Below, piece after piece: positions 1-64,000 of a DNA stretch of 64,000 nt (position 1 is its first letter; the number at the start of each line of letters is the position of its first letter). The notes under the pieces were generated by a model. The model worked only from the letters and a program-made list of their open reading frames with translations, was not told the origin of the DNA and did no database searches. Origin of the DNA: Acidobacteriota bacterium (GTDB lineage Bacteria; Acidobacteriota; Terriglobia; Acidiferrales; UBA7541). The translations under genes were made by a program, and so were the position numbers. The stretch spans positions 1-64,000 of the forward strand of contig JAKASX010000008.1 of NCBI GenBank assembly GCA_021818865.1, in the 5' to 3' direction.

Positions 1-250
1 ATCTTTACTTCGGCGACAAGGTATAGTACCTAAGCGTAACCAGGCGCTGCCGGCCTGGCCAGGCTAGTGGCTTGTCGTATATGCCTAAATACATGAGTGT
101 TACGCTATTTTCCCGTAGATGGAGTCCTCACTTGGGTGAGTAACCTTTTAATAAATCGCTTTCGTGATCGAGATTTGTTCCGCCTTGGCGAACCGAGCGC
201 AGGCTTCGGAGCGGACGCGGCGGAGGGGTTAGAATTCAAAGTGAGGGGTC
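1..250. other. AT-richer leader region with no gene
   Basis: I see no credible coding sequence here. The stretch is visibly richer in A and T than the following genes. It holds two small palindromes: AGGTA-tag-TACCT at 19-31 and the perfect 12-mer GCCTGGCCAGGC at 53-64. It presumably carries the promoter of the TPR gene starting at 251, but I could not pick convincing -35 and -10 boxes. Confidence 0.4.
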
Positions 251-1540
251 ATGGCCGCGAGACCGAAAAGCCGAAGCGGAAGGGCGAGCGCAGCGCGGGG
301 GTTGCCATTCGCGGCGCGCTTGCTGGCGGCCGTTTTCGCGGTTTCCCTTTTCCCGGTTTTCGCATACGCGGGCCAATCGGCCGCGGGCGAATCCCCAAGC
401 CAGGCGAAGACGCCGATTTTGCGCGTGACGCCAGGTGACGCGGCCACCGAGCGAGGATTCATCGCCTTCTACAACATGGAGTACGTGCCGGCGATCGCCG
501 ATTTTGAGGCGTCGCTCAACGCCCATCCAAACGATCCCTACGCGGTGAACCATCTGCTGGAAGGTGTGCTGTTTCAGGAGTTGCACCGGGAGGGGAAGCT
601 GGACGCGCAGCTTTACCTGAGCAACGAATTCGTGCACATGCAAAAGAAAGCGCCGGACCCGGAGGCGATCGCGCGGGTGAACGAATTGACTGAGCGCGCG
701 ACGAAACTGGAAGAAGCGGAACTCGCGCGCAATCCGAACGACGTAAGAGCGCTCTACGCGCGAAGCGTGACGCGCGGGCTCCGCGCGACGGAAGAAGCGC
801 TGGTTTCCAAGGAATGGTTTTCGGCTCTGCGCAGCGGGCTGGGGGCTTACAACGATTCAAAGCGCATTCTCGAACTTGATCCGAAATTCAGCGACGCGAA
901 GCTGGTGGTGGGAATTTACAACTACGTGGTGGGCAGCCTTTCCTGGCCAGTGAAAGTGGCGATGCTGCTGGTGGCGATTCACGGGAGCAGAACGAAAGGG
1001 CTGGAATTGATGAAACAAGCGGCCGACGGAGGCGGCGAGGCGAGCGTAGACGCGAAGACGGCGCTGGCGCTTTTTCTGGCGCGGGAACATCGCTACGGTC
1101 AGGCGCTCGTGCAGACCCGCTGGCTTTATGCCACGTTTCCGCACAATTTCCTTTACGGGCTTTCCGAAGCCGGATTGCTGAAGAGCGCGGACGAGATTCC
1201 GCAGGCGATGGAAGTCTATCGAAAACTGATTGCGCTCGGAAAAGTGGGCGAATTCGGCAGCCAGGACGTCGGGCCGGCGGGGTGGGGCCTGGGCTTGCTA
1301 TTGCGCTCGAAACAGGATTGGCGCGGCGCGGCGGAGGCTTTCGACACCGCGGCAACGCTGCCGCATACGTCGCCGGAACTGGTGGCACAGGCGCAACTGG
1401 CCGCGGGACAGATGTACGACCGCGCCGGCGACCGGGACCTGGCGGTTTCGCGGTACGAACGCGTGGTGGACGACTCGCAGGATCCGAAGTTGGTGAAACA
1501 GGCCAAGCACTGGCTAAACGAGCCGTACAACGGTGCGTAG
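251..1540 (+). CDS. exported tetratricopeptide-repeat protein
   Basis: The 429-residue product starts with a basic N-terminus and a hydrophobic stretch (about residues 22-40, ending near AYAG), consistent with a signal peptide, so it probably acts in the periplasm or at the outer membrane. The rest is helical with TPR-like units: around residues 70-95 (the AFYNMEYVPAIADFEASLNAHPNDPYA region), 190-215, and near the C-terminus where a repeat reads AAGQMYDRAGDRDLAVSRYERVV. TPR proteins serve as interaction scaffolds; no catalytic motif is visible. The ATG follows a GAGGGG stretch very closely (2 nt), so the start is reasonable but not certain. It converges on surE with a 27-nt gap. The exact partner is unknown. 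Confidence 0.75.
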   Translation: MAARPKSRSGRASAARGLPFAARLLAAVFAVSLFPVFAYAGQSAAGESPSQAKTPILRVTPGDAATERGFIAFYNMEYVPAIADFEASLNAHPNDPYAVNHLLEGVLFQELHREGKLDAQLYLSNEFVHMQKKAPDPEAIARVNELTERATKLEEAELARNPNDVRALYARSVTRGLRATEEALVSKEWFSALRSGLGAYNDSKRILELDPKFSDAKLVVGIYNYVVGSLSWPVKVAMLLVAIHGSRTKGLELMKQAADGGGEASVDAKTALALFLAREHRYGQALVQTRWLYATFPHNFLYGLSEAGLLKSADEIPQAMEVYRKLIALGKVGEFGSQDVGPAGWGLGLLLRSKQDWRGAAEAFDTAATLPHTSPELVAQAQLAAGQMYDRAGDRDLAVSRYERVVDDSQDPKLVKQAKHWLNEPYNGA

Positions 1541-1567
1541 TGAGCCTTTTCGCGGCGCGAACGGCGG

Positions 1568-2335
1568 TCAGCGCGCAGATTCTTTGAGCGCCGAGGCGAG
1601 CCGAACGGCCAGGTGAGACAGGTGATTGAGCGAGGGGACGTGGGTGCGCCGGACGTCGAGCGGCGTCACGGTCGCTTCGCCCAAGCGCAGCGCAGCGTAG
1701 TCGCTATCCGGCTCGACCGATTCCAGCACTTGGACTTCCTGCAGCCAGAAAATGGGGCCGCGCGGGCCGGTTTCCTCGCGCAAGACGTTGCGGGTGATTT
1801 TCTCCGATTGGCGCGTGAAGCGAATCCCTCCGTTCCACGATTCGGGAACGTTGACGTTGAGCAGTAGATTTTCCGGCAGCCCTTCCTCGAGAACCAAGCG
1901 GGCGAGTTCGCGGGCCAGCCGCGCGGACGGAGCCCAATCGCAGGCCGCGTTGCGCGTGGCGATCGAAACGGCGAAGGCAGGCACGCGGTTGACGGTGGCT
2001 TCGATCGCGGCGCCGACCGTTCCCGAATAATGGATGTTCTGGCCGATGTTCGCGCCCAGATTGATGCCGGAAACCACCAGGTCGGGCTTGCGATCGAGCA
2101 GCCGGTGCAGCGCGACGATCACCGCGTCGGCGGGCGTGCCGGCAACGGACCAGCGGCGATCACCCAGCGATTCGCATTCGACCGGGCGCCGCACGCTGAT
2201 CGAATGCGAGGCGCCGCTGCGCTCGCCCGAGGGAGCGACGACGGTCAATTCGCCGACCGATGCGAGCGCGTCGGCGAGCGCGGCGAGTCCCGCCGCGTGA
2301 ATGCCGTCGTCGTTGGTGAGCAGGATGTGGGGCAT
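1568..2335 (-). CDS. surE: 5'/3'-nucleotidase SurE
   Basis: This 255-residue protein matches the SurE family in length and motifs. The N-terminal ILLTNDDG carries the paired metal-binding aspartates, SGASHSIS the phosphate-binding serines, and SGINLGANIG the conserved asparagine motif. SurE is a metal-dependent phosphatase that removes phosphate from nucleoside 5'- and 3'-monophosphates in the cytoplasm and is linked to stationary-phase survival. The gene lies 56 nt downstream of tRNA-Pro, on the same strand as merR and der, so it may share a transcript with them. No strong Shine-Dalgarno sequence precedes the ATG. Confidence 0.96.
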   Translation of the reverse strand: MPHILLTNDDGIHAAGLAALADALASVGELTVVAPSGERSGASHSISVRRPVECESLGDRRWSVAGTPADAVIVALHRLLDRKPDLVVSGINLGANIGQNIHYSGTVGAAIEATVNRVPAFAVSIATRNAACDWAPSARLARELARLVLEEGLPENLLLNVNVPESWNGGIRFTRQSEKITRNVLREETGPRGPIFWLQEVQVLESVEPDSDYAALRLGEATVTPLDVRRTHVPSLNHLSHLAVRLASALKESAR

Positions 2336-2391
2336 CTTTAAATTTCTTGCGAGTGCGGATGCGTTTGGCTTCCTGGCTTACTCGAAAGAGA

Positions 2392-2468
2392 TGGTCGGGA
2401 CGACTGGATTTGAACCAGCGACCTCACGCACCCCAAGCGTGCGCGCTACCAGGCTGCGCCACGTCCCG
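2392..2468 (-). tRNA. tRNA-Pro (anticodon GGG)
   Basis: The minus strand folds as a 77-nt tRNA. The acceptor stem is CGGGACG paired with CGTCCCG, followed by discriminator A and an encoded CCA. The anticodon stem is CACGC/GCGTG around loop TTGGGGT, giving anticodon GGG. The T arm contains GGTTCAAATCC. The sequence closely resembles other bacterial proline tRNAs. It sits between merR and surE on the same strand, with short gaps on both sides. Confidence 0.97.
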
Positions 2469-2497
2469 ACGCGGAAACACGCGCAAAATCAAGCCTA

Positions 2498-2929
2498 TCA
2501 TTCGCTTTCGAGAAGCGTCAAGATGGCGCGGAGCTCTTCTTCCAGGTCCACCAGCATCTTGCGCGCCGCCGACGAGCCGGTCGGCAACACCGGCCCCGTG
2601 CCGGGCTCGGGCTGCACTTCCCCCGTGCCGCGAGATTCGAGGGCGCGGCGCGCTCCGGCGATCGTGAATCCCTGTTCGTAGAGCAGCCGTTTGATTTCGA
2701 AAACCATGTCCACGTCTTCGCGGCGATAGAGCCGGTGACCCTTCGGGCTCTTGTGCGGAGCGAGCATGGGGAATTCGGTTTCCCAGTAGCGCAGCACGAA
2801 AGCTTTCGTTCCGGTCAGGCGGCAGACCTCGCCGATGCGAAAGACCCTCGGCTGGTCCGCGGAAGCGGCTTCCGGCGATTCGCTGGGCTGCTGCTCGGGC
2901 TCGCCCGTTGGGAAGAGATCCTGAGTCAT
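2498..2929 (-). CDS. MerR-family transcriptional regulator
   Basis: The 143-residue protein has an acidic, disordered first 28 residues. These are followed by a MerR winged-helix domain (about 29-100) with the signature [21 protein letters not shown], then [32 protein letters not shown] short acidic C-terminal helix may mediate dimerisation. No cysteine-rich metal-sensing loop is present, so it is not a mercury or copper sensor of the classical type. It probably binds DNA as a dimer and realigns promoters with long spacers; the target is unknown. It lies 36 nt downstream of der and 30 nt upstream of tRNA-Pro on the same strand. Confidence 0.9.
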
Positions 2930-2965
2930 GATTCGACCACTATCGCACGGCCGGACCGGGCGCTG

Positions 2966-4369
2966 TCAATCGGCGCGCGCGCGGCCGGGTTTGCCGCGGC
3001 GGCCGGCGGAGCGTTCCCGGAGGCGAATGATGAAGCGAATGGGCGAGCCGGTGAAATCGAAGGCTTCGCGGAGCTGGTTCTGCAGGTAGCGTTCGAAGCT
3101 GAAATGGATTCGGTGCGTTCCGCGAGTGAACAGTACGAAGGTCGGCGGATCGGCCGACGCCTGCGTCAGGTAGAGGATTTCGGGTGCTTGCGCGGCCGGT
3201 GCGCTCGATCGGCCGAGATCGGCCTGCGCGAGCCAGCGATTGAGTTCGGCAGTGGGAATGCGACGATGGCGCGCCTGGGCGACGCGATCAATGAGCGCGT
3301 AGAGGCGGCCGACGCCCTGGCCGGTAAGCGCGGAGAGGAAAACGATCGGTGCGTAGGCGACGAATCCGAGCCGCTTGTGGAGGATCTCTTCGTAATCGCG
3401 GCGCACTTTTCCCGGGTCGAATTTCTCGTCCTTTTTCTCTTTTTCATGCTGGGCGCGCGCGTGCTCGAGCGCCAGGTCCCATTTATTCATTACCACGATC
3501 AGCGAGCGGCCGGCCTCGTTGGCGTAGCCGGCGATCGAGGCGTCCTGCGCGGTGACGCCGACCGAGGCGTCGGCGAGGAGCAGCGCGATATCGGCGCGCT
3601 CGAGATGGCGGCGGGCCATCACCACGCTGAGCTTTTCCGCGGCGAGTTTTGTGCGCGCCTTGCGGCGAATCCCGGCGGTATCCACGAAGAAATAGGAACG
3701 GCCGTCGCGCTGGACGACAGTGTCGACGGCGTCGCGCGTGGTGCCGGCCTCGGCAGTGACGATCGAGCGCTCGGCTCCGACGAGGCGATTGAGCAAGGTG
3801 GATTTGCCGACGTTTGGCCGGCCGATGATGGCGATGCGCGGGCCGGGCATTTCCGCTTCCGGCGCGGATTCGGGAAATTCGCGCGTGATGTGGTCGAGCA
3901 GATCGTCCACGCCGATGCCATGCTCGGCGGAAATCGGGAAAACCGGCGCGCCCCATTCGTAAAAAGCGGAAGCGGCGGAAGCTTGCGCGCCCGAATCCAC
4001 TTTGTTCGCCGCCACGACGATCGGCTTGTTGAAGACGCGAAGCCGGCGCGCCAGTTCGGCATCGGTGGGAGTGGGGCCGGTGCGGCTGTCGGCGACCAGG
4101 ATGATGAAATCGGCTTCGCGGAGCGCGATTTCGGCCTGGCGGAAAATTTCGCCGGGAATGCCGGCTCGTTCGTCCGGCAAAAGGCCGCCCGTATCCACCA
4201 CGGCGAACGCGCGGCCGTTCCATTCGGCGTTGCCGTAGATGCGATCGCGTGTGATTCCCGGCTCGTCGGTGACGATCGAACGGCGGCGTCCGACCAGACG
4301 GTTGAACAGCGTGGATTTGCCGACGTTTGGCCGGCCGACGATGGCGACGAGTGGCATGCGTTTGTCCAT
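2966..4369 (-). CDS. der: ribosome biogenesis GTPase Der (EngA)
   Basis: The 467-residue protein has the tandem GTPase layout unique to Der. Both halves carry the P-loop GRPNVGKST (near residues 12-20 and 185-193), each with its DTGG or DTAG switch motif and an NK(V/W)D specificity motif. A C-terminal KH-like domain follows, ending in a basic tail. Der assists maturation of the 50S ribosomal subunit. M1 and M5 are both possible starts. The gene is transcribed divergently from the helicase gene across a gap of about 100 nt. Confidence 0.97.
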   Translation of the reverse strand: MDKRMPLVAIVGRPNVGKSTLFNRLVGRRRSIVTDEPGITRDRIYGNAEWNGRAFAVVDTGGLLPDERAGIPGEIFRQAEIALREADFIILVADSRTGPTPTDAELARRLRVFNKPIVVAANKVDSGAQASAASAFYEWGAPVFPISAEHGIGVDDLLDHITREFPESAPEAEMPGPRIAIIGRPNVGKSTLLNRLVGAERSIVTAEAGTTRDAVDTVVQRDGRSYFFVDTAGIRRKARTKLAAEKLSVVMARRHLERADIALLLADASVGVTAQDASIAGYANEAGRSLIVVMNKWDLALEHARAQHEKEKKDEKFDPGKVRRDYEEILHKRLGFVAYAPIVFLSALTGQGVGRLYALIDRVAQARHRRIPTAELNRWLAQADLGRSSAPAAQAPEILYLTQASADPPTFVLFTRGTHRIHFSFERYLQNQLREAFDFTGSPIRFIIRLRERSAGRRGKPGRARAD

Positions 4370-4422
4370 GGAATCGGTACGCGACGCCCACGGCCGCGAA
4401 ACCGGCGCGGGCAGGCGTTCTA

Positions 4423-4431
4423 TGCTATTTT
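4423..4431 (+). promoter_or_regulatory. possible extended -10 promoter for the helicase gene
   Basis: The motif TGcTATTTT (TG, one base, then a 4/6 match to TATAAT) lies 36 nt upstream of the chosen helicase ATG, in the divergent gap with der. No good -35 is visible, so this is only a candidate. Confidence 0.3.
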
Positions 4432-4467
4432 AGCCGCAAGCCGGCAACTGCGCCTGCCGGTCCGCCC

Positions 4468-6474
4468 ATGCCTTCATCGGACTCCTCGAACGACGTCGCC
4501 ACGCTCACGCTGCGGGAGATTTTCGGCCCTGGCGGCCTGCTCGAGCGCTGCCACGAAGGATACGAATTTCGGCCGTCGCAACTGGAGATGGCCGAGCGCG
4601 TGGAGCAGGCGTTTCAGAAGAAGCGCCATCTGATCGTCGAAGCCGGCACGGGCACCGGCAAGACGCTGGCGTACCTGGTGCCGGCGATCCGGAGCGGGAA
4701 AAGCGTGGTGATTTCGACGGCGACGAAATCGCTGCAGGAGCAGCTTTTTCAAAAGGATATTCCGTTTTTGCAGCGCTATTTCGCGCCGGCTCTCAAGGTC
4801 GCGGTGATGAAGGGGCGCGGGAATTTTCTGTGCCGGCAGAAGTTGCATCAGATGGGCCAGCATGCGCTCCTGAAGGGCCTGGACGAAGTGGATTGGCTGG
4901 AGCGCATCCGGCGCTGGGAGCGGGAAACGGAATCGGGCGACCGGGCCGAGCTGGATTTTTTGCCGGACGATTCGGATTTGTGGCCGCGGCTCGACGCGCG
5001 GAGCGAAACGTGCACCGGCCAGAAATGCCCCGATTTCAGCCGCTGCTTCATCACGTGGATGCACCAGCGAGCGCACGAAGCGGACCTGGTGATCGTGAAC
5101 CATCACCTGTTTTTCGCCGATCTGGCGATTCGCCAGGAGGATTTCGGCTCGATCCTGCCCGAATACGGCGCGGTGATTTTCGACGAAGCGCACGAGATCG
5201 AGGACGTTTCGAGCGAATATTTCGGTCGGCAGATTTCGAATTACCGTTTCGAGGATCTGGCGCGCGACACCGAGCAGGCAATTCGCTTGAGCGCGGCGGG
5301 ATCGCCCGAACTGCTGCGCGGTCTGGGCCGCGTGCGGGAAAACGCCAGGGAATTTTTCGCCGGTTTTTCCGAGCGGGAGGGGCGATTCGCCTTTGAGGCG
5401 GCCGAGCGCGCGCGCTTTCTGGAAAGCCATCGGGAAGCGTACAGCGGGCTCACGGGGGCGCTGCGGCGACTGGAAACGGAGCTTGCGGCGGTGAAAGGGC
5501 GTCCGGAAGAGTTGCTGGCGATGGCGCGGCGAACGGCGGAACTGCGCGGAGAACTGGCGTTTTTGGTGGAAACCGACCAGCGGGGATTCGTCTATTGGTA
5601 CGAGAGGCGCGGCAAGGGCATTTTTCTGGCGGCAACGCCGATCGACGTGAGCGCCATTCTCCGCGAAAGGCTGTTCGAGACGTTCGAAACGGTGGTTCTG
5701 ACCTCGGCGACGCTGGCGGTCGGAGGGCAATTCGACTACGTGAAGCAGCGTCTGGGCGTGGCCGTGGCCGAGGAAAGAGTGTTGGCGCAGGAATTCGATT
5801 ACCAGAGCCAGGCGCTGCTGTATGTGCCGCCGAACCTGCCCGACGTGAGGGATCCGGGGTTTTTGGACCGCGCGTGCGATGAAATCGAGCGGGTGCTGGC
5901 GATCACGCGCGGGCGGGCGTTTTGCTTGTTTACCAGCTACGCGCAGATGCGCGAAGCGTACGAGCGGCTTTCCTCGCGGCTCGAGTACCCGCTGCTGTTG
6001 CAAGGGCGCGGGCCGCGTTCGGCGCTGCTCGACCGTTTCCGTTCGACGCCGGGAGCGGTGCTTTTCGCGACGTCGAGCTTCTGGCAGGGCGTGGACGTGC
6101 CTGGCGACCAGCTTTCCTGCGTGATCGTGGACCGGCTGCCGTTCGCGGTGCCGAGCGATCCGGTGGTCGCGGCGCGGATGCGCTCGCTGGCCGAGGACGG
6201 GCGGAACGCGTTTGTGGAATACCAGGTGCCGGAGGCGGTGCTTTCGCTGAAACAGGGCTTTGGACGGCTGGTGAGATCGCGCAGCGACCGCGGCGTGCTG
6301 GTGATCCTGGACAACCGGATTCAGCGCAAGGCCTATGGTAGAATTTTCTTGGAATCGCTGCCCGACTACCGGACCACGCACGAACTGACAGAAGTGGAAG
6401 CTTTCATGAAGGGCGGCGCGTCGAAACGGGTGGGAAAAGGCGCGGCCAGATCCGCCGAAATCAGCGATGTTTGA
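4468..6474 (+). CDS. ATP-dependent DNA helicase, DinG/XPD family with Fe-S cluster
   Basis: From ATG 4468 the product has 668 residues. It begins near the Q-motif-like YEFRPSQLEMAE, followed by Walker A AGTGTGKT (about residues 58-65) and the DEAH box (FDEAHE). Four cysteines at 122, 182, 187 and 193 are spaced as in the 4Fe-4S domain of XPD/DinG helicases. C-terminal motifs include SFWQGVDVPG and QGFGRLVRS. These superfamily 2 enzymes unwind DNA 5' to 3' and act on R-loops, D-loops and damaged DNA. I chose this ATG because the family N-terminus begins here; codons further upstream run into the divergent der gene. The stop overlaps queD by 8 nt. Confidence 0.93.
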   Translation: MPSSDSSNDVATLTLREIFGPGGLLERCHEGYEFRPSQLEMAERVEQAFQKKRHLIVEAGTGTGKTLAYLVPAIRSGKSVVISTATKSLQEQLFQKDIPFLQRYFAPALKVAVMKGRGNFLCRQKLHQMGQHALLKGLDEVDWLERIRRWERETESGDRAELDFLPDDSDLWPRLDARSETCTGQKCPDFSRCFITWMHQRAHEADLVIVNHHLFFADLAIRQEDFGSILPEYGAVIFDEAHEIEDVSSEYFGRQISNYRFEDLARDTEQAIRLSAAGSPELLRGLGRVRENAREFFAGFSEREGRFAFEAAERARFLESHREAYSGLTGALRRLETELAAVKGRPEELLAMARRTAELRGELAFLVETDQRGFVYWYERRGKGIFLAATPIDVSAILRERLFETFETVVLTSATLAVGGQFDYVKQRLGVAVAEERVLAQEFDYQSQALLYVPPNLPDVRDPGFLDRACDEIERVLAITRGRAFCLFTSYAQMREAYERLSSRLEYPLLLQGRGPRSALLDRFRSTPGAVLFATSSFWQGVDVPGDQLSCVIVDRLPFAVPSDPVVAARMRSLAEDGRNAFVEYQVPEAVLSLKQGFGRLVRSRSDRGVLVILDNRIQRKAYGRIFLESLPDYRTTHELTEVEAFMKGGASKRVGKGAARSAEISDV

Positions 6475-6874
6475 AATTTACGTCGAAGGAAGCTTTTCCG
6501 CCGGACATGCCCTGCGCGGCTACAAGGGCAAGTGCGAAAATCTGCACGGCCACAACTACAAGGTCCGGCTGACGCTGTCCGGTCACGGCCTGGACGATGC
6601 CGGCTTGCTGTGCGATTTCGTGGTGCTGAAACAGGCGATGCGCGAGGTAATGGCATCGCTCGACCACAAGTATTTGAACGACGAGGCGCCTTTCGACAAG
6701 ATCAACCCATCGGCGGAAAATCTGGCGAAGTATTTTTACGATCAGGCCTCGGAACGCCTGCCCGAGAATGGCGCCGGGCTGCGGCTTTCGAGCGTGACCG
6801 TTTGGGAAACGGATACGACCGCGGCGACCTACCGCCCGGACGGGTTCGCGGCGCGCTCCGATTCTTCGCGATGA
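6467..6874 (+). CDS. queD: 6-carboxy-5,6,7,8-tetrahydropterin synthase QueD
   Basis: The 135-residue protein has the PTPS/QueD fold signatures. FSAGHAL and ENLHGHNY supply the three zinc-binding histidines, GKCENLHG the catalytic cysteine, and DHKYLND and VWETDT are conserved. QueD converts 7,8-dihydroneopterin triphosphate to 6-carboxytetrahydropterin, an early step towards preQ0 and queuosine. The ATG overlaps the last codons of the helicase gene, so translation is probably coupled. It opens a cluster with queE and queC. Confidence 0.96.
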   Translation: MFEIYVEGSFSAGHALRGYKGKCENLHGHNYKVRLTLSGHGLDDAGLLCDFVVLKQAMREVMASLDHKYLNDEAPFDKINPSAENLAKYFYDQASERLPENGAGLRLSSVTVWETDTTAATYRPDGFAARSDSSR

Positions 6875-7056
6875 ATCGAGCCCTGCTCATCATCGGCGTG
6901 CCCGCCGTCATCGTGGCGGGCGTATACGCCGGGCTGCTGTGGGGCACCGGAGCGGGAGTGCTTGTGGCGGGTGGGATGACGTGCGCGATGATCGCGGCGT
7001 TGGTATTCGACCGCCGACGCCGGCAAACGGCCCCGCGGAGCGCAAGCCGGAACTGA
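6871..7056 (+). CDS. 61-residue predicted membrane protein between queD and queE
   Basis: ATG at 6871 overlaps the queD stop as ATGA. The frame encodes 61 residues with two hydrophobic segments (about 4-23, LLIIGVPAVIVAGVYAGLLW, and 27-46, including VLVAGGMTCAMIAALVF) and then a basic tail DRRRRQ. This is the pattern of a small two-span inner-membrane protein with the C-terminus in the cytoplasm. No Shine-Dalgarno sequence is visible, so coupling to queD is likely. I do not recognise the family. Gene position suggests, but does not prove, a link to deazaguanine metabolism. Confidence 0.6.
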   Translation: MNRALLIIGVPAVIVAGVYAGLLWGTGAGVLVAGGMTCAMIAALVFDRRRRQTAPRSASRN

Positions 7057-7070
7057 TTCGGAAAACATCC

Positions 7071-7748
7071 ATGGTCATCACCGAGATTTTCCGCTCGATT
7101 CAGGGCGAAAGCAGCCACGCGGGGCGTCCCTGCATCTTCGTGCGGCTCACCGGCTGCAACCTGCGTTGCCGCTGGTGCGACACGACGTATGCCTTTCACG
7201 GCGGCAGGCGCACCACGGTGGAAGAGGTGATGAGCGAGGTTCGCGAGCTTGCCGGGAGAAACGGATTTGGCGTTCGCCTGGTCGAAATTACCGGAGGCGA
7301 GCCGTTGCTGCAGCCCGACGCGGTGAAGCTGGCCGAGCGGCTGGTGGAAGAAGGTTTCGAGGTGCTCATCGAGACGAGCGGGGAACGTTTCGTGGGCAAC
7401 CTGCCGGCCGCGGTGGTGAAAATCGTGGACGTGAAATGCCCGGATTCGGGCGAAGGCGGAACGTTCAACCTGGCGAACCTCGGCGCGATGGACCGCAAGG
7501 ACGAATGCAAATTCGTGATCGCGAGCCGGCGCGATTACGAATTCGCCCGCGATTTTCTGCGCGAGCATAGGCTGGAACAACGCGTGGGCCAGGTGCTTTT
7601 TTCGCCGGTGCAGGCGGACCCGGAAGGTGCGTGGGAGGGCCTGGAACCGAGGTTGCTGGCGGAATGGATTCTGGAGGACCGTCTGCCGGTGCGGTTCGGG
7701 TACCAGATGCACAAACTGATCTGGGACCCGGCAGCCCGAGGGGTTTAG
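7071..7748 (+). CDS. queE: 7-carboxy-7-deazaguanine synthase QueE
   Basis: The 225-residue product begins MVITEIFRSIQGES, typical of QueE, and carries the radical-SAM cysteines in GCNLRCRWCDT (CxxxCxxC). The glycine-rich SAM motif TGGEPLLQ and a C-terminal QMHKLIW follow. QueE rearranges 6-carboxytetrahydropterin to 7-carboxy-7-deazaguanine. I chose ATG 7071 because it gives the family N-terminus; sequence further upstream overlaps the small membrane gene. It is followed by queC after 24 nt. Confidence 0.96.
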   Translation: MVITEIFRSIQGESSHAGRPCIFVRLTGCNLRCRWCDTTYAFHGGRRTTVEEVMSEVRELAGRNGFGVRLVEITGGEPLLQPDAVKLAERLVEEGFEVLIETSGERFVGNLPAAVVKIVDVKCPDSGEGGTFNLANLGAMDRKDECKFVIASRRDYEFARDFLREHRLEQRVGQVLFSPVQADPEGAWEGLEPRLLAEWILEDRLPVRFGYQMHKLIWDPAARGV

Positions 7749-7772
7749 GCCGAATCAAAGCAAGAAAGGGCG

Positions 7773-8480
7773 ATGAGTCGCGACCTGGACAAAGCGGTGG
7801 TGCTGCTGAGCGGTGGCATGGATTCCTGCGTGACGGCGGCGATCGCGCAGCGCCGGCACCGGCTCGCGCTCGTTCACGTGAGCTACGGGCAGCGAACCGA
7901 GCGGCGCGAGCGGCAGGCCTTCAACGACATCGCGGATTTCTACGGCGTGCGGGAACGCCTGGTGGCGCGGCTGGATCATTTCCGGCAGATCGGCGGCTCG
8001 GCGCTGACGGACGCTTCGATTGCGGTGCCGGAATCGGGTTTGAGCGACGAAATTCCGGTCACCTACGTTCCCTTCCGCAACGCCCATTTCCTGGCGATCG
8101 CGGTGAGCTGGGCCGAGGTGATCGGCGCGAAGCGCGTCTTTATTGGCGCGGTCGCCGAGGATAGCTCGGGCTACCCGGATTGTCGGCCGGAGTATTATCG
8201 TGCTTTCGCCGAACTCGTCAGGCAAGGAACGCGGCCGGAAAGCGGGATCGAGATCGAGACGCCGGTGATCGAGATGAGCAAGGCCGAGATCGTGAAAGCG
8301 GGGATCGCGAGCGGGGCGCCGCTCGACCGCACCTGGTCCTGCTACCAATTGGAAGACGAAGCTTGCGGAGTGTGCGATAGCTGCCGGCTGCGCTTGCGGG
8401 CGTTCGCCCAGGCGGGCGTCACCGATCCCGTTCGCTATCGCACGCCGGCGGTTTCGGTTCACGGGATTCAAACGATTTGA
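7773..8480 (+). CDS. queC: 7-cyano-7-deazaguanine synthase QueC
   Basis: The 235-residue protein has the ATP-pyrophosphatase PP-loop VLLSGGMDS (residues 10-18). C-terminal zinc-binding cysteines lie in SCYQLEDEACGVCDSCRLR. QueC converts 7-carboxy-7-deazaguanine to preQ0 using ATP and ammonia. It closes the queD-(small protein)-queE-queC cluster, which supplies preQ0 for queuosine or for 7-deazaguanine DNA modification. No QueF or Tgt gene is in this window, so the final product cannot be told here. Confidence 0.96.
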   Translation: MSRDLDKAVVLLSGGMDSCVTAAIAQRRHRLALVHVSYGQRTERRERQAFNDIADFYGVRERLVARLDHFRQIGGSALTDASIAVPESGLSDEIPVTYVPFRNAHFLAIAVSWAEVIGAKRVFIGAVAEDSSGYPDCRPEYYRAFAELVRQGTRPESGIEIETPVIEMSKAEIVKAGIASGAPLDRTWSCYQLEDEACGVCDSCRLRLRAFAQAGVTDPVRYRTPAVSVHGIQTI

Positions 8481-8494
8481 GGGAGGCATTCGCC

Positions 8495-9634
8495 ATGAGG
8501 CACTGGAAACTCGCGCTGACAGCAGCGGTGCTGGCCGGAACGATGGCCGTCGCGGCTGCGGCGCAATCGATGGGCCGCATCAACGGCACGGTGAAGGACG
8601 AGAACGGAAATCCCTGGCCCGGCGTCACGGTGGTGATTCAGAGTCCGGACACGGGAGCCAAGTTCACCTTGAAGACCGACAGCAAGGGCAAATATATGCA
8701 AATGGGCATCATGCCCGGGGTCTATACGATCACATTCGAAACGACGAAGTTCCCCGCGCAGGTGTACAAAGTTCGCGTGGAAGGCGGCTCGGAACTCACG
8801 CAGGACATCAATTTCAAGGAACTGCTCGCAAAGAACCCCGGCTATCTCGAAGCGATGAAGAAGGAAGCGGCGGCCAAGAAGCAGTTCGCCCAGTTGAAGC
8901 AGTATTTCGAGACCGGGCGCAAGGCCATGGATCAAGTTCACACGCTGCAGAGCCAGATGGCGACGCAACCGGCGGCGCAGCAAACCCAGACGCAACAGCA
9001 GATTCAGCAACTGAGCCAGACCGCGATTACTTCGCTCACGCAGGCCGTGCAGGTGGCTGGACCGACCAACAGCAACTTGCCGGTGATCCTGGGCAACCTG
9101 GCGCTGGCGTATCAGGACGCGGGACAACACGACAAGGCGGCCGATACGTTCGTCAAGGCCTCTCAGCTCGAGCCCACCAACCCGAATTACCTGCTCGGCG
9201 CGGCGACCAACCTCGCCTACGGCGGGAAAATCCAGGAAGCCAGCGCCGACTGCGAGAAGATCGCGGCGGTTTCCGCAACGACGGTCGGCACGTGCTGGCG
9301 GAACATCGGCGTGGTGCTCTACAACACCAACCAATTGCAGGCCGCGGTCACCCCGTTGCAGAAGGCGACGCAGGTCAACCCCAACGACGCCGACGCCTGG
9401 TTTCTGCTGGGCAACGCCTTGATGAACACGATGCAGAGCAAGATGGTGAACGGGAAACTGACGGCCGTCGTGGTGCCCGGCACGGTGGAAGCGTTCCAGA
9501 AGTATCTGGAACTCGCGCCGAACGGGCCCGAGGCCGACCAGGCCAGGCAGTCGCTGATGGCGCTCCAACAGCTCGGTGCCGGCGTGGATACGAAGTTCAT
9601 CGCGCCGGGTGACAAGAAAAAGAAGCACCGCTAA
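8495..9634 (+). CDS. secreted carboxypeptidase-regulatory-like and TPR protein
   Basis: ATG 8495 sits 8 nt after GGGAGG and opens a 379-residue protein with a clear signal peptide (MRHWKLALTAAVLAGTMAVAAAAQ). Residues about 26-95 form a CarboxypepD_reg-like beta-sandwich (INGTVKDENGNPWPGVTVVIQ). Next comes a glutamine-rich helical linker (about 150-175, QQTQTQQQIQQ). TPR units then follow from about residue 190 (ILGNLALAYQDAGQHDKAADTFVKASQLEP; AWFLLGNAL). The C-terminus is lysine-rich (KKKKHR). It is probably periplasmic or outer-membrane associated; the function is unknown. The combination is common in Acidobacteriota. Confidence 0.82.
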   Translation: MRHWKLALTAAVLAGTMAVAAAAQSMGRINGTVKDENGNPWPGVTVVIQSPDTGAKFTLKTDSKGKYMQMGIMPGVYTITFETTKFPAQVYKVRVEGGSELTQDINFKELLAKNPGYLEAMKKEAAAKKQFAQLKQYFETGRKAMDQVHTLQSQMATQPAAQQTQTQQQIQQLSQTAITSLTQAVQVAGPTNSNLPVILGNLALAYQDAGQHDKAADTFVKASQLEPTNPNYLLGAATNLAYGGKIQEASADCEKIAAVSATTVGTCWRNIGVVLYNTNQLQAAVTPLQKATQVNPNDADAWFLLGNALMNTMQSKMVNGKLTAVVVPGTVEAFQKYLELAPNGPEADQARQSLMALQQLGAGVDTKFIAPGDKKKKHR

Positions 9635-9745
9635 GCCCGGGCGCAAAACGATTCGAGGATGCAGGCCGCGCGTTTTCCGCGCGGGAGCGAGAGCCGCGGC
9701 CTGGCGCGCAAGGCCGCGCAGCGTATCGGCGCATCCGCCGCGGTG

Positions 9746-9763
9746 AGCGCGGGTTTCCGCGCT
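9746..9763. terminator. hairpin in the convergent gap after the TPR gene
   Basis: AGCGCGG-gttt-CCGCGCT forms a 7-bp stem with a 4-nt loop between the convergent TPR gene and ABC permease gene. There is no U-run on either side, so termination is only a guess. A second, looser repeat (AGGCCGCG ... CGCGGCCT) lies about 85 nt earlier. Confidence 0.3.
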
Positions 9764-9784
9764 GGGACCCACAGGAACGTCTCG

Positions 9785-10621
9785 CTAGAAATGGGTGAGC
9801 GTGCCGTTGATTCGGGTTCGCCGCAGCGCCCAGGCGAATACCACCAGCGAAAGCGGAAGCAGCACGAGCGCGAAGGCGCCGAGCGCGGCGATTTGCGGCC
9901 ATAACCGTCCGATGCCAACGCCGCCGAGCAGCGCCTGCCGCATGCCTTCGAGCGAATAGGTAAGCGGGATCAGCCGAGCCAGCAGCCGCAGCGGCGCCGG
10001 CAGGATTCTGACCGGATACATCATTCCCCCGAGAAGCGCCGAAAGCCCCAGGAAAATCCATTTGGCCGGGTTCCCCCGCTTGAAAATCATCTGATAGCTG
10101 GCGGAAATGATGCCCAGCCCGGTGAACGCGAGAATCGAGAACAGCAAAATCAGCAGGGCCCCCGGCCAATCGGCGGTCGCAAGCGGCAGGTGAAACAGGA
10201 TCACTCCCCAAACCAGGTAAACGGCGGTGCGCAGCGACGTGAGGACGAAAGGATAGAGCGCCGAGCCGGTCAGAATCACCGGCAGCGACGCCTCGGTAAC
10301 GAGCAGGGCCTCGAGCGTACGGTTGCGGCGGGCGTCGTCGATGCTGCTATCGAAAGCGTTGAGTCCCGCCGAGAGGTAATCGAAGAAGGCCAGGCCGATC
10401 AACGCGAACGCGAAATAGCTGGTGCCTGCCGGAAGGCTTTTTTGCAGCTTGTCGCTCGCGACGAACTGGGAAAGGAAGTAGAAGGAAGCGACGCCGAAGA
10501 GGGCGTTGACGGCGTCGAGCAGGAAGGCGACGCGATAGGTGCGCGCCGTGAGCATATCCCGGCGAAAGAGATAAGCCATTTGCCTGGCGACCTTCCGCCA
10601 TTCGAGCGGAGGCTTGCTCAT
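9785..10621 (-). CDS. ABC-2 type transporter permease
   Basis: The 278-residue protein has a cytoplasmic N-terminal helix and six hydrophobic segments (roughly 28-52, 65-88, 113-140, 145-170, 180-200 and 238-262), the ABC-2 permease plan. Its ATG overlaps the stop of the ATPase gene by 4 nt, so the two are translated together and form a half-transporter that would dimerise. Substrate is not evident. The pair is divergent from the lasso operon across a gap of about 300 nt, so it could export the peptide or confer immunity; that is inference from position only. Confidence 0.88.
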   Translation of the reverse strand: MSKPPLEWRKVARQMAYLFRRDMLTARTYRVAFLLDAVNALFGVASFYFLSQFVASDKLQKSLPAGTSYFAFALIGLAFFDYLSAGLNAFDSSIDDARRNRTLEALLVTEASLPVILTGSALYPFVLTSLRTAVYLVWGVILFHLPLATADWPGALLILLFSILAFTGLGIISASYQMIFKRGNPAKWIFLGLSALLGGMMYPVRILPAPLRLLARLIPLTYSLEGMRQALLGGVGIGRLWPQIAALGAFALVLLPLSLVVFAWALRRTRINGTLTHF

Positions 10622-11418
10622 TGCGGTGCTCCCCCAGGGCCGGTCCGCGCGAGCAGATTTTCGATCGCCTGCTGCACGGTCGGGGCGCCCGTCGAACGGC
10701 GAAGCGCTTCAGGCGCATCGCACGTCAGCAACTCGCCGGCGTGGAGCAGCGCGACCCGGTCGGCGAGTTCCTCGACTTCGCTCAGAATGTGGGATGCGAA
10801 GAGAACCGTCGTTCCCTGGCGCTTGACCAGATTCTTCAGCACGGCGCGAAATTCCGCTGAGGCAACCGGGTCGAGACTCCGCGTTGGCTCGTCGAGCAGC
10901 ACCACCGGCGGCCGATGCAGGATGGCGCGGGCGAGGCCGAGCCGATTGATCGTTCCCGAAGACAGCGTGCGCGTCTGGCGCTCGAGCGCGGGGCCGAGCC
11001 CCAGATGCTCGGTCAATTCGGCGATGCGTTGCCGGGTTGTCTGCGGCGAAAGACCGCTCATCGCGCCGAAGAATCCCAGATTTTCGCGGCCGGTGAGCCG
11101 GCTGTAGAAGCCGAAGTCGGCGCCGCTGTGATAGCCGATGTGACGCCGCACCTGGGCCGGTTCGCGTTCGACGTCGAATCCGGCGATCAACGCGCGGCCG
11201 CTGGTCGGGACGAGCAAGGTGGAAAGAATCCGGAGTAGAGTGGATTTCCCGGCGCCGTTTTCACCGACGAGGGCGAGCACGGTTCCTTCCTCCACCTGAA
11301 ACGAGATCTTTCCGAGAGCCCTCACCGTGGCTGGGGCGACCACCTGCAGCAGGGTGCGCCAGCCGGAATAGGCCGGAGGGAACTGTTTCGTAAGCTCGTC
11401 GGCGAGAATCGTGGACAC
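10618..11418 (-). CDS. ABC transporter ATP-binding protein
   Basis: GTG 11418 follows AAGGA by a 6-nt spacer and gives a 266-residue ATPase starting VSTILADELTKQF. Motifs are Walker A GENGAGKST, the signature LSSGTINR (a variant of LSGGQ), Walker B VVLLDEPT and the H-loop ASHILSEVEE. The segment before Walker A (KQFPPAYSGWRTLLQVVAP) is longer than in most family members. It drives the ABC-2 permease encoded by the overlapping downstream gene. Codons upstream of 11418 are in frame but lack a ribosome site and family similarity. Confidence 0.9.
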   Translation of the reverse strand: MSTILADELTKQFPPAYSGWRTLLQVVAPATVRALGKISFQVEEGTVLALVGENGAGKSTLLRILSTLLVPTSGRALIAGFDVEREPAQVRRHIGYHSGADFGFYSRLTGRENLGFFGAMSGLSPQTTRQRIAELTEHLGLGPALERQTRTLSSGTINRLGLARAILHRPPVVLLDEPTRSLDPVASAEFRAVLKNLVKRQGTTVLFASHILSEVEELADRVALLHAGELLTCDAPEALRRSTGAPTVQQAIENLLARTGPGGAPQ

Positions 11419-11603
11419 GGGTAATCCTTGCGCGCCGGCTATTATGTCCGGCGAGCTGCGGCCTCGGCAAACCCGCAGGGGTGGGAAGACCCATTCTGGG
11501 AAAGCCCAAAACCGTTTTTCAGGGTGGGCTGGATTGGGCTGAGAGTGGGGGTGCGAGGGTGCGCCTGATGATTTCGGCGTTAAGAGACGGGAAAAGCAAG
11601 GGT

Positions 11604-11620
11604 TTTGGTACCTTTGGTAC
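11604..11620. repeat. tandem TTTGGTAC repeat upstream of the lasso operon
   Basis: Two copies of TTTGGTAC occur at 11604-11611 and 11613-11620, a 9-nt period, with GGTACC in between. They lie about 45 nt upstream of the likely -10 element of the lasso operon, a suitable place for an activator or repressor site. The rest of the 302-nt gap 11419-11720 holds only the promoter candidate and no gene I can support. Confidence 0.4.
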
Positions 11621-11664
11621 TGCCGGAACGCGCACACCCGCTATCTTCCGTTGTCTCGCTTTGT

Positions 11665-11670
11665 TACAAT
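11665..11670 (+). promoter_or_regulatory. candidate -10 box of the lasso operon
   Basis: TACAAT (5/6 match to TATAAT), in the context TTTGTTACAAT, lies about 50 nt before the first lasso gene. No good -35 sits 16-18 nt upstream, which fits a promoter that needs an activator. GGGGGAG at 11708-11714 is the ribosome site of the first gene. Confidence 0.4.
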
Positions 11671-11720
11671 CGCGCCGAGTCGGGATTCGGAAAAGCCGGT
11701 CGGTATTGGGGGAGTGAGCG

Positions 11721-12002
11721 TTGGCCATTTCCTTCAGCACGCGCGTCGTGGTGCCTCCGCACGTCTTGTTGCAGCAGGTGGGCGGGGAATCGGTGCTGCT
11801 GAACGTGCAAAAGGAATGTTATTTCGGGCTCGATCCGGTGGGAACGCGCATGTGGGAGGCGCTGACGAAGGGCAATACGGTCGAGGCCGCGTATGAGGAA
11901 CTCCTCCGGACGTACGACGTGGATGCCGAGCGGCTGCGACGGGATTTGGAAGGGCTGATCGAAAAGCTGATCGAGAACGGCTTGCTAGAGACCGAGGGAT
12001 GA
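11721..12002 (+). CDS. PqqD-like lasso precursor recognition protein (B1)
   Basis: This 93-residue PqqD-family protein is a RiPP recognition element. Typical features are QQVGGESVLLNVQKECYFGLDPVGTRMWEAL and a helical C-terminus (RLRRDLEGLIEKLIENGLLE). In lasso pathways the B1 protein binds the precursor leader and delivers it to the peptidase. The start is a TTG, supported by GGGGGAG 7 nt upstream; the nearby GTG at 11714 is out of frame. The stop overlaps the B2 start as ATGA, which shows coupled translation. Confidence 0.9.
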   Translation: MAISFSTRVVVPPHVLLQQVGGESVLLNVQKECYFGLDPVGTRMWEALTKGNTVEAAYEELLRTYDVDAERLRRDLEGLIEKLIENGLLETEG

Positions 12003-12451
12003 GCAGCTGGGATAAATTTCGGCGGCTTCCGCGCAAGGAAAAGACTGTGTTTCTGGCGGCGTTTCTGCTGCTGCTAGCGGTGCGTGCGGGGTTGGCGGCG
12101 CTAGGATTGCGGCGCGTGGAGAGCCTGGTGAGCCGCGGCGCGAGGGCGCACAAGCGGCCAGAGCCGGAACAGGCGATTTTTCTGGCGCGGCGGACGGCCC
12201 GGCTGGTGGCCGTGGCGGCGCGTTACGCGGGTGGGTCGTGCCTGGCGCGATCCGTCGTGCTGTGCCTGCTGCTCGAGCGGCGCGGCGTACCGGCTCGGCT
12301 GCGGATCGGGGTTCGGAAGCAGGGAGATGAATTTCAGGCGCATGCGTGGGTGGAAGCGGCGGGAATCACATTGAATGAAGCGCCTGACATCGGATTGCGC
12401 TACGCCGCGTTCGAGAGGGATTTTGCCCTGGCGCGAGGGAACCACCGATGA
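11999..12451 (+). CDS. lasso peptide leader peptidase (B2, transglutaminase-like)
   Basis: The 150-residue protein matches the Transglut_core3 family of lasso maturases. A hydrophobic stretch lies at 17-36, the catalytic cysteine is C81 in GGSCLARS, the histidine is H115 in QAHAWVE, and an acidic residue is at E127 or D130. B2 cleaves the leader from the precursor just before ring closure. It overlaps B1 and the cyclase gene by 4 nt each (ATGA), so the three are translated as a unit. Confidence 0.92.
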   Translation: MSSWDKFRRLPRKEKTVFLAAFLLLLAVRAGLAALGLRRVESLVSRGARAHKRPEPEQAIFLARRTARLVAVAARYAGGSCLARSVVLCLLLERRGVPARLRIGVRKQGDEFQAHAWVEAAGITLNEAPDIGLRYAAFERDFALARGNHR

Positions 12452-14328
12452 GCGGTTTCGCCGGCATCGTGAATCTGGACGGCGCGCCGGTGGATGGCGC
12501 GCTGCTCGCCCGTTTCGAAGAGCTGCTCCGCGAGCGCGGACCGGACGGTCAAGGGATCTGGGCGGAAGGAAATGTAGGTCTGGTGCACACGCTTTTTTGC
12601 ACGACGGACGAAGCGCGGGGCGAGCGACAGCCGATGAGCCTTGACGGCCGGGTGTGGATCGTTGCCGATGCGCGGCTGGATGGACGCAGGGATTTGATCG
12701 CCGAACTGCGCGGGCGGGGATGCGCCTGTGCGGCGAGTTCCACGGAACCGGAATTGATTTTGCACGCCTACTCGGTTTGGGGCGAAGGGTGCGTGGAACA
12801 TCTGCTGGGCGATTTCGCGTTTGCCGTCTGGGACCGGCACGAGCGGAAGCTCTTTTGCGCGCGGGACCATTTCGGCGTGCGGCCGTTCTTCTACGCGCAC
12901 GTTGACAGAGCTTTCGTTTTCAGCAACTCGATGGACGCGCCGCGGCTCCATCCGGACGTTCCAGACGATTTGGACGAATGCGCGATCGCCGATTTTCTGG
13001 TTCTCGGTAGCAATTTCGACTTGGAGAGCACGGCGCGGGCCGCGATTCGCCGCTTGGCGCCGGCGCACGCGCTCATCGTCGCCGATGGGGAAGTGCGGAG
13101 GCGGCGATACTGGACTTTGCCGGTTGATCCTCCGACGGTGTTTCGGCGCTCGCGGGATTACGTCGAACGGTTTTTGGAGCTTTTCGAGCAGGCGGTCGCG
13201 GACCGTTTGCGCACCGACCGCGCAGCGGTGTTGATGAGCGGCGGCATGGATTCGTGTTCGGTGGGGGCAATGGCAAAGCGCGCGGCGAGCAGGCGGAGCG
13301 CGGGCTGCTCGATCACTGCGCATACGCAGACGTACCACCATCTGATTCCTTTTGAGGAGGGGCGCTTCGCCAGCCTGGCCGCGAGGGAGATCGGAATCGC
13401 GTGGAGCGAGTTTCCTCTCGACGACAAGCAATTGCTCGGGTATTGGAACCGATCCGAATTCCGACGCCCGGAGCCGGCGCTCGTTCCCCTGTTCGACTGG
13501 ACGCTCGCGGACGTACTGGGCAAGCCACTCCCGGCGCGAGTGGTTCTAACCGGACAGGGCAGCGATGGGATTTTTTCGAGCTTGCGAATGCGCCATTGCC
13601 GCGATCGCATCCGCGAGGGACAGTGGCTGCGGTTGGCGAAGGAAGTCTCCGGGCACTTGTTTTGCGAAGGGCGCATGCGGCGGCTTCGCATCCTTCCCGG
13701 CATGCGGGCGCGTTTTGGCGGCGGGGTTCCCGCCAGACCTTTCCCGGACTGGTTGAATCCGAATCTGGATCGCCGGTTGAACCTGCGCGAGAGGTACGAG
13801 CAATACGAAGTGCGACCGGTTTCGAGCGCGGTGCCAGAACGGGCGGTTCGGCCGGAGGCGTATGGGTTGATGAGTTCTCCGATGTGGGCTGGGTTATTCG
13901 ATGAGTACGATCCCGATAACGCCGGAGGCCGCTTCGAGGCGCGACATCCGTTTTTCGATTTGCGGCTGGCACGATACGCGCTCAGCTTGCCTGCCATGCC
14001 TTGGTGCTCAGACAAAGAACTGTTGCGGCGTTCGATGTGCGGTGTGTTGCCGGACGCGATCAGGCTCGGGAGGAAGCGGCCGATTCGAAGCGACCTGATG
14101 ATGGCGTTCTATCGCAGCAGCGGAAAGCCCTGGCTGGAGCGTTTCGAACCTGTAGAACATCTCGATCAGTTCGTGGATGTAAAACGGGCGATCGAACGGG
14201 CAAAGGCACCCCCTCCGTGGGAGGTGTTCGTGCACCTTCGCCCAATTTGCCTGAATTATTGGTTGAACTGGGAGTCCAAATACGCGTATAAGATACCGAA
14301 GGAGGAGTGTCGTGCCCAATCCTGTTAA
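12448..14328 (+). CDS. lasso peptide cyclase (C, asparagine-synthetase-like)
   Basis: The 626-residue protein has an N-terminal glutaminase-like domain (MSGFAGIVNLDG) in which the catalytic Cys2 of asparagine synthetase is replaced by Ser. The synthetase domain carries the ATP-binding loop SGGMDS at 264-269. Loss of Cys2 is typical of lasso cyclases, which adenylate an Asp or Glu side chain and join it to the new N-terminus. The C-terminus ends AQSC. Its last 17 nt overlap the precursor gene, and GGAGGAG inside its coding sequence acts as the precursor's ribosome site. Confidence 0.93.
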   Translation: MSGFAGIVNLDGAPVDGALLARFEELLRERGPDGQGIWAEGNVGLVHTLFCTTDEARGERQPMSLDGRVWIVADARLDGRRDLIAELRGRGCACAASSTEPELILHAYSVWGEGCVEHLLGDFAFAVWDRHERKLFCARDHFGVRPFFYAHVDRAFVFSNSMDAPRLHPDVPDDLDECAIADFLVLGSNFDLESTARAAIRRLAPAHALIVADGEVRRRRYWTLPVDPPTVFRRSRDYVERFLELFEQAVADRLRTDRAAVLMSGGMDSCSVGAMAKRAASRRSAGCSITAHTQTYHHLIPFEEGRFASLAAREIGIAWSEFPLDDKQLLGYWNRSEFRRPEPALVPLFDWTLADVLGKPLPARVVLTGQGSDGIFSSLRMRHCRDRIREGQWLRLAKEVSGHLFCEGRMRRLRILPGMRARFGGGVPARPFPDWLNPNLDRRLNLRERYEQYEVRPVSSAVPERAVRPEAYGLMSSPMWAGLFDEYDPDNAGGRFEARHPFFDLRLARYALSLPAMPWCSDKELLRRSMCGVLPDAIRLGRKRPIRSDLMMAFYRSSGKPWLERFEPVEHLDQFVDVKRAIERAKAPPPWEVFVHLRPICLNYWLNWESKYAYKIPKEECRAQSC

Positions 14329-14461
14329 GGTGCCTTACCAGAAGCCTGAGTTGCGTGTCTATGGTACGCTGCGTGAATTGACGCTCACAGGCAGCGGCAA
14401 TGCTTTGGACTGCACGCCCAACAATAACAGCAATCCCCAACACTCCAGCGTCTGCGGGTAA
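14312..14461 (+). CDS. lasso peptide precursor (A)
   Basis: GTG 14312 follows GGAGG by about 6 nt and encodes 49 residues. Leader residues 9-24 read YQKPELRVYGTLRELT, a perfect fit to the lasso leader pattern YxxPxLxxxGxxxxLT that the B1 protein binds. With Thr24 at the usual -2 position, the core starts at Thr26. Asp33 then falls at core position 8 and would close an eight-residue ring (TGSGNALD). The 16-residue tail runs from Cys34 to Gly49, is Asn-rich (37-41) and has a second cysteine at 48, so a disulfide is possible. Starting at Gly27 would give a seven-residue ring. By my hand sum the cyclised core is near 2355 Da. Confidence 0.88.
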   Translation: MPNPVKVPYQKPELRVYGTLRELTLTGSGNALDCTPNNNSNPQHSSVCG

Positions 14462-14487
14462 GTTCGCGGAGTGAAGCACAGGCCCGC

Positions 14488-15519
14488 TTGTTCCGGTATA
14501 AGCTGCAGGGACTGCTCCTAGAGTCCGACCGGGCGCTGCCCACGCTAACGGCGCTGGGCGCGGCCGGCAAGCCGGACGTGGAGTTCCGAACAGGTTTCCT
14601 CCCTGGGGAGTTGGATGTGGAGGGGCTACGGAGAGGCGAACCTGCCTACGTTAGCCCCTTTTGCGATTCCAACGGCCAGGCACTCTCCCGGATGTGGCGT
14701 TGTCCGACCAGCGGTCTCTATTATTTCGACTTCATCGAAGGCTTTGCGTTCGCGGTCGATTCCGACGGGAAAACGATCTGGGCGTACTGGCCGGAAACCA
14801 TAACTCTCCAGGACATCACGGCTTTTCTGCTGGGGCGGATGCTCGCGTTCGTTTTGCATTTGCGCGGGTACGTATGCCTGCATGCCAGCGCCGTTGCCGT
14901 TGAAGGCGGAGCGGTGCTCTTCGCCGGTTTTCCTGGCATGGGAAAATCCACCACGGCGGCGGCTTTCGCGGAGCGAGGCTATCCCATTTTATCCGACGAC
15001 GTCTCGGCGATTCGGCGAGAACCGAACGGCACGATAGCGGTCATGCCTGGCGTTCCTCGCGTATGCCTGTTGCCTGATTCGCTCGAGTTTCTCTTCGGTG
15101 CGGTTTCATCGGAACGGTTCCCTCTTTTGGAACCCGCCGGGAGCAAGCGGTTGGTGCGGCTGGACGGGTCGCCGGGCAAATTTCAGACTGATCCCAGGCC
15201 GCTGGAGGCGATCTACCTTCTCGAACCACGCAGCGACGATGCCTCGGCACCGCGGATCGAGGCTGTTGCCGGGGCCGACCGCCTGATTCGGCTGCTGTAC
15301 AACGGCTTCATGAACCTGGCGCTCGACAAGGAACAGGCGGCGCGCGAGTTTCAGATGCTGGGCGAAATCGCTCGCAGTATTCGTATACGGCAGCTCGTGC
15401 CATCGAGCGATCCGAGGAAATTAGACCGGCTTTGCGAACTCGTGGTGAACGACGTCCGTGCGTCGAACGTTTCGATCGCCGGCCCCTCCGCTGAAACCCT
15501 GGGCTGTCTGGAACGGTAG
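14488..15519 (+). CDS. HPr-kinase-like protein of the lasso cluster
   Basis: The 343-residue protein resembles the C-terminal domain of HPr kinase. It has CLHASAVAV, then Walker A GFPGMGKST at 147-155, then ILSDDV. Such kinases in lasso clusters phosphorylate the peptide; in paeninodin the target is the C-terminal serine. Here the peptide ends in Cys-Gly, so the target must be an internal Ser, Thr or other residue. The start is a TTG with only a weak ribosome site. I chose it because the protein begins LFRYKLQGLLLES and no ATG or GTG is in frame nearby. It lies 26 nt after the precursor stop. Confidence 0.8.
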   Translation: MFRYKLQGLLLESDRALPTLTALGAAGKPDVEFRTGFLPGELDVEGLRRGEPAYVSPFCDSNGQALSRMWRCPTSGLYYFDFIEGFAFAVDSDGKTIWAYWPETITLQDITAFLLGRMLAFVLHLRGYVCLHASAVAVEGGAVLFAGFPGMGKSTTAAAFAERGYPILSDDVSAIRREPNGTIAVMPGVPRVCLLPDSLEFLFGAVSSERFPLLEPAGSKRLVRLDGSPGKFQTDPRPLEAIYLLEPRSDDASAPRIEAVAGADRLIRLLYNGFMNLALDKEQAAREFQMLGEIARSIRIRQLVPSSDPRKLDRLCELVVNDVRASNVSIAGPSAETLGCLER

Positions 15520-15567
15520 TCCCGACATTTCTCGCAGTCCTCTTCGATCCCGAGCAATAATCTGAGC

Positions 15568-16731
15568 GTGGGAGCTGTCTCACAACTGCCCCGCGAGCCG
15601 GGGCATGCGGATTTGCAGCCCGAGCATCGGTTAGTGGTGGCCTGCGCGGGGCTGCGCCTATCGACGGACCAGCGCGAAGAAGTCGTTTCGCTGCTGGGAT
15701 CTCCTCTCAATTGGCCGCTGGTGGTGGAAACGTCGCGAGCGCAGCGCGTTGTGGCGTTGTGCTACGAGGCGCTTCAGCAACTTGGGCCGGGCGCCGTGCC
15801 GGGGGAAGTGATGGCGGCGTTTCGCGCCGATGCCATGGCGATTGCCGGGCGGAATCTGCAATTGGCGGCCAAACTTACCGAAATCACCGACGTTGCCGAA
15901 CGCTCGGGTATCGCGCTGTTACCCTACAAGGGCCCAGTGCTCGCCGAAATGGCCTACGGAAATCTGGCCCTGCGCGAGTTCGTGGACCTGGATTTTATTT
16001 TGCCGCATCGCGATCTGGCCTCAGCGTGGAAATTGCTCGAGAGCCTCGGTTACCTTCCGCGGAACCCGTCTCTGGCCGCTCGGGGCGCACCGATTCCCGG
16101 TGAATACGTTTTTCAGCAGGAGAAAAGCGGCGTTCAGGTGGAATTGCACACGGAACTCACGCTGCGGCATTTTCCTTCACCACCCGATCTCGCACCGCTC
16201 CTTGCCGCACGCGAGCAAGTGACGGTAGCCGGCCGGCGCGTTTTGACATTTTCTAGGGAAGACACGCTGACGTTGCTCGCGGTGCATGGCGCGAAGGATT
16301 TCTGGGCGGAACTGCTCTGGGTTTGCGATATCGCGTGGCTGATCGAAACGCCTGGATTTGACTGGACGGCCGCACTCGGCCGCGCCGACCAAATGGCTTG
16401 CCGGCGGATGGTCAACGTGGCGCTGCTGCTGGCGAGCGAACTTCTGAAAGCAACCATCCCGAAACCTGCGATAGCGGCCACGCAATCCGACGCCGCGGCG
16501 CAGGCGCAGGCGCGCCGGCTTGCCTCGCGAATTTTTGCTCCACACCCGCTTTCCCGTTCCGGACAGATTCGCTACCGCATGCGGATGGTGGAGGGGTTGC
16601 TGCCCGGAATCCGCTACGCGGCGCGCCTGGCAACGACGCCCGCCGCCGACGATTGGAACGCGCTGCAGTTGCCGAGCCGATTCAGCTTTGCCTATGCGCT
16701 GTTGAGGCCGTTGCGGCTGCTGCGACGTTAG
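15568..16731 (+). CDS. nucleotidyltransferase-family protein of the lasso cluster (PF14907-like)
   Basis: The 387-residue protein has the core LPYKGPVLAEMAYGNLALREFVDLDFIL. D140 and D142 form the paired metal-binding aspartates of the nucleotidyltransferase fold, as in the PF14907 family. Such proteins recur beside kinases in lasso clusters, where they are thought to modify the phosphorylated peptide further. The C-terminus is basic (RPLRLLRR). The start is GTG 15568, 48 nt after the kinase gene. It is the last gene of the operon; the next gene is convergent. Confidence 0.82.
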   Translation: MGAVSQLPREPGHADLQPEHRLVVACAGLRLSTDQREEVVSLLGSPLNWPLVVETSRAQRVVALCYEALQQLGPGAVPGEVMAAFRADAMAIAGRNLQLAAKLTEITDVAERSGIALLPYKGPVLAEMAYGNLALREFVDLDFILPHRDLASAWKLLESLGYLPRNPSLAARGAPIPGEYVFQQEKSGVQVELHTELTLRHFPSPPDLAPLLAAREQVTVAGRRVLTFSREDTLTLLAVHGAKDFWAELLWVCDIAWLIETPGFDWTAALGRADQMACRRMVNVALLLASELLKATIPKPAIAATQSDAAAQAQARRLASRIFAPHPLSRSGQIRYRMRMVEGLLPGIRYAARLATTPAADDWNALQLPSRFSFAYALLRPLRLLRR

Positions 16732-16763
16732 GGAAGGCCGTCTAGAGGGCGACACACTTCGAA

Positions 16764-16778
16764 TCCGGCGATGCCGGA
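16764..16778. terminator. short hairpin after the lasso operon
   Basis: TCCGGC-gat-GCCGGA lies in the convergent gap between the nucleotidyltransferase and glycosyltransferase genes and is followed by CTTTGG. The stem is short and the U-run is poor, so it is a weak terminator candidate. Confidence 0.3.
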
Positions 16779-16815
16779 CTTTGGCGCAGCATTGGTCACG
16801 CGAGTGATGTTCGGG

Positions 16816-17901
16816 TTAGTCGAGGATGGATCGCAGAATCCGGCCGAGCGCCTCGACCGAATGCTGTTCGGCTAATTCTTTGCGCTTTTGCCGTAAGGGG
16901 CTGTCAGCGGGTTCGGCGAGCGCCGTTTCCACGGCGCGCTCCAATTCTTTGGCGGTTTCGCCGAGAAACAGGAGGTCCTCGTATTCCCACAGGTGGATGA
17001 GCGGAGTCGCCACAACCGGGGTTCCCAGCGCGAAATAATCCCACAATTTCATGGGCGGCCCGTTGTAGAGGACGGTGTTCGAGCAGTCGTAAGGCATGAG
17101 GCCAACGTCGAACGACGCCACGCACTCGGCAAATTCCCTGGGAGCCTGCCAAGGCAAGGAATGGGCGTTGGACAGCGTTGCGACCGGTGAGATGCGCGAT
17201 TGCTTGGTTCTCGCCTGAAAAGAGGCGAAATTCCAGTCCGGACGCCTTTCCAGCAATTCGCGAAGGAGGGGAATATTCAGGAAGTCGCTGGCAAAAGCGC
17301 CCGCGTAACCGAGCCGAGGGCGCGGAACCCCGGACAAAACGGCGGCGGGATTTTCCGGACTTGCGCGAAGGTTGCGAAACGGGCGGAGGTCAATTCCGTG
17401 TGGAACCTGGCGAATCTTATCGCCCCACACGGCACGCATTCTGTGACAGAGGGTTCGAGAAAACGCCAGGGTCAAATCGGATTGCGCCACGTGGAGCGGG
17501 GACAAGTTCTCCACGTAGTCCATCGCGACGTGCACCGGCCTGCAGCCCCGCTGCCTGACGGCCTCGCACATGGGAGCAAGAAATTTCCCCAGATTGGCGT
17601 ATAGAAAGACAGGTTTCTCCATCCCGAGCGACCGGGCGTGGTCGAAAATTTGCCGCACGACCATATCGCTCTGAATCCGAGGCAACGCGGGCAGCCGATT
17701 CAGCCGGTGGGAGTAGACCCAAGGCTTGAAAGTGAACAGGTTCGGCTCGATTTGGCGAAGACGAACGTCCGGCTTTTTGAGCGCGGAAGCGGCGGAGTCG
17801 CAATGCAGGACCTTGACGCCGACCCGGGCGAGAGCCAAGGCCACGCGTTCGATAGCGTTCGCCGTTTCCCAGTCGTAGCCGAAGACGATGGCGTCCTTCA
17901 C
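16816..17901 (-). CDS. glycosyltransferase, GT-B type
   Basis: From GTG 17901 the product has 361 residues. It starts VKDAIVFGYDWETANA, a Rossmann-like N-terminus, and ends in a typical glycosyltransferase C-terminal half: RLGYAGAF, VPHGID, DVGLMPYDCS and PMKLWDYFALGTPVVATP, which resembles the nucleotide-sugar binding region. I chose GTG because GGAGAGG lies 9 nt upstream; a longer ATG frame to 17991 lacks such a site. It converges on the lasso operon. It may build a surface glycan. A role in modifying the lasso peptide is possible but only suggested by position. Confidence 0.8.
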   Translation of the reverse strand: MKDAIVFGYDWETANAIERVALALARVGVKVLHCDSAASALKKPDVRLRQIEPNLFTFKPWVYSHRLNRLPALPRIQSDMVVRQIFDHARSLGMEKPVFLYANLGKFLAPMCEAVRQRGCRPVHVAMDYVENLSPLHVAQSDLTLAFSRTLCHRMRAVWGDKIRQVPHGIDLRPFRNLRASPENPAAVLSGVPRPRLGYAGAFASDFLNIPLLRELLERRPDWNFASFQARTKQSRISPVATLSNAHSLPWQAPREFAECVASFDVGLMPYDCSNTVLYNGPPMKLWDYFALGTPVVATPLIHLWEYEDLLFLGETAKELERAVETALAEPADSPLRQKRKELAEQHSVEALGRILRSILD

Positions 17902-18015
17902 AGCTTCTAGCCTCTCCGCGCCTCGCTGCAACAGCCAATTACAAGGACGAGCGCCCCCAAAGGCAGCCTGGAGCCACTCGTTCCCGGGCACAAACGGGCA
18001 ATATCGGTACCGCGT

Positions 18016-20175
18016 TCATTGCTGCCGCTCCGCTGTGGGCGCCGGAGACACCGTCGCAGGCGTAGTAGGCAGCGGCGCCCAATCGTTGCCGAATTTGGCT
18101 CCTCGATCTGCCCATTTCTTCCATAGCTTCTGGTCTTTCAGAAACGGCATGAAGGCCGCACCCATCACCGGCCGCGCGTGCATTCCCGCCCAGGCGCGGC
18201 GCGTACCGTACTGATCGGCGAAGGGAACGCGGGCCGGGGTTTCGTCCAAAAACGCATAGATACGATCGATGATGCGCTGAAATTGGGAGTGGCTCGTTGC
18301 CAGCGTCGCCGTCCAGATTTCGAAATCGGTTTTCGTTTGTGTTACCGTGCTGCGATCCGGCAGGCCGTATTTATTGAGCTTCGTCATGTAAAACGCCATT
18401 TCCTTCCGCCTCACCGACGCCGGGAAAATGCGCAGGCCGAGCACCTGGTCCCAGACCAGGTTGTAGAGCATGCTCCAGTTTCCAGGCTGGTCGAACGCCA
18501 TGCGGTAGTGGTCCCCGTCGTTATCCACCTTCATCCATTTGCGCGCCCAGCGTTTGGCCAGGGACTCGTATTCTTTGGCTTGCGCGTTCATGCCGCGCAT
18601 GCGGCACAGCATCGCGTAGGCACCCATGGCGATGATCGCTTTCAGGGAAAGATTCGCGTTGTGAGCCATGAAACCCAAGAAATCGTTGGTGCTGAGCTGA
18701 CGGCCGGGATCGAAACCGCTCTTGCTCAGGTACTTCACCCAACTCGTCAATAGGGGCCAGTAGCGAGCGGCAAAATCGGCGTTTCCCTCCGCCTTGGCGA
18801 TCGCGGCGGAGAGGATGATCATGTTGCCGCTCTCCTCCACCATCATGTTTTCGCCGCCGGTTTTGTAGTGGCCGCGCGCGATCGGATAGGTTCCCAGATC
18901 GTGCGGCGCCCAGGGAAATTTCCAGCGCGGAGACTGGGCGGAATTGAGGTCGGGCGCGAGCGAAGCGGCTTCGAGTTGCGGAGAGAACGTCAAAAAGAGC
19001 GGGGACGCGGGGAAAATCACGTCCACGGTGGCGATATCGCCGTTGCTGGTTTCCTCTTTCGTATACACCATGGGCATGCCGTTTCGATCGGCGGAAATGC
19101 CCATGGCCGCGAGCGCCTGGCGGTAAGCCAAAGAGACGATTGCGTCGTATGGACGGCCGCCGATCTCGCGCGCATCGGCCAGCACCTCGGAGTCGAATTC
19201 GGCGCTCTGCCGCATCAGTAAAGGGTAGTAAGCGTCGGCCCACTCGAACATGGCGGAGGGCGTCTGGAAAATACGCCGCCAATACGGACGCTGATGCTCG
19301 CCGAAATAATCAATCGCGTAGATTTCGTCGTACGCCACCAACACGTGGCGGCTCACGGGACTCGCGCTCACCTTTCCCATGTCGAAACGGAAGGCTTCCA
19401 CCGGCTCGCCATCGCTCACGGCGCGCGGTTTTCGAGCGGAATCGTCGGCCGGCAAATTTCCGGACATCAGGAAATCGTGAATGCAGCGGGCGTTCGATGC
19501 GATGGCCGCGGCGCTCTGGCTCGTGTCCGCGGCCGTATAGATATATCCCCAATCGATCCCCACCGGATCGCCGGCCAGATCGAAATACTTCTGCGTGGTG
19601 GAACCGATTTTCAGAGCCGTGAGCGCGCCGAACGTATCGCGGCTCCAGGTGACTTGCTGACGGTTGCGATTCACGGCGACGGCCGCGCTGGTGCTGTAAT
19701 AGATCTGCACGTCGTGCGCCCGGCCATCGGCGGAGCGCACCGTCCAGGTGATGTAGGTGACCGGGAGGGTCATCGTTTCGAGCGACGCCGGGAGCCTGGG
19801 AGTCGTGAAAGTCAGGGTGAGATCGATCTCCGCGTTGGAAAAGCGATAGAGCGTGGTGGTGGGGCGCACGGTTACGCTGATCTGGCGCAAGGCCGGCAGA
19901 GCGGAGGGATCGTCGCCCATCAGGCGATAGGTTTTGCCGTCGACTCGGACCAGGCTCACCAGATTCTGTACGCGGCCATCCCAATACCGTGTGTGATGTT
20001 TCGCCAGATCATTGTTTTCCGACCAGATGCTCATGTACGGATCGAAGGTAACGAGCGGCACAGCCGGTGGGCGAAAGGCGCGTGCGGCCGGCGCGTTTTG
20101 CGCGCGTGCGGCCGGGCCCAGTGCCATCGCCGCCGCGAAAAGAATTGCCGGCAAAACACGGAAGTATTTTCTCAT
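18016..20175 (-). CDS. secreted glutaminase-like protein (DUF4965/DUF5127 type)
   Basis: The 719-residue product has a signal peptide (MRKYFRVLPAILFAAAMALGPAARAQ). Near the N-terminus is RPPAVPLVTFDPYMSIWSENNDLAKHHTRYWDG, as in fungal glutaminase A and its bacterial relatives. The C-terminal half has the six-hairpin-like helical region with WKFPWAPHDLGTYPIARG and TNDFLGFMAHN. Fungal members hydrolyse glutamine outside the cell; substrate in bacteria is less certain. ATG 20175 starts right at the signal peptide. It is divergent from the Gfo/Idh gene, with a 221-nt gap that holds no gene. Confidence 0.82.
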   Translation of the reverse strand: MRKYFRVLPAILFAAAMALGPAARAQNAPAARAFRPPAVPLVTFDPYMSIWSENNDLAKHHTRYWDGRVQNLVSLVRVDGKTYRLMGDDPSALPALRQISVTVRPTTTLYRFSNAEIDLTLTFTTPRLPASLETMTLPVTYITWTVRSADGRAHDVQIYYSTSAAVAVNRNRQQVTWSRDTFGALTALKIGSTTQKYFDLAGDPVGIDWGYIYTAADTSQSAAAIASNARCIHDFLMSGNLPADDSARKPRAVSDGEPVEAFRFDMGKVSASPVSRHVLVAYDEIYAIDYFGEHQRPYWRRIFQTPSAMFEWADAYYPLLMRQSAEFDSEVLADAREIGGRPYDAIVSLAYRQALAAMGISADRNGMPMVYTKEETSNGDIATVDVIFPASPLFLTFSPQLEAASLAPDLNSAQSPRWKFPWAPHDLGTYPIARGHYKTGGENMMVEESGNMIILSAAIAKAEGNADFAARYWPLLTSWVKYLSKSGFDPGRQLSTNDFLGFMAHNANLSLKAIIAMGAYAMLCRMRGMNAQAKEYESLAKRWARKWMKVDNDGDHYRMAFDQPGNWSMLYNLVWDQVLGLRIFPASVRRKEMAFYMTKLNKYGLPDRSTVTQTKTDFEIWTATLATSHSQFQRIIDRIYAFLDETPARVPFADQYGTRRAWAGMHARPVMGAAFMPFLKDQKLWKKWADRGAKFGNDWAPLPTTPATVSPAPTAERQQ

Positions 20176-20396
20176 CGGATGTCCCTGCGGCCTTTTCCCT
20201 TTCCAAATCGCTTGCATTCTACCGCACGGACGCGTCTTGCGTACGAACGGCGGTCCGCTGCGGGTCGCAGGCCGCTTCGGGCGGTCTCGATGAGGGAAGG
20301 TATTTTCTTCCTGCTGCCTTGTGGAATAGAGTGAACCGGGAAAAGGACTGCCGCAATGCAGACGGCGAGTTTCTCAGGATAAAGGATGGCTGGAAG

Positions 20397-21434
20397 ATGA
20401 AGCGCAAACGGGTGGGTTACGCGGTGGTGGGGCTGGGCCGAATTTCGCAAAGAGCCATTCTGCCGGCGTTTCGCCACAGCAAGCGCGCGAAGCTGGTTGC
20501 CGTGGTGAGCGGCGACGCCGAAAAAGCCCAGCGCCTGGCCGCCGAATTTGGTGCCCGCGCGTGGCATACGTATGACGATTACGACCGCTGCTTGGCGAAC
20601 CCCGACGTGGAAGCGGTTTTCGTCGCGACAGATAACGCCAGCCACGCCCCGTTTTCGGTGCGCGCGGCCCGGGCTGGACGGCATGTGCTGTGCGAGAAGC
20701 CGATGGCCACAACGGTCGGCGAGTGCCGGCAAATGATCCGGACCTGCCGCGAACACAACGTTCGGCTGATGATCGCCTATCGCAAATATTTCGAGCCGGC
20801 GAGCCAGGCGCTCAAAAATCTCGTCGCAAGCGGCAAGCTGGGCCAACTGAAAATTATCCATTCCGCGTTTACCTTCACGCTGGCACCCGGCAAACGAGGC
20901 GCCGCGTGGCATCTGGATTCGCGAGCATCGGGCGGAGGGGCGCTGGTGGATGTCGGCATCTATTGCGTGAACGCGGTTCGCTGGCTGACAGGCGCGGAGC
21001 CGGTCGAAGCGAACGCGTATAGCTGGAGCGAGGATCGCAAGCATTTCCGCGACGTCGAAGAGAGCATCGGTTTCCAGTTGAAATTTCCCGATTCGCTTTT
21101 CGTACAAGCCAGCGCGAGTTTCGGCGCCGCTCGCGCCACGTTTCTCAACGTGATTGGCGAGAAAGGCTGGGCCGCGCTCGATCCCGCCTTCACCTACGAC
21201 GAAGAGCGGAGATTATTCGGCAAAATCGAGGGCCGATGGTTCGAGAAGCGATTCAAGGTGATAGACGAATTCGCTTTGGAACTCGATGCGTTTGCCGATT
21301 GCATCCGCCGCGGCCGCGAACCGGAACCGAACGGGCGGGAAGGTTTACGCGACGTGATCGTGATGCAGGCGATCTATCAGGCTGCCCGCGAAGGAAAGTG
21401 GTTGTCGATCGGTATTTCGCGCCACGCCGGGTAG
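20397..21434 (+). CDS. Gfo/Idh/MocA-family NAD(P)-dependent oxidoreductase
   Basis: The 345-residue protein begins KRKRVGYAVVGLGRISQRAILPAF, an NAD(P)-binding Rossmann motif. It carries the family's CEKPMA segment near residue 100. SRASGGGALVDVGIYCVNAVRWLTG in the second domain is typical of sugar-type dehydrogenases (glucose-fructose oxidoreductase-like). There is no signal peptide from this start, so it is probably cytoplasmic. AAAGGA precedes ATG 20397. It probably acts on a sugar or inositol; the exact substrate is not visible. Confidence 0.88.
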   Translation: MKRKRVGYAVVGLGRISQRAILPAFRHSKRAKLVAVVSGDAEKAQRLAAEFGARAWHTYDDYDRCLANPDVEAVFVATDNASHAPFSVRAARAGRHVLCEKPMATTVGECRQMIRTCREHNVRLMIAYRKYFEPASQALKNLVASGKLGQLKIIHSAFTFTLAPGKRGAAWHLDSRASGGGALVDVGIYCVNAVRWLTGAEPVEANAYSWSEDRKHFRDVEESIGFQLKFPDSLFVQASASFGAARATFLNVIGEKGWAALDPAFTYDEERRLFGKIEGRWFEKRFKVIDEFALELDAFADCIRRGREPEPNGREGLRDVIVMQAIYQAAREGKWLSIGISRHAG

Positions 21435-21646
21435 CGGTCCGCCGTGACCTGCCGCTTCGCCTCCCGCGATCACCTCTTGAAGGCCTGCCCACGGGACCGC
21501 CTCAAATTCTCCCGGCACGCTGGGAAAGAACCGCGACCCTGGCGCGGTGCACGCGGCTGGCACGCTTGCTCTGAGAAGCCTTTTTCTCTTGATTCACTCG
21601 CAACGCAACCGTAGGATCAACGGAAGCCACCCGTGGTTAGGGGCGG

Positions 21647-22291
21647 ATGATGGACTTTCTGGAGCTTGAGAGACAGGGCTTGGCATATGTGAATGGCGTC
21701 GCCAGCCGCGCAGACCTACTGGAAGTGGCGCGCTCGATTGGCCGGCCAGTGCCCAGCCCGAGCGGCGACCTCGTCAGGGAACTGAGCCCGACGACGAGGG
21801 AGGGCTCTCGAAGGGGAACGCTTAGCCACGCACACGCGACTGGGCCGTTCCCCCTCCACACTGACACGGCTTTTTGGCCGCGGCCCTCGCGATACGTTGT
21901 ACTTCGGGCGAGCGGGGACACGCGACGCTACACGACCGTTTTGGCGTTCAGGGAGGTGTTTCGGGGGGAGGATCCCAGTCTGGTTCGCCTTGCCAATGAG
22001 TCGATTTGGCTCGTTCGGACCCCCTCCGCACGCTTCTACTGCTCAATGAGGTTCCGCGCGGGGGACAGAGGGGGCTGGCGGTACGACGGCCAGTGCATGA
22101 GCCCCGCCAACGGAGCGGCCGTCAAGCTACAGGAACTCCTCCCTCACATCATGTCAAGCAAGAGGGCCGAGTATATCAGGTGGACTGGCCACCTAGCGGC
22201 TGTCCTTTGCAACTGGGAAGTGCTACATGGCCGAGGCGCCGGGCCACTCGACGAAGGGGACCGGGTGCTCGAAAGGGTTTACGTGGAGTGA
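21647..22291 (+). CDS. TauD/TfdA-like Fe(II)/2-oxoglutarate oxygenase
   Basis: The 214-residue protein has the facial-triad pattern of TauD-type oxygenases: HTD at 71-73 in GPFPLHTDTAFW, and the distal H194 in NWEVLHGRGAG, followed by arginines (206 and 210) that could bind 2-oxoglutarate. It is shorter than classical TauD (about 280 residues). Codons such as AGG, AGA, CTA and GGG are more frequent than in neighbours, which suggests transfer. The next gene starts 4 nt after its stop, so the two form an operon. The substrate is unknown. ATG 21647 and 21650 are both possible. Confidence 0.7.
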   Translation: MMDFLELERQGLAYVNGVASRADLLEVARSIGRPVPSPSGDLVRELSPTTREGSRRGTLSHAHATGPFPLHTDTAFWPRPSRYVVLRASGDTRRYTTVLAFREVFRGEDPSLVRLANESIWLVRTPSARFYCSMRFRAGDRGGWRYDGQCMSPANGAAVKLQELLPHIMSSKRAEYIRWTGHLAAVLCNWEVLHGRGAGPLDEGDRVLERVYVE

Positions 22292-22295
22292 TGCT

Positions 22296-23258
22296 GTGAG
22301 CTGGGAACGTGATCCATTATGGGCAAAGGCAAGACTCTATTGCGAGCGGGCATTCGCCCAGCCCCGCGACGACCCCCAATTCGGGCTTTGGTGTTCGCTT
22401 GCGCTGGAGCTTCTCGCCCGCGCCGCCTTGGCATCAATCAGCCCAACGTTGTTGGCCGAGCCGGACCCCAGCCAGAATAACTTGCTGTACGCTCTCAATC
22501 GGGGTTCAGAGAAGCCACCACGCTCGATCACAAATCAGCAGGTGTTCATTTTGTGCAGGAGGCTCTTCGACGAATTCTCCGAGGCTGACCGGAAGGCGGC
22601 CGTCGCCCTCGCAAGCCGGCGAAACGACGAACTGCACAGTGGCAGCAGCGCATTCGATGAATATCCACCCGCTCACTGGTTGACCGACTTTTACCGAATC
22701 TGTTGCGTCCTGACCAGAGCGATGGGGGAGTCCCTCGAAAATTTGTTCGGTGCAGATGAGGCGGGAGTTGCAGAGCGGGTTCTAAGGGAGACACAAGCCG
22801 AAGTGAGGCAAGGTGTGGCGAAAAGGATCGGCATACACCGTGGGACCTTCGAGGCGAAATCCGAGGCGGAACGGAGGGCCGCGTCCGAGAGTGCCGAGCG
22901 AGAGGGATCCCGCTTGGCCCACGAGCGACGCCACCGGGTCAAATGCCCGGCGTGCGGGAGCGTCGCGACTGTCCAGGGTGAGCTATTCGGCCCGGAACGC
23001 GTGGCCCACGAAGGGGACGTCATCAAGGTCCAGCAGGCAGTGTCTCCTCGCACCTTCAGGTGTCTAGCGTGCGGGCTCTCGCTGGAAAGCTACGCGGAGC
23101 TCGAGGCAGCCCGCCTCGGAGGGTCGTATACGCGTACGACTACGTTCTCGCCAGAAGACTACTACGGGCTCGTGGACCCGGCGAGCATAGACCAAGAAAA
23201 AATCATACAGGACTACCTTGAAGGTCTCGCGGCGGACGCCGCGTATGACAACGAGTAG
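22296..23258 (+). CDS. HEPN-like protein with C-terminal zinc ribbon
   Basis: GTG 22296, with GGAG 7 nt upstream, gives 320 residues. The N-terminal 150 residues are all-helical with R109-NDEL-H114, a fit to the Rx4H motif of HEPN ribonucleases. A charged, coiled-coil-like stretch follows (about 186-213). Then come two CxxC pairs (C217/C220 and C256/C259) that probably form a zinc ribbon. HEPN proteins often cleave RNA in toxin-antitoxin or defence systems; DUF4145-like members are less understood. I cannot name the family. It is coupled to the TauD-like gene and ends 36 nt before tRNA(CAU). Confidence 0.6.
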   Translation: MSWERDPLWAKARLYCERAFAQPRDDPQFGLWCSLALELLARAALASISPTLLAEPDPSQNNLLYALNRGSEKPPRSITNQQVFILCRRLFDEFSEADRKAAVALASRRNDELHSGSSAFDEYPPAHWLTDFYRICCVLTRAMGESLENLFGADEAGVAERVLRETQAEVRQGVAKRIGIHRGTFEAKSEAERRAASESAEREGSRLAHERRHRVKCPACGSVATVQGELFGPERVAHEGDVIKVQQAVSPRTFRCLACGLSLESYAELEAARLGGSYTRTTTFSPEDYYGLVDPASIDQEKIIQDYLEGLAADAAYDNE

Positions 23259-23294
23259 GATGGCCCGAGCCGTGCCGACGCCCCGCTGGGTTAG

Positions 23295-23367
23295 TGGGCC
23301 CGCCTGGATTCGAACCAGGGACCGACGGATTATGAGTCCGCTGCTCTAACCGCTGAGCTACGGGCCC
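23295..23367 (-). tRNA. tRNA with anticodon CAU (Ile2-like or Met)
   Basis: The minus strand gives a 73-nt tRNA without an encoded CCA. The acceptor stem is GGGCCCG/CGGGCCC, the anticodon stem GCGGA/TCCGT around CTCATAA, and the T arm contains GGTTCGAATCC. The D-loop length (AGCTCAGCGGTTAGAGCAG) and variable region are closer to E. coli tRNA-Ile2, whose C34 is changed to lysidine by TilS, than to elongator tRNA-Met. Anticodon alone cannot decide. Confidence 0.93.
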
Positions 23368-23434
23368 GCAGCGCTGCTTTCATCCTACACCCGATGGGAA
23401 CGACGGCGGATAGGCGTTGAAATCCGCGCCGCTG

Positions 23435-23462
23435 CTTCTCCAGCCCGCAGGGGCTGGAGAAG
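23435..23462. repeat. perfect 12-bp inverted repeat
   Basis: CTTCTCCAGCCC-gcag-GGGCTGGAGAAG forms a perfect 12-bp stem with a 4-nt loop, between the S10 peptidase stop and the tRNA. A further GCCGC/GCGGC pair lies outside it. No U-run follows on the minus strand, so it is not a classical terminator. It could be an interspersed palindromic element or an mRNA-stabilising hairpin. Confidence 0.6.
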
Positions 23463-23496
23463 GCGGCACGGGATTCGTTTTGAAGCGACGAGTTGA

Positions 23497-25056
23497 CTAC
23501 TGCGTGGACGCCTGCGCGATGAACCGGTTCATGTTGGCACTGATTACGGGCAGCACTTTGGGATTTAGGTAGAGCATGTGGCCGCAATGGTAGTAATCCC
23601 AGGTGATGCGTTTCTGGGCGCCGGGCGGTAGCTGCACGTGGCGGAACGAATATTCGGTGGCGAAGAACGGCGTGGCCATATCGAAATACCCGTTATTGAC
23701 CATCACGTTCAAACCGGGGTCGTTCGTCATGGCGCGAGCGAGCGCCGGCGCCACGTTGAGGAACATTTCGCCTTCGCCGAGCAGATCCTGGGTCGGCGGA
23801 CTGTATTTCCAGTCCCAGTGCTCGTTCACCTTGAAATTCAGTTGGTGATAGGGGCGGTCGCTCTGATAGTTGAGCCGGGTTTCCAGGTAATTGTCGAAGC
23901 TTGCCGAGAGTGCGCCCATGATGGCGCTGCTCGTCGCACCTTCGTTGCCACTGCCGTTCAAGGGAAGCAACGGCTGAAGTTGGGGAATCGTGTAACGGGA
24001 ATCGTAGCGGCCAGTGCTTTCATACTGGTCGCCCATCAGGTAGCGGCTGAAAACGGGCAGCGAGATGCGCAGGTCCGCCTTTTCCCAAAGAGAAGCAGGC
24101 AAGCCGGTGAGCGCGGAAAGTTGCGTGGCCACGGAATCGAGTTCGGTCGTGCTGAGCGCCGAGCCTTGAAACAGCGCATTCGCGTAGGTGCTGGACGCGA
24201 ACGCTTCGGCCTTCTTGACGAGGTCGGGCAGGCTGGCGGGCTGCGGATTCAGACGATGGTGATACCAGGCCGCGGCGGCGTAGGAGGGAAGGTAGAAGAT
24301 GTACGGCATATCATCGCCGGGAGCGAACGTGACGGTGGGGAAGGTCAGAACGGTGGAACAAAGAATCACACCGTTCAGGTACACGCCATGCTGAATCAGC
24401 CTGTCGGCGAGCACGGCCGAGCGCGTGGTGCCGTAGCTTTCTCCCAACAGGAATTTCGGCGAATTCCAGCGGTGATATTTCGAAAGATAGTCCCGGATGA
24501 ACTGGGTGAAGGAGCTGGCGTCTTCATTCACGCCATAAAACATTTTCGGCGTGCCGGCAGGAGAGATGATATGGCTGTAGCCGGTTCCCATGGCGTCCAC
24601 GAACACGAGATCGGAGCTGGCCAGCAGCGTATCGGGATTCTGCTCGATCTTGTACGGCGGGCGAACGCCGGCGCTGCTGCCCGGCTGCGGCCAAACGATC
24701 CTGCGCGGGCCAAATCCACCGAAATCCACCAGCACGGAAGCGCCGCCGGGACCGCCGTTATAGAGAAAGGTGATCGGACGCGTGGAAAGATCGCCCTCGT
24801 TGTCTTTCGTATAGGCGATGTAAAACATCGAGCCGGTCGGCTTCTGCTTGTCGTTGCGAAGAATGATCGTGCCGGCGGTTGCGGTGTAGGCGACCTTCTG
24901 GCCGTCAATCGTGACCGAGTGCTGAGTCGAAACGGCTCGCTCCTTGGCGGACGCTTCTTTCGGCTTGGTCTCCGGTTTCGACGGGGCCTTGGCCTGACCC
25001 ATGCCGGCCATAGGCATACACAGGGCCAGAACCAGGCCCAAAAACGTTGCGCGCAT
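23497..25056 (-). CDS. secreted S10-family serine carboxypeptidase-like protein
   Basis: The 519-residue protein has a signal peptide (MRATFLGLVLALCMPMAGMGQ). Serine carboxypeptidase motifs are YNGGPGGAS (oxyanion region), GESYGT with the nucleophile, NGYFDMATPF with the aspartate and YHCGHMLY with the histidine. S10 enzymes remove C-terminal residues from peptides, usually at acidic pH, which fits an extracytoplasmic peptide-degrading role. GAGGGAGGGA precedes the ATG. It is followed by the hairpin at 23435-23462 and the tRNA on the same strand. Confidence 0.93.
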   Translation of the reverse strand: MRATFLGLVLALCMPMAGMGQAKAPSKPETKPKEASAKERAVSTQHSVTIDGQKVAYTATAGTIILRNDKQKPTGSMFYIAYTKDNEGDLSTRPITFLYNGGPGGASVLVDFGGFGPRRIVWPQPGSSAGVRPPYKIEQNPDTLLASSDLVFVDAMGTGYSHIISPAGTPKMFYGVNEDASSFTQFIRDYLSKYHRWNSPKFLLGESYGTTRSAVLADRLIQHGVYLNGVILCSTVLTFPTVTFAPGDDMPYIFYLPSYAAAAWYHHRLNPQPASLPDLVKKAEAFASSTYANALFQGSALSTTELDSVATQLSALTGLPASLWEKADLRISLPVFSRYLMGDQYESTGRYDSRYTIPQLQPLLPLNGSGNEGATSSAIMGALSASFDNYLETRLNYQSDRPYHQLNFKVNEHWDWKYSPPTQDLLGEGEMFLNVAPALARAMTNDPGLNVMVNNGYFDMATPFFATEYSFRHVQLPPGAQKRITWDYYHCGHMLYLNPKVLPVISANMNRFIAQASTQ

Positions 25057-25192
25057 GAAAATCCCTCCCTCTTTCCTTGGCGTGGAGTGGTTTCCGCCCT
25101 GCCCCAGGCTCTGCCACGATACCTCCCCGGACAGGTTTCAGGCAATTTTCCAGGGGCGCGGGAAAAGGGCTTTTCAGTTGCGTTCAGGCGAT

Positions 25193-25984
25193 TTACAGCA
25201 CCGAGCGGATCAGTCCCCCATCCACTTGCAGTGTGGCTCCGGTGATGTAGCTGGCGGCGTCGGAAAAGAGGAAGACGGCTGCGCGAGCCAGTTCCTGCGG
25301 CTCGCCGTAGCGGCCCAGCGGAATCGTGGCCAGCTGGCGCCGGCGCTGCTCCTCCACCGGAATGCCGAGCCGGCGGCTGTTCGCTTCGTCGATCTGCGCG
25401 ACGCGCTCGGTGGCGATGCGGCCGGGCACGAGCTGATTGACGCGGATTTTTTTCGGCGCCAACTCGTTTGCCAGCGATTTCGCCAGCGCACCCACCGAGG
25501 CCCGGAGCACGTTTGAAAGCCCAAGATTCGGAATCGGCTGCTTCACCGACGACGACGTGGGAATCACGATGCTACCGCCGCCGCGCCCCGCCATCGAAGG
25601 CGATGCCAGTCGGACCATTCGCACCACGCTCAGAATCAGCAGCTCGAACGCCGTCTGCCAGGCCGCATCATCGAAGCTCCAAGCGTCGCCGGGCGGCGGC
25701 CCTCCCACGTTCGGATAGAGCAGATCGACTCCTTCAAATGCCTTCGCTGTTTCCCGGTACCAATTCGCCAGCGATTCGGCGGAACGGGCATCGGCAGGCG
25801 TCGCCAGCGTTTCCGCGCCGGTTTCCTGGCGGATTCGTTCGGCTGCCGCGGCGACTGTCCCGGCGTCCACGTCGGACAGGGAAACGCGGCAGCCCTCGGC
25901 CGCCAGTTCCCGCGCCACGGCGTAGCCCAGGCCGCGCCCGGCGCCCGAAACCATCGCTACTTTCCCCTTCAAATGGAAATCCAC
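25193..25984 (-). CDS. SDR-family protein with divergent active site
   Basis: The 263-residue protein has the SDR nucleotide motif VSGAGRGLG (residues 12-20), the segment LYPNVGG in place of the usual NNAG, and the C-terminal ITGATLQVDGGL. The catalytic YxxxK is missing: the helix reads NLGLSNVLRASVGALAKS. This SNxxR-type variation defines a subset of SDRs whose chemistry is not well known. GTG 25984 has AAGGAGG just upstream and overlaps the lyase gene by 16 nt. It is co-transcribed with the lyase and may be involved in amino-acid or keto-acid catabolism. Confidence 0.85.
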   Translation of the reverse strand: MDFHLKGKVAMVSGAGRGLGYAVARELAAEGCRVSLSDVDAGTVAAAAERIRQETGAETLATPADARSAESLANWYRETAKAFEGVDLLYPNVGGPPPGDAWSFDDAAWQTAFELLILSVVRMVRLASPSMAGRGGGSIVIPTSSSVKQPIPNLGLSNVLRASVGALAKSLANELAPKKIRVNQLVPGRIATERVAQIDEANSRRLGIPVEEQRRRQLATIPLGRYGEPQELARAAVFLFSDAASYITGATLQVDGGLIRSVL

Positions 25985-26916
25985 GAGTCCTCCTTCCCTC
26001 CCCGCAGCCAGTTCTGCAATAGATCGAGCGCATGCAGCGTTTGGGCGTCCGGCTTCAACCCCGGCGGGCGAATCGTTGCGTCGGCGATTGCTCCGCGGCG
26101 GCGCAGCACCTCTTTGCGCAAGGCGATGCCGATGCCTTCCTGAAATTCGAATCGCATCAGCGGGACGTAGCGATAGAAGACGTCCGCCGCCGCGTCGATC
26201 TGACCCTCTTCGTAGAGCTTCACCACGCGCACCAGGATTTCCGGATACGCGAAGCCCGTCATCGTTCCTGCCGCTCCCGCTAACAGTTCTTCGAGCAGGA
26301 ACACACCGCCGAGGCCGCCCAAAATTCGCAGGCCCGGACCCGTTTCCGCCAGGATCCGCGCGGTTTTCCACGGCGTGGGCGGATCTTCGAGCTTGATCGC
26401 GCAAGCGGATGGGACTTCGCGGGCGATGCGGGCCAGAATCGCCGGTTCCATGGTGAAACCGGAAACCGGTGGAAAATCCTGGACGACGATGGGCAAATCC
26501 ACGGCTTCAGCGAGACCTTTGTAGAACCCGACCAGAGCGTCGCCGCTCGGGCGAGCCAGCCGTGGCGGGCTCACCATGACCGCTGCAGCGCCGGCAGCTT
26601 TGGCGGCGCGGGCATAACCGATGGTGGTTCGCAGTCCGTTCGATGTCGCCCCCGCAACCACAGGCACGCGGCCATTAGCCTGGCGCACCACGCTTTCGAG
26701 CACCAGCCCCCGTTCGCGATCGTCGAGCCGGGCGACCTCGGAAGTGACGCCGAGGGTGGTCAAGCCGTTGACGCCGGCAGCCAAATAGAGGTCCACGACG
26801 CGGCCCAGGCTCGTGAGGTCGAGTTCGCCCGAGGAGTCGAAGGGGGTGGGCAGTACTGAGAAGACGCCGCGGAAAGCGCCAGCGGCGCCAGCGGAAATTG
26901 AAGACGAGGATTGCAT
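25969..26916 (-). CDS. dihydrodipicolinate-synthase-family lyase
   Basis: The 315-residue TIM-barrel protein keeps the Schiff-base lysine (K175 in CAIKLED) but lacks the tyrosine of DapA. The motif normally reading YNVPGRT is QDFPPVSG (146-153). The N-terminal GLTTLGVTSEVARLDDRER aligns with the substrate-binding TTGE region. It is therefore not DapA; relatives act as aldolases or deaminases, including the deaminase of hydroxyproline breakdown. A GGGAGGAG ribosome site precedes the ATG. It is divergent from the GntR gene and probably controlled by it. Confidence 0.88.
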   Translation of the reverse strand: MQSSSSISAGAAGAFRGVFSVLPTPFDSSGELDLTSLGRVVDLYLAAGVNGLTTLGVTSEVARLDDRERGLVLESVVRQANGRVPVVAGATSNGLRTTIGYARAAKAAGAAAVMVSPPRLARPSGDALVGFYKGLAEAVDLPIVVQDFPPVSGFTMEPAILARIAREVPSACAIKLEDPPTPWKTARILAETGPGLRILGGLGGVFLLEELLAGAAGTMTGFAYPEILVRVVKLYEEGQIDAAADVFYRYVPLMRFEFQEGIGIALRKEVLRRRGAIADATIRPPGLKPDAQTLHALDLLQNWLRGGKEDSWISI

Positions 26917-26933
26917 TTAGCCGCTCCTCCCAC

Positions 26934-26939
26934 TAGAAT
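26934..26939 (+). promoter_or_regulatory. candidate -10 box of the GntR gene
   Basis: TAGAAT lies 17 nt after TTGCAT (26911-26916). The start site would fall near 26946, on the palindrome at 26946-26955, which suggests autoregulation. On the other strand TACAAT (26950-26945) could serve the divergent lyase gene. Confidence 0.4.
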
Positions 26940-26945
26940 CCGCGA

Positions 26946-26955
26946 TTGTATACAA
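26946..26955. promoter_or_regulatory. palindromic operator candidate TTGTATACAA
   Basis: TTGTATACAA is a perfect 10-bp palindrome in the 137-nt gap between the divergent lyase and GntR genes. It overlaps the likely promoters of both. GntR regulators of the FCD group commonly bind palindromes of this kind. The GntR protein encoded next to it is the obvious ligand. Confidence 0.6.
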
Positions 26956-27053
26956 AAAAGGAGCGCCGTGAAAGCTCGCTGCTCTCGCCCGTGCCCGCTC
27001 AACCGGCATCTTTCGCGCTCGCGCGTGCGGCTTTTCCGCGTGGAGCGGGGCGC

Positions 27054-27797
27054 ATGACGCCGAAATTCAAAGCGGCTGCCGCCCGCAGGACTTCTCGCGT
27101 GGCGGCCGATCATCGCGAACGCAGTTTCGACGTGGCGTACCGGAAACTGCGCGAGCTGATCGTTCGCGGGCGGCTCTCGCCGGGCAGCCGCGTGGTCGAG
27201 GCTGATATCGCGCGCCGGCTGGAAATCAGCCGGACGCCGGTGCGCAGCGCGCTGCACCGGTTGCAGCAGGAAGGCTACGTGGTGGCGTATCGCACCACGC
27301 GCCAGGCGCGGCTGGCCGTCGCTCCGCTCACGAAGGAAGATTCGCGCGAGCTGTATTGGATCGTGGGTCACATCGAGGGTTTGGCCGGCCGGTTGCTCGC
27401 GCAGCAGGATGAGGCTTCCCGCGCTCACGTCGTCGAGCGGCTGCTTGCCAGCAACGCCGAACTTTCGAAGCTGGCCGAGGGCGGGAGCGGCGATCCGAGC
27501 CGGATTTTCGATCTCGACATGGGATTCCATCAGGTGCTGGTGGATTCGGCGGCGGGTCCGCGGCTTTCCGCCATCCACGCGGCGATCAAACCGCAAACCG
27601 AGCGCTACTGGCGCCTTTACGCCAGCGCGATCACCGATCAGCTGGGGAAATCGGTCGAGGAGCACGCCCACATCATCGAAGCGATCGAGCGCGGCGACGC
27701 CGACGCCGCCGAGCGCGCCATTCAACTGAACTGGCAACTGGGCGCCGAACGGCTCGCGCGGGTGATCGAAAGCCTGGGCGAGCGGGGAAGCTGGTGA
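27054..27797 (+). CDS. GntR-family regulator, FCD subgroup
   Basis: From ATG 27054 the product has 247 residues. The winged helix (about 20-85) reads FDVAYRKLRELIVRGRLSPGSRV then ADIARRLEISRTPVRSALHRLQQEGYV. The FCD ligand-binding domain follows, with candidate metal-binding residues in FDLDMGFHQVLV and EEHAHIIEAIERGD. It probably represses the divergent lyase-SDR operon until an amino-acid or keto-acid ligand binds. An upstream TTG at 26946 is in frame but lies inside the operator, so I rejected it as a start. Confidence 0.9.
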   Translation: MTPKFKAAAARRTSRVAADHRERSFDVAYRKLRELIVRGRLSPGSRVVEADIARRLEISRTPVRSALHRLQQEGYVVAYRTTRQARLAVAPLTKEDSRELYWIVGHIEGLAGRLLAQQDEASRAHVVERLLASNAELSKLAEGGSGDPSRIFDLDMGFHQVLVDSAAGPRLSAIHAAIKPQTERYWRLYASAITDQLGKSVEEHAHIIEAIERGDADAAERAIQLNWQLGAERLARVIESLGERGSW

Positions 27798-27981
27798 AGG
27801 GCGCAGGGGCGGGCCTTTCGGCCGCGCCGTATTTCCACGCCGGAATCCCTTGCGCAATGGGCTGCTCTGGGAGCATAAGGGAGTGGCCAGCGAGCCGGAA
27901 GAAGGCGCATCCGCTGGCGGACGCGCGCGCCGGACGTTTGTTCCGGAATCGAAGCGATTTTTTCTCCAGTCGGGGTGGCTC

Positions 27982-28905
27982 ATGGGTGTGATGAGAACGA
28001 TTCTGCTGAAGGGTTCGGAAAGTCGCTGGATGCGCGAGCGGGCGATGAACTACCGGTTCGTGCGCCGGGCGCTGCGGCGCTTCATGCCGGGCGAGAAACT
28101 GGAAGACGCGATCGAGGCGGCTCGCGCGATGCGGGATCAGGGCCTGAATTCGATTTTCACGCGGCTCGGCGAGAACCTTACGGACCGGTCGCAGGCCCAC
28201 GAAGTGGTGGAGCACTATCGGGACGTGCTGCACCGCATCAACGCCTTGAATCTGCCCAGCGTGATTTCCGTGAAACTGACGCAACTGGGGCTGGATTTCG
28301 ACCGCGAGTTCTGCTTCGAGAACCTTTGCCAACTGCTTGAAGCGGGTGGGGACGAAATCGTCTGGGTCGATATGGAATCGAGTTCCTACGTGGATGCGAC
28401 GCTCGACATCTACCGTCGCGCCCGCGCGCTGCGGGCGAACGTCGGCGTCTGCCTGCAATCGTATCTGTACCGCACCGCGAAAGATCTCGATTCGCTGATT
28501 TCGCTGGGCCCCGCGATCCGCCTGGTGAAAGGCGCTTACAAGGAACCGCCGGAAATCGCCTATCCGAAGAAGAGCGACGTGGACGCCAACTATTTCCAAC
28601 TGGCTTCCACCATGCTGAGCCCGGAAGCGCAGAAGGCGGGCATGCGCGCCGTCATCGGCACGCACGATCGCGAACTCATCCACCGGATTCAGGATGTTGC
28701 CCGGCAGCGGAACCTGGCGAAGACCTCGTTTGAGTTCCACATGCTCTACGGCATCCAGCGCGCCGAGCAGCAACGCCTGGCCGCCGACGGCTGGCGCGCG
28801 GGCGTGCTGATCTCCTACGGCAAGGATTGGTTTCCGTGGTACATGCGCCGTCTGGCGGAACGGCCGGCCAATCTGTTCTTCGTGTTCCGCAACCTGATTG
28901 GGTAG
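27982..28905 (+). CDS. proline dehydrogenase
   Basis: The 307-residue protein is a monofunctional FAD-dependent proline dehydrogenase of the Thermus type. The barrel carries SVKLTQLGLDFD, WVDMESSSYVDATLDIYRR, VCLQSYLYRTAKDL, IRLVKGAYKEP and the C-terminal FEFHMLYGI ... YGKDWFPWYMRRLAERPAN with the arginines that bind proline carboxylate. It oxidises proline to pyrroline-5-carboxylate and passes electrons to the respiratory chain. I chose ATG 27982, which follows GGGGTGG; ATG 27991 is also possible. It is followed by the amino-acid permease gene. Confidence 0.94.
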   Translation: MGVMRTILLKGSESRWMRERAMNYRFVRRALRRFMPGEKLEDAIEAARAMRDQGLNSIFTRLGENLTDRSQAHEVVEHYRDVLHRINALNLPSVISVKLTQLGLDFDREFCFENLCQLLEAGGDEIVWVDMESSSYVDATLDIYRRARALRANVGVCLQSYLYRTAKDLDSLISLGPAIRLVKGAYKEPPEIAYPKKSDVDANYFQLASTMLSPEAQKAGMRAVIGTHDRELIHRIQDVARQRNLAKTSFEFHMLYGIQRAEQQRLAADGWRAGVLISYGKDWFPWYMRRLAERPANLFFVFRNLIG

Positions 28906-29114
28906 AGACGAATCGGAAACTTCACCCGGGTGGAAGGCTGGGATTTCCCGGCGGCCCCGCGCCGTGCAGGGCGGTGCAAAATCCGGATCGGAATTCATCC
29001 GGGAAGCTTCCGGAGCGGATGAGCCGGCTGGCTTGGTGAGTGGGAACGAGCGAGTGGCGTTGGCGTGGCCGGCGCTTTTTGCGCCGCCAGCCGGGAAAAG
29101 CGAGGATCGCGCTC

Positions 29115-30629
29115 ATGGCGAAACAACGCGAATCGGCCTCCGCCGCCAGGCCGGAGCCGGGCCAGGGATTCGTTCGCGGGCTCGGCCTGTTCGATTCGGT
29201 CATGGTGGTGGTAGGCATCATGATCGGCTCGGGCATTTTCATCGTTTCGGCCGACATGGCGCAGAAAATCGGCAGTCCGGGCGGTTTGCTGCTGGCGTGG
29301 GTGATCACCGGGGCCCTGACGATCGCCGCGGCGTTGAGCTACGGGGAACTGGCTTCGATGATTCCCCGTGCCGGAGGAATGTACACCTACCTCAGCGAAG
29401 CTTATACGCCGCTTTGGGGCTTCCTCTACGGCTGGACGCTCTTCGGCGTGATTCAGACGGGGACGATCGCCGCGGTGGCCGTCGCGTTTTCCCTGTTTAC
29501 CGGCATTCTGTGGCCTTCGATCGGTCAGACCCACTACCTGATCGCGCCGATCCACATCAGCTCCGGCTACGCCTTTTCGCTTTCCACCGTGCAGCTATTG
29601 GCGATCGTCGTGATCGTGCTGCTCACCTGGACGAATTGCCGCGGCCTCGAATACGGCAAGATCGTGCAGAACCTCTTCACCGCGGCGAAAACGGTCGCGC
29701 TCGTCGGCCTGATCGTCGTCGGTTTGTTTTTCGGCTGGAACGCCGAAGCGGTGCACGAGAATTTCACGCACATGTGGCGAGTCAGCGGGCAGGTGCCGCT
29801 GGCCACGGGCCTCGATGCGATGACGGTCTTCGGGCTGTTCGTCGCGCTCTCCATCGCGCAATCCGGCTCGCTTTTCGCCGCCGATTCCTGGCACGACATC
29901 ACGTTCGCCGCTGACGAGGTGCGCGATCCGCAACGAACGCTGCCGCGGGCGCTCGCGATCGGCACCGTGCTGGTAATCGCGCTGTATCTGCTGGCCAATG
30001 TCGCCTATCTTGTCGTCCTACCTCTCCATGCGCTGCAGCACGCTCCGGATGGCCGCGTGGCCACGGCGATGCTTCAGGCGATTTTCCCGAGCTTCGGCCC
30101 GGCGCTGATGGCGATTCTGATCATGATTTCCACCTTCGGCTGCATCAATGGGCTCGTGCTCGCCGGAGGCCGTGCCTATTACGCGATGTCGCGGGATCGC
30201 CTGTTTTTCAAATCCGCCGGCCGTCTGAACAAGGCTCGCGTGCCGGGCTGGGCGCTCGTCGCTCAGGGCGTGTGGGCGATCGTTCTCGTATTGCCGCGCA
30301 CGTACAATCCGGCGACGCACACCTATGGCAACCTCTACAGCAATTTGCTCGATTACATCATCTCCTCGGCGCTCATTTTCTACGTGCTCACCATCGCGGG
30401 AATTTTCCGACTGCGCAAGAAGCGGCCGGACGCCGAGCGGCCGTTTCGCGTGCCCGGCTACCCGGTGGTTCCCGCCCTCTACATCGTCGGAGCGACAATC
30501 GTGCTGGTGTTGCTCTTCGTCTATCGACCGGCGACGACGTGGCCAGGACTCGTGATCACGATTCTCGGCTTGCCGGTCTATTTACTGCTACGGCGGAAAA
30601 TGGGTGCGGAGCCGGTTTCGCAGAAATAA
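29115..30629 (+). CDS. amino-acid permease, APC superfamily
   Basis: The 504-residue protein has about 12 hydrophobic segments, with the APC signature GIMIGSGIFIV in the first helix and SYGELASMIPRAGGMYTYL next. This pattern fits the LAT or APA-type amino-acid transporters of the cytoplasmic membrane. ATG 29115 follows GAGGA by 8 nt. Position between proline dehydrogenase and the racemase-family gene suggests proline, hydroxyproline or other amino acids as substrate; this is inference. Confidence 0.93.
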   Translation: MAKQRESASAARPEPGQGFVRGLGLFDSVMVVVGIMIGSGIFIVSADMAQKIGSPGGLLLAWVITGALTIAAALSYGELASMIPRAGGMYTYLSEAYTPLWGFLYGWTLFGVIQTGTIAAVAVAFSLFTGILWPSIGQTHYLIAPIHISSGYAFSLSTVQLLAIVVIVLLTWTNCRGLEYGKIVQNLFTAAKTVALVGLIVVGLFFGWNAEAVHENFTHMWRVSGQVPLATGLDAMTVFGLFVALSIAQSGSLFAADSWHDITFAADEVRDPQRTLPRALAIGTVLVIALYLLANVAYLVVLPLHALQHAPDGRVATAMLQAIFPSFGPALMAILIMISTFGCINGLVLAGGRAYYAMSRDRLFFKSAGRLNKARVPGWALVAQGVWAIVLVLPRTYNPATHTYGNLYSNLLDYIISSALIFYVLTIAGIFRLRKKRPDAERPFRVPGYPVVPALYIVGATIVLVLLFVYRPATTWPGLVITILGLPVYLLLRRKMGAEPVSQK

Positions 30630-30726
30630 CCGCGGCCGACAATGGTTTTGCGCGATCTCTTAAACGGGCCGCGCTTGGGGTGGCCTCGTTCTCGGCCCAT
30701 TCGTTCGACTCAGAGGAGACCTGCCG

Positions 30727-31809
30727 ATGCAGTTTTCCCGCATGATCACCGCTGTGGATCTGCACGCCTGCGGCGAACCCGGCCGCGTCATCACCGGTGG
30801 CGTGAGAGACGTTCCGGGCCGCAGTATGTTCGAGAAAATGCGCTATCTGGCCGAACATCAGGACGGCCTGCGCAAACTCATGCTGCGCGAACCGCGCGGC
30901 TATCCCGCTGCGAATTGCAATTTGCTGCTGCCGCCGACGCGGCCGGAAGCGCAGGCAGGCTACGTGATCATGGAACAGGTGGAATATCCACCGATGTCGG
31001 GCACGAACACGATTTGCGTGGCCACGGCGCTGCTCGAAATGGGAATCGTTCCGGCGCGGGAACCGATGACGCGCCTGGTTCTGGAAAGCCCAGCCGGCCT
31101 GATTGAAATCGAAGCGGAGGTTTCCGGCGGGCGCGTGACGAAAGTGACGTTTCGCAATGTACCGGCCTTCGCCGCGCACCTGGACGCGCCGATCGAAGTG
31201 CACGGCCTGGGCACCGTGCGCGTGGACGTCGCCTGGAGTGGAATGTTTTACGTGATTGCCGAAGCCGGACCGCTCGGCTTGCGGCTTCAGCCTGACGAAG
31301 CGCGCGACATCGTTCGCGTGGGCGAAATGATCAAAGCCGCCGCGCGCGAGCAATTGCCCGTAACGCATCCCGAAAATCCGGCGATTCAGGGCGTCACGAT
31401 CGCCGAGCTCACCGGCTCGCCCAGTCGTTCCGGCGTTTCCGGACGCAACGCGGTGGTGGTTTCCACCGGCGAACTCGATTGGGAGCGGCCCGAATCCTGG
31501 ACGGGAGCGCTCGACCGCTCGCCGTGCGGCACCGGCACTTGCGCGCGCATGGCCGCGCTCCACGCCAAGGGGAAGCTTGGGCTGAACGAGGATTTCGTTC
31601 ACGAGGGCATTCTCGGCACCACGTTCACCGGCCGGCTGATCGAGGAAACGCGCGTGGGCCCGTATCGCGCCGTTGTGCCGACGCTCTCCGGTCGCGCGTG
31701 GATCACAGGCCTCGCGCAATACGTCGTCGAAGCCGACGATCCCTTTCCCGAAGGCTTTACCGTCAGTGACATCTGGGGCCGCGTCTCGGATCGCACGCCC
31801 TCGCCGTAG
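30727..31809 (+). CDS. proline racemase / hydroxyproline epimerase family enzyme
   Basis: The 360-residue protein belongs to the proline racemase family (CGEPGRVITGG near the start; two-fold pseudo-symmetric domains). Where racemases have a first catalytic cysteine it has Ser91 (PPMSGTNTI); the second, Cys267 in SPCGTGTCARM, is kept. Family members racemise proline, epimerise 4-hydroxyproline or dehydrate 3-hydroxyproline; a Ser/Cys pair makes simple proline racemase less likely. It lies 97 nt after the permease gene, probably in the same operon. Confidence 0.88.
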   Translation: MQFSRMITAVDLHACGEPGRVITGGVRDVPGRSMFEKMRYLAEHQDGLRKLMLREPRGYPAANCNLLLPPTRPEAQAGYVIMEQVEYPPMSGTNTICVATALLEMGIVPAREPMTRLVLESPAGLIEIEAEVSGGRVTKVTFRNVPAFAAHLDAPIEVHGLGTVRVDVAWSGMFYVIAEAGPLGLRLQPDEARDIVRVGEMIKAAAREQLPVTHPENPAIQGVTIAELTGSPSRSGVSGRNAVVVSTGELDWERPESWTGALDRSPCGTGTCARMAALHAKGKLGLNEDFVHEGILGTTFTGRLIEETRVGPYRAVVPTLSGRAWITGLAQYVVEADDPFPEGFTVSDIWGRVSDRTPSP

Positions 31810-31885
31810 CGCTGCATGGAGGGCGTTCTTGTGCCCCCCGAGCTTCCACCGCGGCCGCGAGGATCAATAAGCGGTGAATGAAGAG

Positions 31886-32139
31886 ATGAAGACAACCTGC
31901 TACTTTCGCGATCAGGTGCTACGCAAAAGGCCCTATATTCGGGTAGAGTGGTGCGAGAGGATCATCCGCCGCCCGTTAGCCAGGTTTGTGCAGGCAGATG
32001 GTCGAATTCGGTACTGGGGTGTGGTGCCTGAACTTGGCGGGCTCTGCGGGTGGTGACGCTGCCTGACGGAGAGACGATTCCCAACGCGTTTCCCGACAGG
32101 AATTTTGAGATTCCGGGCGCGCAGGAGGGCAAGCAATGA
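31886..32139 (+). pseudogene. small conserved gene broken by a -1 frameshift
   Basis: The frame starting MKTTCYFRDQVLRKRPYIRVEWCERI runs to GVVPELGG and then meets a TGA at 32054. If the frame is shifted by one base near 32040, it continues ALRVVTLPDGETIPNAFPDR, then a further 13 residues ending EGKQ, and stops at TGA 32137-32139, overlapping the DUF2283 start as ATGA. The restored protein would have about 84 residues. So one base appears to be lost, by mutation or assembly error. An upstream in-frame GTG at 31874 is an alternative start. Related small genes are known beside DUF2283 genes. Confidence 0.75.
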
Positions 32140-32351
32140 AGCTGCACTACGACCGCGAAACCGATTCGCTCCACATTGACCTTAACGCCCGTCCCAGCGC
32201 AGATTTACGCGAGGTTCAGGAAGGGATCGTCATCGATTTCGACGCTGAAGGCCGCCCTGTTGGCATCGACATTCAACACGCTTCCGAATTTCTCGATCTG
32301 ACGACGGTCGAAACGGAATCACTGCCAGCAGGCAAGTTGAAGATAGCCTGA
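32136..32351 (+). CDS. DUF2283-family small protein
   Basis: The 71-residue protein (KLHYDRETDSLHIDLN ... GIVIDFDAEGRPVGIDIQHAS) is a clear DUF2283 member, a small beta-rich domain of unknown function. GGAGGG lies about 8 nt upstream, within the end of the preceding gene. The overlap with the frameshifted neighbour suggests the pair acts together; such pairs look like toxin-antitoxin modules but no toxin activity is established. Confidence 0.9.
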   Translation: MKLHYDRETDSLHIDLNARPSADLREVQEGIVIDFDAEGRPVGIDIQHASEFLDLTTVETESLPAGKLKIA

Positions 32352-32427
32352 GTTTCGCTTGCGCTGGTCGACTCCCTGCGCCCGACACCCTGGTCCCTGC
32401 AACATCAGATCCAAGGCGTGCTACTAC

Positions 32428-33708
32428 TCAGGCGCTGCGAAGCCCCGCGTCCATCGCCTCGAAAAAGGCATCGATTTCGGATGGTTGTGTGAAGATGTGC
32501 GTCGAGACGCGGACGTGATCGGCACCGCCGGAAACGCGAATCTTTCGCTTGTCGCATTCCTGGAAAATCCGGCTCACCGTGGCTTCGGGCGCTCCAAACG
32601 TCACCATGCCGGCGTAGAACGGATCGGCGCTGGCGTTGAGCATTGGGAAGCGGCCGTAGGCGGCCACGCGGTCCCGCACGCGGCTGGCAAGTTGATGAAT
32701 GCGGCGATAGATGCGGTCGGGGCCGATCGTGCGGTAGAAATCGATGGCCGACTTGAGGCCAACCATGATCGAGAGATTCGACGTGCCGAGATTCGAGAAA
32801 CGATAAGCCTTGAGGGAATAATCCTTCCAGCTCCCCGAAGCGATGTTCACGTAGATCTGCGGCTGCAATTCCTCCCGTACGTAAAGGAATCCTGTTCCTT
32901 TCGGAGCGAGTAGCCATTTGTGCGGGCTGCTGCCGTAGAAATCGCAGCCGATATCCTGGATGTCGAGCGGAACCTGGCCGATGGCGTGGGCGCCGTCAAC
33001 ATGCGTCAGAACGCCTTTGCTCCGCGCCATCGCGCAGATTTCTTTCGCGGGCAAAATGACGCCGGTGATGGTGGTGATGTGGCTGAAGGCGATGATGCGC
33101 GTGCGCGGCGCGATCGCTTTTTCGAACAGGTCCACGATCTGCGCGGCCGAAGCCGGAGGTTTCGGCAGCGTAATTTCGTTGAGCTTGATTCCGTCCCGCA
33201 CCACGCGCTGGTCCCACACGCAACGGCCGCCGGGATGTTCCTGGTCGGTGATCAGGACTTCATCGCCAGGCTTCATCGGCAGACCGTTGCCGATTGTGTT
33301 GTTGGCTTCTGTGGCGTTGCGCACCAGGGCCAGGTCGTCGCGCTTGACGTTCAGGAATGCCGAGAGCGAATCGCGCAGTTCGCGCAGCGGCGGATTTTCC
33401 TCGTAGCCGAACCACGGGTAATAGGGATCAACGAACTCCTCGTTGTGGAGGATGTTGTCGATCATCGCGTGGAGGACGGGCAGCGGCGTACAGCCCACCG
33501 AGCCGCAATTCAAGTCGCTGCGATCCTTGGCCAAAAGCCACTGCGGGCGCAGCCGAGCCCAATAGGCATCCTCGTTTTTGAGGTAGAGATCGGGCGAAGG
33601 GAGCGGCGGCGGCTCCTGGCAGAAGTTTTTTTCCACGCGGGGAAGCGGAACGCCCAACAAAGCCGCGGCAACAGCCGCACGCTGCAAAAACTCACGACGC
33701 TCGAGCAT
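32428..33708 (-). CDS. Tat-exported class V aminotransferase-like PLP protein
   Basis: The 426-residue protein is a fold-type I PLP enzyme of the class V aminotransferase / isopenicillin N epimerase group. It carries DQEHPGG, THVDGAHAIGQ (cofactor aspartate) and SSPHKWLLAPKGTGFLYV with the PLP lysine. The N-terminus MLERREFLQRAAVAAALLG has a twin-arginine motif (RREFL) and hydrophobic stretch, so it is probably exported folded through Tat. GGAGGG precedes the ATG. The substrate is unknown; possibilities include epimerisation or desulfuration of a small amine. Confidence 0.88.
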   Translation of the reverse strand: MLERREFLQRAAVAAALLGVPLPRVEKNFCQEPPPLPSPDLYLKNEDAYWARLRPQWLLAKDRSDLNCGSVGCTPLPVLHAMIDNILHNEEFVDPYYPWFGYEENPPLRELRDSLSAFLNVKRDDLALVRNATEANNTIGNGLPMKPGDEVLITDQEHPGGRCVWDQRVVRDGIKLNEITLPKPPASAAQIVDLFEKAIAPRTRIIAFSHITTITGVILPAKEICAMARSKGVLTHVDGAHAIGQVPLDIQDIGCDFYGSSPHKWLLAPKGTGFLYVREELQPQIYVNIASGSWKDYSLKAYRFSNLGTSNLSIMVGLKSAIDFYRTIGPDRIYRRIHQLASRVRDRVAAYGRFPMLNASADPFYAGMVTFGAPEATVSRIFQECDKRKIRVSGGADHVRVSTHIFTQPSEIDAFFEAMDAGLRSA

Positions 33709-33847
33709 GATCGCCCTCCATTCTCTTTTCAGGGGTCGAGGTTCGCGGATTCGCCTCGCTCGCGAGTTTCCGCGAGCCTTCGCCGCTCATTCCGCCAGGG
33801 ATTTTCTGTGAGGCGCGGCATTGCGCTTGTGGTCGTTCGGGTTCGGA

Positions 33848-36043
33848 TCAAAGCCTGCTGCGGGCAAGATCGATTTGCGCGGCCATGGCTTCGAAGACGC
33901 CGGCGACAACCTGCTCGCCTTGCCGTGCAGCGGCCCAATGGCCCTGCTCCATGTTTTCGCGAATGGCGGGCAGGGTTTTCACGCCGTAGCCGGTGTAAAC
34001 GCCCGGTGCGTAAATCTGGTTTTTGTACCAGCCTCGAATGCGGCCGTCGCTCAAGCCCTGCGCCGTATCCATTTTCCGGTCCACTTCGTAAATCGCCTGA
34101 TTCAGCTCGGCGAGTTCGGCGGGCGATTTCTGGAACACGCTGCCCGATAGCATCGCGCTCTGATAGGCCTGGGCGTAATCGTTTGCAGCCTGCCGCAGCC
34201 GGGCGAGCGAAGCATCGAGCAGGGTGAAATCGAACGATGGCGCGTTGGGCGTCGAATCGCGGAGCTGTTTGAGCTGCTCGACGTAGAGCGCCATCGTATC
34301 GGCGAAATCCGTGTAGTCGAACGGCAGCACGGGCGCATCGGCCAGGCGCATCAGCGTCACGCCCATCACTCGCGTGAACGTCTGCTCGTAGGCGAACGTG
34401 GGATCGCCGAAATGCGTGAACCAGTAGAAATCGTCGTAGACGGAATGGTAGACGCCGCCCGGGCTGCCGCCGTAGAAGCCGAGATTGGCCGAGGCGATGC
34501 CCAAATGATCGAGGAACGTGCTGTAATCGGAACCCGCGCCCAGCGCGCCGAAGCGCAGATCGGCGCGGCTTTCGATCGCCTGGCGCATCGCCATTGATTT
34601 TGCGTTTTTCAGCTCGCGCTCGCGCATCACCTCGTAAAGCGATTTGCCGGAGACGGGATCGTTGAAATCACGCGCAATCTGGTTGAAGAATTTTTCGAGC
34701 GTGTGCGAGGTCTCAACGCCGAGCACGTTCGTGTCGGTCGAATCGCTGTTGATGTAGGCGACGGCGTTTTGCTCGAGCTCGGCCGCGTGCTGCTCGGCCC
34801 ATTCCGTCGAGCCGAAAAGCCCCGGCTCCTCGCCGTCCCAGGTAAACAGCATGATCGTGCGCTTCGGCCGCCAGCCCTCTTTCAGCAATTCGCCGAACGC
34901 GCGGGCGTCTTCGAGCACCGTCGAAGTTCCGCTGACAGGATCATCGGCGCCATTCACCCATGCGTCGTAATGATTGCCATGCAGGACCCACTGGTTCGGC
35001 CACTCGCTGCCCGGAATGACGGCGACCACGTCATTCACCGTGTGCTGGCCCCAATCGAATTTCAGCTTCATATGCACCGTCGCGGGACCCGGTCCGATGT
35101 GATAGGTGAATCCCAGCGCGCCGCGCCAGCTTTCCGGCGCCACCGGTCCGCCGAGCGCTTTCAGCAGCGGCGTGGCGTCGGCGTAGGAAATCGGCATGGT
35201 GGGAATCTTGGCGAAGACCGGCCTTGCCTCCGCCATCGTTAGTCTTTTCGCGCCGGGCGTGGAGGCCCAGCCCGGCGTCAGCGGATCGCCGGGCCAAGTG
35301 GCCGCTTCATCGGCTACGTCGCCGCGCTGCACGCCTTCGGGCGGCCGGTAGGGTCCCTTGGGGAAAACGTCGCCCTGAAAATAACCGTCGTCGCGCGGAT
35401 CGGAATAGATGAGGCAGGCAATCGCGCCGTGCTGGGCCGCCACTTTCGGCTTGATTCCGCGCCACGCGTGGCCGTAGCGCGCGATCACGATTTTGCCGCG
35501 CACGCTGATGTGCAGTTTCGCGAGTTCGGCGTAATCCTCCGGCAAGCCGTAATTCACGTAGACGAGCTCGCCGGTGACGTCGCCATCTGGCGAATACGCG
35601 TTGTAGGTTGGCGTCTGGCCCGTTTGCCCGGAAGTGGGGTCGCCGGGCACCGGCGGTTCCTTGAGTTTCAGCGCGTAATGGGTCGGCGCGGTCATTTCCA
35701 CCTGGCGTTCGATCGGCGTGGGGAAAAGGACGCGGTAGCTTTCGACGTGCGCGTCGAGCCCGAAACTCTTGAACTGGCCGAGGATGTACTGGGCGAGTTT
35801 GTGGTCGTAAGGCTGGCCGATGGTGTGCGGCTCGGCGCTGAGGACCTGCATGAATTGGCGGATGCTGGCGGGTTGCGGGATCGCGTCGAATTTCGCTTCC
35901 CACGCGACCTCGCTTTGTTCCGTTTGCGGCGAAAAACCCATCATCGTCGCCGGTCGCGGCTCGGTGCCGGAACTGGCGCCGAATGCGAATATCGCGCCCG
36001 CCAAAGACACCACCCCCGCCGTTGTTTTCAGCCAGGTCTTCAC
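33848..36043 (-). CDS. M28 metallopeptidase, glutamate carboxypeptidase II-like
   Basis: GTG 36043, 7 nt after GGGAGG, gives 731 residues with a signal-like N-terminus (VKTWLKTTAGVVSLAGAIFAFGASSG). The order is a PA-type domain (about 120-290), then the M28 zinc site: HYDAWVNGADDPVSG, the catalytic pair in WDGEEPG, INSDSTD and HSVYDDFYW. A C-terminal helical dimerisation domain follows. This matches the M28B group, which removes C-terminal glutamate or other residues from peptides, here probably in the periplasm. An in-frame ATG 11 codons upstream lacks a ribosome site. Confidence 0.93.
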   Translation of the reverse strand: MKTWLKTTAGVVSLAGAIFAFGASSGTEPRPATMMGFSPQTEQSEVAWEAKFDAIPQPASIRQFMQVLSAEPHTIGQPYDHKLAQYILGQFKSFGLDAHVESYRVLFPTPIERQVEMTAPTHYALKLKEPPVPGDPTSGQTGQTPTYNAYSPDGDVTGELVYVNYGLPEDYAELAKLHISVRGKIVIARYGHAWRGIKPKVAAQHGAIACLIYSDPRDDGYFQGDVFPKGPYRPPEGVQRGDVADEAATWPGDPLTPGWASTPGAKRLTMAEARPVFAKIPTMPISYADATPLLKALGGPVAPESWRGALGFTYHIGPGPATVHMKLKFDWGQHTVNDVVAVIPGSEWPNQWVLHGNHYDAWVNGADDPVSGTSTVLEDARAFGELLKEGWRPKRTIMLFTWDGEEPGLFGSTEWAEQHAAELEQNAVAYINSDSTDTNVLGVETSHTLEKFFNQIARDFNDPVSGKSLYEVMRERELKNAKSMAMRQAIESRADLRFGALGAGSDYSTFLDHLGIASANLGFYGGSPGGVYHSVYDDFYWFTHFGDPTFAYEQTFTRVMGVTLMRLADAPVLPFDYTDFADTMALYVEQLKQLRDSTPNAPSFDFTLLDASLARLRQAANDYAQAYQSAMLSGSVFQKSPAELAELNQAIYEVDRKMDTAQGLSDGRIRGWYKNQIYAPGVYTGYGVKTLPAIRENMEQGHWAAARQGEQVVAGVFEAMAAQIDLARSRL

Positions 36044-36189
36044 CGGCGAACCTCCCACCCTTGCTTCGCGTCCCACCCGCCACGTGCATCGCGCAGCGGC
36101 CGTGTTCCGCTTCTATCACAGCGAAGAGCGCAGTGGCAAGGAAGGGAATCGCGGCCCGCAAAGCACGGGACGCAAAAGCGCCCGAAGTC

Positions 36190-37263
36190 CTATTGGACGG
36201 TCGGATGGGCGGAATCACTGGAAAACGGAGCGGGGACGCGGCCGAGTTGCGCGATCACGCCGAGGATGGCTCCCGTGACGAGCGCCGGGTCGTCGAGCTG
36301 TACCCAGTGTCCGCTGCCTCGTGCCACCAGGAGCTTGCCCTGCGACGAAAGACGCGCGATCGCCATCTGCTCGGCCAGGCGTGCGGGTTCGGTATTCGCG
36401 GCGGAAATCACCACCACTGGCTTGCCCTCGAGCCGATCGCCCGCGCGCAGCACTTGCGCGGCGCTTTCCGGCATCGCCTCGATCTGGCTGGCCATCGCCT
36501 CGTAAAATTTCGGCTGCACCCAGAAACGGGAAACAATCGCGCGGTCGCGACCCGGAAGTTTCGTTAGAGGCCCGATCATCGTGCCCGCATCGGCCAGAAC
36601 GCCGTTGCTCATGAACAGCACGGAAAGCCGGGCGAGCGTGTGCGCGCCCGCGCGGGCCGCCAGCGCCACGAGGCGTGGCAGGCCGAAGCGTGCGAGTCGC
36701 GCCGCGCGCCGGCAGAGTTTCGCTCCGCCCGCCAGCCGTCGCCGTTCCCGCTCGCTGAGCGGCGCCCATTCGCCGGGGCCGACCGGATCCACCAGCACGA
36801 GAGCGGCGACTTCATCGGGATAGCGCGAAGCGAACAGACGAGTTGTGAGCCCACCGAAAGAGTGGCCGACCAGAACGTAAGGCCCTTCGATACCCGCGCC
36901 ATCGAGCAGTGCATGCAACTCCTCGACGATGCGCTCTGCGGTTCGCGGCTCGCTCCTGCGCTCGCTCCAGCCGAGCCCCGCGCGGTCATAGCTTACGACG
37001 CGCACTACGCGCGAAAGTTCGCGTTGCACCTGGCTCCAGCTCAGCACGCTTCCCGGCAGACCCGCTTCGCAGACCACCGTCGGATGGCCCTTGCCGCTTT
37101 CGAGAATGTGCAGGCGCCGACCGCCGACGTGCACCAGGCGTCCCGGCGGCGGATACCGGCGCAAATCCGCTGCCGTTCCAAACGCCTGATAGGCTACGCC
37201 TATACCACCAAAGGCGGCGATGACGCCCAGAAAAATTCCGGCGATTTCCAGCAGATGCGGCAA
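36190..37263 (-). CDS. membrane-anchored alpha/beta hydrolase
   Basis: The 357-residue protein starts with one membrane segment (about 5-26) and then an alpha/beta hydrolase fold. The nucleophile is in GHSFGG, an acidic residue in LVLVDPVGPGEW, and the histidine near the C-terminus in GSGHWVQLDDP. Such proteins hydrolyse esters or related bonds; the substrate cannot be told. A gap of 146 nt without a gene separates it from the M28 gene on the same strand. Confidence 0.87.
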   Translation of the reverse strand: MPHLLEIAGIFLGVIAAFGGIGVAYQAFGTAADLRRYPPPGRLVHVGGRRLHILESGKGHPTVVCEAGLPGSVLSWSQVQRELSRVVRVVSYDRAGLGWSERRSEPRTAERIVEELHALLDGAGIEGPYVLVGHSFGGLTTRLFASRYPDEVAALVLVDPVGPGEWAPLSERERRRLAGGAKLCRRAARLARFGLPRLVALAARAGAHTLARLSVLFMSNGVLADAGTMIGPLTKLPGRDRAIVSRFWVQPKFYEAMASQIEAMPESAAQVLRAGDRLEGKPVVVISAANTEPARLAEQMAIARLSSQGKLLVARGSGHWVQLDDPALVTGAILGVIAQLGRVPAPFSSDSAHPTVQ

Positions 37264-37298
37264 ATCGTTCTCCCCTTCCCTTGCCGTGCGGCGGCCGG

Positions 37299-37580
37299 TC
37301 AGCCGCGCAGGCGGCCGCGAATTTCCTGTTCGTATCCAGGGAAATAGCGGCCAATTTCGCGCAGATCGAATTTGCGCAGAATGGATTCCTTCGGCTCGTT
37401 TTCCAGCAGGAATTCGAAGGAAATACGCACCAGTTCCGCGACGGTCTTTTTCCCGTGCAGGAGCGAGCGCGCGTAATCGGGCTCGACGTTGACGATGTGG
37501 CGGGTTTCGCCGCGGCCTTCGCGCAGCGTCACCTCGAATCGCGTTCCATCCACCGCTTGCACCAGGATTTCCGCCGCCAT
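37299..37580 (-). CDS. conserved hypothetical protein, 93 residues
   Basis: ATG 37580, preceded by AGAGGG, gives a 93-residue protein without signal peptide or membrane segments. The first part (ILVQAVDGTRFEVTLREGRGETRHIVNVEP) looks like a small beta-domain. The second part is helical (TVAELVRISFEFLLENEPKESILRKFDLREIGRYFPGYEQEI). I do not recognise a named family. Upstream frame extensions lack a ribosome site. Confidence 0.65.
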   Translation of the reverse strand: MAAEILVQAVDGTRFEVTLREGRGETRHIVNVEPDYARSLLHGKKTVAELVRISFEFLLENEPKESILRKFDLREIGRYFPGYEQEIRGRLRG

Positions 37581-37728
37581 TGCGTTACCCTCTGATTTTT
37601 GATGGTAGGCAGAGGTTTGCTGAGGGTCAACCCGGACGTTTCGAGCCTGCCGCGCGGGCCCGGTTCGCGCATAATACCGGTTTGCGCCGCGCCCTTGGCG
37701 CAAACGCGAAGTTAGGCCAGGAGGAATG

Positions 37729-38076
37729 ATGGAAAAAATCGAGGAATTTCATGCTTTCCGCGCGGAGATGAACCGCCGCATCAAGGCGAGCGGACATCTG
37801 GGCCTAAAGCGATTCTTCGCGCTCGATCACCAGGCGTACGAGCCCGGCGCGCTCGGCGCGAAGACGAAAGAGCTTCTGGGACTGGTCGCTTCGCTCGTGC
37901 TTCGCTGCGACGATTGCGTCACCTATCACCTGGAGCGTTGCGCCGAGGAAGGATGGACGCGAGGCGAAGTGATCGACGCGTTGAACGTGGGGCTGGTGGT
38001 GGGCGGCTCGATCGCGATTCCGCATCTGCGGCGTGCGTTCGCGCGGATGCAGGAAATCGAGCGGCTGGCGGAATAG
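37729..38076 (+). CDS. carboxymuconolactone decarboxylase / AhpD-like protein
   Basis: The 115-residue protein has the AhpD-type motif RCDDCVTYHLE, with redox-active cysteines in CxxC and a histidine three residues later, in an all-helical fold. It is probably a small peroxidase-like or disulfide reductase protein; gamma-carboxymuconolactone decarboxylase itself lacks the CxxC. AGGAGG lies 4 nt before ATG 37729 and only 1 nt before ATG 37726, so I prefer the second ATG. Confidence 0.92.
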   Translation: MEKIEEFHAFRAEMNRRIKASGHLGLKRFFALDHQAYEPGALGAKTKELLGLVASLVLRCDDCVTYHLERCAEEGWTRGEVIDALNVGLVVGGSIAIPHLRRAFARMQEIERLAE

Positions 38077-38153
38077 GCAGGCCCGGGCTGTCGAGGAGGC
38101 CGCGCGTCCAGCCCGGGCGTGGTCCTCTATCCCGTTTTCGCCGCGAATCGCAC

Positions 38154-38159
38154 TAGAAT
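38154..38159 (+). promoter_or_regulatory. -10 box that predicts a leaderless mRNA
   Basis: TAGAAT (5/6 match) ends 6 nt before the metal-exporter ATG at 38166, so transcription should start at or next to the ATG. There is no Shine-Dalgarno sequence upstream and no good -35. Confidence 0.4.
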
Positions 38160-38165
38160 ACTTGC

Positions 38166-39134
38166 ATGGCGACCCCGGTGGGACATCACCATCACGGTGG
38201 CTATCCTCACGCCCAGGAGTTTTTTGGGTCGGGAGCGGTGGGCCATTGGACCAGGCGCTTGAAATGGGCGCTGGTCGCGAATTTTGGACTCGTCGTCGCC
38301 GAGCTCGTGGGCGGCATCGCAATCCATTCGATGGCGGTGGTGAGCGACGGCGTCCACAACCTCACCGACGTGCCCACGCTGGCGATATCCTGGCTCGCGG
38401 TGCGATGGGCCACGCGGCCGCCCACCAGCGAAAAGACCTACGGCTACCATCGCGCCGGTATCCTGGCCGCGTTCACGAACGCGCTGGTGCTGGTTTTTGT
38501 GGGGTCATACGTCGTCTGGGCCTCTTACCTCCGGCTGCGCCATCCGGTTGAGGTGCATTCGGGTCCGATGCTGGCGCTGGGCGCGCTCGCGCTGATGGTG
38601 AACGGCGGCACCACGCTCGCTCTCGTGCGCGGCCGCCGCGATCTAAATCTTCGCGCAATCGTGATTCACAATCTCGGCGATTCTCTCTCGAACGTCGCCA
38701 TTCTCGCCGGCGCGCTCATCATCCATTTCACCGGCATCTTCTGGATCGATCCGCTGATCGGCTTGGCGATTGGCGCCATGGTGATCTGGACAACAATCGG
38801 GATTCTCCGCGACAGCAGCCATATCCTGCTCGAAGGTTCCCCCAAGCAGATGCGGCTCGAGGAAATCGCCGAAGCGATTCTGGATCTTCCGCCGGTGCAG
38901 GAGATCCACGATATCCACGTCTGGACGCTCGGCACCGATCAGCACATTCTTTCCTGCCACGTGCGCATCCCCGACATGCACATGGAGGAAAGCGAAAAAC
39001 TACTCCAGCGAATCAACGAGCGTCTGGCCGAGCGATTCGAAATCCGCCACACCACGATCCAATTCGAGCGTTCCGGCCTGATCGGCCAGGAGGGCCTCTA
39101 TATGCCCCGACCGCTCGATTCCGCTTCCTCCTGA
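38166..39134 (+). CDS. cation diffusion facilitator metal exporter
   Basis: The 322-residue protein begins with a histidine cluster (GHHHHGGYPH) and has six membrane segments (about 33-185), then a cytoplasmic domain. Transport-site residues of CDF proteins are visible in VSDGVHNLTD (helix 2) and IHNLGDSLSN (helix 5). The C-terminal domain has DIHVWTLG and HILSCHVRI, as in the ZitB/CzcD group. It exports zinc or related divalent ions by proton antiport. Confidence 0.94.
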   Translation: MATPVGHHHHGGYPHAQEFFGSGAVGHWTRRLKWALVANFGLVVAELVGGIAIHSMAVVSDGVHNLTDVPTLAISWLAVRWATRPPTSEKTYGYHRAGILAAFTNALVLVFVGSYVVWASYLRLRHPVEVHSGPMLALGALALMVNGGTTLALVRGRRDLNLRAIVIHNLGDSLSNVAILAGALIIHFTGIFWIDPLIGLAIGAMVIWTTIGILRDSSHILLEGSPKQMRLEEIAEAILDLPPVQEIHDIHVWTLGTDQHILSCHVRIPDMHMEESEKLLQRINERLAERFEIRHTTIQFERSGLIGQEGLYMPRPLDSASS

Positions 39135-39210
39135 TTGGACACGGTGTCGCTGCCGCGTGCGCCAGAACCCTTCGCGCCGCGCCTGCAACGTGGTTGTCGA
39201 AGCCAGGAAA

Positions 39211-40047
39211 TCAATCCGTCAGATGAAGGAACGTGCCGCGTTCGGCATTGCGGTCTTCGGTGGCTTTCAAATCGAGCTGGCTGATTGCGATCGTCTTCCG
39301 CCGCCCTTCCGGAGTGATATAAACCACTTGCTTTCCCTGCTCGGTGAAAGCAGTCGCCTGAATCACCTTGCCATCCCGCTCGACGAGGAACAGATTCCCG
39401 AGCGGAGGCAGCGGCGGAGGCGGAGGAGTGGCGGCTTGCGGCGCGGGTGCGGGAGCAGCCTGTTGTTGCGGGGAAACGGCCGGTTGGGCTGCCGGTTGCT
39501 GCAACACGATAATTTGCGGCTGCGCGGGCGCGCCCACGACCACCGGCGGCGTACCGTAGCCATAATCGGGGAAGAAGGCTGCCGGCGCTTCCTGCGGTAA
39601 CTGCTGGGTAAGCGCCAATTCCTGCTGCGTGAGCGGATCGATGATCGCTCGCACGGCCAAGTCGCTATTGATAGCAGCCAAGTGCGTGAAATCAAAGCCC
39701 AGGCCGGGTGCCGGGTTGAGCAGCTGGCCGAGCGGAATCGGCGTGCCGCCAAGGCTCGTCACGACGGGCGTAGAAAGTGGGAGGGTTGAGACCGTGCTCG
39801 TCGCGGTCGCCGTTGTGTTCGTCCCGGGGTTTCCGGGTGCGATCGTGACCACCCGCACCGGAGCTTCCCCGACGCGCACCGTCGGCGGAGCCGGACGCAC
39901 AAAGCCAACCGGCCGCACCGGAGCGGGAACCATGCGAACCGCCTGCACCGGCATCGCCGGACGTGCCATGGGGCGACCCGCCTGTGCATTCAGGGAAGCC
40001 GCTCCGAGGAAAATGACCGCTGCCACCAGACCCAGAGTTCCGCGCAT
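39211..40047 (-). CDS. secreted proline- and glutamine-rich protein
   Basis: ATG 40047 gives 278 residues with a signal peptide (MRGTLGLVAAVIFLGAASLNAQ). The mature part is rich in Pro, Ala, Val and Gln, with low-complexity stretches (about 180-225, including PPPPPLPP). The C-terminus is more ordered (LFLVERDGKVIQATAFTEQGKQVVYITPEGRRKTIAISQLDL). AGAGGGTA lies 7 nt upstream. It is probably an envelope or surface protein. I recognise no catalytic motif. Confidence 0.7.
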   Translation of the reverse strand: MRGTLGLVAAVIFLGAASLNAQAGRPMARPAMPVQAVRMVPAPVRPVGFVRPAPPTVRVGEAPVRVVTIAPGNPGTNTTATATSTVSTLPLSTPVVTSLGGTPIPLGQLLNPAPGLGFDFTHLAAINSDLAVRAIIDPLTQQELALTQQLPQEAPAAFFPDYGYGTPPVVVGAPAQPQIIVLQQPAAQPAVSPQQQAAPAPAPQAATPPPPPLPPLGNLFLVERDGKVIQATAFTEQGKQVVYITPEGRRKTIAISQLDLKATEDRNAERGTFLHLTD

Positions 40048-40166
40048 GGCCGTACCCTCTATCAAAGAAGATGCCGGGCCGAAGCCTCCGGTTACCACCA
40101 TTTTACCCCCGCGGCGGCAGGGCGGACGGGGGATTTGCAATTCGTCTTTGCGCATTCCGCCGCCTG

Positions 40167-40175
40167 TGCTATAAG
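40167..40175 (+). promoter_or_regulatory. extended -10 promoter of the zinc-ribbon gene
   Basis: TGcTATAAG (TG, one base, then a 5/6 match to TATAAT) lies 14 nt upstream of ATG 40190. The transcript would start about 8 nt before the ATG, leaving no room for a Shine-Dalgarno sequence. Confidence 0.5.
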
Positions 40176-40189
40176 CTTTTGCCCATCGG

Positions 40190-40351
40190 ATGGTAGAGAA
40201 GCAGCCGGAAACGGTCGAGAACGAAAAGAAGCCGGAGCCCGAAAACGCTTCAGACTTCTGCCCGGTATGCTCGCGCCGACTGGAGAGCCGCTCCTGCAAG
40301 CTGATTTGTCCGCAGTGCGGCTATTATATGTCCTGTTCGGACTACTACTGA
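40190..40351 (+). CDS. 53-residue zinc-ribbon protein
   Basis: ATG 40190 encodes 53 residues. An acidic and lysine-rich N-terminal tail (1-20) is followed by CPVCSRRLESRSC and CPQCGYYMSCSDYY. Cysteines at 24, 27, 40 and 43 form two CxxC knuckles, and two more cysteines lie at 36 and 49. This is a rubredoxin- or zinc-ribbon-like metal-binding domain. The function is unknown; nucleic-acid or protein binding would be typical. It precedes the STAS gene on the same strand by 69 nt and has its own promoter candidate. Confidence 0.72.
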   Translation: MVEKQPETVENEKKPEPENASDFCPVCSRRLESRSCKLICPQCGYYMSCSDYY

Positions 40352-40420
40352 GAACACCCGGCGCCCGCAACGGCCCGGGACCCTGGGATCCCGAATTCTG
40401 ACGCGTGAGGAGGCTCGAAC

Positions 40421-40768
40421 GTGCCGCTGAAAATGACCGAGCGAATGGTGGAAGGAGTTTCCGTGCTGGACCTGGAAGGGCGCATCGTGCTTGGAGAGGA
40501 ATCCAGCGCATTGCGGGAACGGGTGAAGACGCTGCTGGGCCAGGACCGCAAGAAAATCATCCTGAACATGGCCCAGGTTTCCTATATCGATAGCGCGGGC
40601 CTGGGCGCGCTGGTCGCCTCCTACACGAGCGCGAAAAATCAGGGCGCGATGCTGAAGCTGGTCAGCCTCGGCCAGAAATTCCGCGAAGTGTTGCAGGTGA
40701 CCAAGCTGCTCACCGTTTTCGAGGTCTACGACACCGAGCAGGCGGCGATCGCGAGCTTTCCGAAGTAG
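40421..40768 (+). CDS. STAS-domain anti-sigma-factor antagonist
   Basis: The 115-residue protein is a single STAS domain (VSVLDLEGRIVLGEESSALRERV ... KKIILNMAQVSYIDSAGLGALVASY). The serine in IDSAGLG is the usual phosphorylation site of SpoIIAA and RsbV. In the unphosphorylated form it would bind an anti-sigma kinase and free the sigma factor. No kinase gene is adjacent, so the partner is elsewhere. The GTG start follows GAGGAGG by 7-8 nt. It converges on the DUF1015 gene with a 6-nt gap. Confidence 0.93.
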   Translation: MPLKMTERMVEGVSVLDLEGRIVLGEESSALRERVKTLLGQDRKKIILNMAQVSYIDSAGLGALVASYTSAKNQGAMLKLVSLGQKFREVLQVTKLLTVFEVYDTEQAAIASFPK

Positions 40769-40774
40769 CGCGCT

Positions 40775-42109
40775 TTAGCCGTCGAGCCGGTAGAGCGTGA
40801 GGCCGCTCAGCAGCTTCGGGTAGAAATCGGTGGATTTTTCCGGCAGCACGCAACCGCCGAATGCCGCCGCGGTCACCTGCTCGATGCGCGCTGGATTCAT
40901 CAGCAGCGCCAGTTGCGCGCGCCCGGCGTCCACCGCGCCGAGCGCGGCCTCGAATTCCCGTTCGTATTCCACGCGGCTTTCCGCCGAAACCTGATCCTGC
41001 GTGACGCCCAGTCCCTGCTCGAGGATCAGCCGGTGCAACAGCACAACGTCCAGCCGTTGCGCTTCCGGCTCCACGCCGGAGAGCGTGCGATCCAGATCCA
41101 CGCCACCGCGCAGCAGAAACAGGTAAAACGCTCCTCCGCCCGCATATGCGCCGATAGCGCGGCGAGTGCGGCCGCGGCCTTCGAGAGCATGCCGGAATTC
41201 GGCGAGCGCGGTTTCGCGCTCCTCGGGCCCGGAAAACGGATAGCCGTACCATTCGAAAAACGGCTCGATCCGCCGGCGAAACGTCTGGAAATCGAAACCC
41301 GGGATTCCCGAGAGCAGCCGGTGCGTCGGCAGAATCGTCAGCCCTTCACTTTCCGTATTGAAGAGAGCCATCATCGCCTTTTCGGCTGGGGCATCCGGAT
41401 TCACCGAGCCGGCCGAGCGGCGGCATTCGTCGCGAAAGGCGAGCGCGGTTTCGTAGCGGTGATGGCCGTCAGCGATCATCAGCGGCTTCGGCCCGAGCAG
41501 CGCCGCGAGCCCGGCGATCTTTTCGCCGTCCGCGAGCGCCCATAGCCGGTGCTCGACGCCATTTTCATCGGTCAATTCGGCAGCCGGTTCGCGTTCAGCC
41601 GCCTCGGCCAAAATGCGGTCGGAGGCCCGTTCGGGATCCGAATAGACGAGGAACAGGAGTCCGGTTTGCGTCCGCGTTTGCCGCAATAACTCGAGCCGGT
41701 CGGCGCGCGGCGCGGGCAGCGTGCGCTCGTGGCGGAAAACGACTTTCGCGGCGTAATCCTCGAGGCGCCCCAGCGCGATGAATCCCTTGCGCGTGCGCCG
41801 CTGGTGCGTGCCGGGAACGGTGTAGCGCTGGAAATAGGGGTAAATGGCAGGCTCGGCGTCGCGCAGGATCACGCCATCGCGAATCCACACGTCGAGCGTT
41901 GCGCGCGCGCGCATATAAACGTTGTTTTCCGCGCCGTCGCCGGGCTGCGGGACGCCCTTTTCGACGCGAATGAAATTGTAGGGGCTGGCCGCCAGATAGC
42001 GCTGCTGCATTTCCGCGCTGATTTTGTCGTAGGGCTGCGTGACGGCGTCGGCCAGGCGCACCCGCTTGGGGTCGTAGCGCCACGCTCGAAACGGAAAAAT
42101 TTCTGCCAT
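40775..42109 (-). CDS. DUF1015-family protein
   Basis: The 444-residue protein is a full-length DUF1015 member, with the family's opening MAEIFPFRAWRYDP and QPYDKIS, the internal YFQRYTVPGT and the histidine-rich IADGHHRYETAL. The function of this family is not settled; the conserved DGHHRYE suggests a metal or phosphate site. It is cytoplasmic, without signal or membrane segments. It is transcribed divergently from the HAD phosphatase gene. Confidence 0.93.
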   Translation of the reverse strand: MAEIFPFRAWRYDPKRVRLADAVTQPYDKISAEMQQRYLAASPYNFIRVEKGVPQPGDGAENNVYMRARATLDVWIRDGVILRDAEPAIYPYFQRYTVPGTHQRRTRKGFIALGRLEDYAAKVVFRHERTLPAPRADRLELLRQTRTQTGLLFLVYSDPERASDRILAEAAEREPAAELTDENGVEHRLWALADGEKIAGLAALLGPKPLMIADGHHRYETALAFRDECRRSAGSVNPDAPAEKAMMALFNTESEGLTILPTHRLLSGIPGFDFQTFRRRIEPFFEWYGYPFSGPEERETALAEFRHALEGRGRTRRAIGAYAGGGAFYLFLLRGGVDLDRTLSGVEPEAQRLDVVLLHRLILEQGLGVTQDQVSAESRVEYEREFEAALGAVDAGRAQLALLMNPARIEQVTAAAFGGCVLPEKSTDFYPKLLSGLTLYRLDG

Positions 42110-42177
42110 CGGCGTATCGGTGAGGGAGCGAAGCCGATGATTCTACCAGCCGCGGGCTCGCGCGCCAATTTCCGCCG

Positions 42178-42215
42178 CGCGGCATTTGCGCCACGCGGCA
42201 TTTGCGCCACGCGGC
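42178..42215. repeat. 16-bp tandem repeat, about 2.4 copies
   Basis: CGCGGCATTTGCGCCA occurs at 42178-42193 and 42194-42209 without a mismatch, followed by CGCGGC of a third copy. It sits in the divergent gap between the DUF1015 and HAD genes and might be a regulatory site or simple replication slippage. Confidence 0.7.
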
Positions 42216-42290
42216 TGGGCCGGGCATGCTAGTTATTTGGACCCGTGCGGCTGGGCGATCGGCCGCCGGCGACGGCAAGGAGGGTTCGCG

Positions 42291-42965
42291 TTGGGCAGCC
42301 GCTTTCCCGAAGTCGTAGCGCTCGTCTTCGATCTCGATGGCACGTTGATTGACTCGAAGCAGGATCTGGTGCTTGCGGTAAACGCCACGCGGCGGCACGT
42401 GGGCCTTGCCGCGCTCGATGCCGAGGTTGTTTCGAGCTACGTTGGCGAAGGCATGCAGAGACTGATCGAGCGGGCGATGGGCGAAGGCTTTTCCATGCCG
42501 ATCATCAAGCAGGCGATGGCCTTTTTCCTCGAGTATTACCGCGAGCACATGCTCGACAACACCGTCACCTATCCCGGCGTACACGAGGCGCTCGAGGTGC
42601 TCCGCGGCCGTCCTCTGGCCGTGCTCACCAACAAGCCGGTGCGATTCAGCCGCTCTATTCTCGAAGGCCTTGGGATCGCCCACTATTTTCGGCAGGTTTA
42701 CGGCGGAAACAGTTTCGAAAAGAAAAAGCCCGATCCAACGGGAATGAACGCGCTGCTTTCCGAATTCCAAATTGCCCCGCGCCAGGCGATGATGGTCGGC
42801 GATTCGGCGATCGATATTCAGACGGCGCGAAACGCCGGCACGTGGTCCGCGGGCGTGACCTACGGACTAAGCAGCTCCACGCTCGAAGTCCTGCCGCCCG
42901 ATGTGCTGCTCGATTCCCTCGCCGAACTGCCCGCCTGCCTCAACGGCGCCGGCGCACCGCACTGA
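42291..42965 (+). CDS. gph: HAD-family phosphatase, phosphoglycolate phosphatase-like
   Basis: A TTG start at 42291, 6 nt after AAGGAGG, gives 224 residues. HAD motifs are in order: VFDLDGTLIDS (nucleophile Asp), LAVLTNKP (motif II), K in EKKKPDPTG (motif III) and MVGDSAIDIQTARNAG (motif IV). A helical cap sits between motifs I and II. The layout fits phosphoglycolate phosphatase, which removes phosphate from 2-phosphoglycolate, but related HAD enzymes take other substrates. A longer frame to ATG 42186 lacks a ribosome site and family similarity. Confidence 0.88.
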   Translation: MGSRFPEVVALVFDLDGTLIDSKQDLVLAVNATRRHVGLAALDAEVVSSYVGEGMQRLIERAMGEGFSMPIIKQAMAFFLEYYREHMLDNTVTYPGVHEALEVLRGRPLAVLTNKPVRFSRSILEGLGIAHYFRQVYGGNSFEKKKPDPTGMNALLSEFQIAPRQAMMVGDSAIDIQTARNAGTWSAGVTYGLSSSTLEVLPPDVLLDSLAELPACLNGAGAPH

Positions 42966-43050
42966 ACTTCCCGCACGCCCAAACGGCATTCAACAGCGGA
43001 ATTTTTCGGAGACTGGAGGTTTTCGCTCGGTCTTAATTTCCGCCCTTCGC

Positions 43051-43992
43051 TCAAGCCTGCGCGTATTCCGCGCGATACCATTCCCACGTCCGGCGCAGGC
43101 CTTCCTCGAAGCCGATTTTCGGCTCATAGCCGAGCAGATCCCGCGCCAGCCGGATATCGGCCAGCGAATGCCGAATATCGCCGGTGCGATCGGGTTCGTG
43201 GCGCGCTTCGAGCTTGCCGCCGGTGATCTGTTCGAGCATGCGCAACGTCTCGTTCAGGCTGATACGCGTTCCCGTGGCCACGTTGAGCACGCGTCCGGAG
43301 GCGTTCGCGGCGGTGCAGGCGCACAGCGTGGCATCCACCACGTTATCGACGTAAGTGAAATCGCGCGATTGCTCGCCGTCGCCATAAATCACCGGCTGCT
43401 CGCCGCGAATCGCCGCGAGCATGAACCGCGCGAGCACGCCGGAATAGGGCGAACCCGGCTCCTGGCGCGGACCGAAAACGTTGAAATAGCGGAGCGCGAC
43501 GGTTTCGAGCCCGTAGACGCGCGTGAAAACCTGTGCGTAGAGTTCGCCGGTGAATTTCGAAACGCCGTAGGGAGAAATCGGCGCCGCCGGCATGGCCTCT
43601 GTTTTCGGCAGCGTGGGCGTTTCGCCATAAGCGGAGGAAGACGCGGCATAAACCACACGCCGCGCGGCGGCGTCCCGCGCGCCTAGCAGAACTTTCAGCG
43701 TACCTTCCACATTCACCGCGTTGGTTTCGAGCGGTTCCTTGACCGATCGCGGGACGGAGGTTCTGGCGGCGAGATGAATTACGAAATCCGCTGCGCGCGC
43801 GGCGCGGTTCACTGCTTCGAGATCGGTGATGCTCGCGCGGTGAAATTCCACGCGGTCGAGTACGCCGTCGAGATTCCGTTCCTTGCCCGTCGAAAGGTCG
43901 TCGAGCACGGCAACCTGCTCGCCGCGGCGCACGAGTTCCCTCACCACCGCCGAGCCGATGAATCCGGCTCCTCCCGTCACTAGATACCGCAT
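43051..43992 (-). CDS. NAD-dependent nucleotide-sugar epimerase
   Basis: The 313-residue extended SDR has VTGGAGFIGS at the N-terminus, AASSSAYG, the catalytic YGVSK and RYFNVFGPRQ. It resembles UDP-glucose or UDP-N-acetylglucosamine 4-epimerases (WbpP/GalE-like). It probably makes a sugar precursor for surface polysaccharide, together with the nucleotide-sugar dehydrogenase at 45846-47198. The exact sugar is not determined. Confidence 0.9.
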   Translation of the reverse strand: MRYLVTGGAGFIGSAVVRELVRRGEQVAVLDDLSTGKERNLDGVLDRVEFHRASITDLEAVNRAARAADFVIHLAARTSVPRSVKEPLETNAVNVEGTLKVLLGARDAAARRVVYAASSSAYGETPTLPKTEAMPAAPISPYGVSKFTGELYAQVFTRVYGLETVALRYFNVFGPRQEPGSPYSGVLARFMLAAIRGEQPVIYGDGEQSRDFTYVDNVVDATLCACTAANASGRVLNVATGTRISLNETLRMLEQITGGKLEARHEPDRTGDIRHSLADIRLARDLLGYEPKIGFEEGLRRTWEWYRAEYAQA

Positions 43993-44156
43993 CGAAAGCC
44001 TCCCGGGAACTGGCCCGCTACGCGCGCCTGCGCTCCGTTACAATCATCTTCGAGAACGCAACGCCCGACTATAGCGATGCCGGCATGGACGCCGCAAACA
44101 GCCAGGGGTCGCGCGGGGCAACGCCCTTCGCCGCTCGCCGTTCGAATGAGGAAACG

Positions 44157-44909
44157 ATGAGAGACCATCGCTTGCGCCTCGCCCTTTTCGCCGCCGTCGC
44201 GCCGCTCACGGCCGTGCTTGCGATCGTTCCGCTCGTTCGCGGGCGCGGCCGGGCGGCCGGCATGGCCATGCCGTTTCGTCCCGGCGAAACGCTGGTTTAT
44301 CAGGTCGGCTGGATGAGCATGAGCGAAGCGCTGACGGCACGGCTGAAGGTGATGCCGCGCCTCGATTTCTACGGCGATCCCGCTTGGCATTTTCAGGCCG
44401 TCGCCCACAGCGAGGATCCGCTGCGCTACGTGCTCGCGATCGACGACCAGTTCGATTCATACGCCGGGGCGCGGTCGCTCGCCACGCGGCAGTACGAGCT
44501 TTATCTCGACGAGCAGGGCAAGCAGTCGGCGCAAAAGCTCTCGCTGAACTCGCGGCATCCCGGCACCGAAATGGTTTCCGCGCCTGCCGGCACGCGCGAT
44601 CCTCTGGCCGCGCTCTACGCGCTGCGCGCCAACAACTGGCAGCGCACGCCCCAACTGCTTTCGCCCGTGTTCGATGGCAAGCACTTTTATCGAATGTTCG
44701 CGCATATCGTTGCCGGACACGATTCCGTGGCAGTCCCGGCCGGCACGTTCGACGCCTCTCGCATTGCGGTGAGCGTTTCCTCGCGCCGCTTGAGCGAGCC
44801 AATGAATTTCACCATCTGGCTGGCCAACAACGCCGCCCGCACGCCGGTCGAAGTGGACGCCGATATCCCGGTCGGCACGGTGAAAGGCGAACTGCTCCGC
44901 ATCGAATAG
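44157..44909 (+). CDS. exported DUF3108-family protein
   Basis: ATG 44157, preceded by GAGGAAA, gives 250 residues with an N-terminal membrane or signal segment (RLALFAAVAPLTAVLAIVPLV). The DUF3108 pattern follows: FRPGETLVYQVGWMSMSEALTARLKV, a central RDPLAALYALR and a C-terminal FTIWLANNAARTPVEVDADIPVGTVKGELL. The family consists of envelope proteins that are mostly beta-strand; function is unknown. It is divergent from the epimerase gene. Confidence 0.87.
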   Translation: MRDHRLRLALFAAVAPLTAVLAIVPLVRGRGRAAGMAMPFRPGETLVYQVGWMSMSEALTARLKVMPRLDFYGDPAWHFQAVAHSEDPLRYVLAIDDQFDSYAGARSLATRQYELYLDEQGKQSAQKLSLNSRHPGTEMVSAPAGTRDPLAALYALRANNWQRTPQLLSPVFDGKHFYRMFAHIVAGHDSVAVPAGTFDASRIAVSVSSRRLSEPMNFTIWLANNAARTPVEVDADIPVGTVKGELLRIE

Positions 44910-44996
44910 CGGCGATCGGCACTTGCCGATAAATTTTTCCGGACAGCGTCATTTGCGGTTTCTTTCGGAAGCTGGGTGCGCAGGCGCACGCGCCGG

Positions 44997-45782
44997 TCAG
45001 CGCTTTGTAAAGATGACGATTCCGGCGGAAAGCTCAACGTCGTGCGCAAGCCCGCTCACCGGAAAGAATCCGGCGCCGGGAACACCCGGGCCGGGTGGCG
45101 CGCCCAGGCGGGGAACGGCGAGAACGTGATCCCGCAAATCGAACCGCAGGCCGAAATGAGGCGCGAGCTTTTCTTCAACCCCAAAGCCGTAATTGAACTC
45201 GAATTTATTTCCACTCGAAAGCGTCGCCGGTCCGGCGATGAACCCGCCGGTGGAAGCGGCCGTTTGCGCCGCGCTCGTCGGGCTGAGCCGCAGAATGCCG
45301 AAACCGAACGTGCCGAAAGGACGCATGCGGCTGGAGGGCCCGGTGAAGAAATAAAGCACGTTGCCCTCGATGTGCTGAGCCCGCACTCCAAATCCACGCA
45401 CGAGCGGCGGGGCTTCGCTCAAATCGGCGACGCGTAGGTTGTTGGTTCCGTAGGCGTAGCTGCCCTCGGCGGAGAAATGGCTTGTGATGTCCATCGTGGC
45501 TCGAATGCCCGCTAGTCCTCCGCCGGCGAAGGACGTCTGGTACATCTGGCCCTCGGCCGGAAACGTCCGATCGGCTTTCAGGAACGAGCCGCCGCCGAAC
45601 AGCGTGAAACGCAGGTTGGTGGCTTGGGCGGAAGCCGGCGGCACAACAAACGCGAGAGACAGAAGCACCAAAGCAGCCGGCAATAAGGCAGGGTGAAAGG
45701 CAAACGGCGAGGGGCGGATCGGCTTGGGGAACGTTTGCCTGGGTTTTCCGCCGATCGCGAAGCAATCGAATGAAGTCCGCAT
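44997..45782 (-). CDS. outer-membrane beta-barrel protein
   Basis: The 261-residue protein has a long N-region, a hydrophobic signal segment (about 34-52, ending PASAQ) and then alternating strands typical of an eight-stranded barrel (LRFTLFGGGSFLKA, AGGGLAGIRATMDI, FSAEGSYAYGTNNLRV, FEFNYGFGVEEKLA, FGLRFDLRDHV). It ends in a barrel-like strand (VELSAGIVIFTKR). GAGAGGA precedes the ATG. Function is unknown; members act as porin-like or structural proteins. Confidence 0.78.
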   Translation of the reverse strand: MRTSFDCFAIGGKPRQTFPKPIRPSPFAFHPALLPAALVLLSLAFVVPPASAQATNLRFTLFGGGSFLKADRTFPAEGQMYQTSFAGGGLAGIRATMDITSHFSAEGSYAYGTNNLRVADLSEAPPLVRGFGVRAQHIEGNVLYFFTGPSSRMRPFGTFGFGILRLSPTSAAQTAASTGGFIAGPATLSSGNKFEFNYGFGVEEKLAPHFGLRFDLRDHVLAVPRLGAPPGPGVPGAGFFPVSGLAHDVELSAGIVIFTKR

Positions 45783-45845
45783 GGTTTCCTCTCGTTCCTC
45801 GCTGGGAAGCGGAGTCGGTCCGGCCGCGGGCAGCCGGAACGGAGG

Positions 45846-47198
45846 CTAGCAGCGCACGATTTTTTCCCGGTTCCGCGTGACGCTGCGGGTCGCATTGCGG
45901 GAATCCACCACGAGCGGCGCGGCATCGACGATGGCTTGGTAATCGTAGGAAGAATGATCGGTGGCGACGAGCACGCAATCGTAACCGGCCAGTTTTTGCG
46001 GCGCGACGTCCGCCGAGCGCATATGGGAATAATCGTAATGGCGCATCTTGTGGAGCTGTGGGAAATACGGGTCGTGATAATCCACCTGAGCCCCGCGCTC
46101 CTGAAGCAGTTCGATGATTTTGAGCGAAGGCGATTCGCGCAGATCGTCGACGTCCTTCTTGTAGGCCACGCCCAGGACGAGCACGCGCGATCCCTTCAGG
46201 CTTTTCCTGTGCTCGTTCAGCGCGGCGACCACGGAATCGACCACGTGGTACGGCATGGACGTGTTGATCTCCCCGGCCAGTTCGATGAAGCGGGTGGAGA
46301 AATCGTATTCGTGCGCCTTCCACGAAAGGTAGAAGGGATCCACAGGAATGCAGTGCCCGCCGAGTCCGGGTCCGGGCCAGAACGGCATAAAGCCGAAGGG
46401 TTTGGTCGAGGCGGTTTCGATCACTTCCCAGATATCGACGCCCATGCGCAGCGAGAGAAGTTTCAGCTCGTTCACGAGAGCGATGTTCACGCCGCGGAAG
46501 ATATTTTCGAGCAGCTTCGTCATTTCAGCCGCGCGGGTTGAACTCACCGGAACCACGCGGCCCACCGCCTGTGCGTAGAGCGCCTGGGCGGCGCGGCCGC
46601 TGTCCGGATTGATTCCGCCAACGACTTTGGGAATCATGTGCAGGCTGAATTTGGTGTTGCCCGGATCCTCGCGCTCGGGCGAAAAGGCGAGGTAAAAATC
46701 CGTTTCGGGATCGCCGGCGCGCTCACCCTGCGCCACCGGGCAGCGCAGGCCGCTCCGTTCAAGGATGGAGAGCACCAGTTCGTCGGTGGTGCCGGGATAC
46801 GACGTGCTTTCGAGAACCACCAACTGCCCGCGGCGCAAGGTCCGGGCGACGGCCTTCGCGCTCTCCACGACGTAGCTGAGGTCGGGCTGCTGACGCTCGT
46901 CGAGCGGTGTGGGAACGCAGATCAAGATCGCGTCCATTTCCCCCAGACGCTGGAAATCGGAAGTGGCTTCGAAACGGCCCGATTCGCGGCGGCTGCGAAT
47001 TTCCTCCGCGGGGATGTGCCGGATGTAGCTGCGGCCGGCGTTGAGCTCGGCCACCTTGGCGGGATCGGTGTCGAAACCCGTCACCTGGCAGCCGACTTCG
47101 GAAAATCGCAGCGCGAGCGGCAATCCCACATAGCCGCAGCCGATGATGCCGATTCGCAGATTCTTACGGGCGAACCGATCGGAAACCGACTTGTCCAT
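45846..47198 (-). CDS. nucleotide-sugar dehydrogenase (UDP-HexNAc type)
   Basis: The 450-residue protein is a UDP-sugar 6-dehydrogenase of the WbpA/WecC/TviB group. It has the NAD motif GIIGCGYVGLPLA, VESTSYPGTTDE, the KLLENIFRGVNIALVNEL central helix and the catalytic cysteine in GLGGHCIPVDPFY. It oxidises the C6 alcohol of a UDP-N-acetylhexosamine to the acid with two NAD+. The product would feed capsule or exopolysaccharide synthesis, with the epimerase encoded about 2 kb away. Confidence 0.92.
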   Translation of the reverse strand: MDKSVSDRFARKNLRIGIIGCGYVGLPLALRFSEVGCQVTGFDTDPAKVAELNAGRSYIRHIPAEEIRSRRESGRFEATSDFQRLGEMDAILICVPTPLDERQQPDLSYVVESAKAVARTLRRGQLVVLESTSYPGTTDELVLSILERSGLRCPVAQGERAGDPETDFYLAFSPEREDPGNTKFSLHMIPKVVGGINPDSGRAAQALYAQAVGRVVPVSSTRAAEMTKLLENIFRGVNIALVNELKLLSLRMGVDIWEVIETASTKPFGFMPFWPGPGLGGHCIPVDPFYLSWKAHEYDFSTRFIELAGEINTSMPYHVVDSVVAALNEHRKSLKGSRVLVLGVAYKKDVDDLRESPSLKIIELLQERGAQVDYHDPYFPQLHKMRHYDYSHMRSADVAPQKLAGYDCVLVATDHSSYDYQAIVDAAPLVVDSRNATRSVTRNREKIVRC

Positions 47199-47345
47199 GA
47201 AAACTCCTGTCTAGCTTTTTTCCGGTGCGCGACGGCTTCCGCACAGGCCGAGGATTGCCACACATTTCGTTACTGCCACTATAGCAAGGAACCCGGCCCA
47301 TCGCATTCCCGCAAGTTCGTCGCGGGCCGGCGGCGGGAACCCCTT

Positions 47346-48923
47346 TTACTCTCTACCGGATTCCGTCGGGTGATGCGACCGATGCATCAGCCAAACCAGC
47401 GGTGAAACCACAATGAACATCACGGCGAGCAGCCGGAACGCGTCCAAATAGCTCAGAACGGCCGCTTGATTGAGAACCATCCGGTAGAGCAACTGGAGCG
47501 CTTCCTGGCCGGAAAGCACGGCGCTGGTCCCTCGTTGTAGGAAATCGTTCCCCATTTTGCCGAGGAAACTTTGCATCGCGGGGTTATTCGGCGGGAGCTG
47601 CGCGGCCAGAATGTCCTGGTGGGCTTGTCGGCTCCGCTGAAGCACGGTCGCTACGACGGAGATGCCGATACTCGCGCCGATATTTCGCATCAGGCTGGTG
47701 ATGCTCGTCGCATAACCCATTTCCTCGGGTGGAATCGGATCCACGGTAATCGTGGAAAGCGGCACGAAAGTGAATGCCAGGCCGGCTCCCATCAGCATCT
47801 GCGGCCAGAAAAAGCTCCACGGCCCGGCGTCGAGATTCAACAGCGAGAAGGAATAAACGCCCAGCGCGGAAACCAGCAGCCCGCCAAACAGCATCGCCCG
47901 CATGTCCCACCGCCGGCCGATCAGTATCCCGGCCACGGGCATCAGCGCCATGGTCGCCAGCCCTCGCGGTGAATTCCAGAATCCGGCGGTGATGGCAGGA
48001 AAACCGAGCAGTTCCTGCATGAAGAGCGGGATCAGCACGATGCTGCCGTAGAGTACGAATCCCAGAATCGCGCCCAGCGCCGTTCCCGCGGCAAACGTGC
48101 GGAATTTCAGCAGTTTGAAGTGCACCAGCGGATTTTTCGAGCGCAACTCCCAAAGGACGAACGCCGTCAGGCAGACGATCGCGATGACGAGCAGCGCCAC
48201 GATGAAATGCGACCCGAACCAGTCGTCTTCCTGCCCGCGATCAAGCATCACTTGCAAAGCGGCGATTCCCGTCACCAGCATGCCGAGGCCCCAGTAGTCC
48301 ATCCGCAATTTCCCGCGCCGGATGTACGGTGGGTCGTGAACGAAAAGCTCCAGTAGAACCAGCCCGACGATGCAGAGCGGCAGGTTGATGAAGAAAATCC
48401 AGCGCCACGAATAGTTCGTCGTCAGCCAGCCGCCGAGCATCGGCGCCAGAATCGGCGCCACCACGATTCCCACGCCCCAGAACGCCATGGCGTGGCCGCG
48501 CTCTTCGCGCGGAAACGTCTCCAGCAGGATCGCTCGCGTCGTCGGCTGCAGCGATCCCCCGCTCGCCCCTTGCAGAATGCGGAAAAAAATCAGCAACGGC
48601 AGCGAGGGCGCCAGCCCGCACAGCATGCTGCTGATGGTGAACCCGACGACGGCCATCATCAGCAGCCGCTTCCGGCCGAAATAATTGGCCATCCAGCCGG
48701 CCAGCGGCAGCACGATCGCGTTCGAGATCAGATAGGAAGTCAACACCCACGTGGCTTCGGTGGTGGTGGCCGAAAGGTTGCCGGCGATGTACGGCAGGCT
48801 GACGTTCACCGCCGAGGTGTCGATCAGCTCCATCATCGCGCTGGCCATCACCGCGATGGCCACCAGCCATCGTCCCACTGCGGGGTTTTCCACCGATGCG
48901 TCGAACGGCGTGGATGCGGCCAT
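47346..48923 (-). CDS. MFS efflux transporter, DHA2 (EmrB/QacA) type
   Basis: The 525-residue protein has about 14 membrane segments. MFS motifs include ELIDTSAVNVSLPYIAGNL, GWMANYFGRKRLLM (motif A) and the motif C-like region GIVVAPILAPMLGGWL. This is the EmrB family, which pumps drugs or other small molecules by proton antiport. No EmrA-type adaptor is beside it. The next gene on this strand downstream is the UDP-sugar dehydrogenase. Confidence 0.94.
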   Translation of the reverse strand: MAASTPFDASVENPAVGRWLVAIAVMASAMMELIDTSAVNVSLPYIAGNLSATTTEATWVLTSYLISNAIVLPLAGWMANYFGRKRLLMMAVVGFTISSMLCGLAPSLPLLIFFRILQGASGGSLQPTTRAILLETFPREERGHAMAFWGVGIVVAPILAPMLGGWLTTNYSWRWIFFINLPLCIVGLVLLELFVHDPPYIRRGKLRMDYWGLGMLVTGIAALQVMLDRGQEDDWFGSHFIVALLVIAIVCLTAFVLWELRSKNPLVHFKLLKFRTFAAGTALGAILGFVLYGSIVLIPLFMQELLGFPAITAGFWNSPRGLATMALMPVAGILIGRRWDMRAMLFGGLLVSALGVYSFSLLNLDAGPWSFFWPQMLMGAGLAFTFVPLSTITVDPIPPEEMGYATSITSLMRNIGASIGISVVATVLQRSRQAHQDILAAQLPPNNPAMQSFLGKMGNDFLQRGTSAVLSGQEALQLLYRMVLNQAAVLSYLDAFRLLAVMFIVVSPLVWLMHRSHHPTESGRE

Positions 48924-49135
48924 GGAGACGGAGTGCGGAACGCTCAGCGCGCCGAAACAACCGGTACGGTTTCGCGCCGAGCGGAATCGCTCCTTTCAAC
49001 GTGCGCTCGCCGGCCAGAGAAAACGTGAATCTGCGCGCGGCGCCGGCCCGCGCGCCGGACCCATCTTCGCGCAAGTTCCGGCGCGCACACAAACCTGGCG
49101 TTCAAAGCCGGCGGGGAAGGCGCATCGGCGCGCTC

Positions 49136-49170
49136 AAAAAAAGGTGGGGCCCGGCTTGCGGCCGGGCCCC
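49136..49170 (-). terminator. strong rho-independent terminator after the BON gene
   Basis: On the minus strand GGGGCCCGGC pairs with GCCGGGCCCC across a 5-nt loop (10-bp stem), followed by ACC and seven T. It lies 29 nt after the BON-protein stop, so it ends that transcript before the MFS gene. Confidence 0.85.
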
Positions 49171-49198
49171 TGCTTCCAAAACACCGGAGGGAGAAACG

Positions 49199-49798
49199 TC
49201 AGAGGACCTTCAACTCATTCGACACCGAGAATACGGTCGGCACGGTTCTCGCGCGCATTCCCGCGAGTTCGCGATCCGCCTTGCTGTCCACCACGCCCAC
49301 CAGCGTGACGCGGCTATTATCCACGATGATGTGAATCCGCGGATTCACGCCCATGGAATAGTGGAAGAGCGGCGAGCCCTCGAAAAAGAGCGCCCGGTAT
49401 TCCGCCAGGCGAATCTGGTTGTCAAAGGGGCTGAAAGGAAGATCCTTCACTTCGTTGACGATCTGCGTCACCCCTTTGATCCCTTTCACCGAATCCGCGA
49501 CGGACGATCGGGTCAGCGGGAACACCACCTGACCGAGCAAAATGACCTTACTCCCGTCGATTTTGTATTCGAGATTATCAAATACGCCGTACCAGGGGTT
49601 CGTCACCAACCGCTGGTAGACTTTATTGGTCAGCCACGCTTCGTAATTTGTGGGGGTGCTGTGGAAAACGACCTCGGGCCGCGGTGCTGCGGAGAGGTTT
49701 GAAACGCCGAAGACAGTGCTCAAGGCAAATACGAAGAGAACGGGCAGAATCCACTTCTTGACTCTGCCTTTTGGAGCGATTTCCTTCGAAGTGTCCAT
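49199..49798 (-). CDS. exported BON-domain protein
   Basis: ATG 49798, 6 nt after AAAGGAGG, gives 199 residues. A membrane or signal segment (KWILPVLFVFALSTVFGVSNLSAA) is followed by two BON domains: about 60-115 (VYQRLVTNPWYGVFDNLEYKIDGSKVILLGQVVFP) and 145-199 (IHIIVDNSRVTLVGVVDSKADRELAG). BON proteins bind phospholipid and stabilise the envelope under osmotic stress. An ATG 11 codons upstream lacks a ribosome site. Confidence 0.9.
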   Translation of the reverse strand: MDTSKEIAPKGRVKKWILPVLFVFALSTVFGVSNLSAAPRPEVVFHSTPTNYEAWLTNKVYQRLVTNPWYGVFDNLEYKIDGSKVILLGQVVFPLTRSSVADSVKGIKGVTQIVNEVKDLPFSPFDNQIRLAEYRALFFEGSPLFHYSMGVNPRIHIIVDNSRVTLVGVVDSKADRELAGMRARTVPTVFSVSNELKVL

Positions 49799-49883
49799 GG
49801 GCTGCCTCCTTTCCATGTCCACCGATTCCATCTTCGCTACACCTCATTAGATGTTGCAGGCGGCAAGAGGAATCGGATTTTCG

Positions 49884-49898
49884 GTTCGGACTCCGAAC
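49884..49898. promoter_or_regulatory. perfect inverted repeat GTTCGGA-c-TCCGAAC
   Basis: A 7-1-7 perfect palindrome lies 86 nt upstream of the BON start, in the 425-nt divergent gap 49799-50223 between the BON gene and the ATP synthase operon. It has the size of an operator. The rest of the gap holds an AT-rich block (about 49900-49945), the ATP synthase promoter and no gene that I can support. Confidence 0.5.
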
Positions 49899-50129
49899 GC
49901 GTCTAAATATTTGTAAATAAATAACCTGTCGGTTTTTTTTCGGCCGTTTCCCGCCCTTGCGACACCCGGTTTTGAGCGTTTTGTCTCGCTCGAATTTCAT
50001 CCCGAATCTTTGGCCGGATGGCGTTCTCTTATGGGCCTTTCGGGCGTGAGCAGCCGCGCGGTGCTTGCGTTTCGCGCAATTGGCGTCCTTTGCAGGCAGC
50101 GCCAAGGACGGCAGGCGGCCCGGGTCGCG

Positions 50130-50159
50130 TTGACGGGTCCGGGGCCCGAATGCTATAAA
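50130..50159 (+). promoter_or_regulatory. sigma-70-type promoter of the ATP synthase operon
   Basis: TTGACG (50130-50135) is followed after 18 nt by TATAAA (50154-50159), with TG at 50151-50152 as an extended -10. Both boxes match consensus at 5/6. The start site would be near 50166, giving a leader of about 58 nt before GTG 50224. Confidence 0.75.
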
Positions 50160-50223
50160 TTTCTGTTTTGCTCCGGTCTTCTTTGTCTATCCAGAGAAGG
50201 GCGCGACCGCTAAGGGTGGGATT

Positions 50224-50697
50224 GTGGAAGAAGTACTGCGTCAGGCCGTAAACCTGATCATTGCCTCGCTGCCGACGACGGTCATCGTTTTTCTTTTCTA
50301 TTTATTTGCACGCTCGGTATTTTTCAAACCGATGCTGCGTGTGCTCGACGAACGTGCCGCACGCACCGAAGGCGCCCGCAACGACGCGGCGCGGCTGGAC
50401 AGCCAGACGCAAGAAATTTTGAAACGCTATCACCAGGCGCTCGACAGCGTTCGCGCCGAAATTTACGCCGCGCAGGAAGCGGCTCGTCACGAAGCGCTGA
50501 GCGCGCGCGCGGAACTGCTGCGTCAGGCGCGTGCCGCGGCGAACGGCCGGGTGAGACAGGCGAAAGAGCGCTACGAAGCGGACCTGGCCGGCGTGCGCGC
50601 CCAACTCGATCGGGAAATCGAACGCCTTGCCGACGCGGCGGCTCGTGCCGTGCTCGCCGAAAAAGCGCCGGCGCTGGAACGGGCGGGAGAATCCTGA
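50224..50697 (+). CDS. F-type ATP synthase subunit b' (first b-type subunit)
   Basis: The GTG start after AAGGGTGGG gives 157 residues. One N-terminal membrane helix (about 10-30, LIIASLPTTVIVFLFYLFARSV) is followed by a long charged coiled coil to the end. This is the architecture of the peripheral stalk subunit b. With the next gene, it forms a b/b' pair as in cyanobacteria, alphaproteobacteria and other lineages. It overlaps the following gene by one base. Confidence 0.85.
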   Translation: MEEVLRQAVNLIIASLPTTVIVFLFYLFARSVFFKPMLRVLDERAARTEGARNDAARLDSQTQEILKRYHQALDSVRAEIYAAQEAARHEALSARAELLRQARAAANGRVRQAKERYEADLAGVRAQLDREIERLADAAARAVLAEKAPALERAGES

Positions 50698-51284
50698 TGC
50701 GCATGCTGCGCCGCCGAATTTTCGCACGATTGACGCTCGCCTCGGCGATCCTGGCGCTTGCTCCGCTCGCCGCCGCGGCGCAGGAATCACCCTCGCCGAC
50801 GACAGCGGATTGGGTGTTCCGATGGCTGAATTTCGCGCTGATTTTCGGCGTGGGCGGATGGTGGGCGGGACGTAAGTTGAAGGTTGTTTTCCGGCGCAAG
50901 GCCGAGCAAATCGCTTCTTCCATTGCCGAAGCGGAAGCAGCGCGCCGCGAGGCCGAGCAGCGGCTGCGCGAGGCCGAAGCTGAACTAGCCTCCGTTGAGA
51001 GCGAAGCGCAGCAGATGCGTGAGCGCGCCCGGCGCGATTCCGCGGCGGAAGTCGAACGCATCGGCGAACTGGCCCGCCAAGAGGCGGCGCGCGTGGAACG
51101 TGCGGCGGAAGCGGAAATCGGGGCGGCCGAACGATCCGTCGCCAACCGCTTGCGCGAATTGACGGTGGAAAAAACCATGCAGCGCGCCCGCGCACTGGTG
51201 GCCGAGCGACTGACGCCGGCGGTGGATCGCGGGCTTTGCGGGCGATTCATCGAGGCGCTAGGCGCGGGCGGGAGCCAGTCATGA
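50697..51284 (+). CDS. atpF: F-type ATP synthase subunit b
   Basis: The 195-residue protein has an unusual N-terminus. A basic stretch and hydrophobic segment end in LAAAAQ (about 10-29), which looks like a cleavable signal. The normal membrane helix follows (WVFRWLNFALIFGVGGWW, 40-57) and then the long coiled coil. Family b subunits usually have only one helix. The ATG overlaps the b' stop by one base and the stop overlaps the delta start as ATGA. It links the membrane sector to F1. Confidence 0.87.
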   Translation: MRMLRRRIFARLTLASAILALAPLAAAAQESPSPTTADWVFRWLNFALIFGVGGWWAGRKLKVVFRRKAEQIASSIAEAEAARREAEQRLREAEAELASVESEAQQMRERARRDSAAEVERIGELARQEAARVERAAEAEIGAAERSVANRLRELTVEKTMQRARALVAERLTPAVDRGLCGRFIEALGAGGSQS

Positions 51285-51814
51285 CGCCGGAACGCAGCTA
51301 CGCCGTGGCGCTCGCCGATGCGGCGATGGGCGCCGGCCGTCCCGCCGAGACGCGGCGCGAACTGAGCGACTTTCTCGCGGTGCTGGCCGAATCGGCGGAC
51401 TTGCGGAATTTCCTGGCGAGCCCGGCGGTTGCGACTTCGGCCAAGCAGGGAGTGATTTCGAAACTCGTCGAACGGCTCGGCGCCAGCGAAACGATCCGCA
51501 ATTTCCTGTTTCTGATTGTGGATCACCGGCGCGTCTGGCAGCTCGACGGCATCGCCCAAGCCTTCGGCCAGGAGCTCAATGCCCGCTTGGGCATTCTGGA
51601 GGCGGAAATTCACGCGGCGCGGGAACTCGACGGGGAGGAACGGCAATCGCTGATCTCCGCGCTCGAGCGCCGCACCGGGAAGCGAATCGAGCCGGCTTTC
51701 CGGGTGGAACCGGGGCTTTTGGGCGGTGTGGTGGTGCGAATCGGCTCGACGATTTACGATGGCTCGGTGCGCGCCGGGCTGGACCGTTTGCGCGCCCGCA
51801 TGGCCGCCGTTTAA
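51281..51814 (+). CDS. atpH: F-type ATP synthase subunit delta
   Basis: The 177-residue protein has the delta/OSCP layout, a helical N-terminal domain (RSYAVALADAAMGAGRPAETRRELSDFLAVL) and a C-terminal RIEPAFRVEPGLLGGVVVRIGSTIYDGSVRAGLDRLR, whose IGSTIYDGSV is diagnostic. It joins the b stalk to the top of F1. The ATG overlaps the atpF stop as ATGA, and atpA starts 18 nt later. Confidence 0.93.
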   Translation: MTPERSYAVALADAAMGAGRPAETRRELSDFLAVLAESADLRNFLASPAVATSAKQGVISKLVERLGASETIRNFLFLIVDHRRVWQLDGIAQAFGQELNARLGILEAEIHAARELDGEERQSLISALERRTGKRIEPAFRVEPGLLGGVVVRIGSTIYDGSVRAGLDRLRARMAAV

Positions 51815-51832
51815 GGGAGCGAAGGAAGCTTT

Positions 51833-53368
<1,536 letters not shown>

Positions 53369-53392
53369 GATCGCCCGGACGGAACAAACGCC

Positions 53393-55794
<2,402 letters not shown>

Positions 55795-55799
55795 ACGCC

Positions 55800-56246
55800 A
55801 TGCTGCCCGAATCCATCTCGCTCGAAGTGGTCACGCCCGACCGCCGGGTGGTTCAGGAGACGGTCGAGGAAGTGCAGGTGCCGGGCAGCCAGGGGTATCT
55901 GGGCGTTTTGCCCGGCCACGCGCCGCTGATGACGGAACTCGGCATCGGCATGCTCAGTTATCGCAGGCGCGGAGAATGGTTTTACCTGACGGCGATCCGC
56001 GGTTTTGCCGAAGTGCTCGCGGGTCGCGTGATCGTTCTGGCCGAACGCGCCGAGCGCGCCGAGGAGATTGACATCGAGCGCGCGCGCAGAGCCGCCGCGC
56101 GAGCCGAGGAACGTTTGGCGCGCCTGCTCGATCCGGAAGTGAATTGGGAACGCGCGAAAGCGGCGCTGGAACGCGCGCTGGTGCGCGTGCAGGTGGCTGC
56201 CAAAGCCGGCGGCATCCATACCGAGTCGCGCCCGCCCGAACCTTAA
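55800..56246 (+). CDS. atpC: F-type ATP synthase subunit epsilon
   Basis: The 148-residue protein has the N-terminal beta-sandwich (ISLEVVTPDRRVVQETVEEVQVPGSQGYLGVLPGHAPLMTEL), whose QGYLGVLPGHAP is typical, and a C-terminal helical hairpin (IDIERARRAAARAEERLARL). It couples F1 to the rotor and inhibits ATP hydrolysis. It ends the operon; subunits a and c are not encoded in this window. Confidence 0.95.
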   Translation: MLPESISLEVVTPDRRVVQETVEEVQVPGSQGYLGVLPGHAPLMTELGIGMLSYRRRGEWFYLTAIRGFAEVLAGRVIVLAERAERAEEIDIERARRAAARAEERLARLLDPEVNWERAKAALERALVRVQVAAKAGGIHTESRPPEP

Positions 56247-56297
56247 CCGGGCTTCACAGGCGGCCTGATTCCCTTGGCAATCGGCATCTTCAGCGTG

Positions 56298-56313
56298 AGC
56301 CCGTATTCGGGCT
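56298..56313. terminator. hairpin between convergent atpC and nagA
   Basis: AGCCCG-tatt-CGGGCT forms a 6-bp stem in the convergent gap and touches the nagA stop. On the plus strand it is followed by ACGTTTC, a poor U-run, so termination strength is doubtful. Confidence 0.4.
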
Positions 56314-57502
56314 ACGTTTCAGTCTGCGGTTCCCGCATGCGGCGGGTCATTACGCCGTGCACGTGCAGGGAATCATCCAGAAACAGCAAATCGGCATCAG
56401 CGCCAACCGCCAGCAACCCTTTGCGCGTTTCGATTCCCAGCCGCCGCGCCGGTTGCAGAGTGGCCATGCGCACCGCTTCGATAGCCGGCACGCCCAGCTC
56501 GACCATCAGGCGCACAGCGCGATCGAGCGTCAGCGTGCTTCCCGCCAGGCGACCCTCGCTGTCGCGGCACACGCCGCCCGAAACGCTCACTTCAAACGTT
56601 CCCAGGCGATAATTTCCATCCGGCATCGCCGTCGCCGCGATGGCGTCGGTCACCAAAATCAAGCGATCGTTTCCCTTGGCCGAGACGAGAATCTGGATCG
56701 CGGCCTTATCGACGTGGATGCCATCGGCGATGATTTCAGCCGTCACTTCCGGACGCGTCAGCACCGCACCCAGGACTCCCGTACCGCGGTGCGAAAACGG
56801 CCGCATCGCGTTGAAGACGTGCGTGGCGTGGCTCGCGCCCCGCGCGATCGCCGCCATCGCTTCTTCATACGTCGCGTTGGTGTGGCCCATCGAGACGACC
56901 ATCCCGGCCTCACGAGCCCGTTCCACCAGTTCGAGCGCGCCGGGGAGTTCTGGCGCCATCGTGAGGATTCTGGCCTCGCCGTCGGACGAGACAAGCATCC
57001 GGTTGAAAAGGCCGCCGTCCGCCGGCGCGGCAATCCATTTCGGCGGATGCACGCCGCGCCTCGCGTGGCTGATGAACGGCCCTTCGAAATGAATGCCCAG
57101 AAGTTCCGCCGCGGGAGTTTCCGAGACGGCGTCAGCACGCCCGAGTTTCGTCGCGCGCGCGAGCGATTCCAGGCTGCGGCAAGTGTCGTCGGGGCTTGCC
57201 GTCACCGTCGTAGCGACGTACGCGGTGGTGCCGAACCGCGCAACGGTTTCCGCGATGTGACGCAGACCTTCCGTGTCCGCTTCCATCACGTCGTGTCCAC
57301 CGGCTCCGTGAATGTGGATGTCAACGAATCCCGGCGCAATGGTCCATGCTCGCGCGTCGTATTCCTGGATTCCCGGAGGCAACTCCACGGCGTTACGGCG
57401 TCCCACGGATATGATTTTTCCATCCTCGATCAGCACCACGCTATCGGCAATCTCGACGAGTGGCGTCATCACACGCTTTGCGCGTATCGCTATGGGTTTC
57501 AT
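56312..57502 (-). CDS. nagA: N-acetylglucosamine-6-phosphate deacetylase
   Basis: The 396-residue amidohydrolase has the metal site and catalytic motifs of NagA: PGFVDIHIHGAGG, GIHFEGPFI (metal glutamate), SMGHTNATYEEA, THVFNAMRPF and LVTDAIAAT with the catalytic aspartate. It removes acetate from GlcNAc-6-phosphate in amino-sugar catabolism and cell-wall recycling. No NagB or transport gene is adjacent. It is the last gene of the long minus-strand run that starts with ileS. Confidence 0.96.
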   Translation of the reverse strand: MKPIAIRAKRVMTPLVEIADSVVLIEDGKIISVGRRNAVELPPGIQEYDARAWTIAPGFVDIHIHGAGGHDVMEADTEGLRHIAETVARFGTTAYVATTVTASPDDTCRSLESLARATKLGRADAVSETPAAELLGIHFEGPFISHARRGVHPPKWIAAPADGGLFNRMLVSSDGEARILTMAPELPGALELVERAREAGMVVSMGHTNATYEEAMAAIARGASHATHVFNAMRPFSHRGTGVLGAVLTRPEVTAEIIADGIHVDKAAIQILVSAKGNDRLILVTDAIAATAMPDGNYRLGTFEVSVSGGVCRDSEGRLAGSTLTLDRAVRLMVELGVPAIEAVRMATLQPARRLGIETRKGLLAVGADADLLFLDDSLHVHGVMTRRMREPQTET

Positions 57503-57580
57503 AAGGCTTCATCCTACACGAAGCGAGCCCGGCACTTGCCGCAAATCCATGTTTGGCTCGTCGAAATGCTTCGGCGTACT

Positions 57581-57598
57581 CCCCGCTTGATGGCGGGG
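57581..57598. repeat. hairpin between the VWFA-related gene and nagA
   Basis: CCCCGC-ttgatg-GCGGGG forms a 6-bp stem in the 121-nt gap between the two minus-strand genes. There is no U-run. It could slow transcription or be a relic repeat. Confidence 0.35.
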
Positions 57599-57623
57599 TC
57601 GGCAAAAGTCGAATGGACGAGAA

Positions 57624-58691
57624 TCAGTGTGGAGCAGGATCCGCGCCGGAGGCGCCCGGAGGTGATGGGGCCCAATAGCCCTGGCGGGCGCGCACTTTCA
57701 GGCCGTGCGTGTGGAGGATTTCGATTCGAATCCGATGGAATTTTCCGTCGTCGGCGTGGCTGGACGGCGTATAGGCGATCGAATACTGCGTGCGCAATTC
57801 GGTGCTGATATCGGCGAAGGCGCGCGCCAAGTCTTCCACGCGGTAGGGATAGAACGACCGGCCGCCGGTATCCTCGGCAAACTGGCGCAAGACGCGGTCG
57901 CCGCGACTGTAATGGAGCAGGACCGGCAATCCTTCAGCCGCTTTCTGCTCGGGCGAAAGCCAGTTGTTGTTGGTGCTGATGGTGTAAATCACCACACCGG
58001 CTCGCTCGGCCATATCGATGGCTTCGTCCCGGGTGTGGTTGCTGAGGTCGTCGTCGCCGTCGCTTATAACCACCAGCACGCGGCGGATGTTGCTGCCGGC
58101 CGAGGGAGGGGGTGGGTTCAGCAGATAGTCGCGGCTGGCGTCGTAAATGGCGTCGTAGAGCGCGGTGCCGCCGCCGGCGCGCTGGCGGAAAATCGCCTGA
58201 CGCAACAGATCCAGATGATCGGTGAAACCCTGCTGGAGCTGGGGATGCGTATCGAAGGTCATCAGAAACGCGAGATCCTTGCCGGGGCGCAGGATGTGGA
58301 AGAGGAAATCAAACGCGGCGTTCTGCTCGAATTGCAGCCGGCCGTGAATGCTGTTGGAGGTGTCGAGCAGCAACCCGATCCGCAGGGGCAGATCGGTTTC
58401 GCGATTGAAGAATTGCACCTGCTGCGGAATATCGTTGTCGAAAATCTCGAAATTGTTCCGGTTGAGATCGGTGACGAAGTGGTCGCGCTTGTTCAGCACG
58501 GAAAAGACGACGTTCACCAGGCGGACTTCGCGTTTCAGCCGGCCGACCGTCGGCGGCTTCTGCGCGTGAGCCGCCACCTGTTTCTGCGGCGCGGGCTTGG
58601 CGGTTTGCGCGGGCTTCGAGGCCTGGGAGGCAGCCGATACGCACATCCCCAAAACCAACAACACCCCCGCCACTCGCACGAGACGTTTCAT
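57624..58691 (-). CDS. secreted VWFA-related protein, acidobacterial type
   Basis: ATG 58691 after GAGGAG gives 355 residues with a signal peptide (MKRLVRVAGVLLVLGMCVSAASQA), a Pro/Lys/Gln-rich linker and a von Willebrand A domain. The segment VRLVNVVFSVLNKRDHFVTDLNRNNFEIFDN is the family's hallmark. The metal-binding DTSNS (MIDAS) follows, then VISDGDDD. Such proteins are numerous in Acidobacteriota and of unknown role, possibly adhesion. It is 10 nt downstream of rluD on the same strand. Confidence 0.9.
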   Translation of the reverse strand: MKRLVRVAGVLLVLGMCVSAASQASKPAQTAKPAPQKQVAAHAQKPPTVGRLKREVRLVNVVFSVLNKRDHFVTDLNRNNFEIFDNDIPQQVQFFNRETDLPLRIGLLLDTSNSIHGRLQFEQNAAFDFLFHILRPGKDLAFLMTFDTHPQLQQGFTDHLDLLRQAIFRQRAGGGTALYDAIYDASRDYLLNPPPPSAGSNIRRVLVVISDGDDDLSNHTRDEAIDMAERAGVVIYTISTNNNWLSPEQKAAEGLPVLLHYSRGDRVLRQFAEDTGGRSFYPYRVEDLARAFADISTELRTQYSIAYTPSSHADDGKFHRIRIEILHTHGLKVRARQGYWAPSPPGASGADPAPH

Positions 58692-58701
58692 CGGCTCCTC
58701 A

Positions 58702-59733
58702 TTATAAAAACCGCTGCAAAATCCGGTCAATCGCCGCTTCGCTTTCTCCCGTCTTGTTCCCGAGCGCGCGCAGCCATTCGCGCAGTTCCGGGGCCAGCGG
58801 CGCACAAATCTCGATCGGCTGGCCCGTTCGCGGATGCTCCAGCCGGACGCGGGCCGCGTGCAGCCAAAGCCTGCCGAGCGGCGCCAGCGTTTCGGCGCCG
58901 ATTTTCACGTGCGCCGGGGCGCCGTAGCGCGTGTCGCCGACCACCGGGTGCCCGACGGCCGAGAAATGAACGCGAATCTGGTGCGTACGCCCGGTGTGGA
59001 GTCCGGCTTCGATCAGCGTGAATTCATCGCCCGCCGATTTTCGCGAGGCGGTTTCTGATTTCAGCCGCAGCAGCACGCGCCAGGTGGTGAGCGCCGCGCG
59101 GCCTTCCCGGCGGCGGGTGGTCATTCGCGTTCGCCGGCGCAGATCGCGCGCGATGGGCAGCTCGATCCGGCCGCTTTCCTGTTCCAGGCGTCCGTGCACC
59201 AGCGCGAGGTAGGTTTTCTCGACGCGGCGCGCGGCCAGGGCGCGCACCAGATTCCGGTGCGTTTCATCATTTCGCGCGGCGAGCAGAACGCCCGAAGTTT
59301 CCCGGTCCAGCCGGTGGACGATGCCCGGCCGGGCCGGTCCACCCAGCGTCGAAAGGCGTCCATAGCGCCCCAGCAGGGCATTCGCTACGGTTCCCCTGCG
59401 CACGCCCGCGCCCGGATGGACGACCATGCCGGCCGGCTTGTTGATCGCCAGCAGATCGTCGTCTTCGTAAAGAACGTCGAGGGGAATGGCCTCGGCGAGC
59501 GCCGCGATTTCGCTCGTTTCGGGCAGTTGGATTTCGATCGTGTCGCCGGGCTCGATCCGGTGCGAGGCCCGTGCCGGATGACCGCTCACGCGCACGCCGC
59601 CAACCCGTATTCGCTCCTGGACTTGGGTTCGGCTGATTCCGGCAAGCCGCGCAGCCAGCCAGCGGTCCAGCCGCTCGCCTGCGTCTTCGGCGGCGGCGTG
59701 AAATCGCCTGAGCCGAGCGCTGAAATCGCTCAC
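58702..59733 (-). CDS. rluD: 23S rRNA pseudouridine synthase, RluD family
   Basis: GTG 59733 after GGGAG gives 343 residues. An S4 domain (about 15-70) is followed by the RluA/RluD catalytic core with HRLDRETSGVLL (catalytic aspartate), AARRVEKTYLALVHG, LIEAGLHTGRTHQIRVHFSAVGHPVVGD and RLWLHAARVRLEHP. RluD forms pseudouridines in helix 69 of 23S rRNA. An alternative ATG at 59763 would overlap the lgt stop by 14 nt. A role for RluC or RluA targets is less likely because of the S4 domain and length. Confidence 0.92.
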   Translation of the reverse strand: MSDFSARLRRFHAAAEDAGERLDRWLAARLAGISRTQVQERIRVGGVRVSGHPARASHRIEPGDTIEIQLPETSEIAALAEAIPLDVLYEDDDLLAINKPAGMVVHPGAGVRRGTVANALLGRYGRLSTLGGPARPGIVHRLDRETSGVLLAARNDETHRNLVRALAARRVEKTYLALVHGRLEQESGRIELPIARDLRRRTRMTTRRREGRAALTTWRVLLRLKSETASRKSAGDEFTLIEAGLHTGRTHQIRVHFSAVGHPVVGDTRYGAPAHVKIGAETLAPLGRLWLHAARVRLEHPRTGQPIEICAPLAPELREWLRALGNKTGESEAAIDRILQRFL

Positions 59734-59749
59734 GGCCGCTCCCTCGCGC

Positions 59750-60562
59750 TTATCGCCGGGCAAGTTCGGCCGTGACGGTGGGCGTCGACTCCGACCGGTG
59801 CTTCAGGAAGAGCCAACTGCCGAACAGGATCATCCCCAGGCTGACGAATTGCATGAACGACACCGTTCCGCCGAACATCATCCCGCGCCCCGGATCGTTC
59901 CGGACGAATTCCAAGGTGCCGCGTTCGATGCCGTAGAGGATCATCCAGGCGGCGACGAGTTCGCCGGTGAATTTCTGTCGCTTGCCGAGCCAGATCAGGA
60001 AGAGGAAGTTCAAAAACTCGGCGCCGGACTCCATCAACTGCGTTGGCCACAAGGGCACGTTTAACGGCGTGCCGACCAGCCGTGCTGCCAATGGGTTCGT
60101 AAATGTTATGCCCCACGGCAGCGTCGTCGGCTTGCCCCAGCAGCAGCCGGCGCAGAAGCAGCCGATGCGGCCGATGGCGTGGCCGAGCGCGAGCGGGGCG
60201 GCGAACGCGTCGGCGACGGCGAAATAGCCGAGTTTCTGACGGCGGACGTACAGCCAGATGAACAGCAGGCCGAAAACCACGCCCCCATAGATGTCTCCGC
60301 CGGATTGCAGCGTTGAATAGGAGAAAATCTCGCTGGGATGGCGCCAGTAATAAGGCAAATCGCCCAAAATCATCCAGAGCTTCGAGCCAGCCAGCGCGAC
60401 AAGAACCATATAAATCCCGAGGTTCCAGATCTGGTCGGGATTCAGCCCCAGCTTACGAGCCTGCCACCGGGCGGCAAACAGACCCACGATCACGCCGGTT
60501 GCCACCAGCACGCCGTAGGAATAGACCGTCAACCATCCGTAATGAAAGAGAACTGGATACAC
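59750..60562 (-). CDS. lgt: prolipoprotein diacylglyceryl transferase Lgt
   Basis: The 270-residue protein has seven hydrophobic segments and the Lgt signature in LALGHAIGRIGCFCAGCCWGKP, plus the YGIERGTLEFVRNDPGRG region with the catalytic arginine. It transfers diacylglycerol from phosphatidylglycerol to the cysteine of lipoprotein precursors in the inner membrane. It lies 3 nt downstream of lspA. Confidence 0.95.
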   Translation of the reverse strand: MYPVLFHYGWLTVYSYGVLVATGVIVGLFAARWQARKLGLNPDQIWNLGIYMVLVALAGSKLWMILGDLPYYWRHPSEIFSYSTLQSGGDIYGGVVFGLLFIWLYVRRQKLGYFAVADAFAAPLALGHAIGRIGCFCAGCCWGKPTTLPWGITFTNPLAARLVGTPLNVPLWPTQLMESGAEFLNFLFLIWLGKRQKFTGELVAAWMILYGIERGTLEFVRNDPGRGMMFGGTVSFMQFVSLGMILFGSWLFLKHRSESTPTVTAELARR

Positions 60563-60565
60563 GAT

Positions 60566-61066
60566 TTATGCCTTTCCCCGCACGTTTTCTCGATGGTCGG
60601 TCAGCAGGGAGAATACGATGAGGATGCCGCCCACCACAATCGCCGAATCCGCCAGATTGAATGCCGGCCAGTGGTAGCCGCGGATATGAAAATCCAAAAA
60701 GTCCACAACGCTATGACGCAGCACTCGGTCGAGCACGTTGCCCGCCGCGCCGCCCAGAATCAGCGCCGCACCCACCTGCCCCGGCTTTCCCGGAATCCGC
60801 TGGCTGGCCAATAGCCAGACCAAAAGCCCCATCACCCCGAGCGAAAACAGGATCAGCAGCCACACCAGCCAGGGGGCCCGCGCGTCGGCCAGAATTCCAA
60901 AAGCCACGCCGCGGTTGTTCGTGTGCACGATGTTGAACAGGCCGGGGATGATAACCACCCTGCCGCCCGGCTCAATAGCCGCAGCGACGGCGCGCTTGGT
61001 CAACTGGTCGGCGACGAGCACCGCCAGCGAGAGCCAAGCCAGACGCCATTTGCCATGCCTCATCAT
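60566..61066 (-). CDS. lspA: lipoprotein signal peptidase LspA
   Basis: The 166-residue protein has four membrane segments and the signal peptidase II motifs: DQLTKRAV, NNRGVAFGI, LILGGAAGNVLDRV and VVDFLDFHIRGYHWPAFNLADSAI with the paired catalytic aspartates. It cleaves the signal from diacylated lipoproteins. Its start overlaps the ileS stop (TGATG); ATG 61063 is also possible. Confidence 0.95.
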   Translation of the reverse strand: MMRHGKWRLAWLSLAVLVADQLTKRAVAAAIEPGGRVVIIPGLFNIVHTNNRGVAFGILADARAPWLVWLLILFSLGVMGLLVWLLASQRIPGKPGQVGAALILGGAAGNVLDRVLRHSVVDFLDFHIRGYHWPAFNLADSAIVVGGILIVFSLLTDHRENVRGKA

Positions 61067-63891
61067 CAGGGATTCCCGCCCTTCGCCGTTCCGCTGGATT
61101 CCTTCAGAACGGGCACGCAGCGCTCGCACAAGGTGGGGAATTCGGCGTCCGTTCCTACGGCGGTGGAATAATTCCAACACCGCTCGCACTTCGAGCCCTC
61201 GGCGCGTTCCACGGCCACGCGCACGCCGTCGAGTCCCACAGTTTCCGCGCTGGCCGGCGTTTTTGCCGGTTCGTCAACTTCCACCTGGGACACCAAAAAC
61301 ACCGCCGGCAGCCAGTTCCGGTAGCTTTCGAGCAATTCGCGCCAGCCATCCTCGGCGCCCAGCCGCACCTTGGCCTCGAGCGATCCGGCGATCCGTTTTT
61401 CATTTCGGGCACGCTCGAGCGCTCGAAGCACCTCTCCGCGAACTTCGCCCAGGCGCTCCCAATTCGCTGCCAGCCGCGGATCGAGCGCCCGGCCAAGTTC
61501 CTCCGGTTTGGGGAACAGGGCGATGTGCACGCTTTCGGGATCGCCCTCGCGCTTTGGTAGAAACTTCCAGATTTCCTCGGCTGTAAAGACCACCAGCGGC
61601 GCGATAGTCCGCACGAGCGCGTGGGCGATCCGCCAGACCGCCGTTTGCGCCGAACGGCGACCTTCGCTTGTGGGTGCGAACGTGTATATCCGGTCTTTCA
61701 GGATGTCGAAATAAAACGCACTCAAATCCACCACCGCGAAATCCTGCACGGCATGGAACACGCGCTGAAATTCGAACGCTTCGTACCACTCCTTCGTTCG
61801 CTTCACCAAATCCGCTGTTCTTCCCAGCATCCAGCGATCGAGTTCCCATAGCCGTTCGTCCGCCAGGGAATCCCGTTCGGGATCGAAATCGCCCAGATTT
61901 CCCAGCGCCCAGCGGAAGGTGTTCCGCAGTTTGCGATACGCCTCGGCCAGCTGCGCCATGCCGTGTTCCGACATGCGCAGATCGGCGTGATAATCCTGCG
62001 AGCAGACCCACAGGCGCAGCAGATCAGCGCCCCACTTCTCGCAAATTTCACTGGGCAGAATCACGTTGCCCAGCGATTTCGACATCGGCCGCCCCTCGGC
62101 GTCGAGCGCCCAGCCATAGGTGAGGACATTGCGATAGGGCGCGGCGTCGCGAAGCCCGACGCTCACCAGCAGAGAGCTCTGGAACCAACCGCGAAACTGA
62201 TCCGGCCCCTCGAGGTAGAGATCTGAAGGGAACCGCCGGTCGGCGTCGCGGCCATCGAGCACGGCCAGATGCGTCGAGCCCGAATCGAACCATACGTCCA
62301 GAATGTCGTTTTCCTTGCGCCAGCGGCTTGCGCCGCAGGCGCACCGCGTTCCGGCCGGCAACAGCTCTTCCGCCGGACGCGCAAACCACGCGTCGGCTCC
62401 TTCGCGCCGGAACCAATCGAGCACGCCGCCGAGCGCCCGGAAATCCTCCAGCCGCCGGCCGCACGCCTCGCAACTGAACGCGACGATCGGCACGCCCCAA
62501 ATCCGCTGCCGCGAAAGGCACCAATCCGGCCGTCCGCGCACCATCGCTTCGATCCGTTCGCGGCCCCAATCCGGAATCCAGCGCACCCCTTCCGCCGCTT
62601 CGATCGCTCGGTTACGCAGGTCGCGATGCTCCAGATTCAAAAACCATTGCTCGGTGGCGCGGAAAATCACCGGATTATGGCAGCGCCAGCAGTGCGGATA
62701 GCTGTGGCTCAATTTTCCCGAGGCGACCAGCGCTCCGCGCCGGCGCAGGAGTTCGATGACCGGCTCATTCGCCTCGAAGACGGTCTTTCCGCGGTAGTCG
62801 TCCAGACCTTCGGTAAATCTTCCCTCGTCGTCGAGCGGGGCGTAGGCTTCGAGGCCATATTTCTGTCCCGTGCGGAAGTCTTCGGCGCCGTGTCCCGGTG
62901 CAGTGTGGACGATCCCGGTGCCCTGATCGAGCGTGACGTAATCGGCCAGCACGCCGACGATTTCGCGGTCCAGGAACGGATGCCGGAATTTGGCGCCCTC
63001 GAACCGCCGCCCTTCTATCCGCTCATCGGCGTTTTCGCGATGCCGCAGCGCGACGCCCGTCTCATCGAGAAACGGCTGCAGCCGGTCTTCGGCCAGCAAA
63101 TAGACGTTGCCTTCGGCGTCTTCCGCGCAGACGTATTTGAAATCGGGATGAAACGCCAGGGCCAGGCTGGCCGGCAGCGTCCACGGCGTGGTGGTCCAGA
63201 TGAGGGCGTAGAAACGGCCGTTTCGCTTGGGGTTGATCGGCGCTTCGATCACTTCATACCGCACCCAGATCGAGGGACTGGTGTGGTCTTCGTATTCCAC
63301 TTCCGCTTCGGCGAGAGCCGTGCGGTCGTGCAAGCACCAGTACACCGGCTTTTTGCCGCGATAGACGTAGCCCCGCTCCTGAAAATCCAGGAACGCTTCG
63401 GCGATTCGCGCCTCAAAGGCGAAATCCATTGTCAGGTAGGGGTCATTCCACTGACCGAAAACGCCCAGGCGCTGGAAATCGCGGATATGCGCGTCCACGT
63501 AGCGACGGGCAAAAGCCCTGCAGAGCTTGCGGAATTCGGCCGGCTCGACCGCGCCCTTGCGCCCCAACTCCTTCTCCACCTGCGTTTCGATGGGCAGGCC
63601 GTGACAATCCCAGCCGGGGATGTAGGGAGCGCGGAATCCGGCCATGGATTTCGACCGCACGACCATGTCCTTCAGAATCTTATTGAGCGCCGTGCCCAGG
63701 TGGATTTCTCCGGTGGGGTAGGGAGGACCATCGTGCAGGATGAAAACAGGCGCTCCTGAGCGTGCCGCGAGGATCTGCTCGTAGAGGCGCTTCTCGTTCC
63801 ACTCCGCCAGTTGGCGCGGCTCGGCCTGGGGTAGATTGGCCTTCATGGGGAAGGGGGTTTTGGGCAAATTCAGTGTGTTTTTCAGGTCCAG
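61066..63891 (-). CDS. ileS: isoleucyl-tRNA synthetase
   Basis: The protein has about 941 residues and the class I synthetase motifs HLGTALN (HIGH), MSKSLGN (KMSKS), GWDCHGLPIE and a C-terminal zinc-binding CERCWNYSTAVG ... LCERC. No ATG, GTG or TTG is in frame upstream of TTG 63867. If CTG 63891 is the start, the protein opens LDLKNTLNLPKTPFPMKANLP, as in many IleS proteins, with GAGG 9 nt upstream. TTG 63867 or ATG 63846 would be shorter alternatives. It charges tRNA-Ile and overlaps lspA. Confidence 0.95.
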   Translation of the reverse strand: MDLKNTLNLPKTPFPMKANLPQAEPRQLAEWNEKRLYEQILAARSGAPVFILHDGPPYPTGEIHLGTALNKILKDMVVRSKSMAGFRAPYIPGWDCHGLPIETQVEKELGRKGAVEPAEFRKLCRAFARRYVDAHIRDFQRLGVFGQWNDPYLTMDFAFEARIAEAFLDFQERGYVYRGKKPVYWCLHDRTALAEAEVEYEDHTSPSIWVRYEVIEAPINPKRNGRFYALIWTTTPWTLPASLALAFHPDFKYVCAEDAEGNVYLLAEDRLQPFLDETGVALRHRENADERIEGRRFEGAKFRHPFLDREIVGVLADYVTLDQGTGIVHTAPGHGAEDFRTGQKYGLEAYAPLDDEGRFTEGLDDYRGKTVFEANEPVIELLRRRGALVASGKLSHSYPHCWRCHNPVIFRATEQWFLNLEHRDLRNRAIEAAEGVRWIPDWGRERIEAMVRGRPDWCLSRQRIWGVPIVAFSCEACGRRLEDFRALGGVLDWFRREGADAWFARPAEELLPAGTRCACGASRWRKENDILDVWFDSGSTHLAVLDGRDADRRFPSDLYLEGPDQFRGWFQSSLLVSVGLRDAAPYRNVLTYGWALDAEGRPMSKSLGNVILPSEICEKWGADLLRLWVCSQDYHADLRMSEHGMAQLAEAYRKLRNTFRWALGNLGDFDPERDSLADERLWELDRWMLGRTADLVKRTKEWYEAFEFQRVFHAVQDFAVVDLSAFYFDILKDRIYTFAPTSEGRRSAQTAVWRIAHALVRTIAPLVVFTAEEIWKFLPKREGDPESVHIALFPKPEELGRALDPRLAANWERLGEVRGEVLRALERARNEKRIAGSLEAKVRLGAEDGWRELLESYRNWLPAVFLVSQVEVDEPAKTPASAETVGLDGVRVAVERAEGSKCERCWNYSTAVGTDAEFPTLCERCVPVLKESSGTAKGGNP

Positions 63892-63967
63892 GGTAGTTGT
63901 CCTCGCTGCCGGATCGTCGCCGGCTCGCTCGTCCCTTGCGCGTGCGAGCCGTAGACAACATCGCTCT

Positions 63968-63997
63968 ATGTTACAATGACCTCGACGTACATGTCAG
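63968..63997 (-). promoter_or_regulatory. candidate promoter of the ileS operon
   Basis: On the minus strand CTGACA (5/6 match to TTGACA) is followed after 18 nt by TAACAT (4/6 match to TATAAT). The start site would be near 63961, about 70 nt before the ileS start. The window ends 3 nt beyond, so upstream elements cannot be seen. Confidence 0.5.
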
Positions 63998-64000
63998 CCG

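Follow-up and report, generated by a model that had tools for sequence, protein, structure and literature searches.

The window, by which we mean the whole 64,000-nucleotide stretch of DNA from an uncultured acidobacterium, carries an operon in the order B1-B2-C-A-K-N, with A a lasso-peptide precursor gene (Table 1). The enzyme set that marks a lasso cluster is present, namely a RiPP recognition element (B1), a transglutaminase-like peptidase (B2) and an asparagine-synthetase-like cyclase (C), and A has a YxxPxL leader with Thr at -2 and, within the core 7-9 interval in which the ring-closing Asp or Glu is expected, an Asp at core 8 that is invariant in five orthologs. The glutaminase nucleophile of asparagine synthetase is a Cys; residue 2, after Met, is Ser rather than Cys in all 51 cyclases with a readable start, so this nucleophile is lost in C. 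K and N lie directly behind A, and neither was mentioned in a preliminary description of this DNA. No canonical lasso transporter was found in the operon. An ABC pair at 9785-11637 was considered as a lasso exporter and rejected: it is linked to unrelated neighbouring genes, no copy was found next to the cluster in genome G138, and it is probably no more than chromosomal context. On the other side, a glycosyltransferase gene on the minus strand (16816-17991), convergent to N and also found beside the cluster in G114, G138 and, in part, G186, may share in tailoring with N.

Table 1. Features of the lasso-peptide operon in the window, with the evidence for each.
Feature	Position	Strand	Evidence
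B1, PqqD-like RiPP recognition element, leader-binding	11721..12002	+	PF05402 2.3e-17; NCBIfam lasso PqqD models 1.5e-13, below strict cut-offs
B2, transglutaminase-like leader peptidase	11999..12451	+	NF033537 lasso_biosyn_B2 89.8 bits, cut-off 33
C, lasso cyclase, asparagine-synthetase-like	12448..14328	+	PF00733, PF13537; NF033535 E 1.4e-98, below strict cut-off
Shine-Dalgarno site of A	14302..14309	+	aaggagga in window and 3 orthologs; taggagga in fourth ortholog
A, lasso precursor, 49 codons	14312..14461	+	NF033521 match above cut-off; orthologs in 5/5 genus genomes
Core residues 1-8 (TGSGNALD), predicted macrolactam ring Thr26-Asp33	14387..14410	+	T1 and D8 unchanged across all five orthologs
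Cys34 (core 9), predicted disulfide partner	14411..14413	+	Sequence; paired Cys counts in orthologs
Ser45-Ser46 (core 20-21), predicted target of K, beside conserved His19	14444..14449	+	Inferred; equivalent to family's C-terminal-proximal [KRH]-Thr
Cys48 (core 23), predicted disulfide partner	14453..14455	+	Sequence; paired Cys counts in orthologs
K, HprK-like peptide kinase	14488..15519	+	TIGR04352 1.3e-12; PF07475 3.9e-6; HPr kinase in PDB 8e-5
N, nucleotidyltransferase-like protein	15568..16731	+	PF14907 6e-56; adjoins cluster in 5/5 genus genomes

The reading frame of A opens with a GTG at 14312, after aaggaggagtgtc, closes with a TAA ending at 14461, and shares 17 nt with the cyclase gene, whose stop lies 14 nt into A. 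It encodes MPNPVKVPYQKPELRVYGTLRELTLTGSGNALDCTPNNNSNPQHSSVCG, in which residues 1-25 form the leader and 26-49 the predicted core, so that T24 stands at -2, Y9 at -17, Asp33 at core 8, Cys34 at core 9 and Cys48 at core 23. On re-reading, the coordinates, length, start codon, cyclase overlap and peptide given in the preliminary description were all exact. A six-frame scan of the window finds the leader pattern Y..P.L...G.....T once, and 60 third-order Markov copies of the window contain it nowhere; the fuller YxxPxLxxxGxxxxLT proposed earlier goes too far only in its Leu before the last Thr, a position held by L, I, M or V in relatives. Ortholog comparisons drew on the window's genome and four others of the genus, all five of which carry the gene. 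GTG, Shine-Dalgarno site and cyclase overlap are common to four of them (the window and three others), and the fifth has an ATG and no overlap. Over 17 leader codons, changes among the four closer orthologs are mostly silent, third-position ones (11 silent against 2 replacing relative to G138), and changes in the core alter amino acids; this combination of conserved leader and variable core is what makes A resemble a RiPP precursor. The shortness of A and its GTG start within another gene would also suit a chance frame running untranslated across the cyclase end, an explanation that the orthologs, codon pattern, profile match and motif statistics contradict and that we consider vanishingly improbable. 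That A is a genuine gene is, on these sequence grounds, near certain. Nor is it invisible to annotation, since NCBI's lasso_leader_L3 model (NF033521) scores it at 23.4 bits against a cut-off of 19; with this match, a strong Shine-Dalgarno site and an overlap of only 17 nt, the expectation that ordinary gene callers would miss it is not supported.

To place the core, we used 51 precursors found downstream of cyclase genes across the bacterial family (five from the genus and 46 others), a comparison that had been proposed beforehand as a check. All 51 carry Thr at -2 at a fixed spacing to the leader Tyr, which argues for Thr26 as core position 1, as originally suggested. An ungapped alignment of the five genus cores has three invariant columns, Thr1, Asp8 and Ser15, and the invariance of the first two favours an eight-residue Thr1-Asp8 ring over a start at Gly27. 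Cleavage one residue later, giving a seven-residue Gly27-Asp33 ring, would put the usual first lasso residue in place, and rings of that size exist (e.g., huascopeptin, as cited in PMC13352647); yet core residue 2 reads G, A, S, A and S in the five orthologs where Thr26 never changes, and the shift would depart from the Thr(-2)/Tyr(-17) spacing of all 51 precursors. We therefore rejected this start on ortholog conservation and regard it as very unlikely, and a register with Thr26 at -2, which would leave a six-residue ring, was rejected on the same grounds. The eight-residue Thr26-Asp33 ring is thus the likely register. In the tail, one Cys directly follows the predicted ring and the other is next to last, just as first described. 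Cys counts per core in the five genus orthologs are 2, 2, 2, 2 and 0, and none of the 46 other family precursors contains any. Even counts in all five cores support pairing, with a chance of 0.03 for this split of eight Cys and 0.07 for all-even counts, values that come from a small sample of five cores. The earlier proposal of a disulfide gains from these counts as to pairing; its Cys9-Cys23 placement is not shared by the orthologs, whose Cys stand at 13/25, 13/19 and 7/16, the last pair with one Cys inside the ring. The cysteines could instead remain reduced or pair between two molecules, with the tail held by His44 or other residues. This would fit the G051 core, which lacks Cys and keeps the rest, and a His19 whose spacing from the ring is kept in four of the five orthologs, but it leaves the even counts in 5/5 and the lack of Cys elsewhere in the family unaccounted for, and we judge it somewhat unlikely. 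A disulfide in the mature A peptide is plausible. The cluster contains no thiol oxidase, and lasso-peptide disulfides seemingly form without one (PMC9266682).

K has the His, GxxGxGKS and Asp-Asp motifs, which are important for lasso kinases already described (PMC10368454), as expected of an HprK-like enzyme making a paeninodin-type phosphorylated lasso peptide, and relatives of K are present in 56 family loci. Almost all precursors of the kinase-bearing family loci L075-L127 have a [KRH]-Thr near the C-terminus: outside the genus, the last Thr comes after K, R or H in 41 of 46 precursors, and in 37 it lies 9-10 residues past the ring Asp. Since nearly every family locus also has a kinase gene, this Thr is a natural candidate for phosphorylation. 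Its counterpart in the genus is a His-x-Ser/Thr stretch, with His19 in four of five cores (one place later in the fifth) and Ser or Thr two residues past the His in all five; in the window it reads His44-Ser45-Ser46. The C-terminal Ser that serves as acceptor in paeninodin-type peptides is absent, A ending in Val-Cys-Gly, and the Ser/Thr at core 3 used by BsfK-type kinases is there as Ser28. The main rival to Ser45/Ser46 accordingly keeps the same lasso peptide and has K modify Ser3 in the ring. Several points speak for it, as BsfK of Bradymonas phosphorylates Ser3 of an Asp8-ring peptide (PMC10368454), Ser3 occurs in four of five genus orthologs, and the C-terminal residue of A is not Ser. 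Position 3 is nevertheless Gly in G051, which keeps K, and in 27 of the 46 precursors from elsewhere in the family, almost all accompanied by K (Ser or Thr stands there in 8/46, 5 Thr and 3 Ser), whereas the near-C-terminal Thr is close to universal; modification of Ser3 thus seems unlikely. The most likely target of K is Ser45/Ser46, phosphorylation of the A peptide being itself plausible, and N could perhaps decorate the phosphate.

The sequence establishes the gene, its operon and the conservation of the ring residues; from these we infer the cleavage site, ring, threading, disulfide and phosphorylation, and a biosynthetic route can be outlined. B1 would bind the YxxPxL leader, and K would phosphorylate a core hydroxyl on the linear precursor, the substrate that known lasso kinases modify (PMC9266682, PMC10368454). 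B2 would then cleave after Leu25, one residue past Thr24, freeing the amino group of Thr26, which C would couple to the side chain of Asp33 so that the ring closes around the tail. The product would be a threaded peptide of 24 residues with an eight-residue ring, whose Cys34 and Cys48 would afterwards oxidise to a class IV-like tail disulfide. Since the tail has no bulky aromatic plug, this disulfide could be the lock. A lasso-peptide operon of this kind is the explanation we hold with good confidence. By sequence, the cluster is a lasso cluster in every defining feature that sequence can address, with ring and threading predicted. It represents a known sort of natural product, a lasso-peptide variant of an unstudied family, and not a new sort of system.

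Among known systems, the window cluster resembles two groups and is a plain member of neither. Class IV peptides (LP2006, pandonodin, felipeptins) have one disulfide, both ends of which lie in the tail beyond the ring; A has two Cys, both after the ring, whose pairing is predicted from even ortholog counts, and it shares the long tail of pandonodin. Unlike these peptides, A has Thr1, no bulky plug, an HprK-like kinase, an NTP_transf_5 gene and an acidobacterial host, and its disulfide is a predicted one. The Bradymonas bsf cluster (BsfA, BsfK, BsfN; PMC10368454) matches the window in its separate B1 and B2, C, kinase and nucleotidyltransferase, as well as in the Asp8 ring, Ser3 and leader Tyr at -17. 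It differs in that BsfA has Gly1 and Ile(-2) where A has Thr1 and Thr(-2), and the window operon lacks the D transporter. Paeninodin and pseudomycoidin (PadeK, PsmK, PsmN; PMC9266682) share the HprK-like kinase, and pseudomycoidin also a nucleotidyltransferase-like partner, glycosylating in its case; their kinases modify a C-terminal Ser, whereas the window peptide ends in Cys-Gly. Metanodin (PMC12670498) is likewise a metagenome lasso peptide with a residue 1 other than Gly (Asn1) and a precursor that went unrecognised by software, but it is gammaproteobacterial, has an isopeptidase and no reported kinase, and is confirmed by mass. As to profile models, several family members exceed the cut-off of NCBIfam NF033528 (lasso_cyano), and the window precursor falls far below it (13.6 vs 33 bits) while exceeding that of leader model L3.

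The history of the operon differs along its length. Between the window and G114, protein identity is 88-91% in the flanks (the ABC ATPase row left out), 89% in B1 and 83% in B2, and then falls to 56% for the synthetase half of the cyclase and 52% for the kinase. At the DNA level, identity drops from ~87% to ~60% over the 13.25-15.6 kb interval and recovers in N. A tree of B1 and B2 pairs window and G114 (support 100/99), a pairing rejected by the cyclase synthetase domain and K together (AU p = 6e-7) and by each alone (p = 9e-4 and 2e-4, respectively). At 12448-15519, compared with the G114 locus L073, the synthetase domain, precursor and kinase thus conflict with B1/B2 and the flanks in the manner of a one-block exchange. 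The leader-reading part follows the genome, and the core-acting part has been exchanged or has diverged apart; that K shares this divergent history indirectly supports its acting on the core. Steady fast evolution of C and K is possible in part but was rejected as a full account, the tree conflict and the step from 88-91% in the flanks to 52% in the G114 kinase fitting exchange better. We put forward more tentatively, as a scenario somewhat less apt to hold than to fail, that the lasso peptides of the genus fall into three disulfide classes (none, ring-tail and tail-tail) through exchange of cyclase-precursor-kinase cassettes under a constant leader-reading pair, B1/B2, all of them combining a Thr1 ring with a tail that the kinase modifies.

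Precursor A also opens up an undescribed yet widespread lasso family, the cyclase being found in 59 of 89 genomes of this bacterial family. Compared with the rest of the family, the genus has rings of 8 rather than mostly 9 residues and tails of 16-19 rather than 7-14. Core residue 1 is Thr in all five genus precursors and, in the 46 others, Thr (13), Ser (10), Ala (9), Lys (6), Arg (4), Asn (2) or Gln (2). Thr1, initially called rare, is therefore the commonest choice in the family (18/51), and Gly1 is never seen (0/51). A literature search found no published Thr1 lasso peptide, although one may exist; Thr1 is unusual against published peptides and yet the rule in this genus. As a natural experiment, the family bears on Thr as the residue that opens the ring, on which parts of leader and core the lasso enzymes read, and on the question whether a bulky plug can give way to a disulfide; thanks to the conserved Thr near the C-terminus, the target of the kinase can be tested directly. 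In eight precursors with the shared leader register (L076, L082, L083, L085, L091, L098, L111 and L122), the first ring-competent acid stands at core 10, or 11 in one case, outside the published 7-9 range, and ten-residue lasso rings or other cleavage sites are possible readings of the core-10 acids. The sister clade of the window's genus mixes positions 8, 9, 10 and 11 for this acid. Locus L091 has a pseudogene-like cyclase match with several stop codons, and at L105 two tandem precursors lie behind a single cyclase.
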